Below are positions 1 through 64,000 of a stretch of DNA of 64,000 nt, piece by piece. The notes under the pieces are model-generated. The model was not told the origin of the DNA. It ran no database searches and saw nothing but the letters and a program-made list of their open reading frames with translations. Position 1 is the first letter of the stretch. Each line of letters starts with the position of its first letter. Source of the stretch: an uncultured Shimia sp. (lineage in GTDB: Bacteria > Pseudomonadota > Alphaproteobacteria > Rhodobacterales > Rhodobacteraceae); assembly GCF_947493595.1 (NCBI RefSeq), contig NZ_CANLRL010000005.1:179493-243492 (forward strand), read 5' to 3'. The position numbers and the translations under genes were made by a program.

Positions 1-285
1 GACGGTGTGATTGTGACGCGTCCGCTGAGCAATGACATCCTGCATGGGATTACGCGTAAGGCGGTGTTGCGGATGGCGGCTGAGGCGCAGCTGAAGATCG
101 AAGAGCGCCTGTTCACCGTTGAGGAAGCGCAGGGTGCGGATGAGGCGTTCACCACCTCCGCAAGTGCGTTTGTGATGCCAGTTGTGGAGATCGACGGCGT
201 GGCGCTGGGGGATGGCACACCGGGGCCAATTGCGACCCGCCTGCGCGAGATCTATCTGGACGAGAGCAAGAAGGCGGCGATCTGA
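1..285 (+). CDS. Class IV aminotransferase (D-amino-acid / branched-chain aminotransferase-like), C-terminal part, truncated by window edge
   Basis: Open frame from base 1; VTRPLSNDILHGITRKAVL...EAFTTSASAFVMPVVEIDG is the class IV PLP aminotransferase C-terminal signature. Confidence 0.85.
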   Translation, partial: DGVIVTRPLSNDILHGITRKAVLRMAAEAQLKIEERLFTVEEAQGADEAFTTSASAFVMPVVEIDGVALGDGTPGPIATRLREIYLDESKKAAI

Positions 286-315
286 GGATCGGCCTGACCG
301 AGAAAAATCAGGAAG

Positions 316-345
316 GGCTGGAGCGGCAACACTCCGGCCTTTTTT
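316..345 (+). terminator. Rho-independent terminator downstream of aminotransferase
   Basis: GGCTGGAG-N8-CTCCGGCC stem followed by a T tract. Confidence 0.75.
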
Positions 346-543
346 GTGGGCTTAAGGCTGTGCCGATCACAGCAAAAGCGCAAAGCGTCCCGTGAGCGGG
401 GCATGGCATGCTGATTGTAAGCTAGGTGAGTGGTGGCAATCAGCATGAATAAAATCGAGTACACTCATGGTCGCCGAGAAAAGGTGCGGAGTCAACTAAA
501 GGTTGCTCACCGCGCCATTTCTCTGCCTAGTCCGTTGGATCGC

Positions 544-1845
544 TTAGCTTGTGCTGCGCGATTGGTGGCGTTGCCACAGCCACTCTGCCAGACGCCGGAT
601 GCCGATGCCGGTGCGAATCTCAAACGCCTCGTAGTGGAAATTGCGTTGGGAGACGCCCTGTTTCGGCAGGTCCTTGGACAGGGCGCGGCGCATTGGGACG
701 GGGCCACAGAAGAGCACTTTGCGGCTCGCGATGTCGTCCACCAGATCAGGCAAGGCGGCAGCTGTGAAGCGGCCGCGCTCGGCACTTTGCCAAAGCACCA
801 GTGTTAGGTTTGGCTTGGCCGCCGCCAGTGCCTCGAGTTCCGCCAGATGAGGCGCGTTCGATGTGTCCCGCACACAGTAGACCAGCGTGACCGGGGCTGC
901 GTCAGCTGGCAAAGCCTGTGCCAGAGCCACAAACGGGGTGACGCCCACGCCCGCTGCGATCCAGACCTGCGCCCCCTTGGCGCGTCCAAAGTGGCCGTAG
1001 GGACCATCCGCCTGAAGGGCTTGCCCTACTGCCAAGCTGCGTGAAACGCGGTTGGTCAAATCGCCCAGCGGCGCGACAGTGATGCGCAGACTGCCATCCT
1101 CGGTTGGTGCAGAGGAAATGGTGAAGGGGTGCGGCTCGTTCAGGCCTGCACCGGAGAAGCGGAAGAAGGCAAACTGGCCCGCACGATGGCGCAAGGGACG
1201 GCCGGTGGCTTTCATGTCCACGGCAATCGCTTCACCCTGTTTGGTCACAGCGGTGATTTCATAGCGCTTGCGCGGACGCATACCCCGCGGCGCGGAGGTC
1301 CAGGCATAAGCAACGGTGCCGATGATGCAAACCGCCCACATGTAGAGCCCCAGCGGGTCGCCGTTTTTAAAAGGCTTCAGAATGTAGAGATAGTGGAAGG
1401 CACCAAACAGGAAGAAAATCCCAATGAAGCGGTGGGTCCATTTCCACAGGTGATAGGGGATGAAGGTCGCAACCGTGATCACCACAAGCATCAGCAGACC
1501 ATAGAGGCTGACTTCTCCCAGTGTTTCCGCCAGATCGACCAGCATGGTTTCACGCCCCAGCCCCTTCATGTCGGCATCAATTGTGTCGTGCAGCAGAATG
1601 GCCACCATGGAGCCGATGCCGAGCCATTTGTGCAAGCGATATGATTGATCCATCGGACCAAAGATCATTTCAACGCCAGGCCAGCGGGTGGCGATCACAT
1701 GGGAAAACGCCATGGCGATGAGCGCGCCAAGACCGAGATATTGACTGAACAGCGCCAGGCCGTCGCGCCCCTGGGCAATTTCAGGCCACCACACAAACGG
1801 CAGCGCCAAAGCCACTGCCACCAAAAGAAGTCCGAGTTTTTTCAC
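544..1845 (-). CDS. Ferric-reductase-like transmembrane / FAD-NAD(P) oxidoreductase
   Basis: 433 aa; N-terminal TM heme-binding region then FNR-like HPFTISSAP, GVGVTPF and CGP motifs. Confidence 0.85.
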   Translation of the reverse strand: MKKLGLLLVAVALALPFVWWPEIAQGRDGLALFSQYLGLGALIAMAFSHVIATRWPGVEMIFGPMDQSYRLHKWLGIGSMVAILLHDTIDADMKGLGRETMLVDLAETLGEVSLYGLLMLVVITVATFIPYHLWKWTHRFIGIFFLFGAFHYLYILKPFKNGDPLGLYMWAVCIIGTVAYAWTSAPRGMRPRKRYEITAVTKQGEAIAVDMKATGRPLRHRAGQFAFFRFSGAGLNEPHPFTISSAPTEDGSLRITVAPLGDLTNRVSRSLAVGQALQADGPYGHFGRAKGAQVWIAAGVGVTPFVALAQALPADAAPVTLVYCVRDTSNAPHLAELEALAAAKPNLTLVLWQSAERGRFTAAALPDLVDDIASRKVLFCGPVPMRRALSKDLPKQGVSQRNFHYEAFEIRTGIGIRRLAEWLWQRHQSRSTS

Positions 1846-1967
1846 AGTTCTGTTCCCACTTCGTGCCTAGGTCACACATGACCATCAGTTCGCGCGGCCT
1901 ACATGCCCCAGGGGCAGCCTCGGTGGGAAGGGGGTATTCCGCCAAAAATGGCGGAATAAACCAGAGT

Positions 1968-2951
1968 TTAGGCCACTTTCATCACGATTTTGCCAATGTG
2001 GCCGTTGCTTTCCATACGCTGATGGGCCGCCACCGCGTCCGCCAGAGCAAACTCGCTGTCCATAACAGGCGCAACACGACCGCTTTCCAAGAGCGGCCAG
2101 ACATCGGCGCGCAGGGCGTCGGCAATCTTGGCTTTGGCGAGATCACTTTGCGGACGCAGGGTGGAGCCAGTGATGGTCAAACGGCGCATCATGACATGGG
2201 CAAAGTTGAGCTGAATCTGCGGACCTTGCAGGAAGGCGATTTGTACCAGACGCCCGTCATCGGCGAGAGATTTCACGTTGCGCGGCAGGTAGTCGCCGCC
2301 CACCATATCGAGGATCAGGTTTGCGCCACCTTCGGCACGCAGCACATCGACAAAATCCTCTGCGCGGTAGTTGATCGCTTTTTCGGCGCCAAGTTTCAGG
2401 CAGGCTTCGCACTTCTCGTCAGAGCCTGCGGTGGTGAACACACGTGCGCCAAAGGCGTTGGCCAGTTGGATGGCAGTTGTGCCAATGCCGGACGAGCCGC
2501 CGTGCACGAGGAACTTTTCGCCCGCTTTGAGACCACCACGCTGGAAGACGTTGGAATAGACGGTGAAGAACGTCTCCGGCAGGCAGGCCGCCTCTTTCAT
2601 GTCCATGCCTTTGGGCACTGGTAGGCAATGTGCAGCCGGTGTCAAAACATATTCGGCATAGCCGCCACCGGGCAGCAAGGCGCAAACCGCGTCACCTTCC
2701 ACCCACTCGCTTACACCTGCGCCAACAGCGGCAATCGTGCCCGAGGCCTCAAGGCCCGGCAGGTCGGAGGCATTGGGTGGCGGATTGTAGAGGCCCGCCC
2801 GTTGCAGCACGTCAGGCCGGTTCACCCCCGCATAGGCCACTTTGATCAGCACTTCGCCGGGGCCAGGTGTGGGAATCGGGCATTGCACCATTTGAAGCAC
2901 ATCCGCGGCACCGGGTTTGGAAATTTCAACGGCGTTCATGGTCTGTGACAT
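1968..2951 (-). CDS. NAD(P)H quinone oxidoreductase (zinc-type alcohol dehydrogenase superfamily, PIG3-like)
   Basis: MNAVEISKPGAADVLQ..., LVHGGSSGIGTTAIQLA; start set at MSQTMNAVEI. Confidence 0.9.
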   Translation of the reverse strand: MSQTMNAVEISKPGAADVLQMVQCPIPTPGPGEVLIKVAYAGVNRPDVLQRAGLYNPPPNASDLPGLEASGTIAAVGAGVSEWVEGDAVCALLPGGGYAEYVLTPAAHCLPVPKGMDMKEAACLPETFFTVYSNVFQRGGLKAGEKFLVHGGSSGIGTTAIQLANAFGARVFTTAGSDEKCEACLKLGAEKAINYRAEDFVDVLRAEGGANLILDMVGGDYLPRNVKSLADDGRLVQIAFLQGPQIQLNFAHVMMRRLTITGSTLRPQSDLAKAKIADALRADVWPLLESGRVAPVMDSEFALADAVAAHQRMESNGHIGKIVMKVA

Positions 2952-3076
2952 GCTGGTCTCCCTGTGGTGTGCCCTCTGTCTACCAGAGCGCAGGCAATGG
3001 GGAACAGGCACTTTTGTCGCGCGGACGCTGCGACAGGTGCTCTTGCCCTTTGGTACATCAGGACTAGGGTGGCGCT

Positions 3077-4402
3077 ATGTTACGGATTCTCAAACACCCA
3101 GCCTTCGCCAGGTTGTTTGCCGCCCAAGTTGTGGCACTGGCAGGCACCGGACTATTGACCATCGCCCTGGGGCTTTTGGCATATGATCTGGCTGGTCCTG
3201 CGGCTGGTGCGGTTTTGGGCACGGCTTATGCCATTAAGATGGTGGCTTATGTCGGTCTGTCCCCGGTCCTGGGTGCGTTGGCGGCCCGCCTGCCCCGCCG
3301 TGGGGTTTTGATTTTTGCTGATTTGGTGCGGTTTGGCGTGGCGCTGTTTTTGCCGTTTGTGGACTCGGTGGCGCAGATCTATGTGCTGATCTTTTTGCTT
3401 CAAAGCGCGTCGGCGCTGTTTACGCCGACGTTTCAGGCCACCATTCCAGACATCCTGACCAAAGAAGAAGACTACACGCGGGCACTGTCGCTGTCGCGTT
3501 TGGCCTATGATCTGGAGAACCTGTTGTCGCCAGCACTGGCCGGTGTTTTGCTGCTGGTGATGAGCTATCATGGGCTGTTTGTAGGCACGGCCGCAGGCTT
3601 CTTGATCTCAACTCTGTTGATCCTGATGACAACGCTGCCGCCCCGCCCCAAAAGCAAAGACCGTCCGTTTCGCGAGCGCCTGACCCGCGGGGCGTGGATT
3701 TATCTGGCCACGCCTCGATTACGCGGATTGCTAGCGTTCAATATGGCCGCCGCGGCAAGTGTATCATACGTGCTTGTGAACACTGTGGTGTTGGTGCGCG
3801 ACAGCTACGGCATGGGGGAGACCGGCCTTGCGATGGCGATGGGGGCCTTTGGCGCGGGCAGCATGGCAGCGGCGTTGACGTTGCCACGCCTGTTGGAGCA
3901 ACTGCCGGACCGGCGGGTCATGGGCACCAGCGCAATTGCCTTGGCGGGCGTGACGGTCGCACATGGTCTGTGGATGCAAAGCGTTGGAATTTTAAGTTGG
4001 CCTGCGTTTTTGGGACTTTGGGCCGTGATTGGCGCGCTCTATTCCGCCATTCTGACACCCTCGGGGCGCTTGTTGCGCCGCTCGGCCCATTCAGAGGATC
4101 GCCCAGCCGTGTTCACCGCGCAGTTTGCCTTGAGCCACGTGTGTTGGCTGGGCGCTTATCCGCTGGCGGGGTGGAGCGCGACGCAAGGATCGCAAGCGCT
4201 GTCCTTGTTGGTGCTGGGGGCGCTTGGATTGGCGAGCACGGTTGTGGGGTATTGGGTGTGGACCCCGGCGCCCAAAGAGGTGATGCATGAGCATCCGGAG
4301 CTGCCAGACGACCATCCGCACCTTAAGGAACACGGCGGACGACGCCATGCCCATGCCATTGTGATTGATGACGAACACCACGCGTGGCCGACACACGGCT
4401 AA
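3077..4402 (+). CDS. MFS transporter with histidine-rich C-terminal tail
   Basis: 441 aa, about 12 hydrophobic segments, C-terminal HEHPELPDDHPHLKEHGGRRHAHAI...HH. Confidence 0.88.
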   Translation: MLRILKHPAFARLFAAQVVALAGTGLLTIALGLLAYDLAGPAAGAVLGTAYAIKMVAYVGLSPVLGALAARLPRRGVLIFADLVRFGVALFLPFVDSVAQIYVLIFLLQSASALFTPTFQATIPDILTKEEDYTRALSLSRLAYDLENLLSPALAGVLLLVMSYHGLFVGTAAGFLISTLLILMTTLPPRPKSKDRPFRERLTRGAWIYLATPRLRGLLAFNMAAAASVSYVLVNTVVLVRDSYGMGETGLAMAMGAFGAGSMAAALTLPRLLEQLPDRRVMGTSAIALAGVTVAHGLWMQSVGILSWPAFLGLWAVIGALYSAILTPSGRLLRRSAHSEDRPAVFTAQFALSHVCWLGAYPLAGWSATQGSQALSLLVLGALGLASTVVGYWVWTPAPKEVMHEHPELPDDHPHLKEHGGRRHAHAIVIDDEHHAWPTHG

Positions 4403-4408
4403 GATGAC

Positions 4409-5062
4409 TTAGCGCGCCAGCAGGCGCAGGCCTTGGGTCACGTCAGAGCGCACCGCAAGGCGCAGGCCGGGTTCGTCGCCGGCTTTGAGCGCGGCGATGA
4501 TCAGGCGATGGTAATGTGGCGGTTCGGTTTGACGCAGGCGGCCATAAAGTGCGCGCATGGTGGGACCAAGCTGTAGCCATACGGTTTCGGCCATGGCCAG
4601 CATCGCAGGGGCTTGAGCCCGCAAATAGAGTGTGCGGTGGAATTCGAGATTGGCCCGAATGTAAGCCACTGAGTCGCGGCGGCTGACGGCATCAGCCACT
4701 GTGCCATTGATCGCAATAAGGCGATCTATCAGCGCCATATGCGCGCGCGGCAAAGCCCGGCTGGCCAATTCGACTTCGATGAGAGCCCGCAGAGCGGCAA
4801 GTTCTTCAAGGCGCTCGCTGCTGAGTTCCGGCGTCGCCACCCGCCCGGAATTGGACAGGGTCAACGCGCCTTCGGCCACCAAACGGCGCACCGCTTCGCG
4901 GGCCGGGGTCATGGAGACTTCAAACTGCTTGCCAATGCCGCGCAGTGTCAGTGCGGCCCCGGGGGCAAGCTCGCCATACATGATGCTGGTGCGCAAAGCA
5001 CGATACACGCGGTCATGCGCGGCGGCGGATTGGTCTTGTGGCTGGCGACTGGTTGGGATCAT
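4409..5062 (-). CDS. GntR family transcriptional regulator (FCD type)
   Basis: RTSIMYGELAPGAALTLRGIGKQFEVSMTPAREAVRRLVAEGAL winged helix and all-helical C-terminal domain. Confidence 0.9.
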   Translation of the reverse strand: MIPTSRQPQDQSAAAHDRVYRALRTSIMYGELAPGAALTLRGIGKQFEVSMTPAREAVRRLVAEGALTLSNSGRVATPELSSERLEELAALRALIEVELASRALPRAHMALIDRLIAINGTVADAVSRRDSVAYIRANLEFHRTLYLRAQAPAMLAMAETVWLQLGPTMRALYGRLRQTEPPHYHRLIIAALKAGDEPGLRLAVRSDVTQGLRLLAR

Positions 5063-5104
5063 GCCGCCTTTGTGATCACAAACGCAAGAAAGGTCAATGC
5101 GGGG

Positions 5105-5797
5105 TCACGTCGTGAATTGGTAGCGATGCAGCTCCTGACCCTGGTTGCGCAGCCACAGGCGTGGGGTCTCATAAGGTCCATGAATGATGGTGACCTCGTT
5201 CCAAAACGCCTGAGAGTGGTTCATTTCCTTGAGGTGCGCCACTTCATGCGCGGCGACGTAGTCCAGCACATCAGGCGACGCCATGACCAAACGCCATGAA
5301 AACATCAGCGCACCGTTGGAGGTGCAGGACCCCCAGCGGGAGCGGGTGTCGCGCAGGGTGAGTTTGGTCGGCTGACGGCCAAGGCGCGCGCCGTAGTGAT
5401 CAACGGCTTCAACAAGTCGATGGCGGGCAAGCTCTTTCAGAAAGCCCTGCACTTTGCGCCCCACCTGCTCCGGCTTGCCTGGCACGGCAAGCTCATCCGC
5501 CCCCAACTGCACAGAGCGCCCTGCCCCTGGCACAATCAAGCGTGCACGCCCCGCAACGGGCACCGCAGCCCCATGCGCCGCCACAACCGTCGCCGGCTGT
5601 TGAGACACCTGCTTGCGCAGCCAGTCCTGCTTCTCATGGGCAAAAGCCATCGCCTCCCGATCCGACACGCCGGAAGGAATCGTCAGCGTCACCTTGCCAT
5701 CAAGTCGCGAGACTCTGAGGCTGATGCGCCGCGCACGGCTGGATCGGCGCAAAACCACCGTCACGGGAGGTGTTCCGGGGATGATATGTTGCGCCAT
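5105..5797 (-). CDS. YgjP-like (DUF45/M48-type) metallopeptidase
   Basis: RWGSCTSNGALMFSWRLVMASPDVLDYVAAHEVAHLKEMNHSQAFW zinc motif HEVAH. Confidence 0.93.
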   Translation of the reverse strand: MAQHIIPGTPPVTVVLRRSSRARRISLRVSRLDGKVTLTIPSGVSDREAMAFAHEKQDWLRKQVSQQPATVVAAHGAAVPVAGRARLIVPGAGRSVQLGADELAVPGKPEQVGRKVQGFLKELARHRLVEAVDHYGARLGRQPTKLTLRDTRSRWGSCTSNGALMFSWRLVMASPDVLDYVAAHEVAHLKEMNHSQAFWNEVTIIHGPYETPRLWLRNQGQELHRYQFTT

Positions 5798-5905
5798 CTA
5801 CGCTCCTATAGAGACAATGCGATGTTACCCTTTGACACGGGGCCATTGTTATGGCACCTCCCCCAAATCGTCGAGAGAGACTCAACCGATTGAAGGGGAC
5901 AACCC

Positions 5906-6235
5906 ATGCCCAAGGAAGAATGGGGCGTCAAGCGCGTTTGCCCAACCACCGGCAAGCGATTCTATGACCTGAACAAAAACCCAGTCATCAGCCCCTACAC
6001 GGGCGATGTCGTGGAAGTAGAAGCCGGCAAGAGCCGGATGATTGCTGCTGACGAAGCTGATGCAGCAACATTGAAAGCCAAAGCGGCTGACGCGGACAAC
6101 GCGGATGACGTGTTGGATGATGATGACACCGTTGATCTGGAACTCGATGATGATGTTCTGGACGACGACGAAGATGACGACAATGTTTCGCTGGATGAAA
6201 TCGCGGATGTTGCGTCTGACGACGAAGAAAACTGA
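5906..6235 (+). CDS. TIGR02300-type FYDLN acid domain protein
   Basis: GVKRVCPTTGKRFYDLNKNPVISPYTG followed by a very acidic Asp/Glu tail. Confidence 0.95.
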   Translation: MPKEEWGVKRVCPTTGKRFYDLNKNPVISPYTGDVVEVEAGKSRMIAADEADAATLKAKAADADNADDVLDDDDTVDLELDDDVLDDDEDDDNVSLDEIADVASDDEEN

Positions 6236-6252
6236 TCGTCGAAAAAAGTTAC

Positions 6253-6288
6253 ACCGGGGCGGAATTTTTCGCTTGAACCCGCCCCGGT
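6253..6288 (+). terminator. GC-rich hairpin downstream of FYDLN gene (no clear T tract)
   Basis: accggggcgg / ccgccccggt perfect 10-bp stem. Confidence 0.45.
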
Positions 6289-6334
6289 ATGCGCCTAATT
6301 AATCGCGCACAGGCAGAGATGCCAGACTGGTTTT

Positions 6335-6410
6335 GGGGCCTTAGCTCAGCTGGGAGAGCGCTTCGCTGGCAGCGAAGAGGTCAGGAGTTCGATCCTCCTA
6401 GGCTCCACCA
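6335..6410 (+). tRNA. tRNA-Ala (anticodon GGC)
   Basis: 76-nt cloverleaf with CCA; loop CTGGCAG in stem CTTCG/CGAAG; G3:U70 alanine identity pair. Confidence 0.97.
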
Positions 6411-6414
6411 AACC
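6397..6414 (+). repeat. attL core: 18-bp direct repeat (tRNA-Ala 3' end)
   Basis: cctaggctccaccaaacc, identical to 33171-33188. Confidence 0.85.
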
Positions 6415-6453
6415 TCACTGAAAACAAACATTTTTTTGTGGAGGCAGTGTTTT

Positions 6454-6476
6454 TGCCCCTAACGTGCCCCTAAATT
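6454..6476 (+). repeat. Putative integrase arm-type sites (left)
   Basis: tgcccctaacgtgcccctaaatt; 22/23 identical to 33022-33044. Confidence 0.65.
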
Positions 6477-6963
6477 GTTTCGGGTCGCAAGGCAGGATCA
6501 AGGCTGAACACTCCTGCGTCAACCTGCCACACTCGACACTCCCCACCCCCCGGCCTCACCCGACGACGCTCCACCTCGATCTATATGCCCCGCCGACAAA
6601 GCGAGGCATTTCTGGGCTTTTTGACTGCGCAGTCAGACAACCCAGGGAAAAAGCACCTCAAAAATCCTCAGAATCCCCCCTTTACTCCGTCGGCGCGGCG
6701 ATTGCGTGTAGAAAGACGGAGCGTCTCGTCAACGCAGGCGGTTCCGAATGACGCAGATGATGCAGTAGAGAACGCGGCGTCCAAGGGCCACGTCAGCCTC
6801 GATGGTGAGCTATCGGGTCAATAGTTATCCCATGCCGGTGGCATACGCCCAACACGAAGTTCATGTGCGCTGCCTTGACTAGAGGCCAACCAAGGCCAGT
6901 AATGCGCAGAAATCGGAATTTGCAAAGTCGTGTATCCAGGAGGCATGATGCGGGATGATCGGC

Positions 6964-7007
6964 CCAAAGCGGGCATTCCAACAAAGGTTGGAAAATGTCC
7001 GCTTTGG
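6964..7007. repeat. Inverted repeat/hairpin downstream of rhaA
   Basis: ccaaagcgggcattccaac / gttggaaaatgtccgctttgg. Confidence 0.5.
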
Positions 7008-7103
7008 AGCGCGTAAGCGATTATCTGTGCCGCAAAACGCTGGTTCGACAATCAAGCATTCCGTCGTGCCGGGGGGCGGCGACAGTCTTCCAATTCTGCA
7101 GCC

Positions 7104-8345
7104 TCAGGCTCTCGCGGAGACACCGTTTTGGTAGGTTTGCAGGTCCGCAAACAGGGCCTGTCCTGTAGGAACATTTTGTCGATCGCAAAACTCCCGCCAA
7201 ATTGCGCCAAACGGGAGGTCCTTGAACTCCTCGGTCAACACAAGCCGGCTTGTGAAATCCAAATTGTCTTCGGCCTGCCTTAGATCCGCGATTGGCAACA
7301 GCAACGCGCGTAGAAGTGCTTTTTGCATGTTGCGTGTGCCAATTACCCAGGCCGCTGTTCTGCTAATGGTCGCGTCAAAGAAATCCAGCCCGATGTGCGT
7401 GCGTCCCAATAGGTCAGATGTCACCAGCTCCTGCGCCATCATGAGGATATCGTCGTTTTGCAAAATGACGTGATCGCTGTCCCAGCGCATGGGCCGAGAG
7501 ACATGCAGCAAAATTTCATCGACGGACAGGGCGACAGAACTCAGTTTGTCGGCAACGTTTTCAGTCGGATGGAAGTGCCCCATGTCGAGGCAAAGTACGG
7601 TGCTGTTGCGGATCGCATACCCAAGATAGAACTCATGGCTTCCAACCGTGCAGGCTTCCACACCGATCCCGAACAACTTACTTTCCACTGCATCAAGCAT
7701 GCGTTTTTTGTCGAACTTGGTTTCCAGCATGGCATCAAGAGAGGCTTCCAGCCTCGCCCGCGCTGCCATTCGATCGATTGGGTTGTCCTTGTAGCCGTCA
7801 GGCACCCAGATGTTGTTGATGGCCGGGCTGCCAAGCGCGTCCCCCATCTGTGCAGCGATCTCACGGGTGCGTTTGCCATGTTCGATCCAGAATTCACGAA
7901 TGCCTTGGTCTGGATGGCTCAAAGTCAGGTTATCGTCAGCCTTGGCGTGCGCAAAAAACGTCGGATTGAAGTCAAGGCCGATACCCTGTGACTTTGCCCA
8001 GTCGACCCAGGAGGCGAAGTGATGAAACTCGATCTCATCACGGTCCGGAGTTTCATCTGTGTCGAGATAGATCGCGTGCAGATTCAGACGGTGACTGCCG
8101 GGAATCCGCGAATACGCAAAATCCAAATCGGCACGGAGTTGTTCGGGCGACGTAGCCCGGCCCGGGTGGTTGCCTGTCGCTTGTATGCCGCCTCCTGAGG
8201 TCCCGGTTTGCTTTTCAAATCCCACGACATCATCGCCTTGCCAGCAATGCATCGAAATCGGGATTGTTGCCAAGGCTGCCAGCGCAGCCTCGGTGTCCAC
8301 ATTCCAGTCGGCAAAATGTGCCTTGGCTGATTCATAAGGTGTCAC
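7104..8345 (-). CDS. rhaA: L-rhamnose isomerase, E. coli RhaA type
   Basis: ISMHCWQGDDVVGFE...GGIQATGNHPG...HRLNLHAIYLDTDE...LHVSRPMRWDSDHV...HIGLDFFDA. Confidence 0.95.
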   Translation of the reverse strand: MTPYESAKAHFADWNVDTEAALAALATIPISMHCWQGDDVVGFEKQTGTSGGGIQATGNHPGRATSPEQLRADLDFAYSRIPGSHRLNLHAIYLDTDETPDRDEIEFHHFASWVDWAKSQGIGLDFNPTFFAHAKADDNLTLSHPDQGIREFWIEHGKRTREIAAQMGDALGSPAINNIWVPDGYKDNPIDRMAARARLEASLDAMLETKFDKKRMLDAVESKLFGIGVEACTVGSHEFYLGYAIRNSTVLCLDMGHFHPTENVADKLSSVALSVDEILLHVSRPMRWDSDHVILQNDDILMMAQELVTSDLLGRTHIGLDFFDATISRTAAWVIGTRNMQKALLRALLLPIADLRQAEDNLDFTSRLVLTEEFKDLPFGAIWREFCDRQNVPTGQALFADLQTYQNGVSARA

Positions 8346-8366
8346 GGTATTCCTCCCGAATTCAGC

Positions 8367-10463
8367 TTAGCGCGTAAACGCCTGAACGTTGCCGGCGTCC
8401 ACGTTGATGATGTTGCCGGTCGACTTTGCTGATTTATCAGATGCAAAGAAATAGGCGGCTTCTGCGATGTCTTCGGGCAGTACCGAACGTTTGAGCATCG
8501 AACGGTTGCGATACATCTCCTCAAGCCCTTCCTTGTTGGTTCCGTAGGTATCAGCGCGCTGATCCAGCCAATCGCCTTCCCAGATTTTGGACCCCCGCAA
8601 AACAGCATCTGGATTCACGACGTTGACCCGAATACCCGCCTCGGCGCCTTCGAGTGCCAAACACCGGGCAAGATGAATCTCCGATGCTTTTGCTGTGCAA
8701 TAGGCCGAGGCATTCGGCGAGGCCGCAAGCCCGTTTTTAGATGCCACAAACACCACGGAGCCTCCCATGCCTTGAACGCGCATCATTTTGAACGCTTCGC
8801 GGGACACGAGAAAATAGCCAGTGGACAGGATGTCCATGTTCTTGTTCCAAAGTTCCAGCGTCGTTTTCTCAACCGGTGCTGACGATGCGATCCCAGCATT
8901 GGAAACAAGAATGTCGACCCCGCCAAATTCTACAGCGGTTTCAGCATAGGCGGATTCCACGGCAGCCTCGTCTGTCACGTTCATTACAACTGTCCGCAAA
9001 ACGTCGGCGCCAAAGCGTCCTGCCAAGTTTTGGTAGGTCGCTTCCAGGTTTTTGGCATCGATGTCTGCCAGCATCACGCATGCACCTTCCGAAAGGTAAC
9101 GTTCCGCTGTAGCAGCGCCGATGCCGCCAGCGCCGCCAGTAACCAACGCCACTTGACCTGCAAGGCTTTTGGGTTTGGGCATACGTTGAAGCTTGGCCTC
9201 TTCAAGCAGCCAGTATTCAATGTCAAAGGCTTCTTGTTCGGGCAGTCCGCAATACTCCGAAACCGCTACTGCGCCACGCATCACGTTGATGGCGTTGATA
9301 TAAAACTCGCCGGAAATTCGTGCGGTGGCTCTGTCTTTTGCGAACGTGATCATGCCAACACCCGGGATCAGGTAAACCACAGCATTCGGGTCTCTGAGGG
9401 CCGGGCTATCGTCGCGCTTGCAGCGCTCGTAATAGGCTGCATACCCTTCACGATAGGTCGCTATCTGTGCTTCCAAGCCCTCAAGAACCTCCGTGACGTT
9501 TTTCTTGGCCGGATCAAAATCGACAACCAATGGGCAGATTTTTGTGCGCAGGAAATGATCCGGGCAGGATGTTCCAAGTGCTGCGAGCGCAGGCATGTCC
9601 TTTGCGTTTACGAATTCCAGCACGGTCTCTGTGTCTACGAAGTTGCCAACCATGTGCTGTTGACCGGACACAAAACCTCGAATCGCGGGCATCAACTTCG
9701 CCGCCACTGCTCGACGCGCGCCATTAGACAGGCTCGTGTGAACAGCACCGCCAAACGCAGGGACATCCACCGTTTTCTTATCGAAGTACGCAATTGCTTT
9801 GTTGATGATTTCGAGGGTCAGCTCGTAACACGCCTTGGCGTCATCATCCCATGTGAATAAGCCGTGAGATTCGAGAACGACACCCTTTGCGTTTGGGTTC
9901 TCTTGGCAGAAATTCTCCAGCCAAAGGCCGAGTTCGTAACCCGGTTTTTTCCAGGGCAACCACCCAATTTCGTCCCCGAAAATCTCTTGGGTCATCGCCT
10001 TGCTATCTTTGGACGCTGCGATGGCAATGATTGCATCAGGGTGCATGTGGTCCACGTGCGCCTTGGGCACATATGCGTGCAGAGGCGTGTCGATAGAAGC
10101 CGCGCGGGGGTTCAAATTGAAGGTGCAGTGAGGCAGGTAGCTCACCATTTCGTCTTCGAATTCAACGCCGCGATACTTGCCTTTCAGCGCGCGCAGCTTG
10201 TCCATATAGAGTGTTGAGAAACCATCCATTTTGATGGATCCCACATCACCGCCCGACCCTTTGACCCACAAAACTTCGACGTTCTCGCCAGAGAGCGGAT
10301 CGTCTTGATGTACCTTTGCGGACGTATTGCCGCCGCCATAATTGGTCACGCGTTTGTCAGAGCCGAGCAGATTTGAGCGATAAAGAAGCTTTTCAGGTTC
10401 GCTCATGTGCGCTGCCTTGGCCTCATCCCATTGAGAAACAAGCCGGTTGGCTTCGGTTGCCAT
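8367..10463 (-). CDS. rhaD: Bifunctional rhamnulose-1-phosphate aldolase / short-chain alcohol dehydrogenase
   Basis: N-terminal class II aldolase (YGGGNTSAK, HMHPDAII) fused to SDR (VTGGAGGIGAATAERYL, YCTAKAS); start set at MATEANRLVSQ. Confidence 0.95.
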   Translation of the reverse strand: MATEANRLVSQWDEAKAAHMSEPEKLLYRSNLLGSDKRVTNYGGGNTSAKVHQDDPLSGENVEVLWVKGSGGDVGSIKMDGFSTLYMDKLRALKGKYRGVEFEDEMVSYLPHCTFNLNPRAASIDTPLHAYVPKAHVDHMHPDAIIAIAASKDSKAMTQEIFGDEIGWLPWKKPGYELGLWLENFCQENPNAKGVVLESHGLFTWDDDAKACYELTLEIINKAIAYFDKKTVDVPAFGGAVHTSLSNGARRAVAAKLMPAIRGFVSGQQHMVGNFVDTETVLEFVNAKDMPALAALGTSCPDHFLRTKICPLVVDFDPAKKNVTEVLEGLEAQIATYREGYAAYYERCKRDDSPALRDPNAVVYLIPGVGMITFAKDRATARISGEFYINAINVMRGAVAVSEYCGLPEQEAFDIEYWLLEEAKLQRMPKPKSLAGQVALVTGGAGGIGAATAERYLSEGACVMLADIDAKNLEATYQNLAGRFGADVLRTVVMNVTDEAAVESAYAETAVEFGGVDILVSNAGIASSAPVEKTTLELWNKNMDILSTGYFLVSREAFKMMRVQGMGGSVVFVASKNGLAASPNASAYCTAKASEIHLARCLALEGAEAGIRVNVVNPDAVLRGSKIWEGDWLDQRADTYGTNKEGLEEMYRNRSMLKRSVLPEDIAEAAYFFASDKSAKSTGNIINVDAGNVQAFTR

Positions 10464-10534
10464 TGTGATCTCCTCCCGATCCACAGATAGTTCAATCAGA
10501 TTTGGTCAAAGGTTGTGCGTGTTGCGACAGAATG

Positions 10535-10613
10535 TCAATCACAAACAATCATAAACGATCAATTACTGACTAAATATGGAAGAAGTTGACATTTAATGAT
10601 TGACAATGATTGA
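10535..10613. promoter_or_regulatory. Candidate operator in rhaD/rhaR divergent promoter
   Basis: Inverted arms TCAATCA-N4-CAATCAT (10535-10552) and ATGATTG-N4-TGATTGA (10596-10613). Confidence 0.55.
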
Positions 10614-10651
10614 ATGCTTGCGGCATCGTCAGCGTCAACGGGAGGAAAGTA

Positions 10652-11452
10652 ATGCACGAAAAGGAACGCAATAGGATCATACTGTCCGCAGTTCAGGATC
10701 GTCCGGTTGTGACGGTTTTGGAGCTGTGCAGCATGACTGGTGCGTCTGAAGCAACGATCCGTAGAGATATTGCTGCGTTACATGAAGCTAAGAAACTACG
10801 CCGAGTGCGCGGAGGCGCGGAGGCTTTGCACCCTAATCAACTGCCCGGTCTCGCCGGCAGACCTTTTGCGGTAAATGAGACGATCAATATCGCTCAAAAG
10901 CAAGCAATTGCACGCAGGGCTGTCGAGCTTTGTGAAGAGGGCGAGCCAATTATCATCAATGGTGGCACGACAACTTTTCAGATGGTGCACCCGCTGGCAA
11001 CGCGCCGGTGCCAAGTTTTCACCAACTCGTTTCCCATCGCGGAACATCTGCTGAAGAACTCCAAGAATACGGTTCTGATGTCTGGCGGCGTGATCTACCG
11101 GGAACAAAACATCGTGTTGTCGCCTTTCGACAACGATGTGACCAGAAACTTCTACGCGCGCCGCATGTTTATGGGCGCACAAGGGGTTGGGCCGTTGGGC
11201 GTGATGGAAGCAGACCCTTTGATCATACAAGCAGAGCAAAAGCTGATCGGCCAAGCCGACGAAGTCGTTTTGCTGGTGGATTCCGGGAAATTCAAAGAGC
11301 GCTCCAGCCTTGTGCTTTGCCCGCTCAAAGACATCGATGTCCTGATTACCGACGACGGTATCAGTGACCGCTCTGCCGCAATGGTGGAATCGGCGGACAT
11401 CAAACTGATCGTGGTGCCAGTCGGTGCCTCGAAGGAGGAGGCGGCATCGTAG
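10652..11452 (+). CDS. rhaR: DeoR family transcriptional regulator of rhamnose catabolism
   Basis: RIILSAVQDRPVVTVLELCSMTGASEATIRRDIAALHEAKKLRRVRGGA DeoR HTH; start after ggaggaa. Confidence 0.9.
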   Translation: MHEKERNRIILSAVQDRPVVTVLELCSMTGASEATIRRDIAALHEAKKLRRVRGGAEALHPNQLPGLAGRPFAVNETINIAQKQAIARRAVELCEEGEPIIINGGTTTFQMVHPLATRRCQVFTNSFPIAEHLLKNSKNTVLMSGGVIYREQNIVLSPFDNDVTRNFYARRMFMGAQGVGPLGVMEADPLIIQAEQKLIGQADEVVLLVDSGKFKERSSLVLCPLKDIDVLITDDGISDRSAAMVESADIKLIVVPVGASKEEAAS

Positions 11453-11507
11453 TCAGCCAATAGGAGACGGCGAGCCGTAAATTTAGGGGAACCAGGGAGG
11501 AAACCCA

Positions 11508-12497
11508 ATGAATTTTACCAAACTCATGACATCCGTAGCCGTTGCTGCGGGATTGTTCGCCGGTCCTGCGGCCGCAGATGACATGCGGATTGCTTTGGTT
11601 GTGAAAGCGCTCGGCATCGGTTTCTTTGAGGCTGCTGCGGAAGGCGCAGAGGAGGCCGCAAAGGAGATCGGCGGCGTAGAAATCATCTACACCGGCCCAA
11701 CCGACACCACTGCAGAAGGCCAGATCGAAGTTATCAATTCCCTGATTGCGCAGAAAGTTGACGCCATTGCCGTTTCTGCCAATGACACTGACGCGCTTGT
11801 TCCAACCCTCAAAAAAGCAATGCAGCGCGGTATCACCGTTGTGTCTTGGGACTCTGGCGTGGCCGAGGACGGCCGCCAGGCACATCTGAACCCGTCTTCC
11901 AATGCGCTGATCGGCAATATGATCATCAAACTCGCGGCTGATCACCTGCCTGACGGCGGCGAAGTTGCCGTCCTGTCCGCCACAACCACTTCGACGAACC
12001 AGAACATCTGGATCGACGAAATGAGCAAGGTTATGGGCAACTATGGCGGCATCGAAGTTGTGTCGACCGTTTATGGCGACGACTTGGCTGACAAATCTTA
12101 TCGTGAAGCCACCGGCCTGATGCAGTCCCACCCAGAGCTGGACGCGATCATTGCGCCGACATCTGTTGGCATTGTGGCCGCAGCGCAAGCCGTTGCAGAT
12201 GCAGGAAAAATTGGTCAGGTCAACGTAACCGGGCTGGGCCTGCCTTCCGAAATGGCAGGAGCCATCGAAAGCGGCGCGTCCAAGTCCTTTGCAATTTGGA
12301 ACCCGATCGATCTGGGCTACTCCGCGACGATGCTGGCACACCAACTGGCCACAGAGGCGGCGACCGCAGAACCTGGCGCTGAGATTTCGATCGGGCGTAT
12401 GGGCACCATCACGCTGGATGACACAAACGCTGCGGCCATGGCCGACCCGTTTGTCTATGACGCCAGCAACATCGATGATTTCAAAGAAATCTTCTAA
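11508..12497 (+). CDS. rhaS: Rhamnose ABC transporter substrate-binding protein
   Basis: Signal peptide, LacI-type periplasmic binding fold (GADTTAEGQ-like region, DAIAVSANDTDALVPTLKKAMQRGI). Confidence 0.92.
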   Translation: MNFTKLMTSVAVAAGLFAGPAAADDMRIALVVKALGIGFFEAAAEGAEEAAKEIGGVEIIYTGPTDTTAEGQIEVINSLIAQKVDAIAVSANDTDALVPTLKKAMQRGITVVSWDSGVAEDGRQAHLNPSSNALIGNMIIKLAADHLPDGGEVAVLSATTTSTNQNIWIDEMSKVMGNYGGIEVVSTVYGDDLADKSYREATGLMQSHPELDAIIAPTSVGIVAAAQAVADAGKIGQVNVTGLGLPSEMAGAIESGASKSFAIWNPIDLGYSATMLAHQLATEAATAEPGAEISIGRMGTITLDDTNAAAMADPFVYDASNIDDFKEIF

Positions 12498-12515
12498 GCT
12501 AACTCCCAAGGAAGG

Positions 12516-12547
12516 GGGCGGCGTGATATCTGCGTCGCCCTTTTTTT
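12516..12547 (+). terminator. Intra-operonic terminator/attenuator between rhaS and rhaT
   Basis: gggcggcg-tgatatctg-cgtcgccc + TTTTTTT. Confidence 0.75.
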
Positions 12548-12585
12548 AAACTACTATTGGCCTGTAGCAGGCTTGAGACGGGGAT

Positions 12586-14136
12586 ATGCATATGAGCCAT
12601 CTCGCTCCATCCAGTGACAGCAGCGCGGCCCAAGCCCCTATTCTGTCTTTGGATAAAATCACCAAGTCCTTTCCCGGTGTCAAAGCGCTGGATGGCGTTG
12701 ATCTGCATCTTTATCCCGGCGAGGTCACCGCGCTGATCGGCGAGAACGGCGCGGGCAAGTCCACAGTTGTGAAAACACTGACGGGAATTTATCAGCCCGA
12801 CGGCGGGCGTATCATTATGGATGGTCAGCCTGTACATTTCTTGGCACCCCAAGATGCCGCTGATGCCGGTGTGACCGCTATTCACCAAGAGACTGTACTG
12901 TTTGACGAGCTAACGGTGGCGGAAAACGTATTTATTGGGCACGCTCCCAAAACGCGGTTTGGTCTGATTGACACAAAGGCCATGCACCTCAGGACAGCGG
13001 AAATCCTTACGTTAATCGGCGCAAACATTGACGCTGGTGTTAAGCTCAAAGATCTGGGGATTGCGTCTCGCCACCTTGTGGCCATCGCCCGCGCCCTGTC
13101 GATTGAGGCGCGCGTGGTGATTATGGACGAGCCGACTGCCGCTCTCAGTCAAACGGAAATCGAAGAGCTCTACGAATTGGTCGACACCCTGAAAGCTCAG
13201 GGGAAAGCAATCCTGTTTATTTCCCACAAGTTCGATGAGATCTTTCGGATCGCGGACCGATACACGGTTTTCAGAGACGGGCAATTTGTCGGGGACGGCA
13301 AAATTGCGGACGTTCAAGAAAGCGATCTCGTTCAAATGATGGTTGGCCGTGCGGTGGAGCAACTATTTCCCAAGCGCCACGCTGAAATCGGTGCTGAAGT
13401 TCTTAAGGTCGTTGGTTACAGCCACCCAACAGAGTTCGAAGACATCAACTTCACTCTGAGGCAGGGGGAGATCCTCGGTTTTTACGGGTTGGTTGGTGCC
13501 GGGCGGTCCGAGTTTATGCAATCTCTGATTGGCATCACACGGCCCTCCAAAGGCGCGGCGCGTATTGACGACAAGGTGCGGGTCATCCGCTCGCCAGCCG
13601 ACGCGATCAAGGCGGGGATCGTCTATGTTCCTGAGGATCGGGGCAAACAAGGCGCGATCCTGGATATGCCCATTTTTCAGAATGTGACCTTGCCGTCATT
13701 GAACAAAACCTCTCGTGACGGCTTCCTTCGACTGGCGGAAGAATTTGCGCTCGCGCGTGAGTACACGGAAAGACTGGATCTACGTGCGGCTTCGTTAGAC
13801 ACAAACGTTGGCGCGCTGTCCGGCGGCAATCAGCAAAAGGTGGTTATTGCCAAATGGCTTGCCACCCAGCCCCGCGTCATCATTCTCGACGAGCCCACAA
13901 AAGGGATCGACATTGGTTCCAAAGCGGCGGTGCACGATTTTATGTCGGAACTTGCGTCACAGGGCCTGTCGGTGATCATGGTCTCCTCGGAAATCCCAGA
14001 GGTTCTGGGGATGTCTGACCGGGTCATAGTGATGCGCGAGGGCCGAATGGTGGCGGAGCTGGAAGGCGCAGAATTGTCACCGGAAACGCTGGTGCGACAC
14101 GCTGTTGGCATTCAGGTTGAAGGAGATGCGGCATGA
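12586..14136 (+). CDS. rhaT: Rhamnose ABC transporter ATP-binding protein (two ATPase domains)
   Basis: GENGAGKSTVVKTLTG, second domain GLVGAGRSEFMQSL, LSGGNQQKVVIAKWL. Confidence 0.93.
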   Translation: MHMSHLAPSSDSSAAQAPILSLDKITKSFPGVKALDGVDLHLYPGEVTALIGENGAGKSTVVKTLTGIYQPDGGRIIMDGQPVHFLAPQDAADAGVTAIHQETVLFDELTVAENVFIGHAPKTRFGLIDTKAMHLRTAEILTLIGANIDAGVKLKDLGIASRHLVAIARALSIEARVVIMDEPTAALSQTEIEELYELVDTLKAQGKAILFISHKFDEIFRIADRYTVFRDGQFVGDGKIADVQESDLVQMMVGRAVEQLFPKRHAEIGAEVLKVVGYSHPTEFEDINFTLRQGEILGFYGLVGAGRSEFMQSLIGITRPSKGAARIDDKVRVIRSPADAIKAGIVYVPEDRGKQGAILDMPIFQNVTLPSLNKTSRDGFLRLAEEFALAREYTERLDLRAASLDTNVGALSGGNQQKVVIAKWLATQPRVIILDEPTKGIDIGSKAAVHDFMSELASQGLSVIMVSSEIPEVLGMSDRVIVMREGRMVAELEGAELSPETLVRHAVGIQVEGDAA

Positions 14137-15110
14137 GCTATCTCAAGTCACGCGAGGCCATCCTGTTTGGCGCTATTGGTTGCCTGCTGTTGGTCGTCGC
14201 AACCCGGTTTCCTGGGTTTGTCGCACCGCAAAACCTTGTCGCAGTGTTCACTGACACGTCTCCCTTGATGATCCTTGCAGTTGGTCAAATGGCGGTGATC
14301 CTGACCCGCTGTATCGATTTGTCCGTGGCTGCCAACCTGGCTTTGACTGGCATGGTCTGCGCCATGATCAATGTGGCCGCTCCAGATTTGCCGGTTGCGG
14401 TCATCTTGGCTGTGTCCATTGCGATGGGGGCGATGTTGGGGGCAATCAATGGTATTCTGGTTTGGAAGCTGAGTATTCCGCCAATTGTGGTCACGCTTGG
14501 GACCATGACCATTTTTCGCGGCATTATTTTCCTTTTGACTGAAGGAAAGTGGATCAATGCCCACGAAATGAGCCCTCACTTCACCGGGTTCCCGCGCGCA
14601 GACATTCTGGGAATGTCCGTGTTGGGGTGGATCGCCGTCGTGGTCTCGGTTGTCATGATCGTGGCAATGTCCCGCACCTCATTGGGGCGATCGATCTACG
14701 CCGTTGGGGGCAACCCACACGCAGCAGTTTACACAGGAATAGACGTGGGCAAGACGCAGTTTGCGGCCTTTGTGATATCCGGGATGCTGGCTGGCCTGAC
14801 AGGATATCTTTGGGTGGCGCGGTATTCGGTTGCCTATGTCGATATCGCCGGAGGATTTGAGCTTGATGTTGTTGCTGCCTGCGTAATCGGCGGGGTCTCC
14901 ATTGCCGGCGGGGCCGGCACGGTTGCTGGAACACTTCTGGGCGCCCTGTTCCTTGGTGTCGTAAAAAACGCGCTTCCCGTAGTGGACATTTCTCCCTTCT
15001 GGCAGCTCGCCATCTCCGGCGCGGCCATCATCATTGCGGTTGCTTTCAATGCGCAATCGGGACGCTCCAAAGGGCGCGTTATTCTGAAATCTGCGGAGCA
15101 CGCACAATGA
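14133..15110 (+). CDS. rhaP: Rhamnose ABC transporter permease
   Basis: RbsC-like permease; 4-bp overlap with rhaT. Confidence 0.9.
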   Translation: MSYLKSREAILFGAIGCLLLVVATRFPGFVAPQNLVAVFTDTSPLMILAVGQMAVILTRCIDLSVAANLALTGMVCAMINVAAPDLPVAVILAVSIAMGAMLGAINGILVWKLSIPPIVVTLGTMTIFRGIIFLLTEGKWINAHEMSPHFTGFPRADILGMSVLGWIAVVVSVVMIVAMSRTSLGRSIYAVGGNPHAAVYTGIDVGKTQFAAFVISGMLAGLTGYLWVARYSVAYVDIAGGFELDVVAACVIGGVSIAGGAGTVAGTLLGALFLGVVKNALPVVDISPFWQLAISGAAIIIAVAFNAQSGRSKGRVILKSAEHAQ

Positions 15111-16108
15111 GCCTTGTCGAAAACGCCCCCCGTCACATTCCCGATCGACTGCGTCATCCGCTTCAGGAAAAGCTGGTGCGTTGGGAAAGCCTGTTGCTGG
15201 CCGTTGCGGTGGCCATATTCATCCTGAACAGCCTGGCATCACCATATTTCCTAAACGCATGGAACTTGTCGGACGCCACATTCAACTTCACTGAGAAAGC
15301 AATGATCGCCTTTGCCATGGCGCTGCTGATCATTTCAGGAGAAATTGATCTCTCGGTAGCAGCCATTATTGCGCTTGCGTCAACCGCGATGGGGGTGGCT
15401 ATGGAAATGGGCGCGGGTACACCCGCGTTGGTGCTGGTTGGCCTGACCACAGGTCTCATGTGTGGGGCCTTTAATGGTGCCCTTGTGACCAAGCTTGGCC
15501 TGCCATCCATCGTAGTCACCATCGGCACTATGAGCCTGTTTCGCGGCATCAGCTATATCGTGCTTGGTGATGGCGCCTTCAGAGGCTATCCGAGTTCATT
15601 TTCCTGGTTTGGCCAGGGCTATGTTTTCTGGGTCATCTCCGTTGAACTTGTCATCTTTGCCATTCTTGCTGTCGTGTTTGGTGTTCTGCTTCACAAGACT
15701 AATTTTGGGCGCATGGTCTACGCAATTGGCAACAATCCTACCGGAGCGCTTTTTTCCGGGGTGCGTGTTGACCGGGTCAAAATGACCCTGTTCCTACTCA
15801 CTGGTTTGATGTCCGGATTGGCGGCCGTTTGCTTGACATCCAGGCTTGGCTCGACCCGTCCTTCAATCGCTTCGGGTATGGAACTTGAGATCGTCACCAT
15901 GGTTGTGCTGGGGGGCGTGAATATTCTGGGGGGATCAGGCTCCATTCCAGGCGTTGTAATTGCGGCCTTTGTGATGGGTTTGGTTACTTTTGGACTTGGG
16001 CTGCTGAATGTACCCGGCATCGTCATGTCGATTTTCATAGGCTTACTTCTGATCGGCGTGATTGCATTGCCTCGTCTCTGGGCAATGTGGCGCAACAACG
16101 CGAGGTGA
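15107..16108 (+). CDS. rhaQ: Rhamnose ABC transporter permease
   Basis: RbsC-like permease paralog; 4-bp overlap with rhaP. Confidence 0.9.
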
Positions 16109-16112
16109 GAAC

Positions 16113-16427
16113 ATGGAAAAGGTGGCATTCTGCATGAAACTTCACGCCGACAAAATTGATGAATACCGTGAGCGCCATGACGCGATATGGCCGGAGCTTG
16201 TGGGCTTGCTAAAAGACGCGGGCGTGGAAGACTATTCCATACACCTCAACCCCAAGACACATCAGCTTTTTGGTGTGTTGTGGCGTCGTGAGGATCACGG
16301 CATGGACCACCTTCCAGACCATCCAGTAATGAAACGCTGGTGGGCCTATATGGCCGACATTATGGACACAAATGCCGACAATAGCCCTGTGTTGACAGAT
16401 CTTGAGCAAGTGTTTCACTTGCCATGA
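16113..16427 (+). CDS. rhaM: L-rhamnose mutarotase
   Basis: [45 protein letters not shown]. Confidence 0.95.
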
Positions 16428-17809
16428 CCGATCTGACTATGGCCCGTAAAAATGTCGCCGTCATTGACGTAGGCAAGACCAACGCCAAGCTGGCTCTCGT
16501 CGATGGCAACACGTTGACGGAAGTGGCGGTTGTCACCCGCCCGAACACGGTCATTCCCGGTCCGCCTTATCCACATTTTGATCTTGAGGGGCATTGGCAG
16601 TTCTTTCTGGAAGCGCTGAAGGCCTTCAATACGAAGTATGGAATCGATGCGATTTCAATCACCACGCATGGTGCTTCCATTGTGCTTCTACAGGCTGATG
16701 GCACTCTGGCCACGCCCATGCTTGACTACGAATTTGATGGCCCCAATGCCCTGGCTGAAGCATACGATAAGCTTCGACCGCCATTCTCTGAGACTGGTTC
16801 GCCAAGGCTTGCTGGCGGGCTAAACGTAGGCGCACAACTGCATTGGTTGTTGAAAACCGATCCGGCTTTGTTGTCGCGTACGGAACATGTGATCACCTAT
16901 CCCCAGTACTGGGGTTTTCGCCTGACCGGGAATATGGCTTGCGACGTTACATCCCTTGGGTGTCATACAGATCTTTGGAACCCGTGGAAGAGGCAGCCAT
17001 CTTCGTTGCCCGCAAGACTGGGAATTTCGGAAAAACTTGCGGCATCGCGGAGGTCTTCCGAGGTTTTGGGGACAGTCAGCGACGGGATAAGTCGCATCAC
17101 CGGTTTGCCCGACAACACACCGGTTCTCTGCGGAATTCACGACAGCAACGCCTCTCTTGTGCCCTATCTAAACCACGACGATGGCCCAACTTCAGTTGTG
17201 TCTACTGGAACTTGGGTTATCTGTATGGCGCTTGGTTCTCCCAATTCCAAAGAACTGGATTCCGATCGGGACACATTGGTAAACGTAAACGCATTGGGTG
17301 AACCAGTGCCTTCGGCCCGCTTTATGGGCGGGCGCGAGTATGAGATCATTCTAAACGGTTCACTGAGCATCCCTACAGATGAAGATCGCCGGGAAGTTCA
17401 CGAGAAGCACATAATGTTACTACCTTCTGTAGTGTCGGAGAGCGGCCCATTCCGCGGGCAAAGTATGAGTTGGTCGCGCGAGCCTAAAACCGACGGGCAA
17501 AAGGTGTATGCACTTTCATTGTATCTGGCGTTGATGACCGACTTCTGTCTTGGGCTGATCGGCGGGACAGGCGCAACTGTCGTCGAAGGCCCTTTCGCCA
17601 AGAACGGTGACTATGTGGATATGCTTATGACATTGCGCGAGCGTGGGGTCGCAACGGCTAAGTCGGCAACTGGAACCAGTGTGGGGGCGGCGATGCTTTA
17701 TCAGGAACTTGCTTCACCAAATTCAAACGTAGAGAGATGCGGATCGCCCAATCCAATGCTGCTTGAGTATGCGCGGAAATGGCAGTCATCCGTCACTCAT
17801 TGCCAATAG
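16424..17809 (+). CDS. rhaK: Rhamnulokinase-like FGGY carbohydrate kinase
   Basis: [15 protein letters not shown]...; 4-bp overlap with mutarotase; operon position. Confidence 0.9.
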
Positions 17810-18336
17810 CCGACGTTGGATCAGATCGCAGCGAGTGTCAGCTAACCGCCCTTCCTGCTTCAGACGTCCCCTGTGCTGCACTGCGCACCAATGTCGTAAA
17901 AGGGCTGGGAGCCGACCTCAGGGCACAAATGCTTGTCCAACGAGCGCTTGACCGGCTTCGACGAGAGGTGCAAATGGCGGCATTGCGCAGTTAGCGCCCT
18001 TTGCAAAGTTTGGCTGGGTTCCCAACAGCGGACCTTCGTGCAAAGCGCGGCGTATGACGATAGAGAGCCCAACCTGTACCTTAGATATTTCTGCCGCGCG
18101 CGCTCGCAGCGTGAAAAATGCGGCATGAGCAAAAAACTTCACGCCGCCGCGCAGCGAGACAAGTGGTCATTCGTGGAAATAGCAGCATGGGTCAGGCGTC
18201 GAATTTACAGGTTGCGCGACGGAGCGGGCATTCGTCATGATGCTGACAACTGGCTTACATCGTCTTTAGCGAACGAAACCTGCGTAATTGAAATTCCGAT
18301 TCGAAGAATTGTCAGGTCAAATGAAACCAGACCCAA

Positions 18337-19614
18337 TCACAAATTTAATCGCATTCGTAGCCCCAGAACCCAAGTGTCATCTTCAGCAAGTCCGGGGTTT
18401 TTCAGGTACTGTGCGTCTACGGTGATCGCGAAATTGTCAGAGACATCAAAGCGATAAAACATCTCTGCCGTTGTCTGGTCCGACAAAGACGCATCACTTG
18501 GATCGGCAACGGTCACACCGAACCCAAACAGGTCATCGTACAACCCAGGCCGCCACATTAACCCAGCATTTACAGCACGTCGCGCGATGGGTGCACTGCC
18601 GTCCGACCAGCCAAGACGTCCAAACAGCATCAAGTTTTCGTTAAATGTCACATTGCCCGATAAAATGGCCCCGTGACTGCTCGGTACGCCCGCGTCTTCG
18701 CGGTCATCAACATGGAAAACGCCAAGGTGCACATTGGTCAAATACCGCTGGTCTTTTGCGGGAGTCCACCCAATTTCACCGTAGGTATAAAACTCGGCTC
18801 CACCCGGAAACCAATTCACATCTGTAAGCGAGCCATTCGCGTCACTCACAATACCAAGCGCATAGATATGATCGGTGATGAAACCGCCACCGGCAATGCC
18901 AAATCCCGGATCGGGGATCGGCAGAACCGGGCTGAACAGGATCGAGTAATTCTGAAAGGTCGTGCGGGGATTCACATATCCAAGGATGTCAGAATAATCC
19001 CCGGGATCGATCCGCCCGGCCACTAATCCCGCCCGTCCTCCAGCCAGTACCTGCGACCAATAGGCGACCGACAGGCTGGTGTCGGTGTCCCCGAACGTCA
19101 CGCCTGTTGCGCCGACATATCCAATCTGGCCGGCGAGGCTGGCAGGCGAAATTGCCTGACCCAGAAGGTGTCGGTTCTCTAGGATAAACACGAGGCTGCC
19201 AGTGTTCGGGCCGTCCCTGTTCAAAAGACTCCAGTTGCCGATGATGCGGGCCTGCCCCGATGCCGATTGGTCCAATCCTGTCAGGCTGTGCGTCGATTGC
19301 TGATACAGCGCCTGATAGTCAAACGACAGCGACAGCCCGGACGATTTCTGAAATCTGCTGAGGGCTTCTTCGGTCGGGTCCAGAGCCCGATCCAAAGACG
19401 GCCAACGCGACTCTTCCAGACGCCGTAACCGATCCTGTTCTTGCTGCGCCTGGGCAGATGCAGGACCACCGATGGATGCTGAGGCAGCAGCTTCAAGCGC
19501 GTTTTGAGGCGAGTTTTCTTGAGCGTCAGCCGTTGCGCTCAACAGCAACGCTGTCAGAAGCCCAGAACAGGCTGAAATCAAGATTTTGTGGCCATTCATA
19601 GGTAGTTCATCCAT
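18337..19614 (-). CDS. Carbohydrate porin, OprB family
   Basis: Signal peptide, SLSFDYQALYQ..., beta-barrel alternation, C-terminal aromatic/hydrophobic strand LGLRMRLNL. Confidence 0.85.
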   Translation of the reverse strand: MDELPMNGHKILISACSGLLTALLLSATADAQENSPQNALEAAASASIGGPASAQAQQEQDRLRRLEESRWPSLDRALDPTEEALSRFQKSSGLSLSFDYQALYQQSTHSLTGLDQSASGQARIIGNWSLLNRDGPNTGSLVFILENRHLLGQAISPASLAGQIGYVGATGVTFGDTDTSLSVAYWSQVLAGGRAGLVAGRIDPGDYSDILGYVNPRTTFQNYSILFSPVLPIPDPGFGIAGGGFITDHIYALGIVSDANGSLTDVNWFPGGAEFYTYGEIGWTPAKDQRYLTNVHLGVFHVDDREDAGVPSSHGAILSGNVTFNENLMLFGRLGWSDGSAPIARRAVNAGLMWRPGLYDDLFGFGVTVADPSDASLSDQTTAEMFYRFDVSDNFAITVDAQYLKNPGLAEDDTWVLGLRMRLNL

Positions 19615-20519
19615 GTGGTCATGCGTAAGGTAATCTGTCGTATTACTCCCAAAGCGCCAACCTGGTCTGTGAGCACCGCGCCTTGCCCCGATGCACCCGG
19701 GGGCAAGACGATGTCGCCAAGATCTACCTCTAGCCCGACCACGTATTGCGTGTCCCGCACTTCAGGCACACGGGGAGACAGCCCGGTACCAACATATTCG
19801 GCATCAGGTGACGACAGGTACAAGCGCGCAACCTTGGCTGAGAATGTCTGTCCGGGAAGATTGCGGAAAACAACCTCGGCAGGTTGGCCAGCCCGAACGT
19901 TGCGGATGCCGTTCTGCTTTAGGATCAGATTCACAAAGGGCCTGTCCACATCGAGAAACGCCATAACCGGCACACTGGCGGAAACCCGGTCGCCCGGCAG
20001 CAATGTGACAGCCGGTACGATCCCTTCCATGGGCGCAACAACGACCGTATTTTTCAAATCCTCTTGCGCGATGCTCAGCTGCGCGTTGGCAACCGCCACG
20101 TCCGCTTCGAGCTTGTCAATTTCGGCTTGCGCAACCGTGTTGGACGTCAGTAGTTGCCTCTTTCTGCTCAGCACATCCTCGGCAAGCGACACGCGCGCCT
20201 GCGCCTGCCGAACTGCCGCCTCGTATTTCAGTGCGCCGATGCGGAACAACACATCGCCCTGTTTCATTTGCCTCCAGGATACGGCAGGCACATCTTCGAC
20301 AACGCCGGACACGGCAGGGGCGATCTGAACGGATGACACCGTTACGGTGACCGGGCCAACAGGCGCGGTCCAGTTCAGCGGTAAGAACAGCACAATATTC
20401 GCTATCAGCCAGACGGCAACTGGTGAGAGCTTCATCCACAAGTGCCATTTTTTCAGAACGCCAATCTTCACCAACACCCACAGGATCGCCAACCAGACGC
20501 CGATGATAATCATGATCAT
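19596..20519 (-). CDS. HlyD family secretion/membrane-fusion protein (YibH-like)
   Basis: TM anchor, ARVSLAEDVLSRKRQLL coiled coil, VVVAPMEGIV lipoyl-like motif. Confidence 0.88.
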   Translation of the reverse strand: MIMIIIGVWLAILWVLVKIGVLKKWHLWMKLSPVAVWLIANIVLFLPLNWTAPVGPVTVTVSSVQIAPAVSGVVEDVPAVSWRQMKQGDVLFRIGALKYEAAVRQAQARVSLAEDVLSRKRQLLTSNTVAQAEIDKLEADVAVANAQLSIAQEDLKNTVVVAPMEGIVPAVTLLPGDRVSASVPVMAFLDVDRPFVNLILKQNGIRNVRAGQPAEVVFRNLPGQTFSAKVARLYLSSPDAEYVGTGLSPRVPEVRDTQYVVGLEVDLGDIVLPPGASGQGAVLTDQVGALGVIRQITLRMTTWMNYL

Positions 20520-20763
20520 GCAATGTCCTCCCTGGCTACTGATTGAAGCGCCGCGTCCGGCGTACCTGCATAGGCCCAGATCAGGACCAGCGGGAAAAAC
20601 ACCCCGCCACCGATCAGCGTGACCCACCCTCCAATTGTCACGGCCGTCCTGTAGGGATGATCACGGGCGGTCCTGGCTAGCCGCCAACAAACACCAACAA
20701 GCCGACGGCCAACACGGCCATAAACCCCAATAGCCCCAATGCGGCATAATCCAAGCCTGTCAT
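20520..20763 (-). pseudogene. DUF3302 (YibI-like) small membrane protein, reading frame broken
   Basis: MTGLDYAALGLLGFMAVLAVGLLVFVGG* followed in the -1 frame by LARTARDHPYRTAVTIGGWVTLIGGGVFFPLVLIWAYAGTPDAALQSVAREDIA*. Confidence 0.65.
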
Positions 20764-20803
20764 ACAGTCTCCTTTGCTTCCTGGAAGCCAGTTCCGTCCT
20801 CCA

Positions 20804-21205
20804 CTATTTCAGATCATCGACGGCCTTGACCTCAGGCACGCGTGCAAGCGCTTCGGCCATATCGGGGCTGCTCATCAGTTCGATCATCTGATAGTCGTTC
20901 AGCAACCCATCTCCCATGCGGCTGAGATAGAACGCCTGAATGAATGTCGGGTCATCGGGCAAGGAAACGGTGATGTAATTCTTGCCGTTACCAAGGCCCC
21001 AGTAATAGCTCAGAAGTTCGCCGCCAAGCTTCTCGATGCCGCTGCGTACGCTGGCCTCGCGGTCACCGGGCGAACCGATCAACATCTCCCAAGCAGGGCC
21101 ATTGGGTGTCCCGACAAACATGAACGTGCGGTTGTCGGTCGTTGCCTCGGCCATGGTCATGGATGCGGACGCGCCAAGAATTACTGAGAAAACAAGTGCC
21201 TTCAT
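20804..21205 (-). CDS. Exported GYD-domain-like protein
   Basis: Signal peptide then GDREASVRSGIEKLGGELLSYYWGLGNGKNYITVSLPDD. Confidence 0.65.
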   Translation of the reverse strand: MKALVFSVILGASASMTMAEATTDNRTFMFVGTPNGPAWEMLIGSPGDREASVRSGIEKLGGELLSYYWGLGNGKNYITVSLPDDPTFIQAFYLSRMGDGLLNDYQMIELMSSPDMAEALARVPEVKAVDDLK

Positions 21206-21238
21206 GGTCGTTCCTTTTTGTTGGAGTAGTATCCGAAT

Positions 21239-21270
21239 GCGCGGGGTGACGAGGGATCAACACCCCGCGC
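21239..21270. repeat. Repeated hairpin element copy 1
   Basis: gcgcggggtg-acgagggatcaa-caccccgcgc perfect 10-bp stem; loop shared with 23207-23236. Confidence 0.8.
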
Positions 21271-21492
21271 GACACTCAGTTGAGTGTGTTCTTGTGAATG
21301 GCACCGTCCTTCATAATCTGGCCCATTTTGAAAAATCACTAGAGACCTGGAACGGGCATCTCGAAGACAAAGCCCGTGCCTGCGAATACGTGTTTTCGAC
21401 CAACAAAGTTCCCGAATTATTCGACATGCCTCGTGAGAACTCCACCAAGTTAAGGGGCCAATCCGAATGAAGTGAGAATGGCCCCCTGAGGG

Positions 21493-23175
21493 TCATTGCT
21501 CCGGTGCTCCGGGAATAGAGTTTTCCAACGCTGCAGGGCGATCGGGGAACTCGGAGTGCTCGTCGTCGGGCGTGTCGATATCGGCATGCCAGGTGAACGG
21601 CTTGTCTCCGAGATCCAGATCGATTTCACCATCGGTGATGACCGGATAGCGGATCTGCTGACCAGGCTTCAAGTCGGGGACGGCCACACCGCCGTCAATA
21701 ATCACCTGACCACTGACTAGAACAAAAGGGATGCCTTTGGTGAACGACCCGTTCATTCCTTTTTTCATCGAGGACGTTTCGGTGATCGTGTCCGGATTGA
21801 AGATGGTAATGTCTGCAATCATACCTTCCTGCATTCGGCCACGTTCCTGCATCGGCTTGAGGCCAACACGAGAAAAATACTTGGCCGGGATGTAGGATGC
21901 ATTGTTGACGATCTCCATCAACGGAATGCCCTGTTCGCGCGCCTCGCGGAAGACGATGCCATAGGATCCCGAGTTTCGCGGGTGCCCGCCGTATTCACTG
22001 AAATCTGCATCAAAGGGGAGCGGCTCTCCATCGACGAGGTAGCCGACAATGTCGTTGGCGATGGCGATATCCTTCATGTGGAACCAGCGCTTGAGATCCT
22101 GATCGGGACGTACTTTGATGAAGATAGGCTTGCTGGGATCCTCTTTCTGCTGACGAAAAAATTCATCCTCAGACTCGTAGAGCTCGCCGGTGGCTGTGTC
22201 GAAGATATCGCGTGTCACCTTTATGTTGTTCCCTTCGATCTTGTCGGGCAACAGCTGCGGGGTTGCGATATTCGGGTTGCCGGTGACCGCCGGATAATAC
22301 TCGGCAAAGATGTTCATGCCGCGCCCCTGCAGGCGGCGGACCAGTTCGTAGATCTCCTCCCACCCCTGATTCTGGATGTGCGATACGATCAGTGACCCGT
22401 CCAGCGCGACGGCGTTGGCGATAACCTCGTTCGCGCCCAGAGAATAGTAGAGCGGCAGACTCTCGGTCGGACCAAAGCGGGTATGCGCGCCGAAATAGCG
22501 GTCATACTTCTTGGCCAGTTTCTGGAGCGCAAAAATTTCCTTGGGGAATGTGTTGTAGCCCATGTATCCCACGGTCGTATTCACGGTGATCGCCCCGGCG
22601 CGCAGACCCTTCTCATACATCGTCATGACTTCGGCAAGCTGGCCCTTGGACGGCACGTCCAACGCCCAACTGGCGTGACCGTCCTCCTTCTCGGCTGCGC
22701 CACGGGAGGCAAGGATATAGGTGGGATCGGAGGCAAGTTCGATCGGAACCCAATCCATTACGACACGGCGGATTTCTTCGTGCCCCATCCCGACTCCATA
22801 GTTGAGAAAGGATTTACCCTCGTACTTGTCATAAAACAGCTCGGCATCGGCGACGCCGCTTTCGGTGTCGAGGATTGTGGTCGTCCCGTCATGGGCCATC
22901 ATCTTCTGATCGAACGGACCAAAGGAATGCGAATGCGTGTTGATGAACCCAGGCGCAACGACATGACCGTTGGCGTCAATCTCCTTAGTGCCCCGAAGGG
23001 CATCTGCCGTGATTGACACAATCCGATCACCCTTGATGCAGACATTTCGCACCGCGTCAAAGTTGGTTTCAGGGTCCATCACCCTGCCGTTTACGATAGC
23101 GACGTCGCAGTCCTGGGCCGCAGCCATTCCTGCGACGAACGTCAACGCGGTTGAAAGTAGAAATCGATGCAGCAT
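21493..23175 (-). CDS. Exported N-acyl-D-amino-acid deacylase family amidohydrolase
   Basis: Signal peptide, NGRVMDPETNFDAVRNVCIKGDRI, GFINTHSHSFGPFDQK, HTRFG. Confidence 0.9.
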   Translation of the reverse strand: MLHRFLLSTALTFVAGMAAAQDCDVAIVNGRVMDPETNFDAVRNVCIKGDRIVSITADALRGTKEIDANGHVVAPGFINTHSHSFGPFDQKMMAHDGTTTILDTESGVADAELFYDKYEGKSFLNYGVGMGHEEIRRVVMDWVPIELASDPTYILASRGAAEKEDGHASWALDVPSKGQLAEVMTMYEKGLRAGAITVNTTVGYMGYNTFPKEIFALQKLAKKYDRYFGAHTRFGPTESLPLYYSLGANEVIANAVALDGSLIVSHIQNQGWEEIYELVRRLQGRGMNIFAEYYPAVTGNPNIATPQLLPDKIEGNNIKVTRDIFDTATGELYESEDEFFRQQKEDPSKPIFIKVRPDQDLKRWFHMKDIAIANDIVGYLVDGEPLPFDADFSEYGGHPRNSGSYGIVFREAREQGIPLMEIVNNASYIPAKYFSRVGLKPMQERGRMQEGMIADITIFNPDTITETSSMKKGMNGSFTKGIPFVLVSGQVIIDGGVAVPDLKPGQQIRYPVITDGEIDLDLGDKPFTWHADIDTPDDEHSEFPDRPAALENSIPGAPEQ

Positions 23176-23206
23176 AGATAGTCTCCTTTGGTCAATTTTT
23201 TGAATC

Positions 23207-23236
23207 CGCGGGGTGCCGAGGGATCAACACCCCGCG
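23207..23236. repeat. Repeated hairpin element copy 2
   Basis: cgcggggtg-ccgagggatcaa-caccccgcg perfect 9-bp stem; loop 11/12 identical to copy 1. Confidence 0.8.
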
Positions 23237-23275
23237 CGGCCATGAAGTCATACGCGTTGGCCAACACGTGCAATG

Positions 23276-24528
23276 TCACTCAACCCAATTGGCCTGATAC
23301 ACACGCATCAGGTTTTCACCGAGAAATCCCCGCACATCCTCCGGGCTCCAGCCGTGGACGTCCTCGAGCACCCTGACAACACCCCAGATATCCTGAGGTC
23401 GCGCAATCTGTGTCTGGCTCCCGTAACCCAATTCCGGCGGGTACGAGTCCGGGTTGCGCAAGACGAAATCCAAGGCGCTGACGTAAGCCTCGGCCGTCAA
23501 GTGGTCTGACCCGAAGCAAGTATGCTCGGCACCGACAAGTTCCTTGACGTAGTTGACGTGTCGCGCAACGTCTTCTGACCCAGCGTTGCCTTCCTTGTTC
23601 AGGAAACCACCCAACCCGTTGGTGCAGATGACCCCGCCGGTTTCTGCCACAGCGCGGACAACTTCGTCCGGTGCATTGCGCGGCAAATTATAGGCTCCGT
23701 ACGGGTTGGAGTGGCTCAGCATGATCGGCTTTGTCGAGACGCTCGCGGCATCGAGGCAGGTCTTGTTGCTCGAATGCGTGCAGTCCACGATCATGCCAAC
23801 CCGGTTCATCTCAGTAACAAGTTGAAAACCCTGCTTGCTCAGCCCCGCATCCCTTAACGGATCGACGCCACCGCCATCCGCCATGAAATTCCGGACGTTA
23901 TAGGCGAAATTCATTTGTCTGATGCCGAGTTGGTAATAGACATCGACCATTTCCATTCGCCCCCCAAGGCGTTAGAGCCCTGAAAGTTCAGCATGACAGC
24001 GAATTTGCCTTCGGATTTGGCTCTCCGCAGATCATCGACGGTTTCGACGAATTGATAACGGTCTGAGTTGGCGGCGTAGTATTCCAACGCCTTACCGATC
24101 CACTGGACAATCTGCAGCGGCTCGAACGTGTCATCGACAGCGGCAGTGTAAGACACCGCATCAAACGCGTGCTCGCGGGATCGTGCAACCATTGCTTCGT
24201 AGTCCGCGATCGTTCCGTCAACATACCCTTCCGGTGTGCCAGGGATCAGCGCATCGATTACAATTGCGTCCTTGTAACGCTCAATCACATCGATGTCGCC
24301 GGATCGTTCTTCTTCTGTCCGGGGTTCGACACCTTCGGACAATGTTTGTTTCTTGGCTTCGACCTCCTCGTCAGTAATTGCAAAGGCGGGGCTTATTGCG
24401 GACGACAAAGCCAGTGTCAGGAAAAGCAATGCAAGTTTCTTCAGATGATCAAGGGGGTATCGGAACAGGTCGTTTGATTGCTTTGATCCAGCAACTGCGT
24501 TGTCTGATTTATGTTTCATCGTAGGCAC
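23276..24528 (-). pseudogene. Exported peptidase family M19 (renal dipeptidase-like), split by a frameshift
   Basis: N-terminal ORF 23911-24528 (signal, AIVIDALIPGTPEG, MLNFQGSNALGG) and C-terminal ORF 23276-23956 (MVDVYYQLGIRQMNFAYN...VGMIVDCTHSS...SHSNPYG...GSDH) join at a 6-C run (23960-23965). Confidence 0.8.
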
Positions 24529-24570
24529 CTATTATGACCGGGATGGTCGTTTCTGTGATGCTTGAACCTG

Positions 24571-24756
24571 TTACATGTTCGGAAATTCGCGGCTCTCGGT
24601 CGAACTCGACATCAACTTACGCTCGCCGCCATCAAAGAGATGCACGTTTGTAAACAGGGTAGATAATTCCTCGTCCTGTGCCGCATCCTGTTTTGACCCA
24701 GACAGACTTGCGGCGACCACTCCGTCTTTCAAGGGCCGGGTGATGATGTAACTCAT
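24571..24756 (-). CDS. Small hypothetical protein (61 aa)
   Basis: MSYIITRPLKDGVVAASLSGSKQ...; strong SD (caggagggcaca) before ATG at 24756; upstream of M19 gene. Confidence 0.55.
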   Translation of the reverse strand: MSYIITRPLKDGVVAASLSGSKQDAAQDEELSTLFTNVHLFDGGERKLMSSSTESREFPNM

Positions 24757-24940
24757 TGTGCCCTCCTGATTTCGAATTAAAAATTCTTCTTTTCTGACGA
24801 CCAGGATAGACGCCCCCCCCAAGAAAAGCCTGACACCTCTGCGGAGGGCTGAAAAAAGATCTCCGGAAAATGTCAGGTTTTGTGATTTTTTTGTGACCTG
24901 TCCGATCTGAGCCAATAAGCTGGCCGCCATTGGAGCGGAC

Positions 24941-25972
24941 ATGACCACCGATCACACATTCAATCCGGGCAGCAAACTGCCGCTTGTGCGGGCCTCAGTG
25001 GCGGCTCCGGTGATTGCCGCATTGCAGACCGTGAATGTCGAACCGGCGTTTGTTCTGGACCCGCTCGGGTTGAATGAGGCGCAGATGATGGACCCTCAGA
25101 GTTTTCTTCCCCATGACGTGATCTATCAGGTTTTTCAGGCTGTATCCGAGGCAACCAATCCCAACTTCTGTGCATCGGTCGGACAAAACACCGACCTGGT
25201 TCAGTTCATCCCGCTCGGCGATATGCTGACCGAGGCATTGACGCTTGGGGGCTTTTTCACACGGTTTACGCAGGCCGTATCAAGGGAATCCAACGCGACG
25301 ACGCAATCCCTGCTTGTCGAAGAGAGCCACGCCTATTTCAGCGCCAGGAGAAGCTTTTGCCCCACAGTGTCCCCCGGACAGGCGGACGCGTTTCTGGCGA
25401 GTATTTGGATTTCGCTTCTGCACCGGGTTCTGGATTTCAGATGGGACCCCCACGAAATCATACTGCGGGTCAGCGACCCTGACGCGCTGCCCAAACAGTT
25501 TCACGGTGTCAAGCCCATCAAGTGCAGCCCCCAAGGGTACTCGATCAGGTTCCCATCCTCATGGCTGAGCTACAGCCTGACGCCACAGGTTCTGGAAAAC
25601 GCGCCGGATGTGCTGGCTCAGGGTCGTGACCTTGTCGCCCCAATCGACTTCCTCGCCGGGTTAGAAGGTTTGATAGGCAATCATCTCGCCACCCCCGGAT
25701 TCGGTGTTGAAAAACTCGCAAAGCTGTGCGGCATCCATCCCGATACGCTGAACAGCCGCCTGACAAAGTATGATCAGACGGCGTCGCAGGTCATCACAAG
25801 GCTCAAACGGGAACAGGCGGAAAAGCTACTACGGCAAGACGGGCATTCGGTGAACAACGTTGCAGCAGGGCTCGGCTATTCCGACCCTACGGCCTTTTCC
25901 AGAGCCTTTCGCAAATGGACAGGCATGTCGCCGTCTGCATTTCGAAGATCGCAAAAGGACCCGAAATCATGA
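24941..25972 (+). CDS. AraC family transcriptional regulator
   Basis: C-terminal GYSDPTAFSRAFRKWTGMSPSAFR. Confidence 0.93.
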   Translation: MTTDHTFNPGSKLPLVRASVAAPVIAALQTVNVEPAFVLDPLGLNEAQMMDPQSFLPHDVIYQVFQAVSEATNPNFCASVGQNTDLVQFIPLGDMLTEALTLGGFFTRFTQAVSRESNATTQSLLVEESHAYFSARRSFCPTVSPGQADAFLASIWISLLHRVLDFRWDPHEIILRVSDPDALPKQFHGVKPIKCSPQGYSIRFPSSWLSYSLTPQVLENAPDVLAQGRDLVAPIDFLAGLEGLIGNHLATPGFGVEKLAKLCGIHPDTLNSRLTKYDQTASQVITRLKREQAEKLLRQDGHSVNNVAAGLGYSDPTAFSRAFRKWTGMSPSAFRRSQKDPKS

Positions 25973-26343
25973 CACTGGACATCATGATTGGCGTGCTGTC
26001 AGCGTTTTTCCTCTTTGCCAGTTCGATCAAGATGTTTGGATGGCAAAAGAAGATCTTCGACGTTCAATTGGGTATGTTCATTTCCTATGGCCTGAACCGG
26101 CAAATCATGCTTCTGGTCGGGTGCGTTGAATTGTTCGGAGCAACTGCGATCTGGTTTCAAGGATCGTGGGTGGGCCCGCTTGGGGCGCTCGCGCTTCTGG
26201 GCACATCGATCGGCGCCATCGGTTGCCATCTGATCTGGGATACCTGGAAAGACGGCATTCCCGCTATGATCACAGGCACACTGTCGGCCATCGTGGCATG
26301 GTCCGGCAAAGGCGCGCTGCTGGTGTTTATTGGCCTCGTTTAA
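25969..26343 (+). CDS. DoxX-like small membrane protein
   Basis: 124 aa, four hydrophobic segments, GCVELFGATAIW; 4-bp overlap with AraC gene. Confidence 0.7.
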   Translation: MTLDIMIGVLSAFFLFASSIKMFGWQKKIFDVQLGMFISYGLNRQIMLLVGCVELFGATAIWFQGSWVGPLGALALLGTSIGAIGCHLIWDTWKDGIPAMITGTLSAIVAWSGKGALLVFIGLV

Positions 26344-26365
26344 CTTTTAAATCGGGACAAACTTC

Positions 26366-27154
26366 GTGACTGACAGTATCCACTTAGCAAATGCCAATGG
26401 CCTTTATCTGGAGGGTATCCGAGACGGCAATATGAATGAGGCGCTCGATAAGTACACGGGCCACCGCTACACCCAGCATTCCGCTGGCGTGCGTGATGGC
26501 AAGGAAGGGTTTATTGAATTCTTCACCCCGTTTCTAGAGCGCAGCCCGGTGCGCGACATTCAGGTCCTGCGCTTTATCGAGGACGGGAATTACGTTTTCG
26601 TCCACGTCTATCAAAGCCTCAACAATGGTGAGGCGAAGTGGGTCACCGCCGACATTTTCGACACCGACGAAGAGGGCCGGATTGTCGAACACTGGGATGT
26701 GTTCGACGAGTATTAATGCCCCACTATCTCGGGCCGAACGATAGTGGACGGCCCGACCGAGATCGAAGATCTCGACAAGACCGATGCCAACAAGGAGGTG
26801 ATGCAGGGCTTTGTCGACAATTTGCTGAAGGGCGGGCGGGCCGATCTGGTGACAGACTATAACTCGGTCAAGCAATACGACCAGCACAACGCCGAGGTGG
26901 GTGACGGATTGGAGAGCTTTGGCAGGCATTTCAAGGGAGTGATGGAAAGCGGTCACGCTTCGCAATATGTCAATGTGCACCGCCTTCTGGGCCAGGGTAA
27001 TTTCGTCGTCATCTTCAGTCATGTGAAACAGGGCGGCGATGACTGGGCCGTTTTTGATCTGCTCCGCCTGAACGATGGCAAGATCGTCGAGCACTGGGAC
27101 GTCCAGGAAAAGATCGGCCCGAATGCGACCGGGAACAACTACGGTAAATTTTGA
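26366..27154 (+). pseudogene. Two-domain SnoaL/NTF2-like protein interrupted by in-frame TAA (or two tandem SnoaL-like genes)
   Basis: ORF 26366-26716 and ORF 26744-27154 are in the same frame, separated by one TAA (26714-26716) and readable linker CPTISGRTI. Confidence 0.6.
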
Positions 27155-27724
27155 GTTGCCCTGCGTTTTCTTGCAACATCGCCTGAAGCCGCCGTTCGCC
27201 AAGACAAGAGGAATTGCAGATTTGTCCTCAACTTTCGTGTCTGAGCGCGGTGCAGCTAAAGTGCGGTCTCGGTTCAAGCGAAATCGACGCCCGCGAACGA
27301 CCGCATTGACGACAAGCGCTGCGCCGCAACAACAAACGTGCCGCAGGCCCAAGCCAATGCTGCATCAGCGTAGGCTGAGAATCCAAGGTCGGTTTGGTCC
27401 CGCTCAGCAGCCATGCGAAAGCCTCTTCGTGGATGTCCGCTTTTGCACCATGAAGCAATGGAGCCGTGTCCGCTTTGGGCTGAGAGCCGTCATTCCTACG
27501 GATAGTCTAAAAGGCGGCTTCACCCCACATCTCGGCCATAGCAGTACTTTCGCCAGTTTCTGCTCTGGGGTTAAGGCAATCGGTGACGCCGGGATCCGCT
27601 TGAAGGTCCAATCCTTGGAAAAATCACCTGATCAGGTTCGCATAATCCAAAGAGTGACGAGGTTGGAGGTATGTTATAAAGTAACACCCATGAGCGGCGG
27701 TATAGCAATAGCGAGAGCGTGACC

Positions 27725-28633
27725 ATGACAGGATCAATCCAGAGCGAAGCATTCCAAGAGAGCGCCAAGATGTTTCAGCGCGGCGGGCCTCTAGCCCCGA
27801 CGTGTGGTGCCCGCACCCGAAACGGAGGTGCTTGTGCAAACCTGCCGATAAAAGAGGGTAAGGGGCGCTGCCTGAGCCACTGCGGCCCCAAGGCTGCCAA
27901 TGCCTTCCGGGAACGCCAGAAGCGCCGCTTTGAGGCCGGTCAAGTCACTGCAGAGGAGTGGAACCGGGCGGAAGCTCGCCGTGCAGCCAACCGGCTTGGC
28001 GATGCGAGGAAAAAAGACCCTTGGATTTCGGGGCGCACAATCGACCTTGGAGAGAACGAGGAGGCGTTTGCGGAGGCGCTGGGCGGCATTGACGTGGCCG
28101 CGCTCGCCCCTGCCGTCGCGGATTGGCTGCGCTGGAAGTACCAACGCTTACAAATTGACACGCGGAACGACCCGAAGTGGTTGGACGTGCGGCTGAACAA
28201 GCTACCAGCACGCATAGAGAGCACCGGACAGCGCCCGGTGAGCGCCTTGGAGTGCACTCCGGAGACCCTTGCCCATCAGGAGGCGTGGCAGCCCTCAAAG
28301 GGCCTTCCTGTAGCACCGTCGCGCCGCAGCCTGCCAGATCCCCCCCGCGCCTCCAAGCCCGTGCGTCCACCTGCTACCGCGCGCACTGGGCGTCCGCGTA
28401 TTCGTCCCGTGAGCACAGACGAGCAACAAGAACTCTTGAACCTCTACCGTGACCATATCGGCGTCTTACGTCCGATTATGGACATGTCCACAGGCGAGAC
28501 AAAGCAGTGGGCCGTTCTACGGACTCTTCGGGCCTACTTAAACGCACCGCAAGATGCGAGCGCGCATCAAAGGTGGCTCGCACTAGTGCAAGCCACGCTT
28601 GTGCCCCCAATGCGAGCCACCGGTACCGGCTAA
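27725..28633 (+). CDS. HGGxSTG-type mobile-element-associated protein
   Basis: PTCGARTRNGGACANLPIKEGKGRCLSHCG...AANAFRERQKRRFEAG. Confidence 0.75.
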   Translation: MTGSIQSEAFQESAKMFQRGGPLAPTCGARTRNGGACANLPIKEGKGRCLSHCGPKAANAFRERQKRRFEAGQVTAEEWNRAEARRAANRLGDARKKDPWISGRTIDLGENEEAFAEALGGIDVAALAPAVADWLRWKYQRLQIDTRNDPKWLDVRLNKLPARIESTGQRPVSALECTPETLAHQEAWQPSKGLPVAPSRRSLPDPPRASKPVRPPATARTGRPRIRPVSTDEQQELLNLYRDHIGVLRPIMDMSTGETKQWAVLRTLRAYLNAPQDASAHQRWLALVQATLVPPMRATGTG

Positions 28634-28696
28634 AGTCTTTGAGTTGCCGCACTTCGCACCCCAATTTGATCTTCTCCCCCACCACTTCCGCTCTAT

Positions 28697-28764
28697 AGTA
28701 AAACAGGTGGTGGTGGGGGCGTCCCTGTTGGGGACACACCCCCCTATTCCACCGCCATTTTACT
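28697..28764. repeat. Long imperfect inverted repeat between convergent genes
   Basis: agtaaaacaggtggtggtgggggcgtcc ... ggacacacccccctattccaccgccattttact. Confidence 0.6.
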
Positions 28765-28855
28765 TTACCCGACTCGGTGGTGGACCCCACCTTTACCCCA
28801 CCTCGGATCAAATGGGAGAAGTGCACTTCCTTGGCGTTGGTCGCGTCCAGCGAAC

Positions 28856-30631
28856 TTAGCTACAGGCACTTTCTCCGCCGCCGTTAGGCAGGAGCACTGC
28901 GGGCTGCCCGGTGCGGATAACAGGGGTGGCACGCCCCTTCTTCGGATCAGATACAGGTTCTCGGAGAAGTCCGCCGCTATTTAGCCACTGCTTCACGAGG
29001 CCTTTGACCTGCCCCCGTTCGCGGTTTTGCTCAGCGCTACGTTCTTCGCGCTTGGTGCCGCGCAGCCCCACATCAAGGCCCAAGACACCCGCCACGAGAT
29101 ATCCCACCCAATCCGAAGATTGTTCGCTGGCGCGAGGAGGGTTCGGGGCCTTGTCAATCGCGGCCTGCACCAGTTGCAATTCGCCCGCAGTCACCGTCTC
29201 GGCCATGGGGGTAGGTGGCGACCACTCAACGGGTACGCCCACGCTATCCCCGTCCGGGTATTGCGGCGTGCCGTTACCCAAGCCCACCGGTTCGATTTTG
29301 CGCCACACCGCCTTGGCCGCTGGCGCAAGGTTTGCCTTCCCGTTGTCCACTCGAAAGTATTTGAAGGCCTCTTCCGCCGGGATTGCGAAGTTTGTTGCTT
29401 CAGCCGACGTCATGCGCGCGAGTTGGCGAACATTCCGTGCCCCATCCACCCACGCCGACGCCCCACGAACCGCACCGGAGCCGCTTCCCTTCATGTCATT
29501 AGCCGCCTGCTTGCCGGTGTGGTGTACAGCTTGAATTGCAAGGTTGGTGCGGCCCATGATACGGCGAAGCGCGCCCAAGAGCACGTTGACCGCCGTGTTG
29601 TCGTTCTCAGGCAGCGTGTGGACCGCGCCCAAGGGGTCCAAAACAAGGACGTCGATACTGTGGCCCTCGACGAACTCCGCCAGCTTGTCTTCAATCCCCG
29701 GCACCATACGCGGTTCACCGCGTTCAGACTTTGCCAAACACAGGTCAATTTCGCGTCCAGACGTCAGAAAGAGACGTCCACCAAGATCAGCGTCCGAGAG
29801 GCCGTATTGCTTCATGATCGCCGCCAAGCGCCGGTCCAATTCATCTTGAGGGTCTTCTGCGTTGTGGACCCAAACGCGGAGCGGACGCTGCGGCGCTTCA
29901 CCGGGGAGCAATGTCCGTCCGCACGCCATAGCGACCGCCTCAACCATAGTCAGCACGGACTTTCCTGTGCCGCCCGGTGCAGCAATGATGCTGAGCGATC
30001 CAGCAATCAGGCTGCGCCCGTAGAGCCACTGGCGTGGGGGAATACTTGTTGCTGAGGGAGCGGTTGTTGGGGTCAGCACCAATCGCTCAAGCGCACGTGA
30101 GGACTTACTTCCGCCGTTACGGGCGACCAAATTGTCGATTATGCCCTCGCGAACAGCCGCCTTAGAAAACACCTGCTTTGCCTCAGCAAGACGCACCTCT
30201 TGAGCAAGATTGGGGTCAAGCTGGTGGCAAATGCGCAGTAGCGACGACCAGTCATTCTTCGGGGCACCTAACGTGTCATAAATACGCGCATCTTCAACCG
30301 GGTCAGAACCGCACCACTTGGCGCTCCATGCAAGGAAGAGATCTCGTCCTGCTGCCTCAAATCCGGTTCCAGTTACCGCGCCTTTCACTGCGTTTGCGAC
30401 GCCCACTTGCCCGTTTCGGTCCATCCCTGTCGGGTTCGGCATGTACCCCATCAACTGCGAGATCAGGGCAAGGTCCGGCACTCGGTTGGGCTGCGCGGCA
30501 ACACTAAAGAGCCCCCCCTGTGCGATATGCGTGGAACGTGACGGATTGTACCCGGGCAGGCTCAAAGTAGCTGCGACGTCCTGCATGATGGCGCAGAAGT
30601 TGCCTACGGTGTATGTGTGTGCAGAGTTCAA
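28856..30631 (-). CDS. AAA (RepA/DnaB-like) helicase/ATPase of mobile-element replication module
   Basis: PriCT-like AGRDLFLAWSAKW, Walker A IIAAPGGTGKSVLTMVEAVAMACG, VLVLDPLGAVH; probable TTG start overlapping upstream stop. Confidence 0.85.
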   Translation of the reverse strand: MNSAHTYTVGNFCAIMQDVAATLSLPGYNPSRSTHIAQGGLFSVAAQPNRVPDLALISQLMGYMPNPTGMDRNGQVGVANAVKGAVTGTGFEAAGRDLFLAWSAKWCGSDPVEDARIYDTLGAPKNDWSSLLRICHQLDPNLAQEVRLAEAKQVFSKAAVREGIIDNLVARNGGSKSSRALERLVLTPTTAPSATSIPPRQWLYGRSLIAGSLSIIAAPGGTGKSVLTMVEAVAMACGRTLLPGEAPQRPLRVWVHNAEDPQDELDRRLAAIMKQYGLSDADLGGRLFLTSGREIDLCLAKSERGEPRMVPGIEDKLAEFVEGHSIDVLVLDPLGAVHTLPENDNTAVNVLLGALRRIMGRTNLAIQAVHHTGKQAANDMKGSGSGAVRGASAWVDGARNVRQLARMTSAEATNFAIPAEEAFKYFRVDNGKANLAPAAKAVWRKIEPVGLGNGTPQYPDGDSVGVPVEWSPPTPMAETVTAGELQLVQAAIDKAPNPPRASEQSSDWVGYLVAGVLGLDVGLRGTKREERSAEQNRERGQVKGLVKQWLNSGGLLREPVSDPKKGRATPVIRTGQPAVLLPNGGGESACS

Positions 30632-30819
30632 GCTGCGGCCTCCTGTACTGCCAAGGCGTCCACTGGTGAGGCAAAGCGCACCACACACCCTTTTCGGCGT
30701 TTGCCTTCACTGGGCACATTGAGGGTGTAGGGAAGGCGCATAAGGCGCGACAGATCGCCTGTGCTATCCGCGCCAATCACGGCCAATGCCTCGTTAAGCG
30801 CCGGAGCGACGGAAGTCGT
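30628..30819 (-). pseudogene. Truncated primase/polymerase-like fragment
   Basis: In-frame ALAVIGADSTGDLSRLMRLPYTLNVPSEGKRRKGCVVRF preceded by a stop and no start codon; resembles prim-pol C-terminal motif RLPGTxNxP. Confidence 0.55.
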
Positions 30820-30969
30820 TCAGAACGTCCAAGACTTCACCGGGTGACGGTACATGGATTGGTTGCCCGCCCAGCGCGGGTTGTGTAGTATTTTTCAAGA
30901 CAAAACTTTCTTTTAGCCCCGCGTGTGCTGGCCGCACTGCGGGGCTTTTCATTTCACAGAGGTGTAGAG

Positions 30970-31209
30970 TTAGGCGGCAACCGACGCGGGCAGCGCATCA
31001 AGCCAAGCTTGCACATCGCTCGCGCGCCACGCGGTGATGCGCCCAATTTTGACCGGACGCGGGAAAGGGTGCTCCGGGTCCGGATTTTGCAGCCAATCAT
31101 AGACTGTACTGCGGCCCACCCCCAACCGCGCGGTCAGTTCCTGAACGCGGAACAAGCGGGTAGAGTGGTCTTCGCCTTTTGAGGGCTGAGGGGCGGCGGT
31201 GTTCTTCAT
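30970..31209 (-). CDS. AlpA-family regulator / excisionase-type MerR-like protein
   Basis: LFRVQELTARLGVGRSTVYDWLQNPDPEHPFPRPVKIGRITAWRASDVQAWLDA. Confidence 0.92.
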   Translation of the reverse strand: MKNTAAPQPSKGEDHSTRLFRVQELTARLGVGRSTVYDWLQNPDPEHPFPRPVKIGRITAWRASDVQAWLDALPASVAA

Positions 31210-31449
31210 AGACGGTCTCCGGTGATTTCCGTCAATATCCGATCCCGTCCATGACTGCTCAACAGCTAAGTCTAGGTTTTGCCCGCCTTCGGGACAAGAT
31301 TTCGCTTTTCTGACAGGCCAGTCAAATGTGAAGAACAATCTTTCGGTAAATCGTATTTGACTGAATTTCCCCCAAGAATTGGCGCAACCACCCTTGAGGT
31401 TGCACGCCCCGTGCGGCTCGATCGTCACTGGGCGTGCGCAGGTTGAGTG

Positions 31450-32709
31450 CTATTTGCGTGCGTGCAGCTGAACCACCGCGTCGCCGCTTACTTGCCTGCC
31501 GCTCACGAAGTCGGCCCACGCCTCCATCAAAACACGGCGGCGCTCCACCGCCTGCTCGCGGCGATACGCCTTTTCAACTTGGCCTAGCTGATGCGCGAGG
31601 GCCTCCTCCGCAAGTTCGCGTGGGAACTCGGTGTCATTAGCGGCCCAATCTCTAAAAGTGCTCCGGAACCCGTGCGGAACATACTGTTCCCGCCCCATGC
31701 GCCTCATGACTGCCCTCAGGGTCATATCAGACAGCGGCTTGCCCACACGAACGCCCTGAAACACGAAGTCGTTCGGGCTGGGGGCGCTCAGGCAGTGGCT
31801 TCGTGCACGCTCCAAGACCGCTATTGCGTCGCCAGATAGCGGAACCACGTGTTCACGCTTCGCCTTCATGCGCTCTGCGGAGATTGACCAAATTGCCCGC
31901 TCAAGATCAAACTCCGCCCATGTTGCAAGGCGCACCTCCCCAGACCGAGCAGCGGTCAGTATTGCAAACTTAAGTGCCAACGCGCCACACCCTTCGCGCC
32001 CCCTCAACTCGGTCACAAAGTCAAAAACCTCACTGCGCGGCATTGCAGACCTGTGCCCATGCGTCAGCTTTTTGGGTGCAGACAATGTGGCGTTGAACAG
32101 CTTCCAGCTTGCGGGGTTGTCGTGATGGTACGCCTCATTCTGGATGGCGTGGTCGAAGAGATTTTCAAGGCGGCCACGCACCCGTGTCGCGGTCACGTGT
32201 TTGCACTCCCACAGCTCCTCAAGAACCGGCAGAATGTCCCTGCGCGTTATGTCCGCCAATGGTTTGTCACGTAGCGGTGCCGCGTGGACCTTGAATGTGT
32301 GCCGCCACTGGTAGGTGTGTTTCGGATTACTAAACCCCGAGTGGGCTATTTTCCATTCGACGAACTTGTCCGCGTAAGCTCCGAAGGTCACGCCCTTCGC
32401 TGCCTCTGCAGCCGCTTGCGCCTTCTCCTGCGCGACCTGCACAGCGGCCTCGGTCACGGGGTCCAAGCCCCGTGCCAAGACATCTCGCACCGCAGCGGCC
32501 TTCGGGCGGGCCTGAGCTAGTGTCGTGGCGGGGAAGCCACCTAGCCCCATCTCCTTTTGTTTTTGGCCTTTTCTCTTGTAGCGGAAGACCCAGCGCTTAT
32601 TTCCCTTGGCGGTGACGCGCAAAAACAGACCGCCGCCGTCATTCACTCCACTGCCGGGCGCGGCATTTTCAACCTGCTTTGCGGTGAGGAGGTGCATACC
32701 CCGTGCCAT
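31450..32709 (-). CDS. Tyrosine integrase, P4-like with N-terminal DUF4102 arm-binding domain
   Basis: LTAKQVENAAPG...GGGLFLRVTAKGNKRWVFRYKRKG; catalytic ARSGEVRLATW, HGFRSTFRDWA, LAHQLG..AYRR. Confidence 0.97.
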   Translation of the reverse strand: MARGMHLLTAKQVENAAPGSGVNDGGGLFLRVTAKGNKRWVFRYKRKGQKQKEMGLGGFPATTLAQARPKAAAVRDVLARGLDPVTEAAVQVAQEKAQAAAEAAKGVTFGAYADKFVEWKIAHSGFSNPKHTYQWRHTFKVHAAPLRDKPLADITRRDILPVLEELWECKHVTATRVRGRLENLFDHAIQNEAYHHDNPASWKLFNATLSAPKKLTHGHRSAMPRSEVFDFVTELRGREGCGALALKFAILTAARSGEVRLATWAEFDLERAIWSISAERMKAKREHVVPLSGDAIAVLERARSHCLSAPSPNDFVFQGVRVGKPLSDMTLRAVMRRMGREQYVPHGFRSTFRDWAANDTEFPRELAEEALAHQLGQVEKAYRREQAVERRRVLMEAWADFVSGRQVSGDAVVQLHARK

Positions 32710-32725
32710 AGTCTCTCCCCCCGGA

Positions 32726-32965
32726 TTACACGCCGACTGCTACGCGATAGCGCGAAACAACTTGCACCGGCAAGCCGGACGCCTCCGCAACATCGCCGGT
32801 GTTCATCCGGTAATCTTCGATCAATGTGTGTAGTAGGGCGGCCATATCGCGCCAAACTTCGGGGAATACCTCGCGCGCCGCGTCGGGAAGTCGAAACATT
32901 GCGGCAAGCGCGTCAGCGAAGTCATTCGCGGCAACGCCGCAAAGGGCCGGGTAAGTCGTGTTCAT
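32726..32965 (-). CDS. Small hypothetical protein between integrase and attR
   Basis: 79 aa MNTTYPALCGVAANDFADALAAMF...; C-terminal HTH-like MNTGDVAEASGLPVQVVSRYRVAV. Confidence 0.5.
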   Translation of the reverse strand: MNTTYPALCGVAANDFADALAAMFRLPDAAREVFPEVWRDMAALLHTLIEDYRMNTGDVAEASGLPVQVVSRYRVAVGV

Positions 32966-33011
32966 GAGTGAAGTCCTTTTATTCTGTGGGGCTGCGCGAT
33001 CCAGCATCCCC

Positions 33012-33044
33012 GCCCCTATTGTGCCCCTAACCTGCCCCTAAATT
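33012..33044 (+). repeat. Putative integrase arm-type sites (right)
   Basis: gcccctattgtgcccctaacctgcccctaaatt: three gcccctA/T units; matches left copy 22/23. Confidence 0.65.
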
Positions 33045-33170
33045 TCTCGGGCAGTCAATAGACGCGACCGGACAATCTCGGACATAACCCTCCACAACCC
33101 TTTGCAATTAAAGTCATTTTTCGAAAGATACCAGTCAGCGACGGACACTGCTGGACAGTGGTTTTGCGTC

Positions 33171-33188
33171 CCTAGGCTCCACCAAACC
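33171..33188 (+). repeat. attR core: 18-bp direct repeat
   Basis: cctaggctccaccaaacc identical to 6397-6414; no tRNA 5' part. Confidence 0.85.
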
Positions 33189-33336
33189 ACCCTCTCAAAA
33201 TAGTTAACTCCGTCTCATTTGTGCGTAACGCGTGCGCTGTGCACTTGTGCCACACGAGGCGATCCTGTGATCTCTAACCAGCAAAATCGCTCAAGCCCGA
33301 ACATGGTTGCCAGAGACGACTTTTCGAAGCGGTAGC

Positions 33337-33361
33337 AAAAAAGGGCTCCCAAAAGAGCCCT
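33337..33361 (-). terminator. Rho-independent terminator downstream of DUF1254 gene
   Basis: agggctc-ccaaaa-gagccct with minus-strand T run. Confidence 0.8.
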
Positions 33362-33368
33362 TTGGATT

Positions 33369-34895
33369 TTACTTTTTCGAGATATTTTCTACATCATTCA
33401 GCATCCAGTTCTTGAACCAGTCTTCCGTTTCCGGCCGGTACAGGCGGAACAGAAAAAACCAATCATTTGCGCTTGATGCACTTTCTGTGGTCACCCAGTT
33501 CGCCTCGTAGCCCTCGGGAACTTTGTCCAAGTTTGGTGCGTAGTACACATCAACCGAACCATCCTCATTCTTCACCATCTTATCCAGGTCTTTGGTGGAC
33601 GCGCCAACACGGTCGACACCCCGATTGAAGTTCTTGGTTTCCATGTTGTAGACGATGGCCGACCAGAAATCTTTCGCGGGCACATCAGCCGGCACGTTAA
33701 GCTTATACGTGTCTTCACCATTCAGCATATTCCCATCTGAATCACGCAAACCGGTCAGGTAAAACGTAGCACCACCCAGTTCGCTAGGCAGGAAAGTAAC
33801 GTAGAAATAGGTCGCTGCACGCTTGTCGATAAGGATCTCCTCACCATCTTCAAACGGGAACCCCATTTGGGCCTGAGGGCCGAAATTCCAAAAGGACCAT
33901 TCTGAGAGCTTCTCGCCATCCTTCACCCAAAGCGGCGCAACAGTTTCGCCTTCGGTTACAAATTTTGCCTGCATGTATGCGTATGCGAGCTCCAGGCCCT
34001 CAAGTGCCGCTTTTTTCTGGGCTGGCGTTGGATCAAACGCCTCGCCTTTTTTGATGCCAATACTTTGGAGCATAGAGTAAACGGCGCGATCTTTCTCTCG
34101 AACCGGGTTGTTCTGCACCACATCGTTGATGTCTTCTATGAAAGTCATGTTGTAGTAGGGCAGACAGTCATACGGTAGATCGGTCGCATCAAGGTAATGC
34201 GTTGGCTCGATTTCGCCGTTCACAGCCTCTTCCAGAGCGTAGATTTTGATACCCTTTGCATGCTCTCCAGCTTCGGCATGCGTGGCGCCGTTCAGCAGTG
34301 TTGGACGGAAGGAAAAAGACGCATCATGCGTGTCAAAGTTGGGCACAATTATGTAACCCTGCGCTGCCAACTCATCTGCTGTCCCAAACTCATTGCTGTA
34401 TCCGGGGGGAAGGAACAGGTACTTCCCGCCATCGCCCTCGTCAGCCCCTCTAGAGCCAACATCAACCATGGGCACGTGCCATGCCGAAATGAAAGATCCA
34501 AAGTAGTCGACTTTGTCTGTCATTGGCGGCACTTCAACAACCATTGGACCGTTTTTGACCGAGATCGACCCCCATGCGTACGCAGTGGTGTCGTTTGCCG
34601 TCAGAAAACCTTTCTCCGACCCAAACGGCTTGGTGACAAAGTTCACCGTATCGTAATCCCCGCCAGCACGCACCGTCGCCTTGATAAAGTCCACTTGAGC
34701 AACTGCAGGCATATAGTGGATGGCGGCCTGAGTGGCGCGCTGCACCATAATGTCATATTCGATGTCAGCGTGTTTTTCCGAGCGGGCCAGAATATCGCCG
34801 GTATCGTTAAAATTCGCATCGGTTGGCGTGGTCGCCAGAGAAGCACTGCACAGAAAAGATAAGGCGATAGCAGCCGAGCCAATTAGATTTTTCAT
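33369..34895 (-). CDS. Exported DUF1254/DUF1214 domain protein
   Basis: Signal peptide MKNLIGSAAIALSFLCSASLA; PPMTDKVDYFGSFISAWHVPMVDVG...GKYLFLPPGY; AYAWGSISVKNGPMVVEVP. Confidence 0.88.
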   Translation of the reverse strand: MKNLIGSAAIALSFLCSASLATTPTDANFNDTGDILARSEKHADIEYDIMVQRATQAAIHYMPAVAQVDFIKATVRAGGDYDTVNFVTKPFGSEKGFLTANDTTAYAWGSISVKNGPMVVEVPPMTDKVDYFGSFISAWHVPMVDVGSRGADEGDGGKYLFLPPGYSNEFGTADELAAQGYIIVPNFDTHDASFSFRPTLLNGATHAEAGEHAKGIKIYALEEAVNGEIEPTHYLDATDLPYDCLPYYNMTFIEDINDVVQNNPVREKDRAVYSMLQSIGIKKGEAFDPTPAQKKAALEGLELAYAYMQAKFVTEGETVAPLWVKDGEKLSEWSFWNFGPQAQMGFPFEDGEEILIDKRAATYFYVTFLPSELGGATFYLTGLRDSDGNMLNGEDTYKLNVPADVPAKDFWSAIVYNMETKNFNRGVDRVGASTKDLDKMVKNEDGSVDVYYAPNLDKVPEGYEANWVTTESASSANDWFFLFRLYRPETEDWFKNWMLNDVENISKK

Positions 34896-35116
34896 TGAAT
34901 GAACTCCAGTTGTTTCAAAGCGGATGGCCGATAATACTGTGTACTGTGCGTCAATGGTGGCGTCGCATTCAAGTGTGCTCTTGATCCCCATAGCCGCTAA
35001 CGCGCGACAAGCCATGGTGGGCTTTCCTCTTTTCTTTTTGAGCTGGCAAGCTGTCTGGCAACAGACGCTCACTGGCTTTTGACGCTACTCAATCGCGGCA
35101 CCCAAAGCGCAGGTAA

Positions 35117-35148
35117 CAAAAAAACCCCGCCGCGTTTCCGCAGCGGGG
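35117..35148 (-). terminator. Rho-independent terminator downstream of acnB
   Basis: ccccgccgcg-tttc-cgcagcgggg with minus-strand T run. Confidence 0.85.
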
Positions 35149-35188
35149 GTGGTTTATTTTGGGTGCACCGAAGTGCATGCCCTTGGCT

Positions 35189-37978
35189 TTAGAAGTGTGC
35201 CGACTTGGTGTTTGCAGGCACCTCAAGTGGTGGCGCAAATTTGGTCAGGTCGATGCCTTCAACAGCCGCTTTGTACTCTTCCAGCGTTGGGGTGCGACCC
35301 AGGATAGCAGACAGCACAACCAGCGGCGTGGAGGCGAGCAGCGACTCACCTTTTTTCTCTGGCAGGTCGCCCACAACACGGCCCTGGAACAGGCGGGTCG
35401 AGGTGGCCAGAACGGTGTCACCCTTGGCGGCTTTTTCCTGGTTACCCATGCAGAGGTTACAGCCTGGACGCTCAAGATAGAGAATGTTCTCGTACTCGGT
35501 GCGCGCCTGCTGCTTCGGGAACATGTCGTCAAAGGTGAAGCCCGAGTAACGCTCCAGAATTTCCCAGTCGCCTTCCTCTTTCATCTCATCGATGATGTTG
35601 TAGGTCGGTGCCGCCACAACCAGCGGTGCCTTGAACTCAACTTTGCCATTGGCAGCTTCGAGGTTCTTCAGCATCTGCGCGACAATTTTCATGTCACCCT
35701 TGTGCACCATGCAGGAGCCCACAAAGCCCAGATCCACTTTCTTTTCAGCGTTGTAGTAGCTGATTGGGCGGATGGTGTCGTGGGTGTAGCGCTTGGACAC
35801 GTCGTCGTTGTTCACGTCCGGGTCGGCGATCATGGGCTCAACGATCTGGTCCAGATCCACAACCACTTCGGCGAAGTATTTCGCGTCCGCATCCGGCTTC
35901 AACGCAGAGTTGGCGCCGGATTTGATGTCGGCAATCCGCGCGTCGGCTTTGTCCACCAAGCCCTGCAGAAGCGCGGCTTCGTTGTCCATGCCTTTGTCGA
36001 TCATGATCTGGATGCGGCCTTTGGCCAGCTCCAGCGAGCCGATCAGGGTCTCATCGTTGGAGATACAGACGGAGGCCTTTGCCTTCATCTCTGCGGTCCA
36101 GTCGGTGAAGGTGAAGGCTTGGTCCGCCAGAAGCGTGCCAATGTGCACCTCGATCACGCGGCCTTGGAAGACGTTGTCACCGTGTTGATCCAGCATCTGC
36201 GCCTGGGTGGCATGTACCACATCGCGGAAGTCCATGTGCGGGGCCATTTGGCCTTTGAAGGTCACCTTCACAGACTCAGGGATCGGCATGGAAGCTTCGC
36301 CGGTGGCAAGCGCCAGAGCAACGGTGCCGGAGTCCGCACCAAAGGCAACGCCTTTGGACATACGGGTGTGGCTGTCGCCGCCAACGATCACGTCCCAGTC
36401 GTCCACGGTGATGTCGTTCAACACTTTGTGGATCACGTCGGTCATCGCGTGATACTCGCCTTCCGGATCACGCGCGGTGATCAGGCCGAAGTCGTTCATG
36501 AACTTCATCAACTTAGGGATGTTGGCCTGTGCCTTCTTGTCCCAAACCGACGCGGTGTGACAGCCGGACTGATAGCCCACGTCCACGGACGGGGAGATCA
36601 CGGTGGCAGCCATCGCCTCCAGTTCCTGCGCGGTCATCGGACCGGTGGTGTCCTGAGAGCCCACAACGTTCACTTTCACGCGCACGTCAGAACCGGCATG
36701 CAGCGTCACACCCGGGGTGGTGCCCAGCGCGTTGCGGTTGAAGATTTTTTCAACAGCGGTAAGGCCCTGGCCTTCTACAGACAGCTCTTTGGATGGCGCA
36801 TAGGCAGATTTCAGTTCCTGACCAAGTGCACCAGCAGCAAATGTCTGCAGTTTCTTACCAAAGACCACGGCGTAAGAGCCGCCCGCCTTCATGAACTCCA
36901 CTTTTTGAGGGGTGAAGGCAGCAGAGATGTCTTTCAGCACATTGCCGTCGGCATCCTGCAGCGTCTTGGTTTTGGTGTTGATGGTCAACACGGTGCCGGT
37001 GGCCACGGAGTAGGCCTCTTCCAGCACGGCTTCGCCGTCTTCATCGACCACAACATTGCCGTCCGCATCGGTCTTTTTGACCCAGTTGTCCAGATCAATG
37101 CCGATGCCGCCGGTCACGCCAACGGTGGTCAGGAAGATCGGGGAGATGCCGTTGGTGCCTGCCACAACAGGTGCGATGTTGATGAATGGCACGTAAGGCG
37201 ATGCCTTCTTACCAGTCCACAGCGCCACGTTGTTCACACCGGACATACGGGACGAGCCCACGCCCATGGTGCCTTTTTCCGCAATCAGCATCACACGCGC
37301 ATCAGGGTGCTGTTTCTGCAGCTCCTGAATGGCCACCTGATCTTCCGGCGAGCACATGCATTTGCCGTGCAGTTCACGGTCTGCGCGGGAGTGCGCCTCG
37401 GCACCGGGGGACAGAAGGTCGGTCGAGATGTCACCGATACCGGCGATAAAGGTCACAACCTTGATCTCTTCGTCCACTTCGGGAAGCTTGGTGAAGAATT
37501 CCGCCTTGGCGTAACTTTCCAGCAGCTCTTTGGCGACCGCATTGCCCGCTTTGAACGCTTCTTCCAGACGATCGGTGTCCGCTTCATAAAGGAAGACCTG
37601 AGTCTTCAACACGTCCGCAGCCTGTGCAGCAATCGCGGCATCGTCACCCAGTGCCAAGTCGAGCAGCACGCGGACAGACGGGCCACCCTTCATGTGCGAC
37701 AGCAGCTCAAAGGCGAACTCCGGGGAGATTTCGGCCACGTCAGCCGCGCCGAGAATGATCTCTTTGAGGAAGTCTGCCTTAACGCCAGCAGCACTCGTGG
37801 TGCCGGGCAAGGTGTTGTAAATGAAGAACTTCAGAGAGTCTTCGCGATGGGCGTTGGCGGTGTCTTTGATCTGTTCGATCAGTTCGCTGACCAGCGCGCC
37901 GTTATCGATTGGCTTTGGATTCAGACCTTCGGATTTCCGGGTCTCAATCTCATTCAGATAATCTGTATACAAGCTCAT
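35189..37978 (-). CDS. acnB: Aconitate hydratase B
   Basis: 929 aa, AcnB N-terminal HEAT-like domain, PGCNLCMGNQ, VGGDSHTRMSKGVAFGADSGTVALALATG. Confidence 0.98.
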   Translation of the reverse strand: MSLYTDYLNEIETRKSEGLNPKPIDNGALVSELIEQIKDTANAHREDSLKFFIYNTLPGTTSAAGVKADFLKEIILGAADVAEISPEFAFELLSHMKGGPSVRVLLDLALGDDAAIAAQAADVLKTQVFLYEADTDRLEEAFKAGNAVAKELLESYAKAEFFTKLPEVDEEIKVVTFIAGIGDISTDLLSPGAEAHSRADRELHGKCMCSPEDQVAIQELQKQHPDARVMLIAEKGTMGVGSSRMSGVNNVALWTGKKASPYVPFINIAPVVAGTNGISPIFLTTVGVTGGIGIDLDNWVKKTDADGNVVVDEDGEAVLEEAYSVATGTVLTINTKTKTLQDADGNVLKDISAAFTPQKVEFMKAGGSYAVVFGKKLQTFAAGALGQELKSAYAPSKELSVEGQGLTAVEKIFNRNALGTTPGVTLHAGSDVRVKVNVVGSQDTTGPMTAQELEAMAATVISPSVDVGYQSGCHTASVWDKKAQANIPKLMKFMNDFGLITARDPEGEYHAMTDVIHKVLNDITVDDWDVIVGGDSHTRMSKGVAFGADSGTVALALATGEASMPIPESVKVTFKGQMAPHMDFRDVVHATQAQMLDQHGDNVFQGRVIEVHIGTLLADQAFTFTDWTAEMKAKASVCISNDETLIGSLELAKGRIQIMIDKGMDNEAALLQGLVDKADARIADIKSGANSALKPDADAKYFAEVVVDLDQIVEPMIADPDVNNDDVSKRYTHDTIRPISYYNAEKKVDLGFVGSCMVHKGDMKIVAQMLKNLEAANGKVEFKAPLVVAAPTYNIIDEMKEEGDWEILERYSGFTFDDMFPKQQARTEYENILYLERPGCNLCMGNQEKAAKGDTVLATSTRLFQGRVVGDLPEKKGESLLASTPLVVLSAILGRTPTLEEYKAAVEGIDLTKFAPPLEVPANTKSAHF

Positions 37979-38374
37979 GATGATCCTAGCGATTTGAGGT
38001 TGGCTTAAGCATGAACGCCCTGTCTTTAATGCAATAGCGAGTCACAGGGCAGGTATTGTATGCCGATGTATACCAAGCTTGAAAAAGACGCAAGTTGCCC
38101 TTCGGAACAATTGTCTTGGCCTCCCCCAAATGTGATGGCGCAGTGCGGCGTATGGCCCCCAATGTAGGCTGCCCTGTCCGGTTTTTCCAGCGCACAACAA
38201 CCTTCCAAGCCGCACAGATTGGGAAGCTGTTTCCGGTTAAGACGCGCTTTGCCAAGCTGCGGGGATTGTATTCAAACAATATCTTGTGATCCATGACGCG
38301 AGGTGTCGCAGCATTTTGTTTTCGACGGCGCAGAATGGCTATTGACTCAGCCGCCAGTTTCCACGACTTGGAAA

Positions 38375-38560
38375 GGGATGGTTCCCGAACGACGCCAGTC
38401 AACCGGGATGAAAAGGGAATACGGTGCGGCCACCTCAAGGTGCCAAATCCGTGACTGCCCCCGCAACTGTAAGCGGTAAGCGACCCCGAAAAGACCACTG
38501 AACGCCAGGCGTTTGGGAAGGTTCGGGAAAGCCACAATCCGCGAGTCAGGAGACCTGCCA
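38375..38560 (+). promoter_or_regulatory. Cobalamin (B12) riboswitch
   Basis: gtgactgcccccgcaactgtaagcggtaagcg ... gccactg...cgcgagtcaggagacctgcc B12-box architecture. Confidence 0.95.
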
Positions 38561-38676
38561 TCCAGACGATAACTTCAACCCGGGCGGGGCGTCCGGACAG
38601 GAGGCCAAGATGGCTTTACGGTTTGAACCGTGTGAAAAACTGACTGTGCTTGCCCCGCGCTATCGCGGAGGGCGAG

Positions 38677-39081
38677 ATGCACCACACCACCCACAGAATT
38701 TCTATCTGCACATCCTGCAAACATGTCGGCGAGACCTGTCGCCCCGGCTATGAGTTGATCAAGCGCCTGCGCGAAGCCATCGAGATGGCGGGTGATGCGA
38801 TCACGGAAGAGTTCGAGATTTCGGGCGTCGCCTGTATGGCGGGCTGCAAACATCCTTGCACTGTGGCCTATCACAGCACCCGCAAGGCCACCTATCTGTT
38901 TGGCGACATCACACCGGAGCAGGATATCGAAGACTTGGTGTCCTTTGCACAGCAATATGCGGTGCTAGGCGATGGCTGGTGCTCCTCGGTGGATCGCCCC
39001 GGCAAGCTGCGCACACACACGTTGGCGCGGGTGCCATCGATGATGTTGGCGATTGAGGACAGCGCGGAGCGCCTGTCATGA
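38677..39081 (+). CDS. DUF1636 Cys-rich putative metal-binding protein
   Basis: ISICTSCKHVGETCRPGYELIKRL...ISGVACMAGCKHPCTVAYHSTRKATYLFGDI. Confidence 0.85.
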   Translation: MHHTTHRISICTSCKHVGETCRPGYELIKRLREAIEMAGDAITEEFEISGVACMAGCKHPCTVAYHSTRKATYLFGDITPEQDIEDLVSFAQQYAVLGDGWCSSVDRPGKLRTHTLARVPSMMLAIEDSAERLS

Positions 39082-39860
39082 GAACCGGGCATTTGGTGGC
39101 CAAAGACATCTGTTGGCGTCCTGCAAAAAACCAACCGTTTCTGCTGCACCCTGTGAGTTTTGAGGTCTATCCAGGGCGCGTGCTTGGTGTGGTTGGCCCC
39201 AATGGCGCGGGCAAGTCGACGCTGTTGCGAATGATCTATCACTATCAGAAACCCACAACGGGGCAGGTCATGGTGGATGGGCAGGATCTCTGGGGCATGT
39301 CCGCCAAAGCGGCAGCGTGCAAGGTCGCCGCTGTGCTTCAGGAACAACCCGGCGCGTTTGGCTTGACGGTGCGTGACATTGTGGCGCTGGGGCGCACCCC
39401 GCATCGCAGCGCTTTGTCATCGAGTGGGGCACAGGATGCGGAGATAGTAACCCAAGCAATCGCGCGGATGCAGCTGGAAGTATTGGCCACCCGCGATTTT
39501 GACACGCTGTCGGGCGGGGAACGCCAACGGGTGATGGTGGCGCGGGCTTTGGCGCAGCAACCGCAAGTGTTGGTGATGGATGAGCCGACCAACCACCTCG
39601 ACATTCGCCATCAGCTCGAAATCCTCTCGCTGATCCGGTCGCTTGGGCTGACCATCGTGGTTTCGCTGCACGATCTCAACATGGCCGCAGACGTGTGTGA
39701 CGCCATCCTGCTTTTGAAAAACGGACACTGCCTAGGCTTTGGCAGCGCCGATGACGTGCTCAGCGAACAGCTTGTCTCTGACACGTTTTCGATTACCGCC
39801 CAGCGCCAGGTGCTGAGCGTCAGTCAGAACCAACACCTTACGTTTCACCTCCCCACCTAA
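39078..39860 (+). CDS. Cobalamin/siderophore-type ABC transporter ATP-binding protein (BtuD-like)
   Basis: GPNGAGKSTLLRMIYHYQKP, LSGGERQRVMVARALAQQPQVLVMDEPTNHLDI. Confidence 0.92.
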   Translation: MRTGHLVAKDICWRPAKNQPFLLHPVSFEVYPGRVLGVVGPNGAGKSTLLRMIYHYQKPTTGQVMVDGQDLWGMSAKAAACKVAAVLQEQPGAFGLTVRDIVALGRTPHRSALSSSGAQDAEIVTQAIARMQLEVLATRDFDTLSGGERQRVMVARALAQQPQVLVMDEPTNHLDIRHQLEILSLIRSLGLTIVVSLHDLNMAADVCDAILLLKNGHCLGFGSADDVLSEQLVSDTFSITAQRQVLSVSQNQHLTFHLPT

Positions 39861-39872
39861 AGGACCAAATTT

Positions 39873-40820
39873 TTGACCACCAAATTGACCACTGCCGCTG
39901 TTGGCGCCCTGCTGGCCCTGTCCACCAACACCGCGTTGGCGGAAACCACCGTGGACAGCTGCAACCGCCAAGTGACGTTTAACGCGCCGCCAAAAGCGGC
40001 CATTTCCAATGACGTGAACCTGACCGAGATGATGCTGGTTCTGGGGCTAGCGGATCGCATGGTGGGTTACACCGGCATTTCCGGCTGGAAGACGCTGGAC
40101 AAAGAGATGCGCGCCGGTGTGGAAGAACTGCCGGAGCTTTCTGCAAAGTACCCATCCAAAGAAGTGCTGATCGGTGCGGAGGCGGACTTCTTCTTTGCCG
40201 GTTGGAACTACGGCATGAAAGTGGGCGGCGAAGTCACGCCGGAGACCCTCGCACCGTTTGACATCAAGGTTTATGAGCTGACCGAAAGCTGCATTCACAT
40301 TGGCGAAAAAGACGCCGCCAGTATGGAAGACATGTACACAGACATCATGAACCTCGGCGCGATTTTTGATGTGAAAGACAAGGCGGATGCGCTGGTCGAT
40401 GGCTACAAAGCGGATCTTGCGACCTTCACCAATGGGTTGGCACCGCTGGACACCGCGCCGCGTGTGTTTGTCTATGACAGCGGCGAAGACTCTCCGTTCA
40501 CCGCAGGGCGCTATGCAATGCCAAACGCGCTTATTGAAGCGGCTGGCGGCACCAACATCATGAACGATCTGGAGAAAAGCTGGGCCAAGGTCGGCTGGGA
40601 GCCGGTTGTGGAGCGCAATCCGGAGGTCATCGTGATCGTGAACTACGGCAATGTGACCGCCGAAGAAAAACGTGCGTTTATGATGAACAACCCGGCTTTT
40701 GCGGAGATGGACGCCGTGAAGAACGACCGGTTTGTGACCCTTGAGTACGTTGAGGCAACCCCGGGACCGCGCAACATCGCAGCGGTGAAAACCCTCGCCG
40801 AAGCATTCCGGGCGAAGTAA
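39873..40820 (+). CDS. ABC transporter substrate-binding protein (BtuF-like), TTG start
   Basis: Signal peptide; class III SBP (LTEMMLVLGLADRMVGYTG...); TTG start. Confidence 0.88.
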   Translation: MTTKLTTAAVGALLALSTNTALAETTVDSCNRQVTFNAPPKAAISNDVNLTEMMLVLGLADRMVGYTGISGWKTLDKEMRAGVEELPELSAKYPSKEVLIGAEADFFFAGWNYGMKVGGEVTPETLAPFDIKVYELTESCIHIGEKDAASMEDMYTDIMNLGAIFDVKDKADALVDGYKADLATFTNGLAPLDTAPRVFVYDSGEDSPFTAGRYAMPNALIEAAGGTNIMNDLEKSWAKVGWEPVVERNPEVIVIVNYGNVTAEEKRAFMMNNPAFAEMDAVKNDRFVTLEYVEATPGPRNIAAVKTLAEAFRAK

Positions 40821-41861
40821 ATGGGCGAGAGAGCAGCAGGGCAGCCAAAGAGCAGATTTCCCTATGTGATTGGCGCAGGGGGACTCCTGTTGCTTTTCTC
40901 GATTTCGATCGCAATCAGTGTCGGGGCCGTGTCTGTGCCCCTGCACACGGTTTGGAGCATCCTGATCAATCAGGTGGCGCCGGGCACAATGGAACAGGAT
41001 TGGTCCAAAGGACGCGAGGCAATTGTCTGGGACATTCGGTTTCCACGCGCCTTGTTGGCCTGCCTGATGGGGGCCGGTTTGGCGGTTGTTGGCGGCAGTT
41101 TACAGGCTGTGACGCGCAACCCACTGGCGGACCCACATCTGTTAGGCATTTCCTCCGGCGCTGCCTTTGGCGCGATTTTGGCACTGATGCACACCGGCAT
41201 GTTTTTGGGCCTGATCACCGTGCCGCTGTTTGCCTTTGGCGGGGCACTGGCCGCTACTTTGCTGGTTTTAGCGGTGTCGCAGTTTGCCTCGGCCACCAGC
41301 GCGGATCGGTTGATTTTAGCGGGCGTGGCGGTGTCTTTCATTGTGATGTCGCTGGCCAATGTGCTGATCTTTCTGGGCGATCCACGCGCAACGCACACGG
41401 TGGTGTTCTGGATGTTGGGCGGATTGGGATTGGCACAATGGAGTCATCTGGCTTTCCCCTTTGCTGTCCTTGTCCTCTGCGGGGCTTACATCTGGGCCAA
41501 CGCGGGCAAATTGAATGCCATGACAGTGGGTGATGAGACCGCTGCCACGCTGGGCATACCGGTGGCGCGGTTTCGCCTGATCATCTTTGTTGTCGGCGCG
41601 TTGGTCACCGGGGTGATGGTGGCATTTTCCGGCATGATTGGCTTTGTTGGTCTGATGCTGCCGCACATTGTGCGCCTGTTGGTGGGCGGGGATTATGCCC
41701 GCGTGATTCCGGCCTCGGCCTTGTTTGGGGCGATCTACCTTCTGTGGTCCGACATCATCGCCCGCACGATTATGGCACCGGAAGACATGCCCATTGGCAT
41801 TGTCACCGGATTGATCGGCGGGATGTTCTTTGTCTGGCTGTTGCGGCGGAGGGCGCGGTAA
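40821..41861 (+). CDS. FecCD/BtuC-type ABC permease
   Basis: RFPRALLACLMGAGLAVVGGSLQAVTRNPLADPHLLGISSGAAFGA. Confidence 0.94.
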   Translation: MGERAAGQPKSRFPYVIGAGGLLLLFSISIAISVGAVSVPLHTVWSILINQVAPGTMEQDWSKGREAIVWDIRFPRALLACLMGAGLAVVGGSLQAVTRNPLADPHLLGISSGAAFGAILALMHTGMFLGLITVPLFAFGGALAATLLVLAVSQFASATSADRLILAGVAVSFIVMSLANVLIFLGDPRATHTVVFWMLGGLGLAQWSHLAFPFAVLVLCGAYIWANAGKLNAMTVGDETAATLGIPVARFRLIIFVVGALVTGVMVAFSGMIGFVGLMLPHIVRLLVGGDYARVIPASALFGAIYLLWSDIIARTIMAPEDMPIGIVTGLIGGMFFVWLLRRRAR

Positions 41862-41881
41862 GGCGCCCTGCCCCAACTACG

Positions 41882-42406
41882 TCAGAGAAGCGGATAGTTC
41901 TCCGAATTCTCCAGCGCGTAGTGCCACCATTCATAGGGGTTCAACTCAAAACCGGCACCTGCCATGAGGCCTAACAAAATCAAACGATTTTGCTGAGCTT
42001 CACGGCAGATGTCGATTCTGGAGTGATGCGATTGTTGCAGGGCGGCGTCAAAGTCTGTGCCCATGTCAAGCACGGCACCATCGGCATCCGTGAGCGTCAA
42101 ATCCACAGCGGTACCGCGGCTGTGATCCGAGCCGATCTCGGGGTCTGCAACAAATTCGGGGTCGGGCCGTACCTCCCACAAGCGGCGTTGCACCGCTTGG
42201 GGACGATAGGCATCCAGCAGCAGAAGGCGCAGTCCAAGGGCGGCGGCGCGATCGGCGGCATGAAAGAGCGCATCGGCGGCATGTGTGTGCAAGCGCGCCT
42301 GTTGATCCTCCGGCGTGGTGTAGAGCACCTCACCGGCGAAGTTATTGGTGCTCGCATAGGCAAGTTGCACGTCGATGGCCGCGTGTTGAATTGGGACCAG
42401 CATCAT
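41882..42406 (-). CDS. ddpX: D-Ala-D-Ala dipeptidase (VanX/DdpX family)
   Basis: LLLLDAYRPQAVQRRLW, GSDHSRGTAVDLTL, EWWHY zinc peptidase motifs. Confidence 0.92.
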   Translation of the reverse strand: MMLVPIQHAAIDVQLAYASTNNFAGEVLYTTPEDQQARLHTHAADALFHAADRAAALGLRLLLLDAYRPQAVQRRLWEVRPDPEFVADPEIGSDHSRGTAVDLTLTDADGAVLDMGTDFDAALQQSHHSRIDICREAQQNRLILLGLMAGAGFELNPYEWWHYALENSENYPLL

Positions 42407-43359
42407 GCGGACACCTTTTGTGGGGTGGCGGCTGTTGTTTGGCAACAGCGCACCTGGGCCTGCTCGGTAGGCACCATGTTTTGTCGCACGTCACAGCCCG
42501 CGCCTGCCTGCTCACAGCGGTCTTTAAAGAAACAGCCAGTGGGCAGGTTTCGGTTGGACGGCAGGTCCGTGTTTCTAAGCGCCTCCCCCAGCCCGCCGGT
42601 GGCGCGCATGGTGGGGATCGAGTCCAGCAGGAGACGGGTGTAGGGATGTTTGGGCCCGGCAAGGACAGCGTCAGACGCGCCATGCTCCACCACCTGACCC
42701 AGATACATCACGGCGACCTCATCACAGAGATAGCGCACCACGGAAATGTCGTGGGAGATGAAAATGTAGGTCAGGCCGCGTTCAGCCTGCAGGTCTTTGA
42801 GCAGGTTCAGAATTTGCGCCTGAATGGAGATATCAAGCGCCGAGGTCGGCTCGTCGAGCACAATCACATCCGGATCGGAGGACAGCGCGCGGGCGATGGC
42901 AATCCGCTGACGCTGACCACCGGAGAATTCATGGGGATAGCGGTCGAGCACCTCAGGGCGCAGGCCCACTTTGGCGGCAAGATCGGCTGCCAATGCACGC
43001 AATTCGGCTTTGGGGCGTTTGGAAACAGCAAAGACGGGTTCGGTGATCACACGCCAGACCGGCATACGCGCGTTGAGCGAGCTTTGCGGGTCTTGGAACA
43101 CAATTTGCACATCATGATCTGCGCCAAAGTTGCGGATCACTTCGCCCTCAGACGGCTTGCGAATGCCCATAAGCACCTGCGCCAAGGTGGACTTGCCACA
43201 GCCGGATTCACCAACAACACCCAGCGTTTTGCCACGCAGGATTTCGAGATCAATGCCGTTGAGCGCATGCACAAACCCACGTGGGCGACCACGCCAGTCT
43301 TCGCCAAACGGGAAGCGCATGTGGATGTTGGAGAGCGTCATCACGCTGTCAGTAGTCAT
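42403..43359 (-). CDS. ddpF: Dipeptide ABC transporter ATP-binding protein
   Basis: GESGCGKSTLAQVLMG, FSGGQRQRIAIARAL, oligopeptide C-terminal Cys-rich extension. Confidence 0.85.
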   Translation of the reverse strand: MTTDSVMTLSNIHMRFPFGEDWRGRPRGFVHALNGIDLEILRGKTLGVVGESGCGKSTLAQVLMGIRKPSEGEVIRNFGADHDVQIVFQDPQSSLNARMPVWRVITEPVFAVSKRPKAELRALAADLAAKVGLRPEVLDRYPHEFSGGQRQRIAIARALSSDPDVIVLDEPTSALDISIQAQILNLLKDLQAERGLTYIFISHDISVVRYLCDEVAVMYLGQVVEHGASDAVLAGPKHPYTRLLLDSIPTMRATGGLGEALRNTDLPSNRNLPTGCFFKDRCEQAGAGCDVRQNMVPTEQAQVRCCQTTAATPQKVSA

Positions 43360-44333
43360 GCGGAGATCTCCTCGCGCAGCCAGCAGGCGGCTTGGTGTTT
43401 ACTGCCAACGTCGGTCAGCACAGGACGCGAGTCACAAGCGGCATGTGCGTGACGACAGCGGGCCTGAAAGGCGCAGCCTTTTGGCGGGTTGACCAGATTG
43501 GGCACGGTGCCCGGAATTGACGCAAGCGGCGCCCCCGGATCAGCGTCCTCAGGCAGGGCTTCGATCAAGGCGGCGGTGTAGGGGTGTTGCGGATTGCCCA
43601 GCACCTTTTGCGCCGGTCCGGATTCCACCACACGGCCTGCATACATCACATAGATGCGGTCACAGAACTGGCTGATCACTGCCAAATCATGTGAGATGAA
43701 CAGCACCGAGGCCCCGGTTTGGCGGGCCTTGGCGTGCAACAATTGCAGCACCTGCCGTTGCACCGTCACATCCAAGGCGGTGGTGGGTTCGTCCGCCACC
43801 AGAAGCTTGGGTGAGCAGGCAAAGGCCATGCCGATCAGGATACGCTGGCGCATACCGCCGGAGAGTTCAAACGGGTAGCGCCCCAAGATTTCTTCGGCAT
43901 CGTTGATGCGCATGTCCTTGAGCAGTTCGATGGCCCGATCCCGGGCTGCCATGCCGCGCAGATCGGAGTGCAGTTCGATCACCCGCAACATCTGTTTGCC
44001 AATGGTCTTGGTGGGGTTGAGTGCGGTTTGTGGCTCCTGAAAGATCATCGCCACATCGCCGCCGCGCAGCTTGTTCATCTCGCGCTCAGACATGGTGGCG
44101 ACGTCCCGCCCCAGAATGCTGATGGTGCCCGCAGATTGGCGGAACGCGCCTGTGGGCAACAAGCCAAGTGCCGTCATGGCCGTGACCGACTTGGCCGAGC
44201 CACTTTCGCCCACAAGGCCTACAATCTCGCCCGGTTGCACATCCAAGTCCACGCCGTTCACCGCGTGCACATCACCTGCAAAGCCTGGAAACAGAACTTC
44301 CAGCCCGTCAATTTTTAGTACTGGGTCCGCCAT
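43356..44333 (-). CDS. ddpD: Dipeptide ABC transporter ATP-binding protein
   Basis: GESGSAKSVTAMTALGLLP, LSGGMRQRILIGMAFACSPKLLVADEPTTALDVT; start MADPVLKIDG. Confidence 0.85.
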   Translation of the reverse strand: MADPVLKIDGLEVLFPGFAGDVHAVNGVDLDVQPGEIVGLVGESGSAKSVTAMTALGLLPTGAFRQSAGTISILGRDVATMSEREMNKLRGGDVAMIFQEPQTALNPTKTIGKQMLRVIELHSDLRGMAARDRAIELLKDMRINDAEEILGRYPFELSGGMRQRILIGMAFACSPKLLVADEPTTALDVTVQRQVLQLLHAKARQTGASVLFISHDLAVISQFCDRIYVMYAGRVVESGPAQKVLGNPQHPYTAALIEALPEDADPGAPLASIPGTVPNLVNPPKGCAFQARCRHAHAACDSRPVLTDVGSKHQAACWLREEISA

Positions 44334-44334
44334 G

Positions 44335-45228
44335 TCAGCGTGCCTTCTGTTTGGGATCAAGGATGTCGCGGATGCCGTCACCCAAGAGGTTGAAGGCGGT
44401 GGCGGTGATCAGGATGGCAAAGCCTGGGAAGGCTGAGTACCACCATTGGTCCAAGATGTAGTTGCGTCCGGTGGCCACCATGGCGCCCCATTCGGCGGTG
44501 GGCTGCTGCGCACCAAGGCCAATGAAGCTCAGCGCGGAGGCCAGAAGGATGGTGCTGCCGAGGTCCAGCGTCGCCTGCACCATGACCGGAGATAGGATGT
44601 TGGGCAGGATATGCCAGCGCAGAATGTGCAGTTTGGACGCTTTGAAGGTTTCGGCGGCGGTTACAAAAGACATTTCTCGGATCAGCAAAGTCTGGCCGCG
44701 TGAAATGCGCACGTAGACCGGGATGCGCACCAGGGCGATGGCAATGGCCGCATTGATCAAGCTTGGGCCAAGCGCGGCAGCCAGCGCCATGATCAGCACC
44801 AAGGACGGCACAGAAAGCACCACATCCATCAGCCGCATGATCACCACATCCACACGCCTACCAATCAGGCCGGCAAAAGCGCCCACAAACGTGCCGATGA
44901 AACCGGCAACCAGCACCACAAAGAAGCCCACAGCCACGGATTGCCGCCCGCCATAAAGAATGCGGGAGTAGAGATCACGGCCCACTTCATCCGTGCCAAA
45001 GAAATGGTCCCAGCTGGGCGCAGCCAGACGGGCGCGCAGATCGATTGCGTTGGGATCATGGGTGGCAAAGACCGGTGCGAAGATCACCAGAAACAGCACG
45101 GTCAGCACTACGGCGCCGCCGCCAAGCGTGAGCGGGCTTTTCTTGATTTGATACCAGAGATAACCCCAATCCACCCGCGACAACGCGCGTTTGATTGGGT
45201 TCACAGAGACGGTTGCGTCGCTCATCAC
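44335..45228 (-). CDS. ddpC: Dipeptide ABC transporter permease
   Basis: DppC-like permease; FGTDEVGRDLYSRILYGGRQS. Confidence 0.85.
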   Translation of the reverse strand: MMSDATVSVNPIKRALSRVDWGYLWYQIKKSPLTLGGGAVVLTVLFLVIFAPVFATHDPNAIDLRARLAAPSWDHFFGTDEVGRDLYSRILYGGRQSVAVGFFVVLVAGFIGTFVGAFAGLIGRRVDVVIMRLMDVVLSVPSLVLIMALAAALGPSLINAAIAIALVRIPVYVRISRGQTLLIREMSFVTAAETFKASKLHILRWHILPNILSPVMVQATLDLGSTILLASALSFIGLGAQQPTAEWGAMVATGRNYILDQWWYSAFPGFAILITATAFNLLGDGIRDILDPKQKAR

Positions 45229-46241
45229 GAGACCTCCCGGATGCGCGGATCAACCGCCATATAGATCAAATCAACAGCCAAGTTGATCAGCACGTAAGCC
45301 AGCGAGACCACCACGGTGAAACCCATCACAGCCGGGAAATCCAGCGCCTGAATGGAGTTCACCACATAGGCGCCCATGCCGGGCCAGGCGAAGACGGTTT
45401 CGGTCAGCACCGCGCCGTAGAGCAGGTCGCCCAGCGCAAGGCCAAGTACGGTGATCGAGGGGATCATGGCGTTGGGCAGCGCTTCGGTGAAGACCACTTT
45501 GAAGCGGCTGAGACCGTTGGCTTTGGCGGTGCGGATATAGTCCTGCTGCAGCTCTTCGAGCATCGCGGCGCGTACTTGGCGGGCCACCACGCCGAGGTGC
45601 ACAAAACCCAAGGTGAAGGCTGGCAACAGGATGTGTTTCAGCGCGGAGCCGAAGGCTTGGAAATCCCCTGCCAGCAGGCTGTCGATCATCAGGAAGCCAG
45701 TGACGCGGGTGGGCATTTCAAGAGACGGGTCAATGCGCCCGCCGCTGGGGAGCCAGCCGAGGTTGCCGTAGAACAGCAGGATCACCAGCAAGCCCAGCCA
45801 GAACGCCGGTGTGGAGATGCCGGTCACGGCAATCACACGCACAAAGTGGTCAATTGGTTTGTCTTTCCACACAGCGGAGGCCACGCCTAGTGGGATGCCC
45901 AAAGCAGTGGCAAAGAACAGCGCAGTGAGCGCCAATTCCAGAGTGGCCGGGAAGAAGATGCGCAGGTCTTCGAGCACCGGACGACGGGTGCGGATTGAGT
46001 TTCCGAAGTCGCCTTGGACCACACCTTCGAGGTAGCGCAGATATTGGACCGGAAGCGGTTTATCGAGGCCGAGATCCTCGCGGATATTTTGCACAATCTC
46101 CGGCGTCGCGCGGTCCCCCGCAATCATGCGGGCCGGGTCGCCGGGAATGAGATTTGAGATGGTGAAGGTGATGACCGTCACGCCAAAGAGAACCAGTATC
46201 AGGAACATCAATCGGCGGCGGATGACATTGAGGAAGGACAT
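45225..46241 (-). CDS. ddpB: Dipeptide ABC transporter permease
   Basis: DppB-like permease; RRRLMFLILVLFGVTVITFTISNLIPGDPA. Confidence 0.85.
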   Translation of the reverse strand: MSFLNVIRRRLMFLILVLFGVTVITFTISNLIPGDPARMIAGDRATPEIVQNIREDLGLDKPLPVQYLRYLEGVVQGDFGNSIRTRRPVLEDLRIFFPATLELALTALFFATALGIPLGVASAVWKDKPIDHFVRVIAVTGISTPAFWLGLLVILLFYGNLGWLPSGGRIDPSLEMPTRVTGFLMIDSLLAGDFQAFGSALKHILLPAFTLGFVHLGVVARQVRAAMLEELQQDYIRTAKANGLSRFKVVFTEALPNAMIPSITVLGLALGDLLYGAVLTETVFAWPGMGAYVVNSIQALDFPAVMGFTVVVSLAYVLINLAVDLIYMAVDPRIREVS

Positions 46242-46308
46242 CGGCGCGTTTCTTTATTGGCTGAAGGCCCCAGACCGCCGCAGCGGTCTGAGGCCAATTG
46301 CTTGGGGC

Positions 46309-47874
46309 TTAGTCGGAAAGAGACATGCCACCGAAGTTGAAGATATCTTCGAGCATTGGGTTGAAGACAAAGCCTTCGACATCATCACGCACGGCGATGC
46401 GGTAGTCTTTCTGGAACAGATAGACATAGGCCGCCTCATCCGTCACGATTTCCTGAAGCTCACCATAAAGCGCGGTGCGTTCTGCCGTGTCGGAGCTCAC
46501 AACCGCTTGCTGCAGCAGGCCGTCAACTTTGTCGTTGGAGTACCAGCTGCGGTTGCCCGCCAGACCGTGACGCTTGCTGTCAAACCAGTAGTTGGTGAAC
46601 ATGTAAGGGTCCGCGAAGTCCGGGCTCCAGTTGCCGGTGGCAATGCCAAATTCGCCAGTGTCAAAACGCTCACGCATGGTGGCGTTGGCCAGCTTTTCCA
46701 GCTTCACGTTCAGGCCCAATTGGGACAAGTACGCTTGGGTCGCGATGGCAATTGGCTCCCACAGCGGGTCACGATCAGAGTAGAGGAAGGAGATTTCCTC
46801 GCTTGCGCCGCCAGCCACGTCGAGGGCCTTTTTCGCAGAGGCCAGGTCATAGGAATACTGGGTCGCGTTTTTGTTCTGACCCCACATGCCTTCTGGGATT
46901 GGGCCGTGCATCTGCACACCGTTGCCGTCCAGAATACCGTCGATGATGCCCTGATAGTCCACCGCTGCGGAAATCGCGCGACGCACATCAACATTGTCCA
47001 GAGGCGCCACTTTGTTGTTCAGGTAGAGGTAGGTCACCTTGAGGCTTGGGTAGTTCTGCACTTCAACACCATCGGTGCTGCCCAAAGCGTCCAGCTGGTC
47101 CACCGGCAGGCTTTCCGCGATGTGCACGTCACCCGCTTCAAGCTTCAGACGACGCGCGGCCGCTTCTGCAATGATGTCGACGCGGATTTTTTCGATTTCC
47201 GGCGTTGCGCCACCGTAGTTCGGGTTTGGCTCCAGCACGAGGCTTTGGCCACGCTCCCAACCGGTCAGCATGTAAGCGCCGGAGCCCGCGGAATTGGCGG
47301 ACAGCCATTCGGTGCCGTGATCGTCACCCTTGCCTTCAACAGCCGGGTTCACAATGCCAGCGCCATTGTTGGCCAGCGTGTAGAGGAACGGTGCAAACGG
47401 CTGTTCCAGTGTGAAGGTCACCTGCATATCGCCAGTGGCTTCGACTTTCATGCCACCCGGGAAGGCTTCAGACGGACCGCGGCCCAGCGCCATCAGGCGG
47501 TTGAAAGAATACTCCACGGCGGCCGCGTCAACGGCTGCGCCGTCGCTAAAGGCGTTGCCGGAGGCCAGATCAAACGTCCAGACCGTGCCATCATCCGAGG
47601 CGGACCAGTCGCTGGCCAGCTCGCCAACCACAGAGGTTAGGCCTTTGCCATCCTCGGACACGTCATAGGCCACCAACCGTTGGTACAATGGGTATGTTAC
47701 GGTCCAATCATTGTTATCCATGGTTTGCGCTGGATCGAGCGTTTGTGGATCAGACGCTTTGGCCACAACCAACAGGTCCGCATCGCCATCTGCCATGGCC
47801 AATGGCGCGTTAACCGCCATGCCAACTGTGACGGCTGCTGCGCCAACCACCTGGAACCAATGTGAATTTTTCAT
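46309..47874 (-). CDS. ddpA: Dipeptide ABC transporter substrate-binding protein
   Basis: Signal peptide MKNSHWFQVVGAAAVTVGMAV...; SBP_bac_5 signature ASDPQTLDPAQTMDNNDWTVTYPLYQRLVAYD. Confidence 0.88.
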   Translation of the reverse strand: MKNSHWFQVVGAAAVTVGMAVNAPLAMADGDADLLVVAKASDPQTLDPAQTMDNNDWTVTYPLYQRLVAYDVSEDGKGLTSVVGELASDWSASDDGTVWTFDLASGNAFSDGAAVDAAAVEYSFNRLMALGRGPSEAFPGGMKVEATGDMQVTFTLEQPFAPFLYTLANNGAGIVNPAVEGKGDDHGTEWLSANSAGSGAYMLTGWERGQSLVLEPNPNYGGATPEIEKIRVDIIAEAAARRLKLEAGDVHIAESLPVDQLDALGSTDGVEVQNYPSLKVTYLYLNNKVAPLDNVDVRRAISAAVDYQGIIDGILDGNGVQMHGPIPEGMWGQNKNATQYSYDLASAKKALDVAGGASEEISFLYSDRDPLWEPIAIATQAYLSQLGLNVKLEKLANATMRERFDTGEFGIATGNWSPDFADPYMFTNYWFDSKRHGLAGNRSWYSNDKVDGLLQQAVVSSDTAERTALYGELQEIVTDEAAYVYLFQKDYRIAVRDDVEGFVFNPMLEDIFNFGGMSLSD

Positions 47875-47972
47875 CTTCGCTGTCCTCCCCAGAACGATAT
47901 CTGTGACCACTTGGTCGAGTCTCGTTGGGGGGTCTTCCCCAACGGCAAGTGCCCTGAACCTCCATGGTATTG

Positions 47973-48009
47973 CCATAACAGTCAACACCGTTATGGTATG
48001 TGCATACCA
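47973..48009. promoter_or_regulatory. Candidate operator(s) in ddpA/rpiR divergent promoter
   Basis: ccataac-N10-gttatgg and overlapping perfect palindrome TGGTAT-GTGC-ATACCA (47994-48009). Confidence 0.55.
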
Positions 48010-48065
48010 ATTATTTTTGATATAGTCCTCCCAATGGGGACAGCGTCGGACAGAAGGGTCTGAGA

Positions 48066-48923
48066 ATGGGCGTGAATATTTCGGAGGCAATTGCCAGTGC
48101 AAACCAGTCGTTTACCAAGCTGGAACAACGTGTTGCCACTTATCTGAGCAGCCGGCCCGAGGCGGTGGCCCTAGAAACCAGCGCCGAAATTGCTGAAAAA
48201 CTGCAAGTCAGCCCAATGACGGTGAGCCGGTTTTTTAAGAAGCTGGGGTTTACCAATTTGAACGAGCTGCGCGCGGATGCCCGGCGCGATCTTTACGGTC
48301 CGACTTCCGCACGAATCGGCAGCCGCTTCAAAAGTTTCAAACAAGCGAGCCAAACCCGCGACGCGACGCAGGACCACGCCATCGCCAATGCCGCCATCCG
48401 CACCGCGCTGGATTTGCGAGAAACCGAACGCTGGCAAGAAGCGGTGCAATATATCGCCCACTCCGAAAGCGTCATGGCGGTGGGGTTTCAAGTGATGCAG
48501 TATCTGGCGAATGGCTTTGCCATGCGGCTAAAGTACCTGCGCTCCAATGTGATGTTTCTGGATGGCACCGACGGGGTTTATGCCGAGGTGTTTGGCGATG
48601 ATTCCGAGACCAAGGCGCTGATCCTGATTGATACGTTCCGGTACGGCAATCACGGACCGATCCTTGCCAAAGCGGCGCGGGAGCGCGGCTTCAAGGTGAT
48701 CCTGTTTTGCGATGAGTTCTGTGATTGGGGCTCAAGCCTGAGCGACGTGATGCTGCCCTACCCCAATGAAGGCCATATGTTCCTGCCGTTCCCGACCGGC
48801 ATCCACTTTGGTCTGAACCTGATGTTTCAAGATGTGGTCACGGAGCTTGGCGACAAGGCGCGTGACAAGGTGGAACAGGTCGCCAAGTCTCAGGATTTGT
48901 TCGACAATTTCCTGCCGGAATAG
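48066..48923 (+). CDS. MurR/RpiR family transcriptional regulator
   Basis: VATYLSSRPEAVALETSAEIAEKLQVSPMTVSRFFKKLGFTNLNELRAD HTH_6 plus SIS-like domain. Confidence 0.92.
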   Translation: MGVNISEAIASANQSFTKLEQRVATYLSSRPEAVALETSAEIAEKLQVSPMTVSRFFKKLGFTNLNELRADARRDLYGPTSARIGSRFKSFKQASQTRDATQDHAIANAAIRTALDLRETERWQEAVQYIAHSESVMAVGFQVMQYLANGFAMRLKYLRSNVMFLDGTDGVYAEVFGDDSETKALILIDTFRYGNHGPILAKAARERGFKVILFCDEFCDWGSSLSDVMLPYPNEGHMFLPFPTGIHFGLNLMFQDVVTELGDKARDKVEQVAKSQDLFDNFLPE

Positions 48924-48929
48924 GTGGTT

Positions 48930-49574
48930 TTAGACCAGTTTGCCGCCCCGCAACTCCAACGTATCCGGCGCCAATGCTGCGCGGAAAGCCGGGTTGTGGC
49001 TAACCAAAAGAATGGCTTGAGGAAGATCTTGCAGGATCTCCAGGAGACGCGCCTCGTTTTTTGTATCCAGCGCGTTGGTTGGCTCATCCAGCAGTAGCGC
49101 CTCGGGCTCCATGGCAAGCACTGTGGCCAAGGTCACAAGGCGCTTTTCGCCGCCGGAGAGCTTATGTGTAATGCGGTCACGCAGGTGCATCAGGTTTAGG
49201 TCGGTGAGCACCTTGTCGACAATCGCCAAAGCCTCGCCTTTGGTGCGGCCCAAATTTAGCGGACCAAAGGCGATGTCTTCGGCCACCGTGGGGCAAAACA
49301 GCTGATCGTCCGGGTCCTGAAACACCAGACCAATACGGCGGCGCACTTCGTGGAAATCCGCCTCCACCCGGCGCTCTTTGCCAAAGATGGTCACGGAGCC
49401 CGACATCGGATGCTGTAGACCCAGCGCGATGCGAAACAGGGTCGATTTGCCTGCACCATTTGGGCCTGCAATCGACAAACGCTGCCCCGCCGCAAGTTGC
49501 ACCGACGCGCCATCCAGCACCGGCGGCTGCCCGGGGTAGGCAAAGTGGATGTTTTCAAGCGCGAGGATCGTCAT
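48930..49574 (-). CDS. cbiO: Cobalt ABC (ECF) transporter ATP-binding protein
   Basis: GPNGAGKSTLFRIALGLQHP, GLVFQDPDDQLFCPTVAEDIAFGPLNLG. Confidence 0.93.
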   Translation of the reverse strand: MTILALENIHFAYPGQPPVLDGASVQLAAGQRLSIAGPNGAGKSTLFRIALGLQHPMSGSVTIFGKERRVEADFHEVRRRIGLVFQDPDDQLFCPTVAEDIAFGPLNLGRTKGEALAIVDKVLTDLNLMHLRDRITHKLSGGEKRLVTLATVLAMEPEALLLDEPTNALDTKNEARLLEILQDLPQAILLVSHNPAFRAALAPDTLELRGGKLV

Positions 49575-50353
49575 AGGTAGTCCAGAAACAGCAGGCCGAC
49601 ACACACCCCGCCAAGAAGGACTGCAAAGCGGTGATCGCGACGGGTCATGCGAAACTCTTGTAACAAGATCAGCTGGCCTGAAAAGCCCCGGCATTTCATC
49701 GCACCCAGAATGCGCTCAGAGCGTTCAATCGCGCGCACCAGCATCATCCCCACCAGATAGCCAAAGCTGCGGTAGGTGTGCCAATTGGTGCCGGGCCGGA
49801 AGCCACGAATCTTCATAGCGCCGCGCAGGCGCAGGTATTCTTCGCGCAGTACTTCGATGTAGCGGATGGTGAACATCAAGAGATGCACCAGTACCTCGGG
49901 GCAGCGCAATTTGTGCAAGGCATGGCCAAGCGTGACCGGCTCCATGGTGCCGACCAGCACCATGAGCGTGAGGATCACCGCATTGGCGGTCAGGCCAATC
50001 TCGATGGCCTTCCAGAGGCCCTGCCAACTGGCGGGGAAGCCAAAGACGGAGAACATCGGCTCGCCAGGCATGGTGAAAGGCAAGAGCACCAACATAAAGA
50101 TGATGAAGCTGTCCATCATTGCCATACGTTTGAGCGTGCGGCGGATTGGCAGGCGGGACATCATCAACAGGGAAATGGCGGTGGCGAGCGCTGCGATCAG
50201 CGCCGGGATCGTGGTCAGCGCCACAGTGGTGATGGCGAAAATACAGGCCATAACAACGCGCAGACGCGGGTCGAGATCGCCGATCACGCCATAGGGTGCA
50301 TCGCTGCCAGCCTCGGCCAGTGTCTTGGCTTTGGGTTCCAGCACATGTGCCAT
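49571..50353 (-). CDS. cbiQ: Cobalt ECF transporter T component
   Basis: DPRLRVVMACIFAITTVAL; SFGYLVGMMLVRAIERSERILGAMKCRGF. Confidence 0.92.
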   Translation of the reverse strand: MAHVLEPKAKTLAEAGSDAPYGVIGDLDPRLRVVMACIFAITTVALTTIPALIAALATAISLLMMSRLPIRRTLKRMAMMDSFIIFMLVLLPFTMPGEPMFSVFGFPASWQGLWKAIEIGLTANAVILTLMVLVGTMEPVTLGHALHKLRCPEVLVHLLMFTIRYIEVLREEYLRLRGAMKIRGFRPGTNWHTYRSFGYLVGMMLVRAIERSERILGAMKCRGFSGQLILLQEFRMTRRDHRFAVLLGGVCVGLLFLDYL

Positions 50354-50940
50354 CAGGCGGCCATCTTCTTACGGGCGGCAAGGTAAAAGCCAATGCCAAA
50401 TAGGCCGATGATATAGCCGATGCCTCCAAGAATGTTTTGCATGTCGTTTTTCTCGCGATAGGCGGCAATCTCGCGGCGGAGTGGGCGAATTTCATCACGC
50501 ACCGCCTTGGCAATCACCTGACGCTCCTCATCAGACAGGGACGCGACGGTGACGACGTTTACGCCTTCGACAGGTCCGTCGGAGGCGGCAACCGGCGTCT
50601 CTACAATCTCTGCGGCCACGCCCATGATCTCCGCCACCTCTTCGGCGGGCATGACGACCTTGGCCACATGGCCCGCGCCCATGTCGGCGGTGAAGGTGTG
50701 TGCCACGGGACTAGTGGGCGTATAGAGAAAGAAGCCATCTTCGTCGGTCACGGTGCGGCCCAGCTCGGCACCATCGGGGCCAAACACAATGACCTCCTGC
50801 CCCACGGCCATGTCGCCGTTGGAAAACCCAAGCTCGCCTTCGATGGCGTCGCCCGCCGGGAAAACTCCCGCAATCACCTTATGCGCCAGCACAGGAAGTG
50901 GCGCGCAGATCATGCAGACAATCAAGAGCAGCTGCTTCAC
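50353..50940 (-). CDS. cbiL: Cobalt transporter accessory protein (CbiL/NikL-like)
   Basis: LAHKVIAGVFPAGDAIEGELGFSNGD; C-terminal TM; inside cbi operon. Confidence 0.8.
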   Translation of the reverse strand: MKQLLLIVCMICAPLPVLAHKVIAGVFPAGDAIEGELGFSNGDMAVGQEVIVFGPDGAELGRTVTDEDGFFLYTPTSPVAHTFTADMGAGHVAKVVMPAEEVAEIMGVAAEIVETPVAASDGPVEGVNVVTVASLSDEERQVIAKAVRDEIRPLRREIAAYREKNDMQNILGGIGYIIGLFGIGFYLAARKKMAA

Positions 50941-51548
50941 GCGGAGGATCCTTTCAAAAACAACTCCGGTTTGACCTTACGCGCCAAAAGCACCGCAAAG
51001 CCAGTGAGCACGGCTTCGATGACCATGACCGGAATATGGGCAAAGAACACAAGTTTGGCGGCAGGTAGGAACTCATCCCCCGTCAACGCAAGGGACACCG
51101 CCACGAAGAGGGTCGTGGCGGCAATGGCAAAGGCCCCGCCAAGGCCGCCCCAGATCGCGCCTTGCACAGGCGAGCCGCGGCCAATCAGGCGGCCAAAGAT
51201 CATCCAGGCCAGCACGGCGGGCATGGCAATGTTGAAGGCGTTCACGCCCAGCACCGTCAGGCCACCAAAGCCAAAGAACACGGCTTGCAACAACAACCCG
51301 ACAAAAAGCGCCGGAAAGGCAGCCCAGCCGAGCAATAGCCCGGCCAAACCATTCAAGATCAGATGCACAGAAGACGGGCCAATTGGCACGTGGATCAGCG
51401 AGGCGACAAAAAAGCTGGCAGACAGCACCCCGGCAGTTGGGATGCGGTCGATGTCAAGCGACTTGAGACCCACGGCAATCCCGCCAGCGGCGGCAAATGC
51501 ACCACCGATCACAACAGGGTTGGACAAGGCTCCGTCAACGATGTGCAT
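50937..51548 (-). CDS. cbiM: Cobalt ECF transporter S component
   Basis: MHIVDGALSNPVVIGGAFAAAGGIAVGLK; N-terminal MHI metal-binding motif. Confidence 0.95.
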   Translation of the reverse strand: MHIVDGALSNPVVIGGAFAAAGGIAVGLKSLDIDRIPTAGVLSASFFVASLIHVPIGPSSVHLILNGLAGLLLGWAAFPALFVGLLLQAVFFGFGGLTVLGVNAFNIAMPAVLAWMIFGRLIGRGSPVQGAIWGGLGGAFAIAATTLFVAVSLALTGDEFLPAAKLVFFAHIPVMVIEAVLTGFAVLLARKVKPELFLKGSSA

Positions 51549-51554
51549 ATGGGG

Positions 51555-52379
51555 TTACTCCAGATCCCAAGCGCGGATCCAGATGACCGCGTCTTGGCTC
51601 AGCTCCTTGCCTTCATGCTCAGTGGCCGGACCAGATCCGAGAGCGGCAAAGCCCCAGTAGCCCGCTTTAGGTACGCCAAAGGTAAAGTAGCCGTTGCCAT
51701 CAGAAATCGCGACAATCGCGCCACCCGGTAGTGGGGAAACAGTTGTGGCTTTGGTACCGGTGCCCGTCAAGTCAGGTTCCGCCGCCATATACTCGATCTC
51801 GATCTCCGCACCGGCAACCGGTTGGCCTTCGCTCAATACGCGGCCGGTGAAGGTGCCGCCTGCGATCACGTTGTAAGGCTTGTTCAGCGGCAGGATCTCG
51901 GTGGCCAGCCCCTGTGGCTGATCCCAATCGGTGGGCAGCTCGTTGCGGTTCAGGTAAGCCTTGGTGATCTGCTGAATGTAGATGTCTTCTGACTCTTCAT
52001 AGTAAGGCGTAGGCACAGTCACGACCACGTAGTCACCGGAGCGTTTAACGGGTACTGAACCCATAAAGGCTTTTGCGCTGTTGTCAGGTCCATCAAACGT
52101 GGTCTCTTCCAGCGTGTCCATCAAGTCGGTTTTTTCGCCGTTGTGGATCACGTAGAACTCTTCCGGCTTCTCCAGGGTCATCACGTGACCGGCGTCATGT
52201 GGGTGCCAGAAGATCAGCTTCACCGGCACATCGCCGGGACGCGCGATCATGGTGTCTTCGGTATACTCAAGCAGGAAATGCGCTTGTGCCATAACCGGCA
52301 GGGTCAGAGCTGCGGTGGCCGCCAAAAGCAATGTTTTCACAAAAATAGTCCTTATCACGTTGCGCCTTCCCCGGCGCAT
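51555..52379 (-). CDS. cbiK: DUF4198 exported protein (CbiK/NikK-like)
   Basis: QAHFLLEYTEDTMIARPGDVPVKLIFWHPHDAGHVMTLEKPEEFYV; start uncertain. Confidence 0.8.
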   Translation of the reverse strand: MRRGRRNVIRTIFVKTLLLAATAALTLPVMAQAHFLLEYTEDTMIARPGDVPVKLIFWHPHDAGHVMTLEKPEEFYVIHNGEKTDLMDTLEETTFDGPDNSAKAFMGSVPVKRSGDYVVVTVPTPYYEESEDIYIQQITKAYLNRNELPTDWDQPQGLATEILPLNKPYNVIAGGTFTGRVLSEGQPVAGAEIEIEYMAAEPDLTGTGTKATTVSPLPGGAIVAISDGNGYFTFGVPKAGYWGFAALGSGPATEHEGKELSQDAVIWIRAWDLE

Positions 52380-52485
52380 TTGGTGTGTGACTTGGAGTGG
52401 TTTGGAACCGAATATCGCGCGCGACACACAGATCCAGCGCACACCCCGTCGCCGATGATGCACGCCCCTTCCGGGGGCGCGTGTT

Positions 52486-52656
52486 CGGCAGGTCTCCTGA
52501 CTTGCGGGTCAAAACACAAAGCTGGCCTTCCCGGAGTGTCCCAGTGGCATGATCAGCTGTGCTCGCCGCTTACAGTTGCGGGGGCAGTTGCAGAGTTGGC
52601 CGAAACGTCAGCCGCACTGCATTCCCTATTGCTTCCGAGGATTCCCCGGAACCGAA
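52486..52656 (-). promoter_or_regulatory. Cobalamin (B12) riboswitch upstream of cbiKLMQO
   Basis: Minus strand: ggaagcaatagggaat ... gcaactgcccccgcaactgtaagcgg ... ccgcaagtcaggagacctgccg. Confidence 0.95.
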
Positions 52657-52817
52657 CATGCTGCGTGTTTGCCAGAGCAAAGCAGGATTGGTCAATAAGG
52701 GAATGCGACGCAGTGGGTGCAAATTGCGAACGGCATGTTGCCACGGCGCATGCATTGCCTTGGCATGGCGGTGACCAACCTGGTCGCGCTATTTCAGCCA
52801 CATGAACGGGAGGAGAG

Positions 52818-52940
52818 TTGGACGAAGTATTCACCGGGCATCACGCGCCGGAGCCGGGAACCTATTTTTATTTCCCACGGGAGTATCGCACCCTGACACC
52901 GTTCCGGGTGTGCCCTCAGCTTCTGAAAGAAGGCAATTGA
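52818..52940 (+). CDS. Possible 40-aa small ORF, TTG start
   Basis: gggaggagag SD before ttg; LDEVFTGHHAPEPGTYFYFPREYRTLTPFRVCPQLLKEGN. Confidence 0.3.
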   Translation: MDEVFTGHHAPEPGTYFYFPREYRTLTPFRVCPQLLKEGN

Positions 52941-52994
52941 AGCGTTGGCCCGGCAAAAATCTGGGCGTGCCGAGCCTGTTTTTGGCTTTGATGT

Positions 52995-53465
52995 TCAGTG
53001 GCTCACGTTGACCGGCCCCGCCAGTCGGGTGCCTGTGACTTGAGCAACCGTTGCAGGGGCGCCAAGGTCAACCACGTTTGGAGCGGGGCAATACTCGATC
53101 GAGCAAGGCAGGTAATAGAGATCCGCTTCAGCCGCGAAAGTTTCGGCGTTTTGCTCCATCTCGCCACGATAAACGGTGACGTTCATGCCTTTAGGCGCCC
53201 CGCTTTCGACGTCCGCAAGAAAGGCAAACATCTGGATTTCAAAGCGGTTGCCATCGACCCTTGTGATGCTGGCCGGACTGTCGGTGAATTTCACGCCCGC
53301 CGCGCCAAACATCCAACCGCCCACAATGTCGGCGGTGCCACCCGCATTGACATTCATGATGTTCTGATAGGCGGCCCCGTCAGGCAGCACCCCGGTGACT
53401 TCGACAAACCAGCTGCCACGAATGAACAGGATGGGATCGCCAGAGCCTTCGTCCACGTAGTGCAT
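52995..53465 (-). CDS. Chimeric ORF: haloalkane-dehalogenase-like N-terminal stub fused in frame to an unknown domain
   Basis: MHYVDEGSGDPILFIRG (alpha/beta hydrolase start) runs directly into SWFVEVTGVLPDGAAYQNIMNVNAGG... Confidence 0.5.
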   Translation of the reverse strand: MHYVDEGSGDPILFIRGSWFVEVTGVLPDGAAYQNIMNVNAGGTADIVGGWMFGAAGVKFTDSPASITRVDGNRFEIQMFAFLADVESGAPKGMNVTVYRGEMEQNAETFAAEADLYYLPCSIEYCPAPNVVDLGAPATVAQVTGTRLAGPVNVSH

Positions 53466-53507
53466 TTTGCTGCCTTTCACCTGCACGAAGCGTGCGGCAA
53501 ATGGGAG

Positions 53508-53936
53508 GTCGACATGGCGATTTTGGGCGCACCGGCGCGCAGCCCATTTTTTGATTATCGCCAGATCTCTGAAATGAGTTTCCCTTTGGTGGCTGCCCCG
53601 GATCTGATTGCGATGTCGCCTGAAGCTATCAGCAAAGCAGAGTTGGAGCGGCATCCACAAGTGGTGGCCAAGCCGAGTGACGAAAAGGCGCCGAACACCG
53701 GTTTGTTGGAGGCGGCTCCCAAATTGTTCGTGAATGACATGTCTACCAAAAAAGACCTGCTGCTGGCCGGCTTGGGCTGGGGGCGGTTGCCAGATCACAT
53801 GGTGGAGGCGGAGATTGCGCGGGGAGATTTGGTGTGCCTGCCGACACTTGGTGATTTAACCTTGCCAATCTGCCTGACCAAACGCGCCGGCCAGGTATTG
53901 GACCCCGTGGGACGACGGATCTGGGAGCAGCTGTAA
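53508..53936 (+). pseudogene. LysR-type regulator, C-terminal substrate-binding fragment
   Basis: EVDMAILGAPARSPFFDYRQISEMSFPLVAAPDLIA...GLGWGRLPDHMVEAEIARGDLVCLP; no LysR HTH upstream. Confidence 0.8.
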
Positions 53937-54088
53937 GGAAAAGAGTGATGCCCCGCCATCAAGTGGCGCTGTGAGGAGACAGATGTGGGCGTGAACTGCC
54001 CTGCCTGAATGGTCCATTTGAACAGGCAGCAAAGACAAACTCCGCATCGGCCCTGCCTAAAACCCACGGAACACATCACATCAGCAAA

Positions 54089-55009
54089 CTAGACATTATT
54101 TCGATAGGACTGGGGGGACAGCCCTACGTGCTGAGAAAACGACCGCGTGAAATGAGCTTGATCACTGTACCCGGACAAAAATCCAACCTCCGCAAGCCCT
54201 CTCCCAGGCTCCTCGCAAAGAAGCTTGGCGGCACATTGCAATCGGGTGTCTGCGATCAAGCGAGAGAAAGTTGTGGCCTGTTTGGCGAGGTGACGTTGCA
54301 AACTGCGCTGAGACAGACAAAGTTCTTCAGCAACCTCACTCAGATACCACCTGCGGAGTGGATCTGCGGCCAATAGAGATCGGATGCGTGCCGTAATCTC
54401 TGTTGGTTCCCCGGCTGACGCAAAGGCCTGCCTTGGTGCGGCAGAGACATCACCTACCTCCAGAATGACCCTTCTGTCATCTGTAGGAACGGCCGGTGGA
54501 AACCATGTTTCATTTTGCCTCCAAACCTGACCTCGTAAGGTGGCAACCGTCACAGGCGCTGAGGATACAATTTCCATGAGGTTGGTCAAAACCCCGACAA
54601 CCAAAAGAGTTTCTGCCTGTGATGGAAGCACCGATCCGGAACTGGCTTGGTGGTGAAGCACATATTTGCCCCGCTCCTTGGCTTCAAAATGCAACCTATG
54701 CCGCCCATGGGTGAAGGCCTCCATACGCGTCCAACGTCGATGCAGATCCTCAATGGTTTTTGCCTTTAACAAAGCCTGTGCCAAAGGCTCCGGCGGAAGT
54801 TTGCGAACGGCATCGGAGACACGCAGAAGCGACACTGGCCCAAGTCTTGTTATAACCTCATCCAAGACCTTGCGTTTCTCGTGAATAGGCACATGCGCGC
54901 CACTTGAGGACGGCACATCAAAGTGAATCCCCTCTTGCTTAAGCCCCAACGCAAGGATGCGCATCATGGCAGCGGACGCGAAATTGTCACCAGAGTCGTA
55001 TGAAGTCAT
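54089..55009 (-). CDS. AraC family transcriptional regulator
   Basis: C-terminal LCLSQRSLQRHLAKQATTFSRLIADTRLQCAAKLL...GFLSGYSDQAHFTRSFSQHVGLSPQSYR. Confidence 0.93.
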   Translation of the reverse strand: MTSYDSGDNFASAAMMRILALGLKQEGIHFDVPSSSGAHVPIHEKRKVLDEVITRLGPVSLLRVSDAVRKLPPEPLAQALLKAKTIEDLHRRWTRMEAFTHGRHRLHFEAKERGKYVLHHQASSGSVLPSQAETLLVVGVLTNLMEIVSSAPVTVATLRGQVWRQNETWFPPAVPTDDRRVILEVGDVSAAPRQAFASAGEPTEITARIRSLLAADPLRRWYLSEVAEELCLSQRSLQRHLAKQATTFSRLIADTRLQCAAKLLCEEPGRGLAEVGFLSGYSDQAHFTRSFSQHVGLSPQSYRNNV

Positions 55010-55022
55010 GGGCACCTGTCGC

Positions 55023-55622
55023 TCATTTTCGCTGCAAGTAGTAAACAGAAGCCGGCGGCAGATTTCGAGGCACAAATGCCACGCGATGTGCAACCAGACC
55101 AAGCTGCTCCAATACCACCTGTTTCACCGGACAGCGCATCCCATAAGTAAACAGCCGAAAGCTGGCGGCAGGTTTTAGAACAGAAAAACTTGCCCGAAGA
55201 ATACCGCAGACCTTTTCAGGCGGCATGGATAGCAACGGCAATCCGCACAGAACCGCCGCGGCCGGGGTATCAAACGGCATCAGGTGCGAGACGGACTCGG
55301 CGTCGTCACAAACAATCCGGAGACCAGGAATACGCGAGGTCAACGCCTCGGCAAGACACGGGTTGCTTTCCACCGCAAATATCTGTTCCGCGGCAATGCC
55401 TCTCCGGATGAGCGCCGCTGTGAACGCCCCTGTTCCCGGTCCCAATTCAATGATCGGCCCCTCTTCAGCCTGAATGTTTCGGGTGATCTCGGCCGCCAAG
55501 TCCGTTCCTGAAGGAGCAATGGCGCCTATGGACAGTGGTGACTTCACCCATTCGCGGAAAAACAGGCCAGAGTGGCTCGCGGAGATGTTCTTGCCCCCTG
55601 TCTCACTTGGCAACAACGTCAT
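55023..55622 (-). CDS. Class I SAM-dependent methyltransferase (phospholipid N-methyltransferase-like)
   Basis: FFREWVKSPLSIGAIAPSGTDLAAEITRNI...PIIELGPGTGAFTAALIRRG. Confidence 0.88.
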   Translation of the reverse strand: MTLLPSETGGKNISASHSGLFFREWVKSPLSIGAIAPSGTDLAAEITRNIQAEEGPIIELGPGTGAFTAALIRRGIAAEQIFAVESNPCLAEALTSRIPGLRIVCDDAESVSHLMPFDTPAAAVLCGLPLLSMPPEKVCGILRASFSVLKPAASFRLFTYGMRCPVKQVVLEQLGLVAHRVAFVPRNLPPASVYYLQRK

Positions 55623-57688
55623 AATGCAAACTCCGACGGCACGACGGGAAACCGCGTTGGGCGCATGCCTGTGGCCGCACGGATGGCATTGGCAATTGCA
55701 CCTGGCCCGGCCACAATCACCGTTTCTCCTGCGCCGGAGGGGGCGTGTGATCGCTCAACCAGGTTCACGCTCATCTTTGGCACTTCGGGCATGGCCGGGA
55801 TGGGCGTTTCCGAGAAGTGATCCGCAACAACACCGCCATTTGACACCGGCAACCCGTCATGCAGTACCAGGCCGACACTCCACGCCAAATTCCCCTCACA
55901 TTGCGCGCGCACCTGATCGGGATTGATCACCATGCCACAATCATGTGCGCACCAAAGTCGGGTTACGCGAATTGTGCCATCTGGCGCAACAGACACATCG
56001 GCAACCACTGCCGCATAGCTGTGCTCTTTGTAAATCCCACATGCGACCCCACGTCCTTTTCGCTCCGTGCTGTCTTGGTTAGGCGCATGACCCTGCCAGC
56101 CCGAGCTCTCCGCAACACGCTGCAAAACCGCTTTTAGCCTCGGGTCCTGCAAATGCCGTAACCTAAACTCGACAGGATCGGCACCAAGGGTCCACGCCGC
56201 TTCATCAATCGTGCACTCAATCGCCAAATTATTGGGTCCCGCTCCAAGCCCACGCCATGGTCCGGAATGCACTGGAAGGCGAACCAAATCATAAGACGCA
56301 CGGGCCCGTGCCACCTGGTAGGGCATCTTCATGCCACGTGCGACACCGGGATCGCCAGCAGCCAAATTAGTGCCTGCTTGCATCCAGGCAGGAATGCCTG
56401 CGGATGTAAAAATGATATGTGACGACATCTGTTGGTGATCCCAGTCCGTGAGCCGCCCCTCAGATAACCTGAAGCGCACCCGATGAGAGGACGGCGGGCG
56501 GTGATAGGCTCTGGAAAGCTCCTGTGACCGCGTCCATTGGACTTTGACACGCGTGCCGCTTTCCCGCGCCAGAAACGCAGCCTCCACTTCGGCGCGGCAT
56601 AAGACTTTGCCACCGAAAGCGCCTCCTACCCGCATGGACTGAACCCGAACGTTTCCGGGCGCCATCCCAAACCGATCGGCCAGCTCATCACGAATGTAAA
56701 ACGCGTCCTGCGTACCAGTCCAAACCGTCAGCGTGCCATTTTGCCATTCTGCCACTGCGGCGCGCGGCTCAATTTGCCCATGCGGTGCAAAAGCGAAATC
56801 ATAACGAAAACTCCCGTCCCAAGCGCCCTCTTCCACAGGGTCATTCATAACCGCATTTTTTAATCCGGTGGGAGACAGTGCCTTGTCGATGTCGATCGCG
56901 GCCTCCATGTCCAGAATATCAGGCGCACTGTCCAAATCCCACTCAATGGCGAGCGCCTCGGCAATCTGACTCAAAGCGTCTGGATGGCGTGCAATGATGC
57001 CAAGACCAACCGTGTGGCCTCGCGGCCCCGGCACCTCCTCGACCAAGGCCACAAATCCCGGCACTGCCTTGGCCGCCGCAGCGTTCCACTTAACGGGACG
57101 CGATCCAACATCTGTTGTTACTGGCGCAAATAAAACCCGACCATGACGCATGTCAGCCCCAACCATGTCCGCGGCATACAAGGGCCGCCCCTGCACGATG
57201 TCGCGCCCTTGGACCAGTTCCGGAGACACACCAACGACCCCCTCGCCCTTGAATGCGCTCAACTCGGAAGTCGGGCGTGGGGTAACAGTCACCAAGCCAT
57301 GATCGCGCCCCTCCTTGATCGCGACTCTCAAACTCGCGCAGGCCTGGGCCAGCGGTTCAGCAAACTGTGCAACCGACTCGCTGCCAACGGTCGCCTTCAC
57401 CCGCGGCAAGTTCGTGTCATGTAATTGAACCTGCACCTTGTCCCACGCGACGTGCAATTCGGAACAAGCAACCTGCTTAAGCGCCGTGGCAATGTGCTGA
57501 CCCATTTCGACCCTAGGAAGGGTCAATTCATATGCGCCATCTTTGAAACGAATCCACCCAATCGCATCGCCGGCAGTTGGCGCAGGCCGCTTGGGCAAAA
57601 CAGGCACCTGGCTCCACACCGCCGCACCCAGACCAATCACCGCAACAAGACCGCCGCTCGCGGCGCGCAACACATCACGTCGGTTCAT
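55619..57688 (-). CDS. Molybdopterin-dependent oxidoreductase large subunit (isoquinoline 1-oxidoreductase beta / aldehyde oxidase type), Tat-exported
   Basis: Tat signal [62 protein letters not shown]. Confidence 0.92.
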
Positions 57689-58146
57689 CTTTTTACCTCC
57701 GCGACACTGTGAATTGCAGCGCGAATACGCTGATAGGTGCCACATCGGCAGAGGTTCCCCTCCATCGCATCCTCGACCTCGTCTGACGTCGGTTGCGCGT
57801 TTTCACGCAACAATGCGACGGCCGACATGATCTGTCCGGCTTGGCAATACCCACATTGCGGCACAGCATGATCCAGCCAGGCTTGCTGCACGGGATGCAG
57901 GGGGCCGCCGTCTCCGGCCAGCCCTTCAACTGTCTCAACGCGCGCGCCCTGCACGCTATCGGCAGACGTAATACATGAGCGTATGGCGACACCGTCCACG
58001 ATGACCGTGCAAGCGCCGCACACACCTTCACCGCACCCCAATTTGGCACCAACCAGTCCAAAATAATCCCTGAGCAGAAAAAGTAGAGAGCCCTGCCGCC
58101 AAGGCTCCGGAATTACCTGATTTTCATTGTTTAGAAGAATTTTCAT
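57685..58146 (-). CDS. (2Fe-2S)-binding subunit (isoquinoline 1-oxidoreductase alpha type)
   Basis: [16 protein letters not shown] and [13 protein letters not shown]...[12 protein letters not shown]. Confidence 0.96.
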
Positions 58147-58239
58147 CACAGCCCTCGCTCGTGCTTTCGGTCACTAAATAGGCTGCAGCACACGTCCGGT
58201 ATTGAACGATCGCGCCATTGTCAGAGCTTTGGGGCACGG

Positions 58240-58480
58240 CGCTGGACAAGGCATAATTGGGCCGCACGTGTATTCCAGCTTCACGCCGATCCGGCGATAC
58301 CCTTTTCGGCATCGCTTGGCCGCGATGAACTTCAATACCATGCGTTTTCAAGGGTCATCAGGCGGGCGCCCCGGTGTGGTAAGATAACTTGATCCCGCAC
58401 CACCCGGAACGCAACTTCCTGCAGGCGCTTGAGCTTGGCATTCTTCGCTTGGAGCGCCTTCAGCTGGGCCGATCATTGCA
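58240..58480 (-). pseudogene. IS3-family orfA-like remnant
   Basis: Minus strand QLKALQAKNAKLKRLQEVAFRVVRDQ coiled-coil and KFIAAKRCRKGYRRIGVKLE in different frames. Confidence 0.35.
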
Positions 58481-58671
58481 ATACCCCTACGCCACCATTC
58501 CCCGATTGGACATGTGGCGCGTGCCTTGGCTCAGGTCACAGCCTGCACAAAACTTTGCGGAGTCTCCGATTGCAACGCTACCGTTGCTTTGGAGACTTGG
58601 TTGGTAGTTTGAGGCCTGAGCCCCAAGTTTCCTCCACGGTGCGGAGAGTTCTTGGGGTAGGTTTGATGGCC

Positions 58672-58780
58672 TTACGCAGCCAGTTTGTCCATCATTCTTT
58701 TCTCAGCAAATTCTCTGGGCGTCAGGTTTCCGAGCGCCGAATGTGGTCTGTGGGTATTGTAGTCCTCCTGCCATTGTTCC
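58672..58780 (-). pseudogene. IS3-family transposase C-terminal remnant
   Basis: WQEDYNTHRPHSALGNLTPREFAEKRMMDKLAA*. Confidence 0.75.
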
Positions 58781-58907
58781 AGCTTGAGGAAGTGGCCCAC
58801 GAGATTTGGCAACCAATACCGACCCTGGAGCGGTGCGATGAGTTGCTTTTTGTCGGGGATTGGGTAGGCTTGAGCTTGTTTCATCCCAACGATCTAGGAC
58901 AGCCCGG

Positions 58908-59312
58908 ATGCAAAAACTGTACATCGCGGACGACAATGTCGAGTTTGCGGAGTATTTGGCGCATGTTGCAACCCGAGACGGGTGGGAAGCTGAAATATGC
59001 AGCAACGGCCTCAAACTTTTGGAAAAATTGAAAAAAGGTGACGAGCCGGCTTTGTTGCTTGTTGATATTAACATGCCACATATGGACGGGATCGAGGTTA
59101 TCTCCGGAATTGCGGCGCTCAACCGTCCAATGCGTTTGCGCTTTATGACCGGTGGCGGGGCGCCGTCCATGGAAGCGGCAAAACTGATTGCGCAGGCGCG
59201 TGACATTGATGTCGGCGATAGCATTCATAAACCGCTGTCTCGAGACTTTCTGAGAGACCTACTACAAACCGAAGCTGGCGCTTTGGCTCAGATGCAAGCG
59301 CAATCTTTGTGA
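58908..59312 (+). CDS. Single-domain response regulator
   Basis: MQKLYIADDNVEFAEYLAHVATRDG...ALLLVDINMPHMDGIEVI...IHKPLSRDFLRDLL. Confidence 0.93.
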   Translation: MQKLYIADDNVEFAEYLAHVATRDGWEAEICSNGLKLLEKLKKGDEPALLLVDINMPHMDGIEVISGIAALNRPMRLRFMTGGGAPSMEAAKLIAQARDIDVGDSIHKPLSRDFLRDLLQTEAGALAQMQAQSL

Positions 59313-59396
59313 AGCCTCCCCCATTGGCAAAAAGGCGTTTGTCAACGACCGGGCGCTAAGGGGACGAAAGCTCGCACGGGCCCTGGACCGCTCGCC

Positions 59397-62105
59397 TCAC
59401 GTTCGTTTGATGTCCAAAACTTGGTGCACTTTGTCCAGTAACGTTGCCCGTTGAAACGGTTTGTTGATCAGTAATCCATCGCTGACCAATTTTTGAATCT
59501 CGACAGATGAATTTTCCGCAAACCCCGTGGTGTAAAGTACCTTGATGTCGGGCTGCCCTTTTTGCGCGAGCGCGGCAATTTCAATCCCGTTGAGGCCTCC
59601 CGGCAGCACCATATCTGTGAACAAGAGATCGAATTTCTGACCGTCTTGCAGTTGTTGGGCCGCTTCCTGGCCATTCCCCGCCTCTTGGACGGTGTAGCCG
59701 TGAGCTCGCAATATGGAAACCGAGATACTCCGCACGGCAGCATCGTCTTCGACCACCAGGATGTGCCCGACGCCCTGCGCATGCTTTTGCGCATTTTGAA
59801 TTGTCTCCACTTCAGCCACCACGTCGCTGGAGCGGGGCAAGTAGAGACTCACAGAGGTCCCATGACCTTCCTCGCTGTAGATCGTGACGTGTCCGTTTGA
59901 CTGTTTGGCAAAGCCAAAGACCATGCTGAGGCCAAGACCACTGCCTTTGCCGACATCTTTTGTTGTGAAAAAGGGCTCAAACACTTTGCGTTGAATTTCC
60001 TCTGACATGCCCTCCCCAGTGTCACTCACCGTCACCTGTACATAGTCTCCTGGGGTCACCTCTGTGGATTGTGCCGCGTAAGACTCGTCCAAAGTGGCAT
60101 TTTGAGTTTCAATGGTCAGTCGCCCGCCGCGCGGCATGGCGTCTCGCGCATTCAGAACGAGATTTAGCAGCGCATTTTCAAATTCATGAGTATCGATCAA
60201 CGCGGGCCAAAGGTCGTCTGGGCACGCAACAGCCAGGTCGATGGTGGCCCCCAGCGTTCTTTGCAGCATGTCGTCGAGACCGCCAATCAAATCACATACA
60301 TTTGCCGGAACAGGCGCCAACGTCGATTGCCTGGAGAAGGCCAACAGTCGCCCGGTTAGCGAGGACGCCCGGTCCACAGCCGATTTAATGGTCTTGATGA
60401 ATTTTGTAGCGTCTGGTGTCTCGTCTGCCAGATCTTCTAGCAGCTCTGTATTGCCAAGCATGACCGCCAGCAGGTTGTTGAAGTCGTGTGCCACCCCACC
60501 TGTCAGCTGGCCAACCGCTTCCATTCGTTGGGATTGTCGGAGTTGGTCTTCAAGCAATTTTCGGTCCGATACATCGGATTGCACCGCGATAGCCAAAGCC
60601 CCATGCACCGAGTGCTCAAAGCCGGTCACAGACAGCTCACTGCTAAACAGTGATCCGTCCTTGCGCACGTTGAGCACTTCTCCTTCCCATCGCTCGCCCT
60701 TCAGAATTTTGTCGGCAATGGTCGATGAGATCTGTTCGGGGGTGGAGTCCGTTTTGGCATTGAGCACGCTAACAACCTGACCTGTGAGCTCGCCGCGATC
60801 ATAGCCAAATGTGGTATCAAGCGATGCGTTTGTGTAGATAATCGCCCCATCAGACACCCGGGACACCAGCACGCCTTCGCCAACAACTTCGATGATCTCG
60901 CCTCGGAACGTGAGCTCTGTTTCCGCATTCTTAAATTCGGTAACATCCAGAATACTGACAGGAATACTGTTAAATCCCGCCTCTGTGTCAGGCAGAGGGA
61001 GCGAAATCACACCAATGATTTCCTCTCCAACTAGTGTGTGAAAAACGGTCTCTGCCCGGAACATTCTGTGTTTGTCCCAAATCGCACAGAGCTGATCCTC
61101 AAACATCTCAAGTGTTTCTGGACCAAAAGTCTTTTTGGCCTGTTGCATCAGCTCATGTTCAGACGCTGCCCCGAACAGTTTCAAAGTTGCGTCGTTTGCG
61201 CTCAGTATTTCTATTGATGTGAACAACTGCCATGCCGTTTCCTCATTCAGATCGAGGTAGCGCCGCAGATCATCTACCCCTTCGTTGCGAAGTTGATTGA
61301 GCGATCTGATGACCTCTGAGTAGTCGGCGTTGGATAGAGAGACCTGACTGTTTGCGATCAGCCGCCGATATCTCTGTTCCTCTTCTTTGAGGCGCAGCAG
61401 AGCTTGGGCGCGGTCAAAGGAAAGCTTATTGTACTCAAGCGCAATCTCACCCAACTCGTCATTTTTGTGCTCTTTGCTAACAGGCAGTTCTGCTGCCCCT
61501 TCGTGGATATGGTCAGCGATCTCCCGAAGCGGCTTGGTCAGCATTCTGTGGTAAAGTAAGGCAAGCACGGTCGCCAACAAGAGGTTTCGGAGGACACCAA
61601 ACCCCAGGACAAGCCCGGAGCGTTTGAAGAAGTCTCTGGCAATAACATTGGTATCGACTCGGATTATTAACTCACCCGCATAGAAGTCGGTTTCCTCCTC
61701 CAACAGTTCCGTTGAGTACGACTTGACCTCTCCAAAAATCCCTTCTGCCAGCCAAGACAGGGAGGTTTTCAACTGTGGGCGCGTTCGTGAATACATCGTG
61801 TCGCCGTAGCTATCGATGATGGTCGCTTCGGAAATCGCCAACTGATGAAACACGCCGTCCACGACGGTCTGGGCCAACTCTTTGTCGAGTCCAAATGCGG
61901 CTTGATATGCGGAGTCCTTCAGTATTTTCAGGGACTGTTCAAACGTCGTGTCGATTTGTAGAATTTCACGTCGCAGATCCGAGAATATCTGGATGGCACT
62001 GAAGCCTATGCCCAATACAAAACCGACAAGCACCGCAACACGTGCCTGACGAAACGAAAGGCTATTCGTGAACTTTGTGCGCGACGTGTCGTCCGGATCC
62101 GGCAC
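59397..62105 (-). CDS. Hybrid sensor histidine kinase (TM sensor, HAMP-like, PAS, HisKA/HATPase, REC); GTG start
   Basis: AVGQLTGGVAHDFNNLLAVMLGNTELL; GKGSGLGLSMVFGFAKQSNGH; C-terminal ILVVEDDAAVRSISVSIL...LLFTDMVLPGG. Confidence 0.95.
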   Translation of the reverse strand: MPDPDDTSRTKFTNSLSFRQARVAVLVGFVLGIGFSAIQIFSDLRREILQIDTTFEQSLKILKDSAYQAAFGLDKELAQTVVDGVFHQLAISEATIIDSYGDTMYSRTRPQLKTSLSWLAEGIFGEVKSYSTELLEEETDFYAGELIIRVDTNVIARDFFKRSGLVLGFGVLRNLLLATVLALLYHRMLTKPLREIADHIHEGAAELPVSKEHKNDELGEIALEYNKLSFDRAQALLRLKEEEQRYRRLIANSQVSLSNADYSEVIRSLNQLRNEGVDDLRRYLDLNEETAWQLFTSIEILSANDATLKLFGAASEHELMQQAKKTFGPETLEMFEDQLCAIWDKHRMFRAETVFHTLVGEEIIGVISLPLPDTEAGFNSIPVSILDVTEFKNAETELTFRGEIIEVVGEGVLVSRVSDGAIIYTNASLDTTFGYDRGELTGQVVSVLNAKTDSTPEQISSTIADKILKGERWEGEVLNVRKDGSLFSSELSVTGFEHSVHGALAIAVQSDVSDRKLLEDQLRQSQRMEAVGQLTGGVAHDFNNLLAVMLGNTELLEDLADETPDATKFIKTIKSAVDRASSLTGRLLAFSRQSTLAPVPANVCDLIGGLDDMLQRTLGATIDLAVACPDDLWPALIDTHEFENALLNLVLNARDAMPRGGRLTIETQNATLDESYAAQSTEVTPGDYVQVTVSDTGEGMSEEIQRKVFEPFFTTKDVGKGSGLGLSMVFGFAKQSNGHVTIYSEEGHGTSVSLYLPRSSDVVAEVETIQNAQKHAQGVGHILVVEDDAAVRSISVSILRAHGYTVQEAGNGQEAAQQLQDGQKFDLLFTDMVLPGGLNGIEIAALAQKGQPDIKVLYTTGFAENSSVEIQKLVSDGLLINKPFQRATLLDKVHQVLDIKRT

Positions 62106-62848
62106 TATTTGAACTCTGGTGGAATATAACGCTGCAGAAGGGCGTCGATCGCCCCTTCATCTCTCAGGGCACTGGTTGCCTGATCCATTTTTGCCAATAT
62201 GTCGTCCGAAACCTGACCTTTGACACATTGCAACCACAAGGAGTTGCTTTCGACAGGAAAGACGACACCTATGTCATGCCGTTTTACGTTTTCAGTTGTA
62301 AAGCTATGATAGAGACTAAGCGCCGTTCCAGCAATTGCATCGACCCGGCCAGCCCTCAGCAAGTCAATGCTTTGCTCGTAACCGTTTGTCAAAACACGTT
62401 CAATTTCTGGCTCTGACATGACCGGGGACCCACGGAATGTTCCGCGCGGAATTGCCAGGCGTTGGCCGCGTAAATCACTGAGTTGAGTGATTTCAAATTC
62501 CGGGCGCGTTGCAATAATGATTTCCAGTCGGTCGTGAATTTCGGAGACTTGGGCCAAATGCTCCAAGGTCCACGGGGTTTCCAGCGCAACCACACAATCA
62601 GTCAGGCCGCGTTCCATGTTTTTGATCACCCGTGCAATGGGCAGCACGCTGTTGTTAATCGGAACATCCGCGCGATCAGCAATGGCCGTGGTGATATCCA
62701 AAAATAGCCCGTGGCGGCCTTCGGGATCATCGTGAAGCACATAAGGCGCAAAGTCGAACGTTCCAAACTCTACAGTGTCCGCAGTACTCGCGTTCGCTCC
62801 GAAGATTGTGACAATCAATGACACCACATAACTCAAAGAATGCTTCAT
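62105..62848 (-). CDS. Periplasmic amino-acid-type solute-binding protein (SBP_bac_3)
   Basis: Signal peptide; GTFDFAPYVLHDDPEGRHGLFLDITTAIADRADVPIN. Confidence 0.85.
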   Translation of the reverse strand: MKHSLSYVVSLIVTIFGANASTADTVEFGTFDFAPYVLHDDPEGRHGLFLDITTAIADRADVPINNSVLPIARVIKNMERGLTDCVVALETPWTLEHLAQVSEIHDRLEIIIATRPEFEITQLSDLRGQRLAIPRGTFRGSPVMSEPEIERVLTNGYEQSIDLLRAGRVDAIAGTALSLYHSFTTENVKRHDIGVVFPVESNSLWLQCVKGQVSDDILAKMDQATSALRDEGAIDALLQRYIPPEFK

Positions 62849-63366
62849 AACAAAATGCCCCGCTCTATGTCCGTTTCAACAATGGCTCTCCTCAGGACCG
62901 AGATGAGTTTACGTATGTTGTTACTTTTTAGGGGGGCGGATCAAGCCCCTGAAAATAGGATCTCTAAGCCGCGGCTCACAACACCTAATGGTCCGACCCA
63001 AATGGAGATGTTTATGGTGTTAGGCTCAGGACTTCGGAAACGGGAGTGGCTCAGTAAAGCCCTTTCTTGCAAACGTTTGGATCCCTCAGGGCGGGTCATT
63101 CATGTTTCTTGCCGCCCCAAAATTCTATCGCAAGTGCCCTGTGAGATCCTTCGAGTGCATGCTTCGGTTCGTGGTCAACACTTTGGTTGCCAACATGATG
63201 CTGGTTCGACGTAATTCCGATTTACCTATATCAAAGGCGTGCTCGACAAAGGCCAAAGACGGTCCTGACCGCAGCATCATCGGCCCCGCGTCCTCTTGGG
63301 ACCTCATGAACCTGTGTTCAAGAAGATAACGGCTGAAGTTTCATTTCATTGGGCCGATTTTGGTGC

Positions 63367-63483
63367 GACATCTGATTTGAAGACAGTGCCATCGATCCAA
63401 ATTCGGTAGAGTTTGACCGCGATACGGCGAGCCAGGGCGACCATGGCAATCTTGTTGCCCCAGCGCTGTGCAAGCTGCGCTCC
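63367..63483 (-). pseudogene. IS110-family transposase C-terminal fragment
   Basis: QRWGNKIAMVALARRIAVKLYRIWIDGTVFKSD. Confidence 0.6.
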
Positions 63484-63573
63484 CCAAGTTCTCAGCCAGG
63501 TCGCCCAACATCTGGGCGGATCTGCCTTTGTGGCCCCACCGTTTCCAGCGGTTGTAGAGCGTCTTACGCGGGC
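63484..63573 (-). pseudogene. IS5-family transposase N-terminal fragment
   Basis: Minus-strand alternate frame GPRKTLYNRWKRWGHKGRSAQMLGDLAENLG. Confidence 0.6.
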
Positions 63574-64000
63574 CCTAGGTAGCAGGAGCATCCCGCTACC
63601 GTAAACCATTGCGGTTTACAATTGGTCCCACTCAACACACACCCACCATCAACGCGTGGCCTGCCGTGGGACGTCGGGCAGAAGGGCTTTAGACGTACAT
63701 CTGCGTATCCGGCAGCCAAAAAAGATCAAACATGTTCTCATCGAAGTTGTTAAAAAGCGGATCTTAGGCATCGATTTATGAGGATGATGCCGGAGACGAT
63801 TGGCGGCAGAAAAGGGTCGAGAACCTGGGCACGGCCGGCGTGGGCACGACCGCCGCAATGTCGTGCACCGTCGTCACGGCGCCGGTCACCTTGGTCTTTT
63901 GGCTATCTCTTACGAGCCTTTGACATTGATCTACATGTAGAATTGGCGGGTATTTTGTCGTTGGGATTGTCTCGGAACGAACGAAGCCGCCTTGCGGCGG

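Follow-up and report, generated by a model that had tools for sequence, protein, structure and literature searches.

Two nearly identical hairpins lie between genes of one minus-strand series in an uncultured Shimia sp., and the locus raises the question of whether such structures belong to the genes that follow them or to the gene that precedes them. The window analyzed here is the whole stretch of 64,000 nucleotides that contains this series. The element formed by the hairpins is real and conserved, and is reassigned from a leader of the downstream genes to a 3′ element of an upstream gene.

Hairpin copies in the window

The first-pass annotation placed two 37-nt hairpins 30–35 nt upstream of the start codons of a GYD gene and a D-aminoacylase gene. 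Both are present on the minus strand (Table 1), and their proximity to the two genes holds, with measured gaps of 29 nt (GYD) and 26 nt (D-aminoacylase). The annotation was also correct that neither copy is followed by a T tract, the mark of an intrinsic terminator. The copies are identical at 35 of 37 nt; their flanks are unlike, with 27% and 40% identity over the 30 nt compared. A pattern search of the window allowing up to three mismatches returned two matches versus none expected, and a search of the whole 4.28-Mb genome returned these two copies only, with no match for the reversed-pattern control. Folding energies of −24.3 and −25.3 kcal/mol were obtained for the two RNAs (z-scores −5.8 and −4.7).

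Table 1. Positions of the hairpins and neighboring genes in the 64,000-nt window
Feature	Position	Strand	Evidence and remarks
GYD-domain protein, 3′ of copy 2	20804..21205	−	PF08734, just under curated cut-off
Hairpin II, copy 2 (10-bp stem, loop TTGATCCCTCGT)	21235..21271	−	Covariance model 82.5 bits, E 2e-17
Hairpin I (ACACTC-AACT-GAGTGT), directly 5′ of copy 2	21272..21287	−	RNA fold and homologues
Relic of amidohydrolase C-terminus, 15 codons, QIMKDGAIHKNTLN-stop	21276..21320	−	38/45 nt identical to intact G029 gene
D-aminoacylase-like amidohydrolase, 3′ of copy 1	21493..23175	−	PRK09061 subfamily, score below curated cut-off
Hairpin II, copy 1 (hairpin I absent 5′ of it)	23202..23238	−	Covariance model 28.2 bits, hairpin II part only
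M19 membrane dipeptidase, 5′ of copy 1	23276..24528	−	Two frames: 24528-23911 and 23956-23276

Read along the minus strand, the series runs from the M19 dipeptidase through copy 1, D-aminoacylase, copy 2, GYD, and HlyD to the OprB porin, with a divergent AraC-type regulator. The sequence GCCAACGCGTATGACTTCATGG 5′ of copy 1 may be an amidohydrolase relic as well but is too short for a firm assignment. The interval of ∼170 bp that separates the D-aminoacylase stop from the relic next to copy 2 (21321–21492) gave no Pfam match in the frame tested; an inverted repeat, GGGGCCA...TGGCCCC, lies in this interval near 21455–21490. The M19 dipeptidase gene is frameshifted near a G6 run (23911–23970, minus strand), whereas the G029 homologue (L167) has an uninterrupted frame there; a mutation specific to the lineage, slippage, and a sequencing error could each account for the split. 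The genome of Shimia 4-924 (L010/L055) carries a D-aminoacylase remnant that is 72% identical, covers residues 361–560 only, and contains internal stops; therefore, such genes appear to be repeatedly lost. Two cobalamin riboswitches are located elsewhere in the window, at 38362–38576 (plus strand) and 52470–52671 (minus strand).

Homologues in roseobacters

The comparison started from the D-aminoacylase orthologues of Ruegeria arenilitoris (L036 and L037). L037 carries a comparable hairpin, ending in T7, 5′ of the D-aminoacylase gene; this hairpin lies right behind the stop of an amidohydrolase whose C-terminus is IMKDGVIYKNTLD. The relic 5′ of copy 2 in the window derives from this type of C-terminus. 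A covariance model built from both window copies and the L037 hairpin detected convincing copies in relatives, immediately 3′ of the stop of amidohydrolases with the IMKDGVIYKNTLD C-terminus. A second covariance model enlarged the family to ∼20 copies from ∼12 roseobacter genomes (Shimia-like, Ruegeria, and others), the least certain being G091, in which the hairpin lies ∼115 nt past the matched amidohydrolase end, G312, and G013_C6. The covariance search proposed by the first-pass annotation therefore shows that the hairpins are not confined to this genome.

Simpler patterns were less productive. Owing to the variable 5′ half of the loop, a search of 195 relatives with the exact hairpin pattern recovered no genuine copies. 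A stem-anchored CCTCG pattern gave ∼75 matches in 397 genomes versus ∼15 in the control, mostly within coding sequence; the good matches are 3′ of amidohydrolases, plus one terminator in G141. That terminator (L200, G141:C25:218912) has the loop TCTCCCTCGGT and a T5 tail and directly follows an unrelated gene; loops with CCUCG may occur more widely among the terminators of Rhodobacteraceae. Searches of plasmids found no further convincing copies, Rfam 15 gave no match at the gathering score and only a chance-level one otherwise, and no description of such a hairpin element was found in the open literature. In L092 (G015:C10, contig 18878–19462), two element copies occur in tandem 517 bp apart, with a GYD gene between them; the second follows the degraded tail of an amidohydrolase, so that this locus parallels the window independently.

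Structure and covariation

The full element is a tandem consisting of a 6-bp stop-codon hairpin (hairpin I, which the first-pass annotation had overlooked), one base, and a 10-bp hairpin (hairpin II). The consensus of hairpin I is ACACUC-NNYU-GAGUGU, in which the last codons form the 5′ arm; in the window, it encloses the TGA stop of the relic amidohydrolase. Hairpin I is kept in the Shimia-like and Ruegeria homologues and is missing in the group of L037, G105, and G029_C25, as it is at copy 1. Copies with hairpin I use ACA CUC, and copies without it have ACG CUG. The consensus of hairpin II is GCGCGGGGYG ... CRCCCCGCGC. The element is a searchable, covarying RNA structure that spans a stop codon and connects the 3′ UTR with the choice among synonymous codons.

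Compensatory changes are found in both helices: ACGCUC/GAGCGU replaces the consensus arms of hairpin I in G241_b and G300 (A-U to G-C), and hairpin II changes from U-A to C-G in ∼8 of 20 copies and elsewhere from C-G to G-C. Across 20 copies, 94% of hairpin II cells are paired, the two helices show 19 double-sided changes versus 5.7 in shuffles, and the covariation score is reached by none of 500 shuffles, although these counts, like those of conservation, are inflated by shared ancestry and recombination. Because changes in hairpin II include 17 G-U cells versus three A-C cells, the sense RNA is likely the selected form, and not a DNA palindrome.

Conservation of the loop beyond the stem, as the first-pass annotation had it, applies to one half of the loop. 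Eighteen of the 20 copies retain the 3′ half, CCUCG[G/U] (a count subject to the same inflation), and the 5′ half varies, so conservation of the whole 12-nt loop does not hold. Since the 5′ half varies freely among homologues, a recent local duplication is the best reading, from sequence comparison, of the identical loops in the window. Most copies have no T tract, but L037 and G105 end in T7, G029_C25 has TTTT, and in G029_C22 CATC is followed by a T-rich stretch. The boundary with terminators is therefore blurred.

Gene context

An amidohydrolase gene or its relic precedes all copies except copy 1, which follows the M19 dipeptidase. The downstream genes represent at least seven families: a second amidohydrolase, D-aminoacylase, GYD, DUF3299, M19, OprB porin, and a biotin-lipoyl protein. 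Because the upstream gene is constant and the downstream gene varied, the element is assigned to the 3′ intercistronic region of amidohydrolase genes. The closest syntenic state to copy 2 is G241_b, in which an intact amidohydrolase and the hairpin are followed by GYD and OprB genes 87% and 75% identical to those of the window. The earlier view of the hairpins as leaders of GYD and D-aminoacylase genes was not borne out; the copies do not specifically precede D-amino acid, dipeptidase, or GYD genes, and there was no sign of the ligand sensing that a sensed RNA element would imply.

Most copies start at, or a few bases past, the amidohydrolase stop codon and usually end ∼25–45 nt 5′ of the next co-directional gene, leaving its ribosome-binding site free. 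A stable stem-loop between co-directional genes just after the upstream stop is the position typical of the stem-loops of selective RNA processing and stabilization (SRPS). Stems of at least 8 bp lie within 52 nt of the stop in 41 of 70 amidohydrolase genes of the family and at 95 of 772 other ORF ends, a comparison that ignores relatedness and takes some spurious ORFs into the control. Nineteen of the same 70 amidohydrolase genes have no scored stem, which indicates that the element is non-essential. CCTCG occurs in eight of 42 loops after amidohydrolases versus one of 128 after other ORFs. Many post-amidohydrolase hairpins are unrelated in sequence; therefore, a hairpin is common at the 3′ ends of this family, with the CCUCG form as one conserved lineage among them. 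Two other ideas were rejected: stop-codon readthrough, suggested by the L036 frame, is contradicted by an in-frame stop in G005, and inspection by eye showed no consistent pairing between the loop and the downstream ribosome-binding site across copies.

Mosaic gene ends

The body of the amidohydrolase gene and its tail have different affinities. The R. arenilitoris L036 gene body is 90–91% identical in amino acids to those of the orthologues G029_C25 and G105, and the tail and hairpin are only 55% identical. The L036 tail is instead 79–86% identical in DNA to those of G029_C22, G013A, G005A, G015_1, and G009A, the bodies of which are 42–47% identical. G009A and G241_a are likewise mosaic (bodies 84%, tails 67% identical). 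The jump in identity lies ∼40 nt 5′ of the stop. Judged from these alignments, paralogue exchange, or recombination at a conserved gene end during operon shuffling, would explain the mosaic best, because selection on the structure would hardly account by itself for the synonymous codons shared beyond the stem. The mosaic suggests that such 3′ modules are swappable among paralogues and able to outlast the gene served.

Proposed function and alternatives

A conserved 3′ intercistronic RNA element of this roseobacter amidohydrolase family that acts as a segmental mRNA stabilizer, and as a partial terminator where a T tract is present, is the somewhat favored explanation. It draws on the post-stop position, the free ribosome-binding site, the general lack of T tracts, and the sense-strand covariation. 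The element probably guards or trims one segment of a multi-gene message. The polycistronic message would first be cut or degraded, and the GC-rich stem or stems would then block 3′-to-5′ exonucleases and so define where the amidohydrolase segment ends; partial termination would be added wherever a copy retains its T tract. The outcome would be different message levels for the flanking genes, as in SRPS. In the Shimia sp., the element may have survived the loss of its gene: copy 2 would mark the lost amidohydrolase, and copy 1, which today separates the dipeptidase gene from the D-aminoacylase gene, would have arisen by duplication or conversion. As the operons were reshuffled, paralogues may have swapped the tail-plus-hairpin module. 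The locus offers a compact test case for intercistronic hairpins that set gene dosage in marine roseobacter catabolic operons.

A plain stabilizer needs no conserved loop, yet CCUCG is nearly always kept, which counts against that explanation. A protein or small RNA could bind the CCUCG[G/U] loop half and thereby regulate the amidohydrolase message at the 3′ side, in the manner proposed for the L17 downstream element. The conserved 3′ half of the loop beside a variable 5′ half, the enrichment of CCTCG after amidohydrolases, and covariation of the stop-codon hairpin at a synonymous codon would allow this; however, the partner is putative, the motif may be partly structural (a YUCG-type loop or a U-G stem extension), and paralogue exchange could spread one loop without selection, which makes this site quite improbable. 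It is also unlikely, by a slight degree less so, that the tandem of stop-codon and CCUCG-loop hairpins constitutes a 3′-UTR cis-regulatory RNA class, bound by a trans-factor, that controls amidohydrolase output and moves between paralogues as a self-contained module. A doubtful but conceivable origin is a decayed intrinsic terminator or attenuator: the ancestral form would have stopped or lowered transcription beyond the amidohydrolase, with later loss of the T tracts from the window copies. The T tracts in L037, G105, G029_C22, and G029_C25 and the similar-loop terminator after an unrelated gene in G141 are in keeping with such an ancestor, but most copies with the conserved stem keep stem and loop without a T tract, a co-directional gene usually begins a short distance downstream, and hairpin I has no role in a simple terminator.

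The remaining readings concern DNA and the downstream genes. A REP-like mobile repeat or a DNA operator palindrome, which a dimer could bind, would accommodate modules that are exchanged between paralogues and found as relics. The first-pass annotation had named genome-wide scatter as grounds for rejecting its proposal; such scatter is absent, with two copies in 4.28 Mb and none scattered in relatives, and the excess of G-U over A-C cells points to RNA, so this reading is very unlikely. A leader or riboswitch-like element of D-amino-acid or GYD genes agrees with the short distance to both window start codons and is scarcely tenable elsewhere: the downstream families vary against a constant upstream gene, no copy immediately precedes the D-aminoacylase orthologue of L036, and the hairpin does not cover the ribosome-binding sites. 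Gene context already refutes it, unless the window copies were newly recruited.

Relation to known systems

There is precedent for 3′-UTR stem-loops that stabilize operon segments (PMC8219983, PMC5927463). SRPS stem-loops are described in the Clostridium cip-cel operon (PMC4423207, PMC8219983), and differential decay of operons in E. coli involves conserved protective structures within coding regions (PMC5927463). The roseobacter element resembles SRPS stem-loops in its strength, in its location immediately 3′ of a gene within an operon, and in the frequent lack of a T tract. SRPS stem-loops are, however, known mainly by position and stability, whereas the roseobacter element, as read from DNA sequence, is a sequence-conserved tandem that has one half of its loop fixed and accompanies a single gene family. 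The L17 downstream element (RF01708) is a 3′-UTR structured RNA of one gene family in Lactobacillales and Listeria (PMC2864571). It is similar as a conserved 3′-UTR RNA tied to a single gene family and differs in its host group, and it gave no match in the Rfam scan. Rho-independent terminators share the GC stem directly after the stop and, in some roseobacter copies, the T tract; in contrast, the window copies and most others lack T tracts and lie inside apparent operons. The puf intercistronic hairpin of Rhodobacter, also alphaproteobacterial, stabilizes an upstream segment. Unusual in the roseobacter element are the conserved loop half and the modular exchange.
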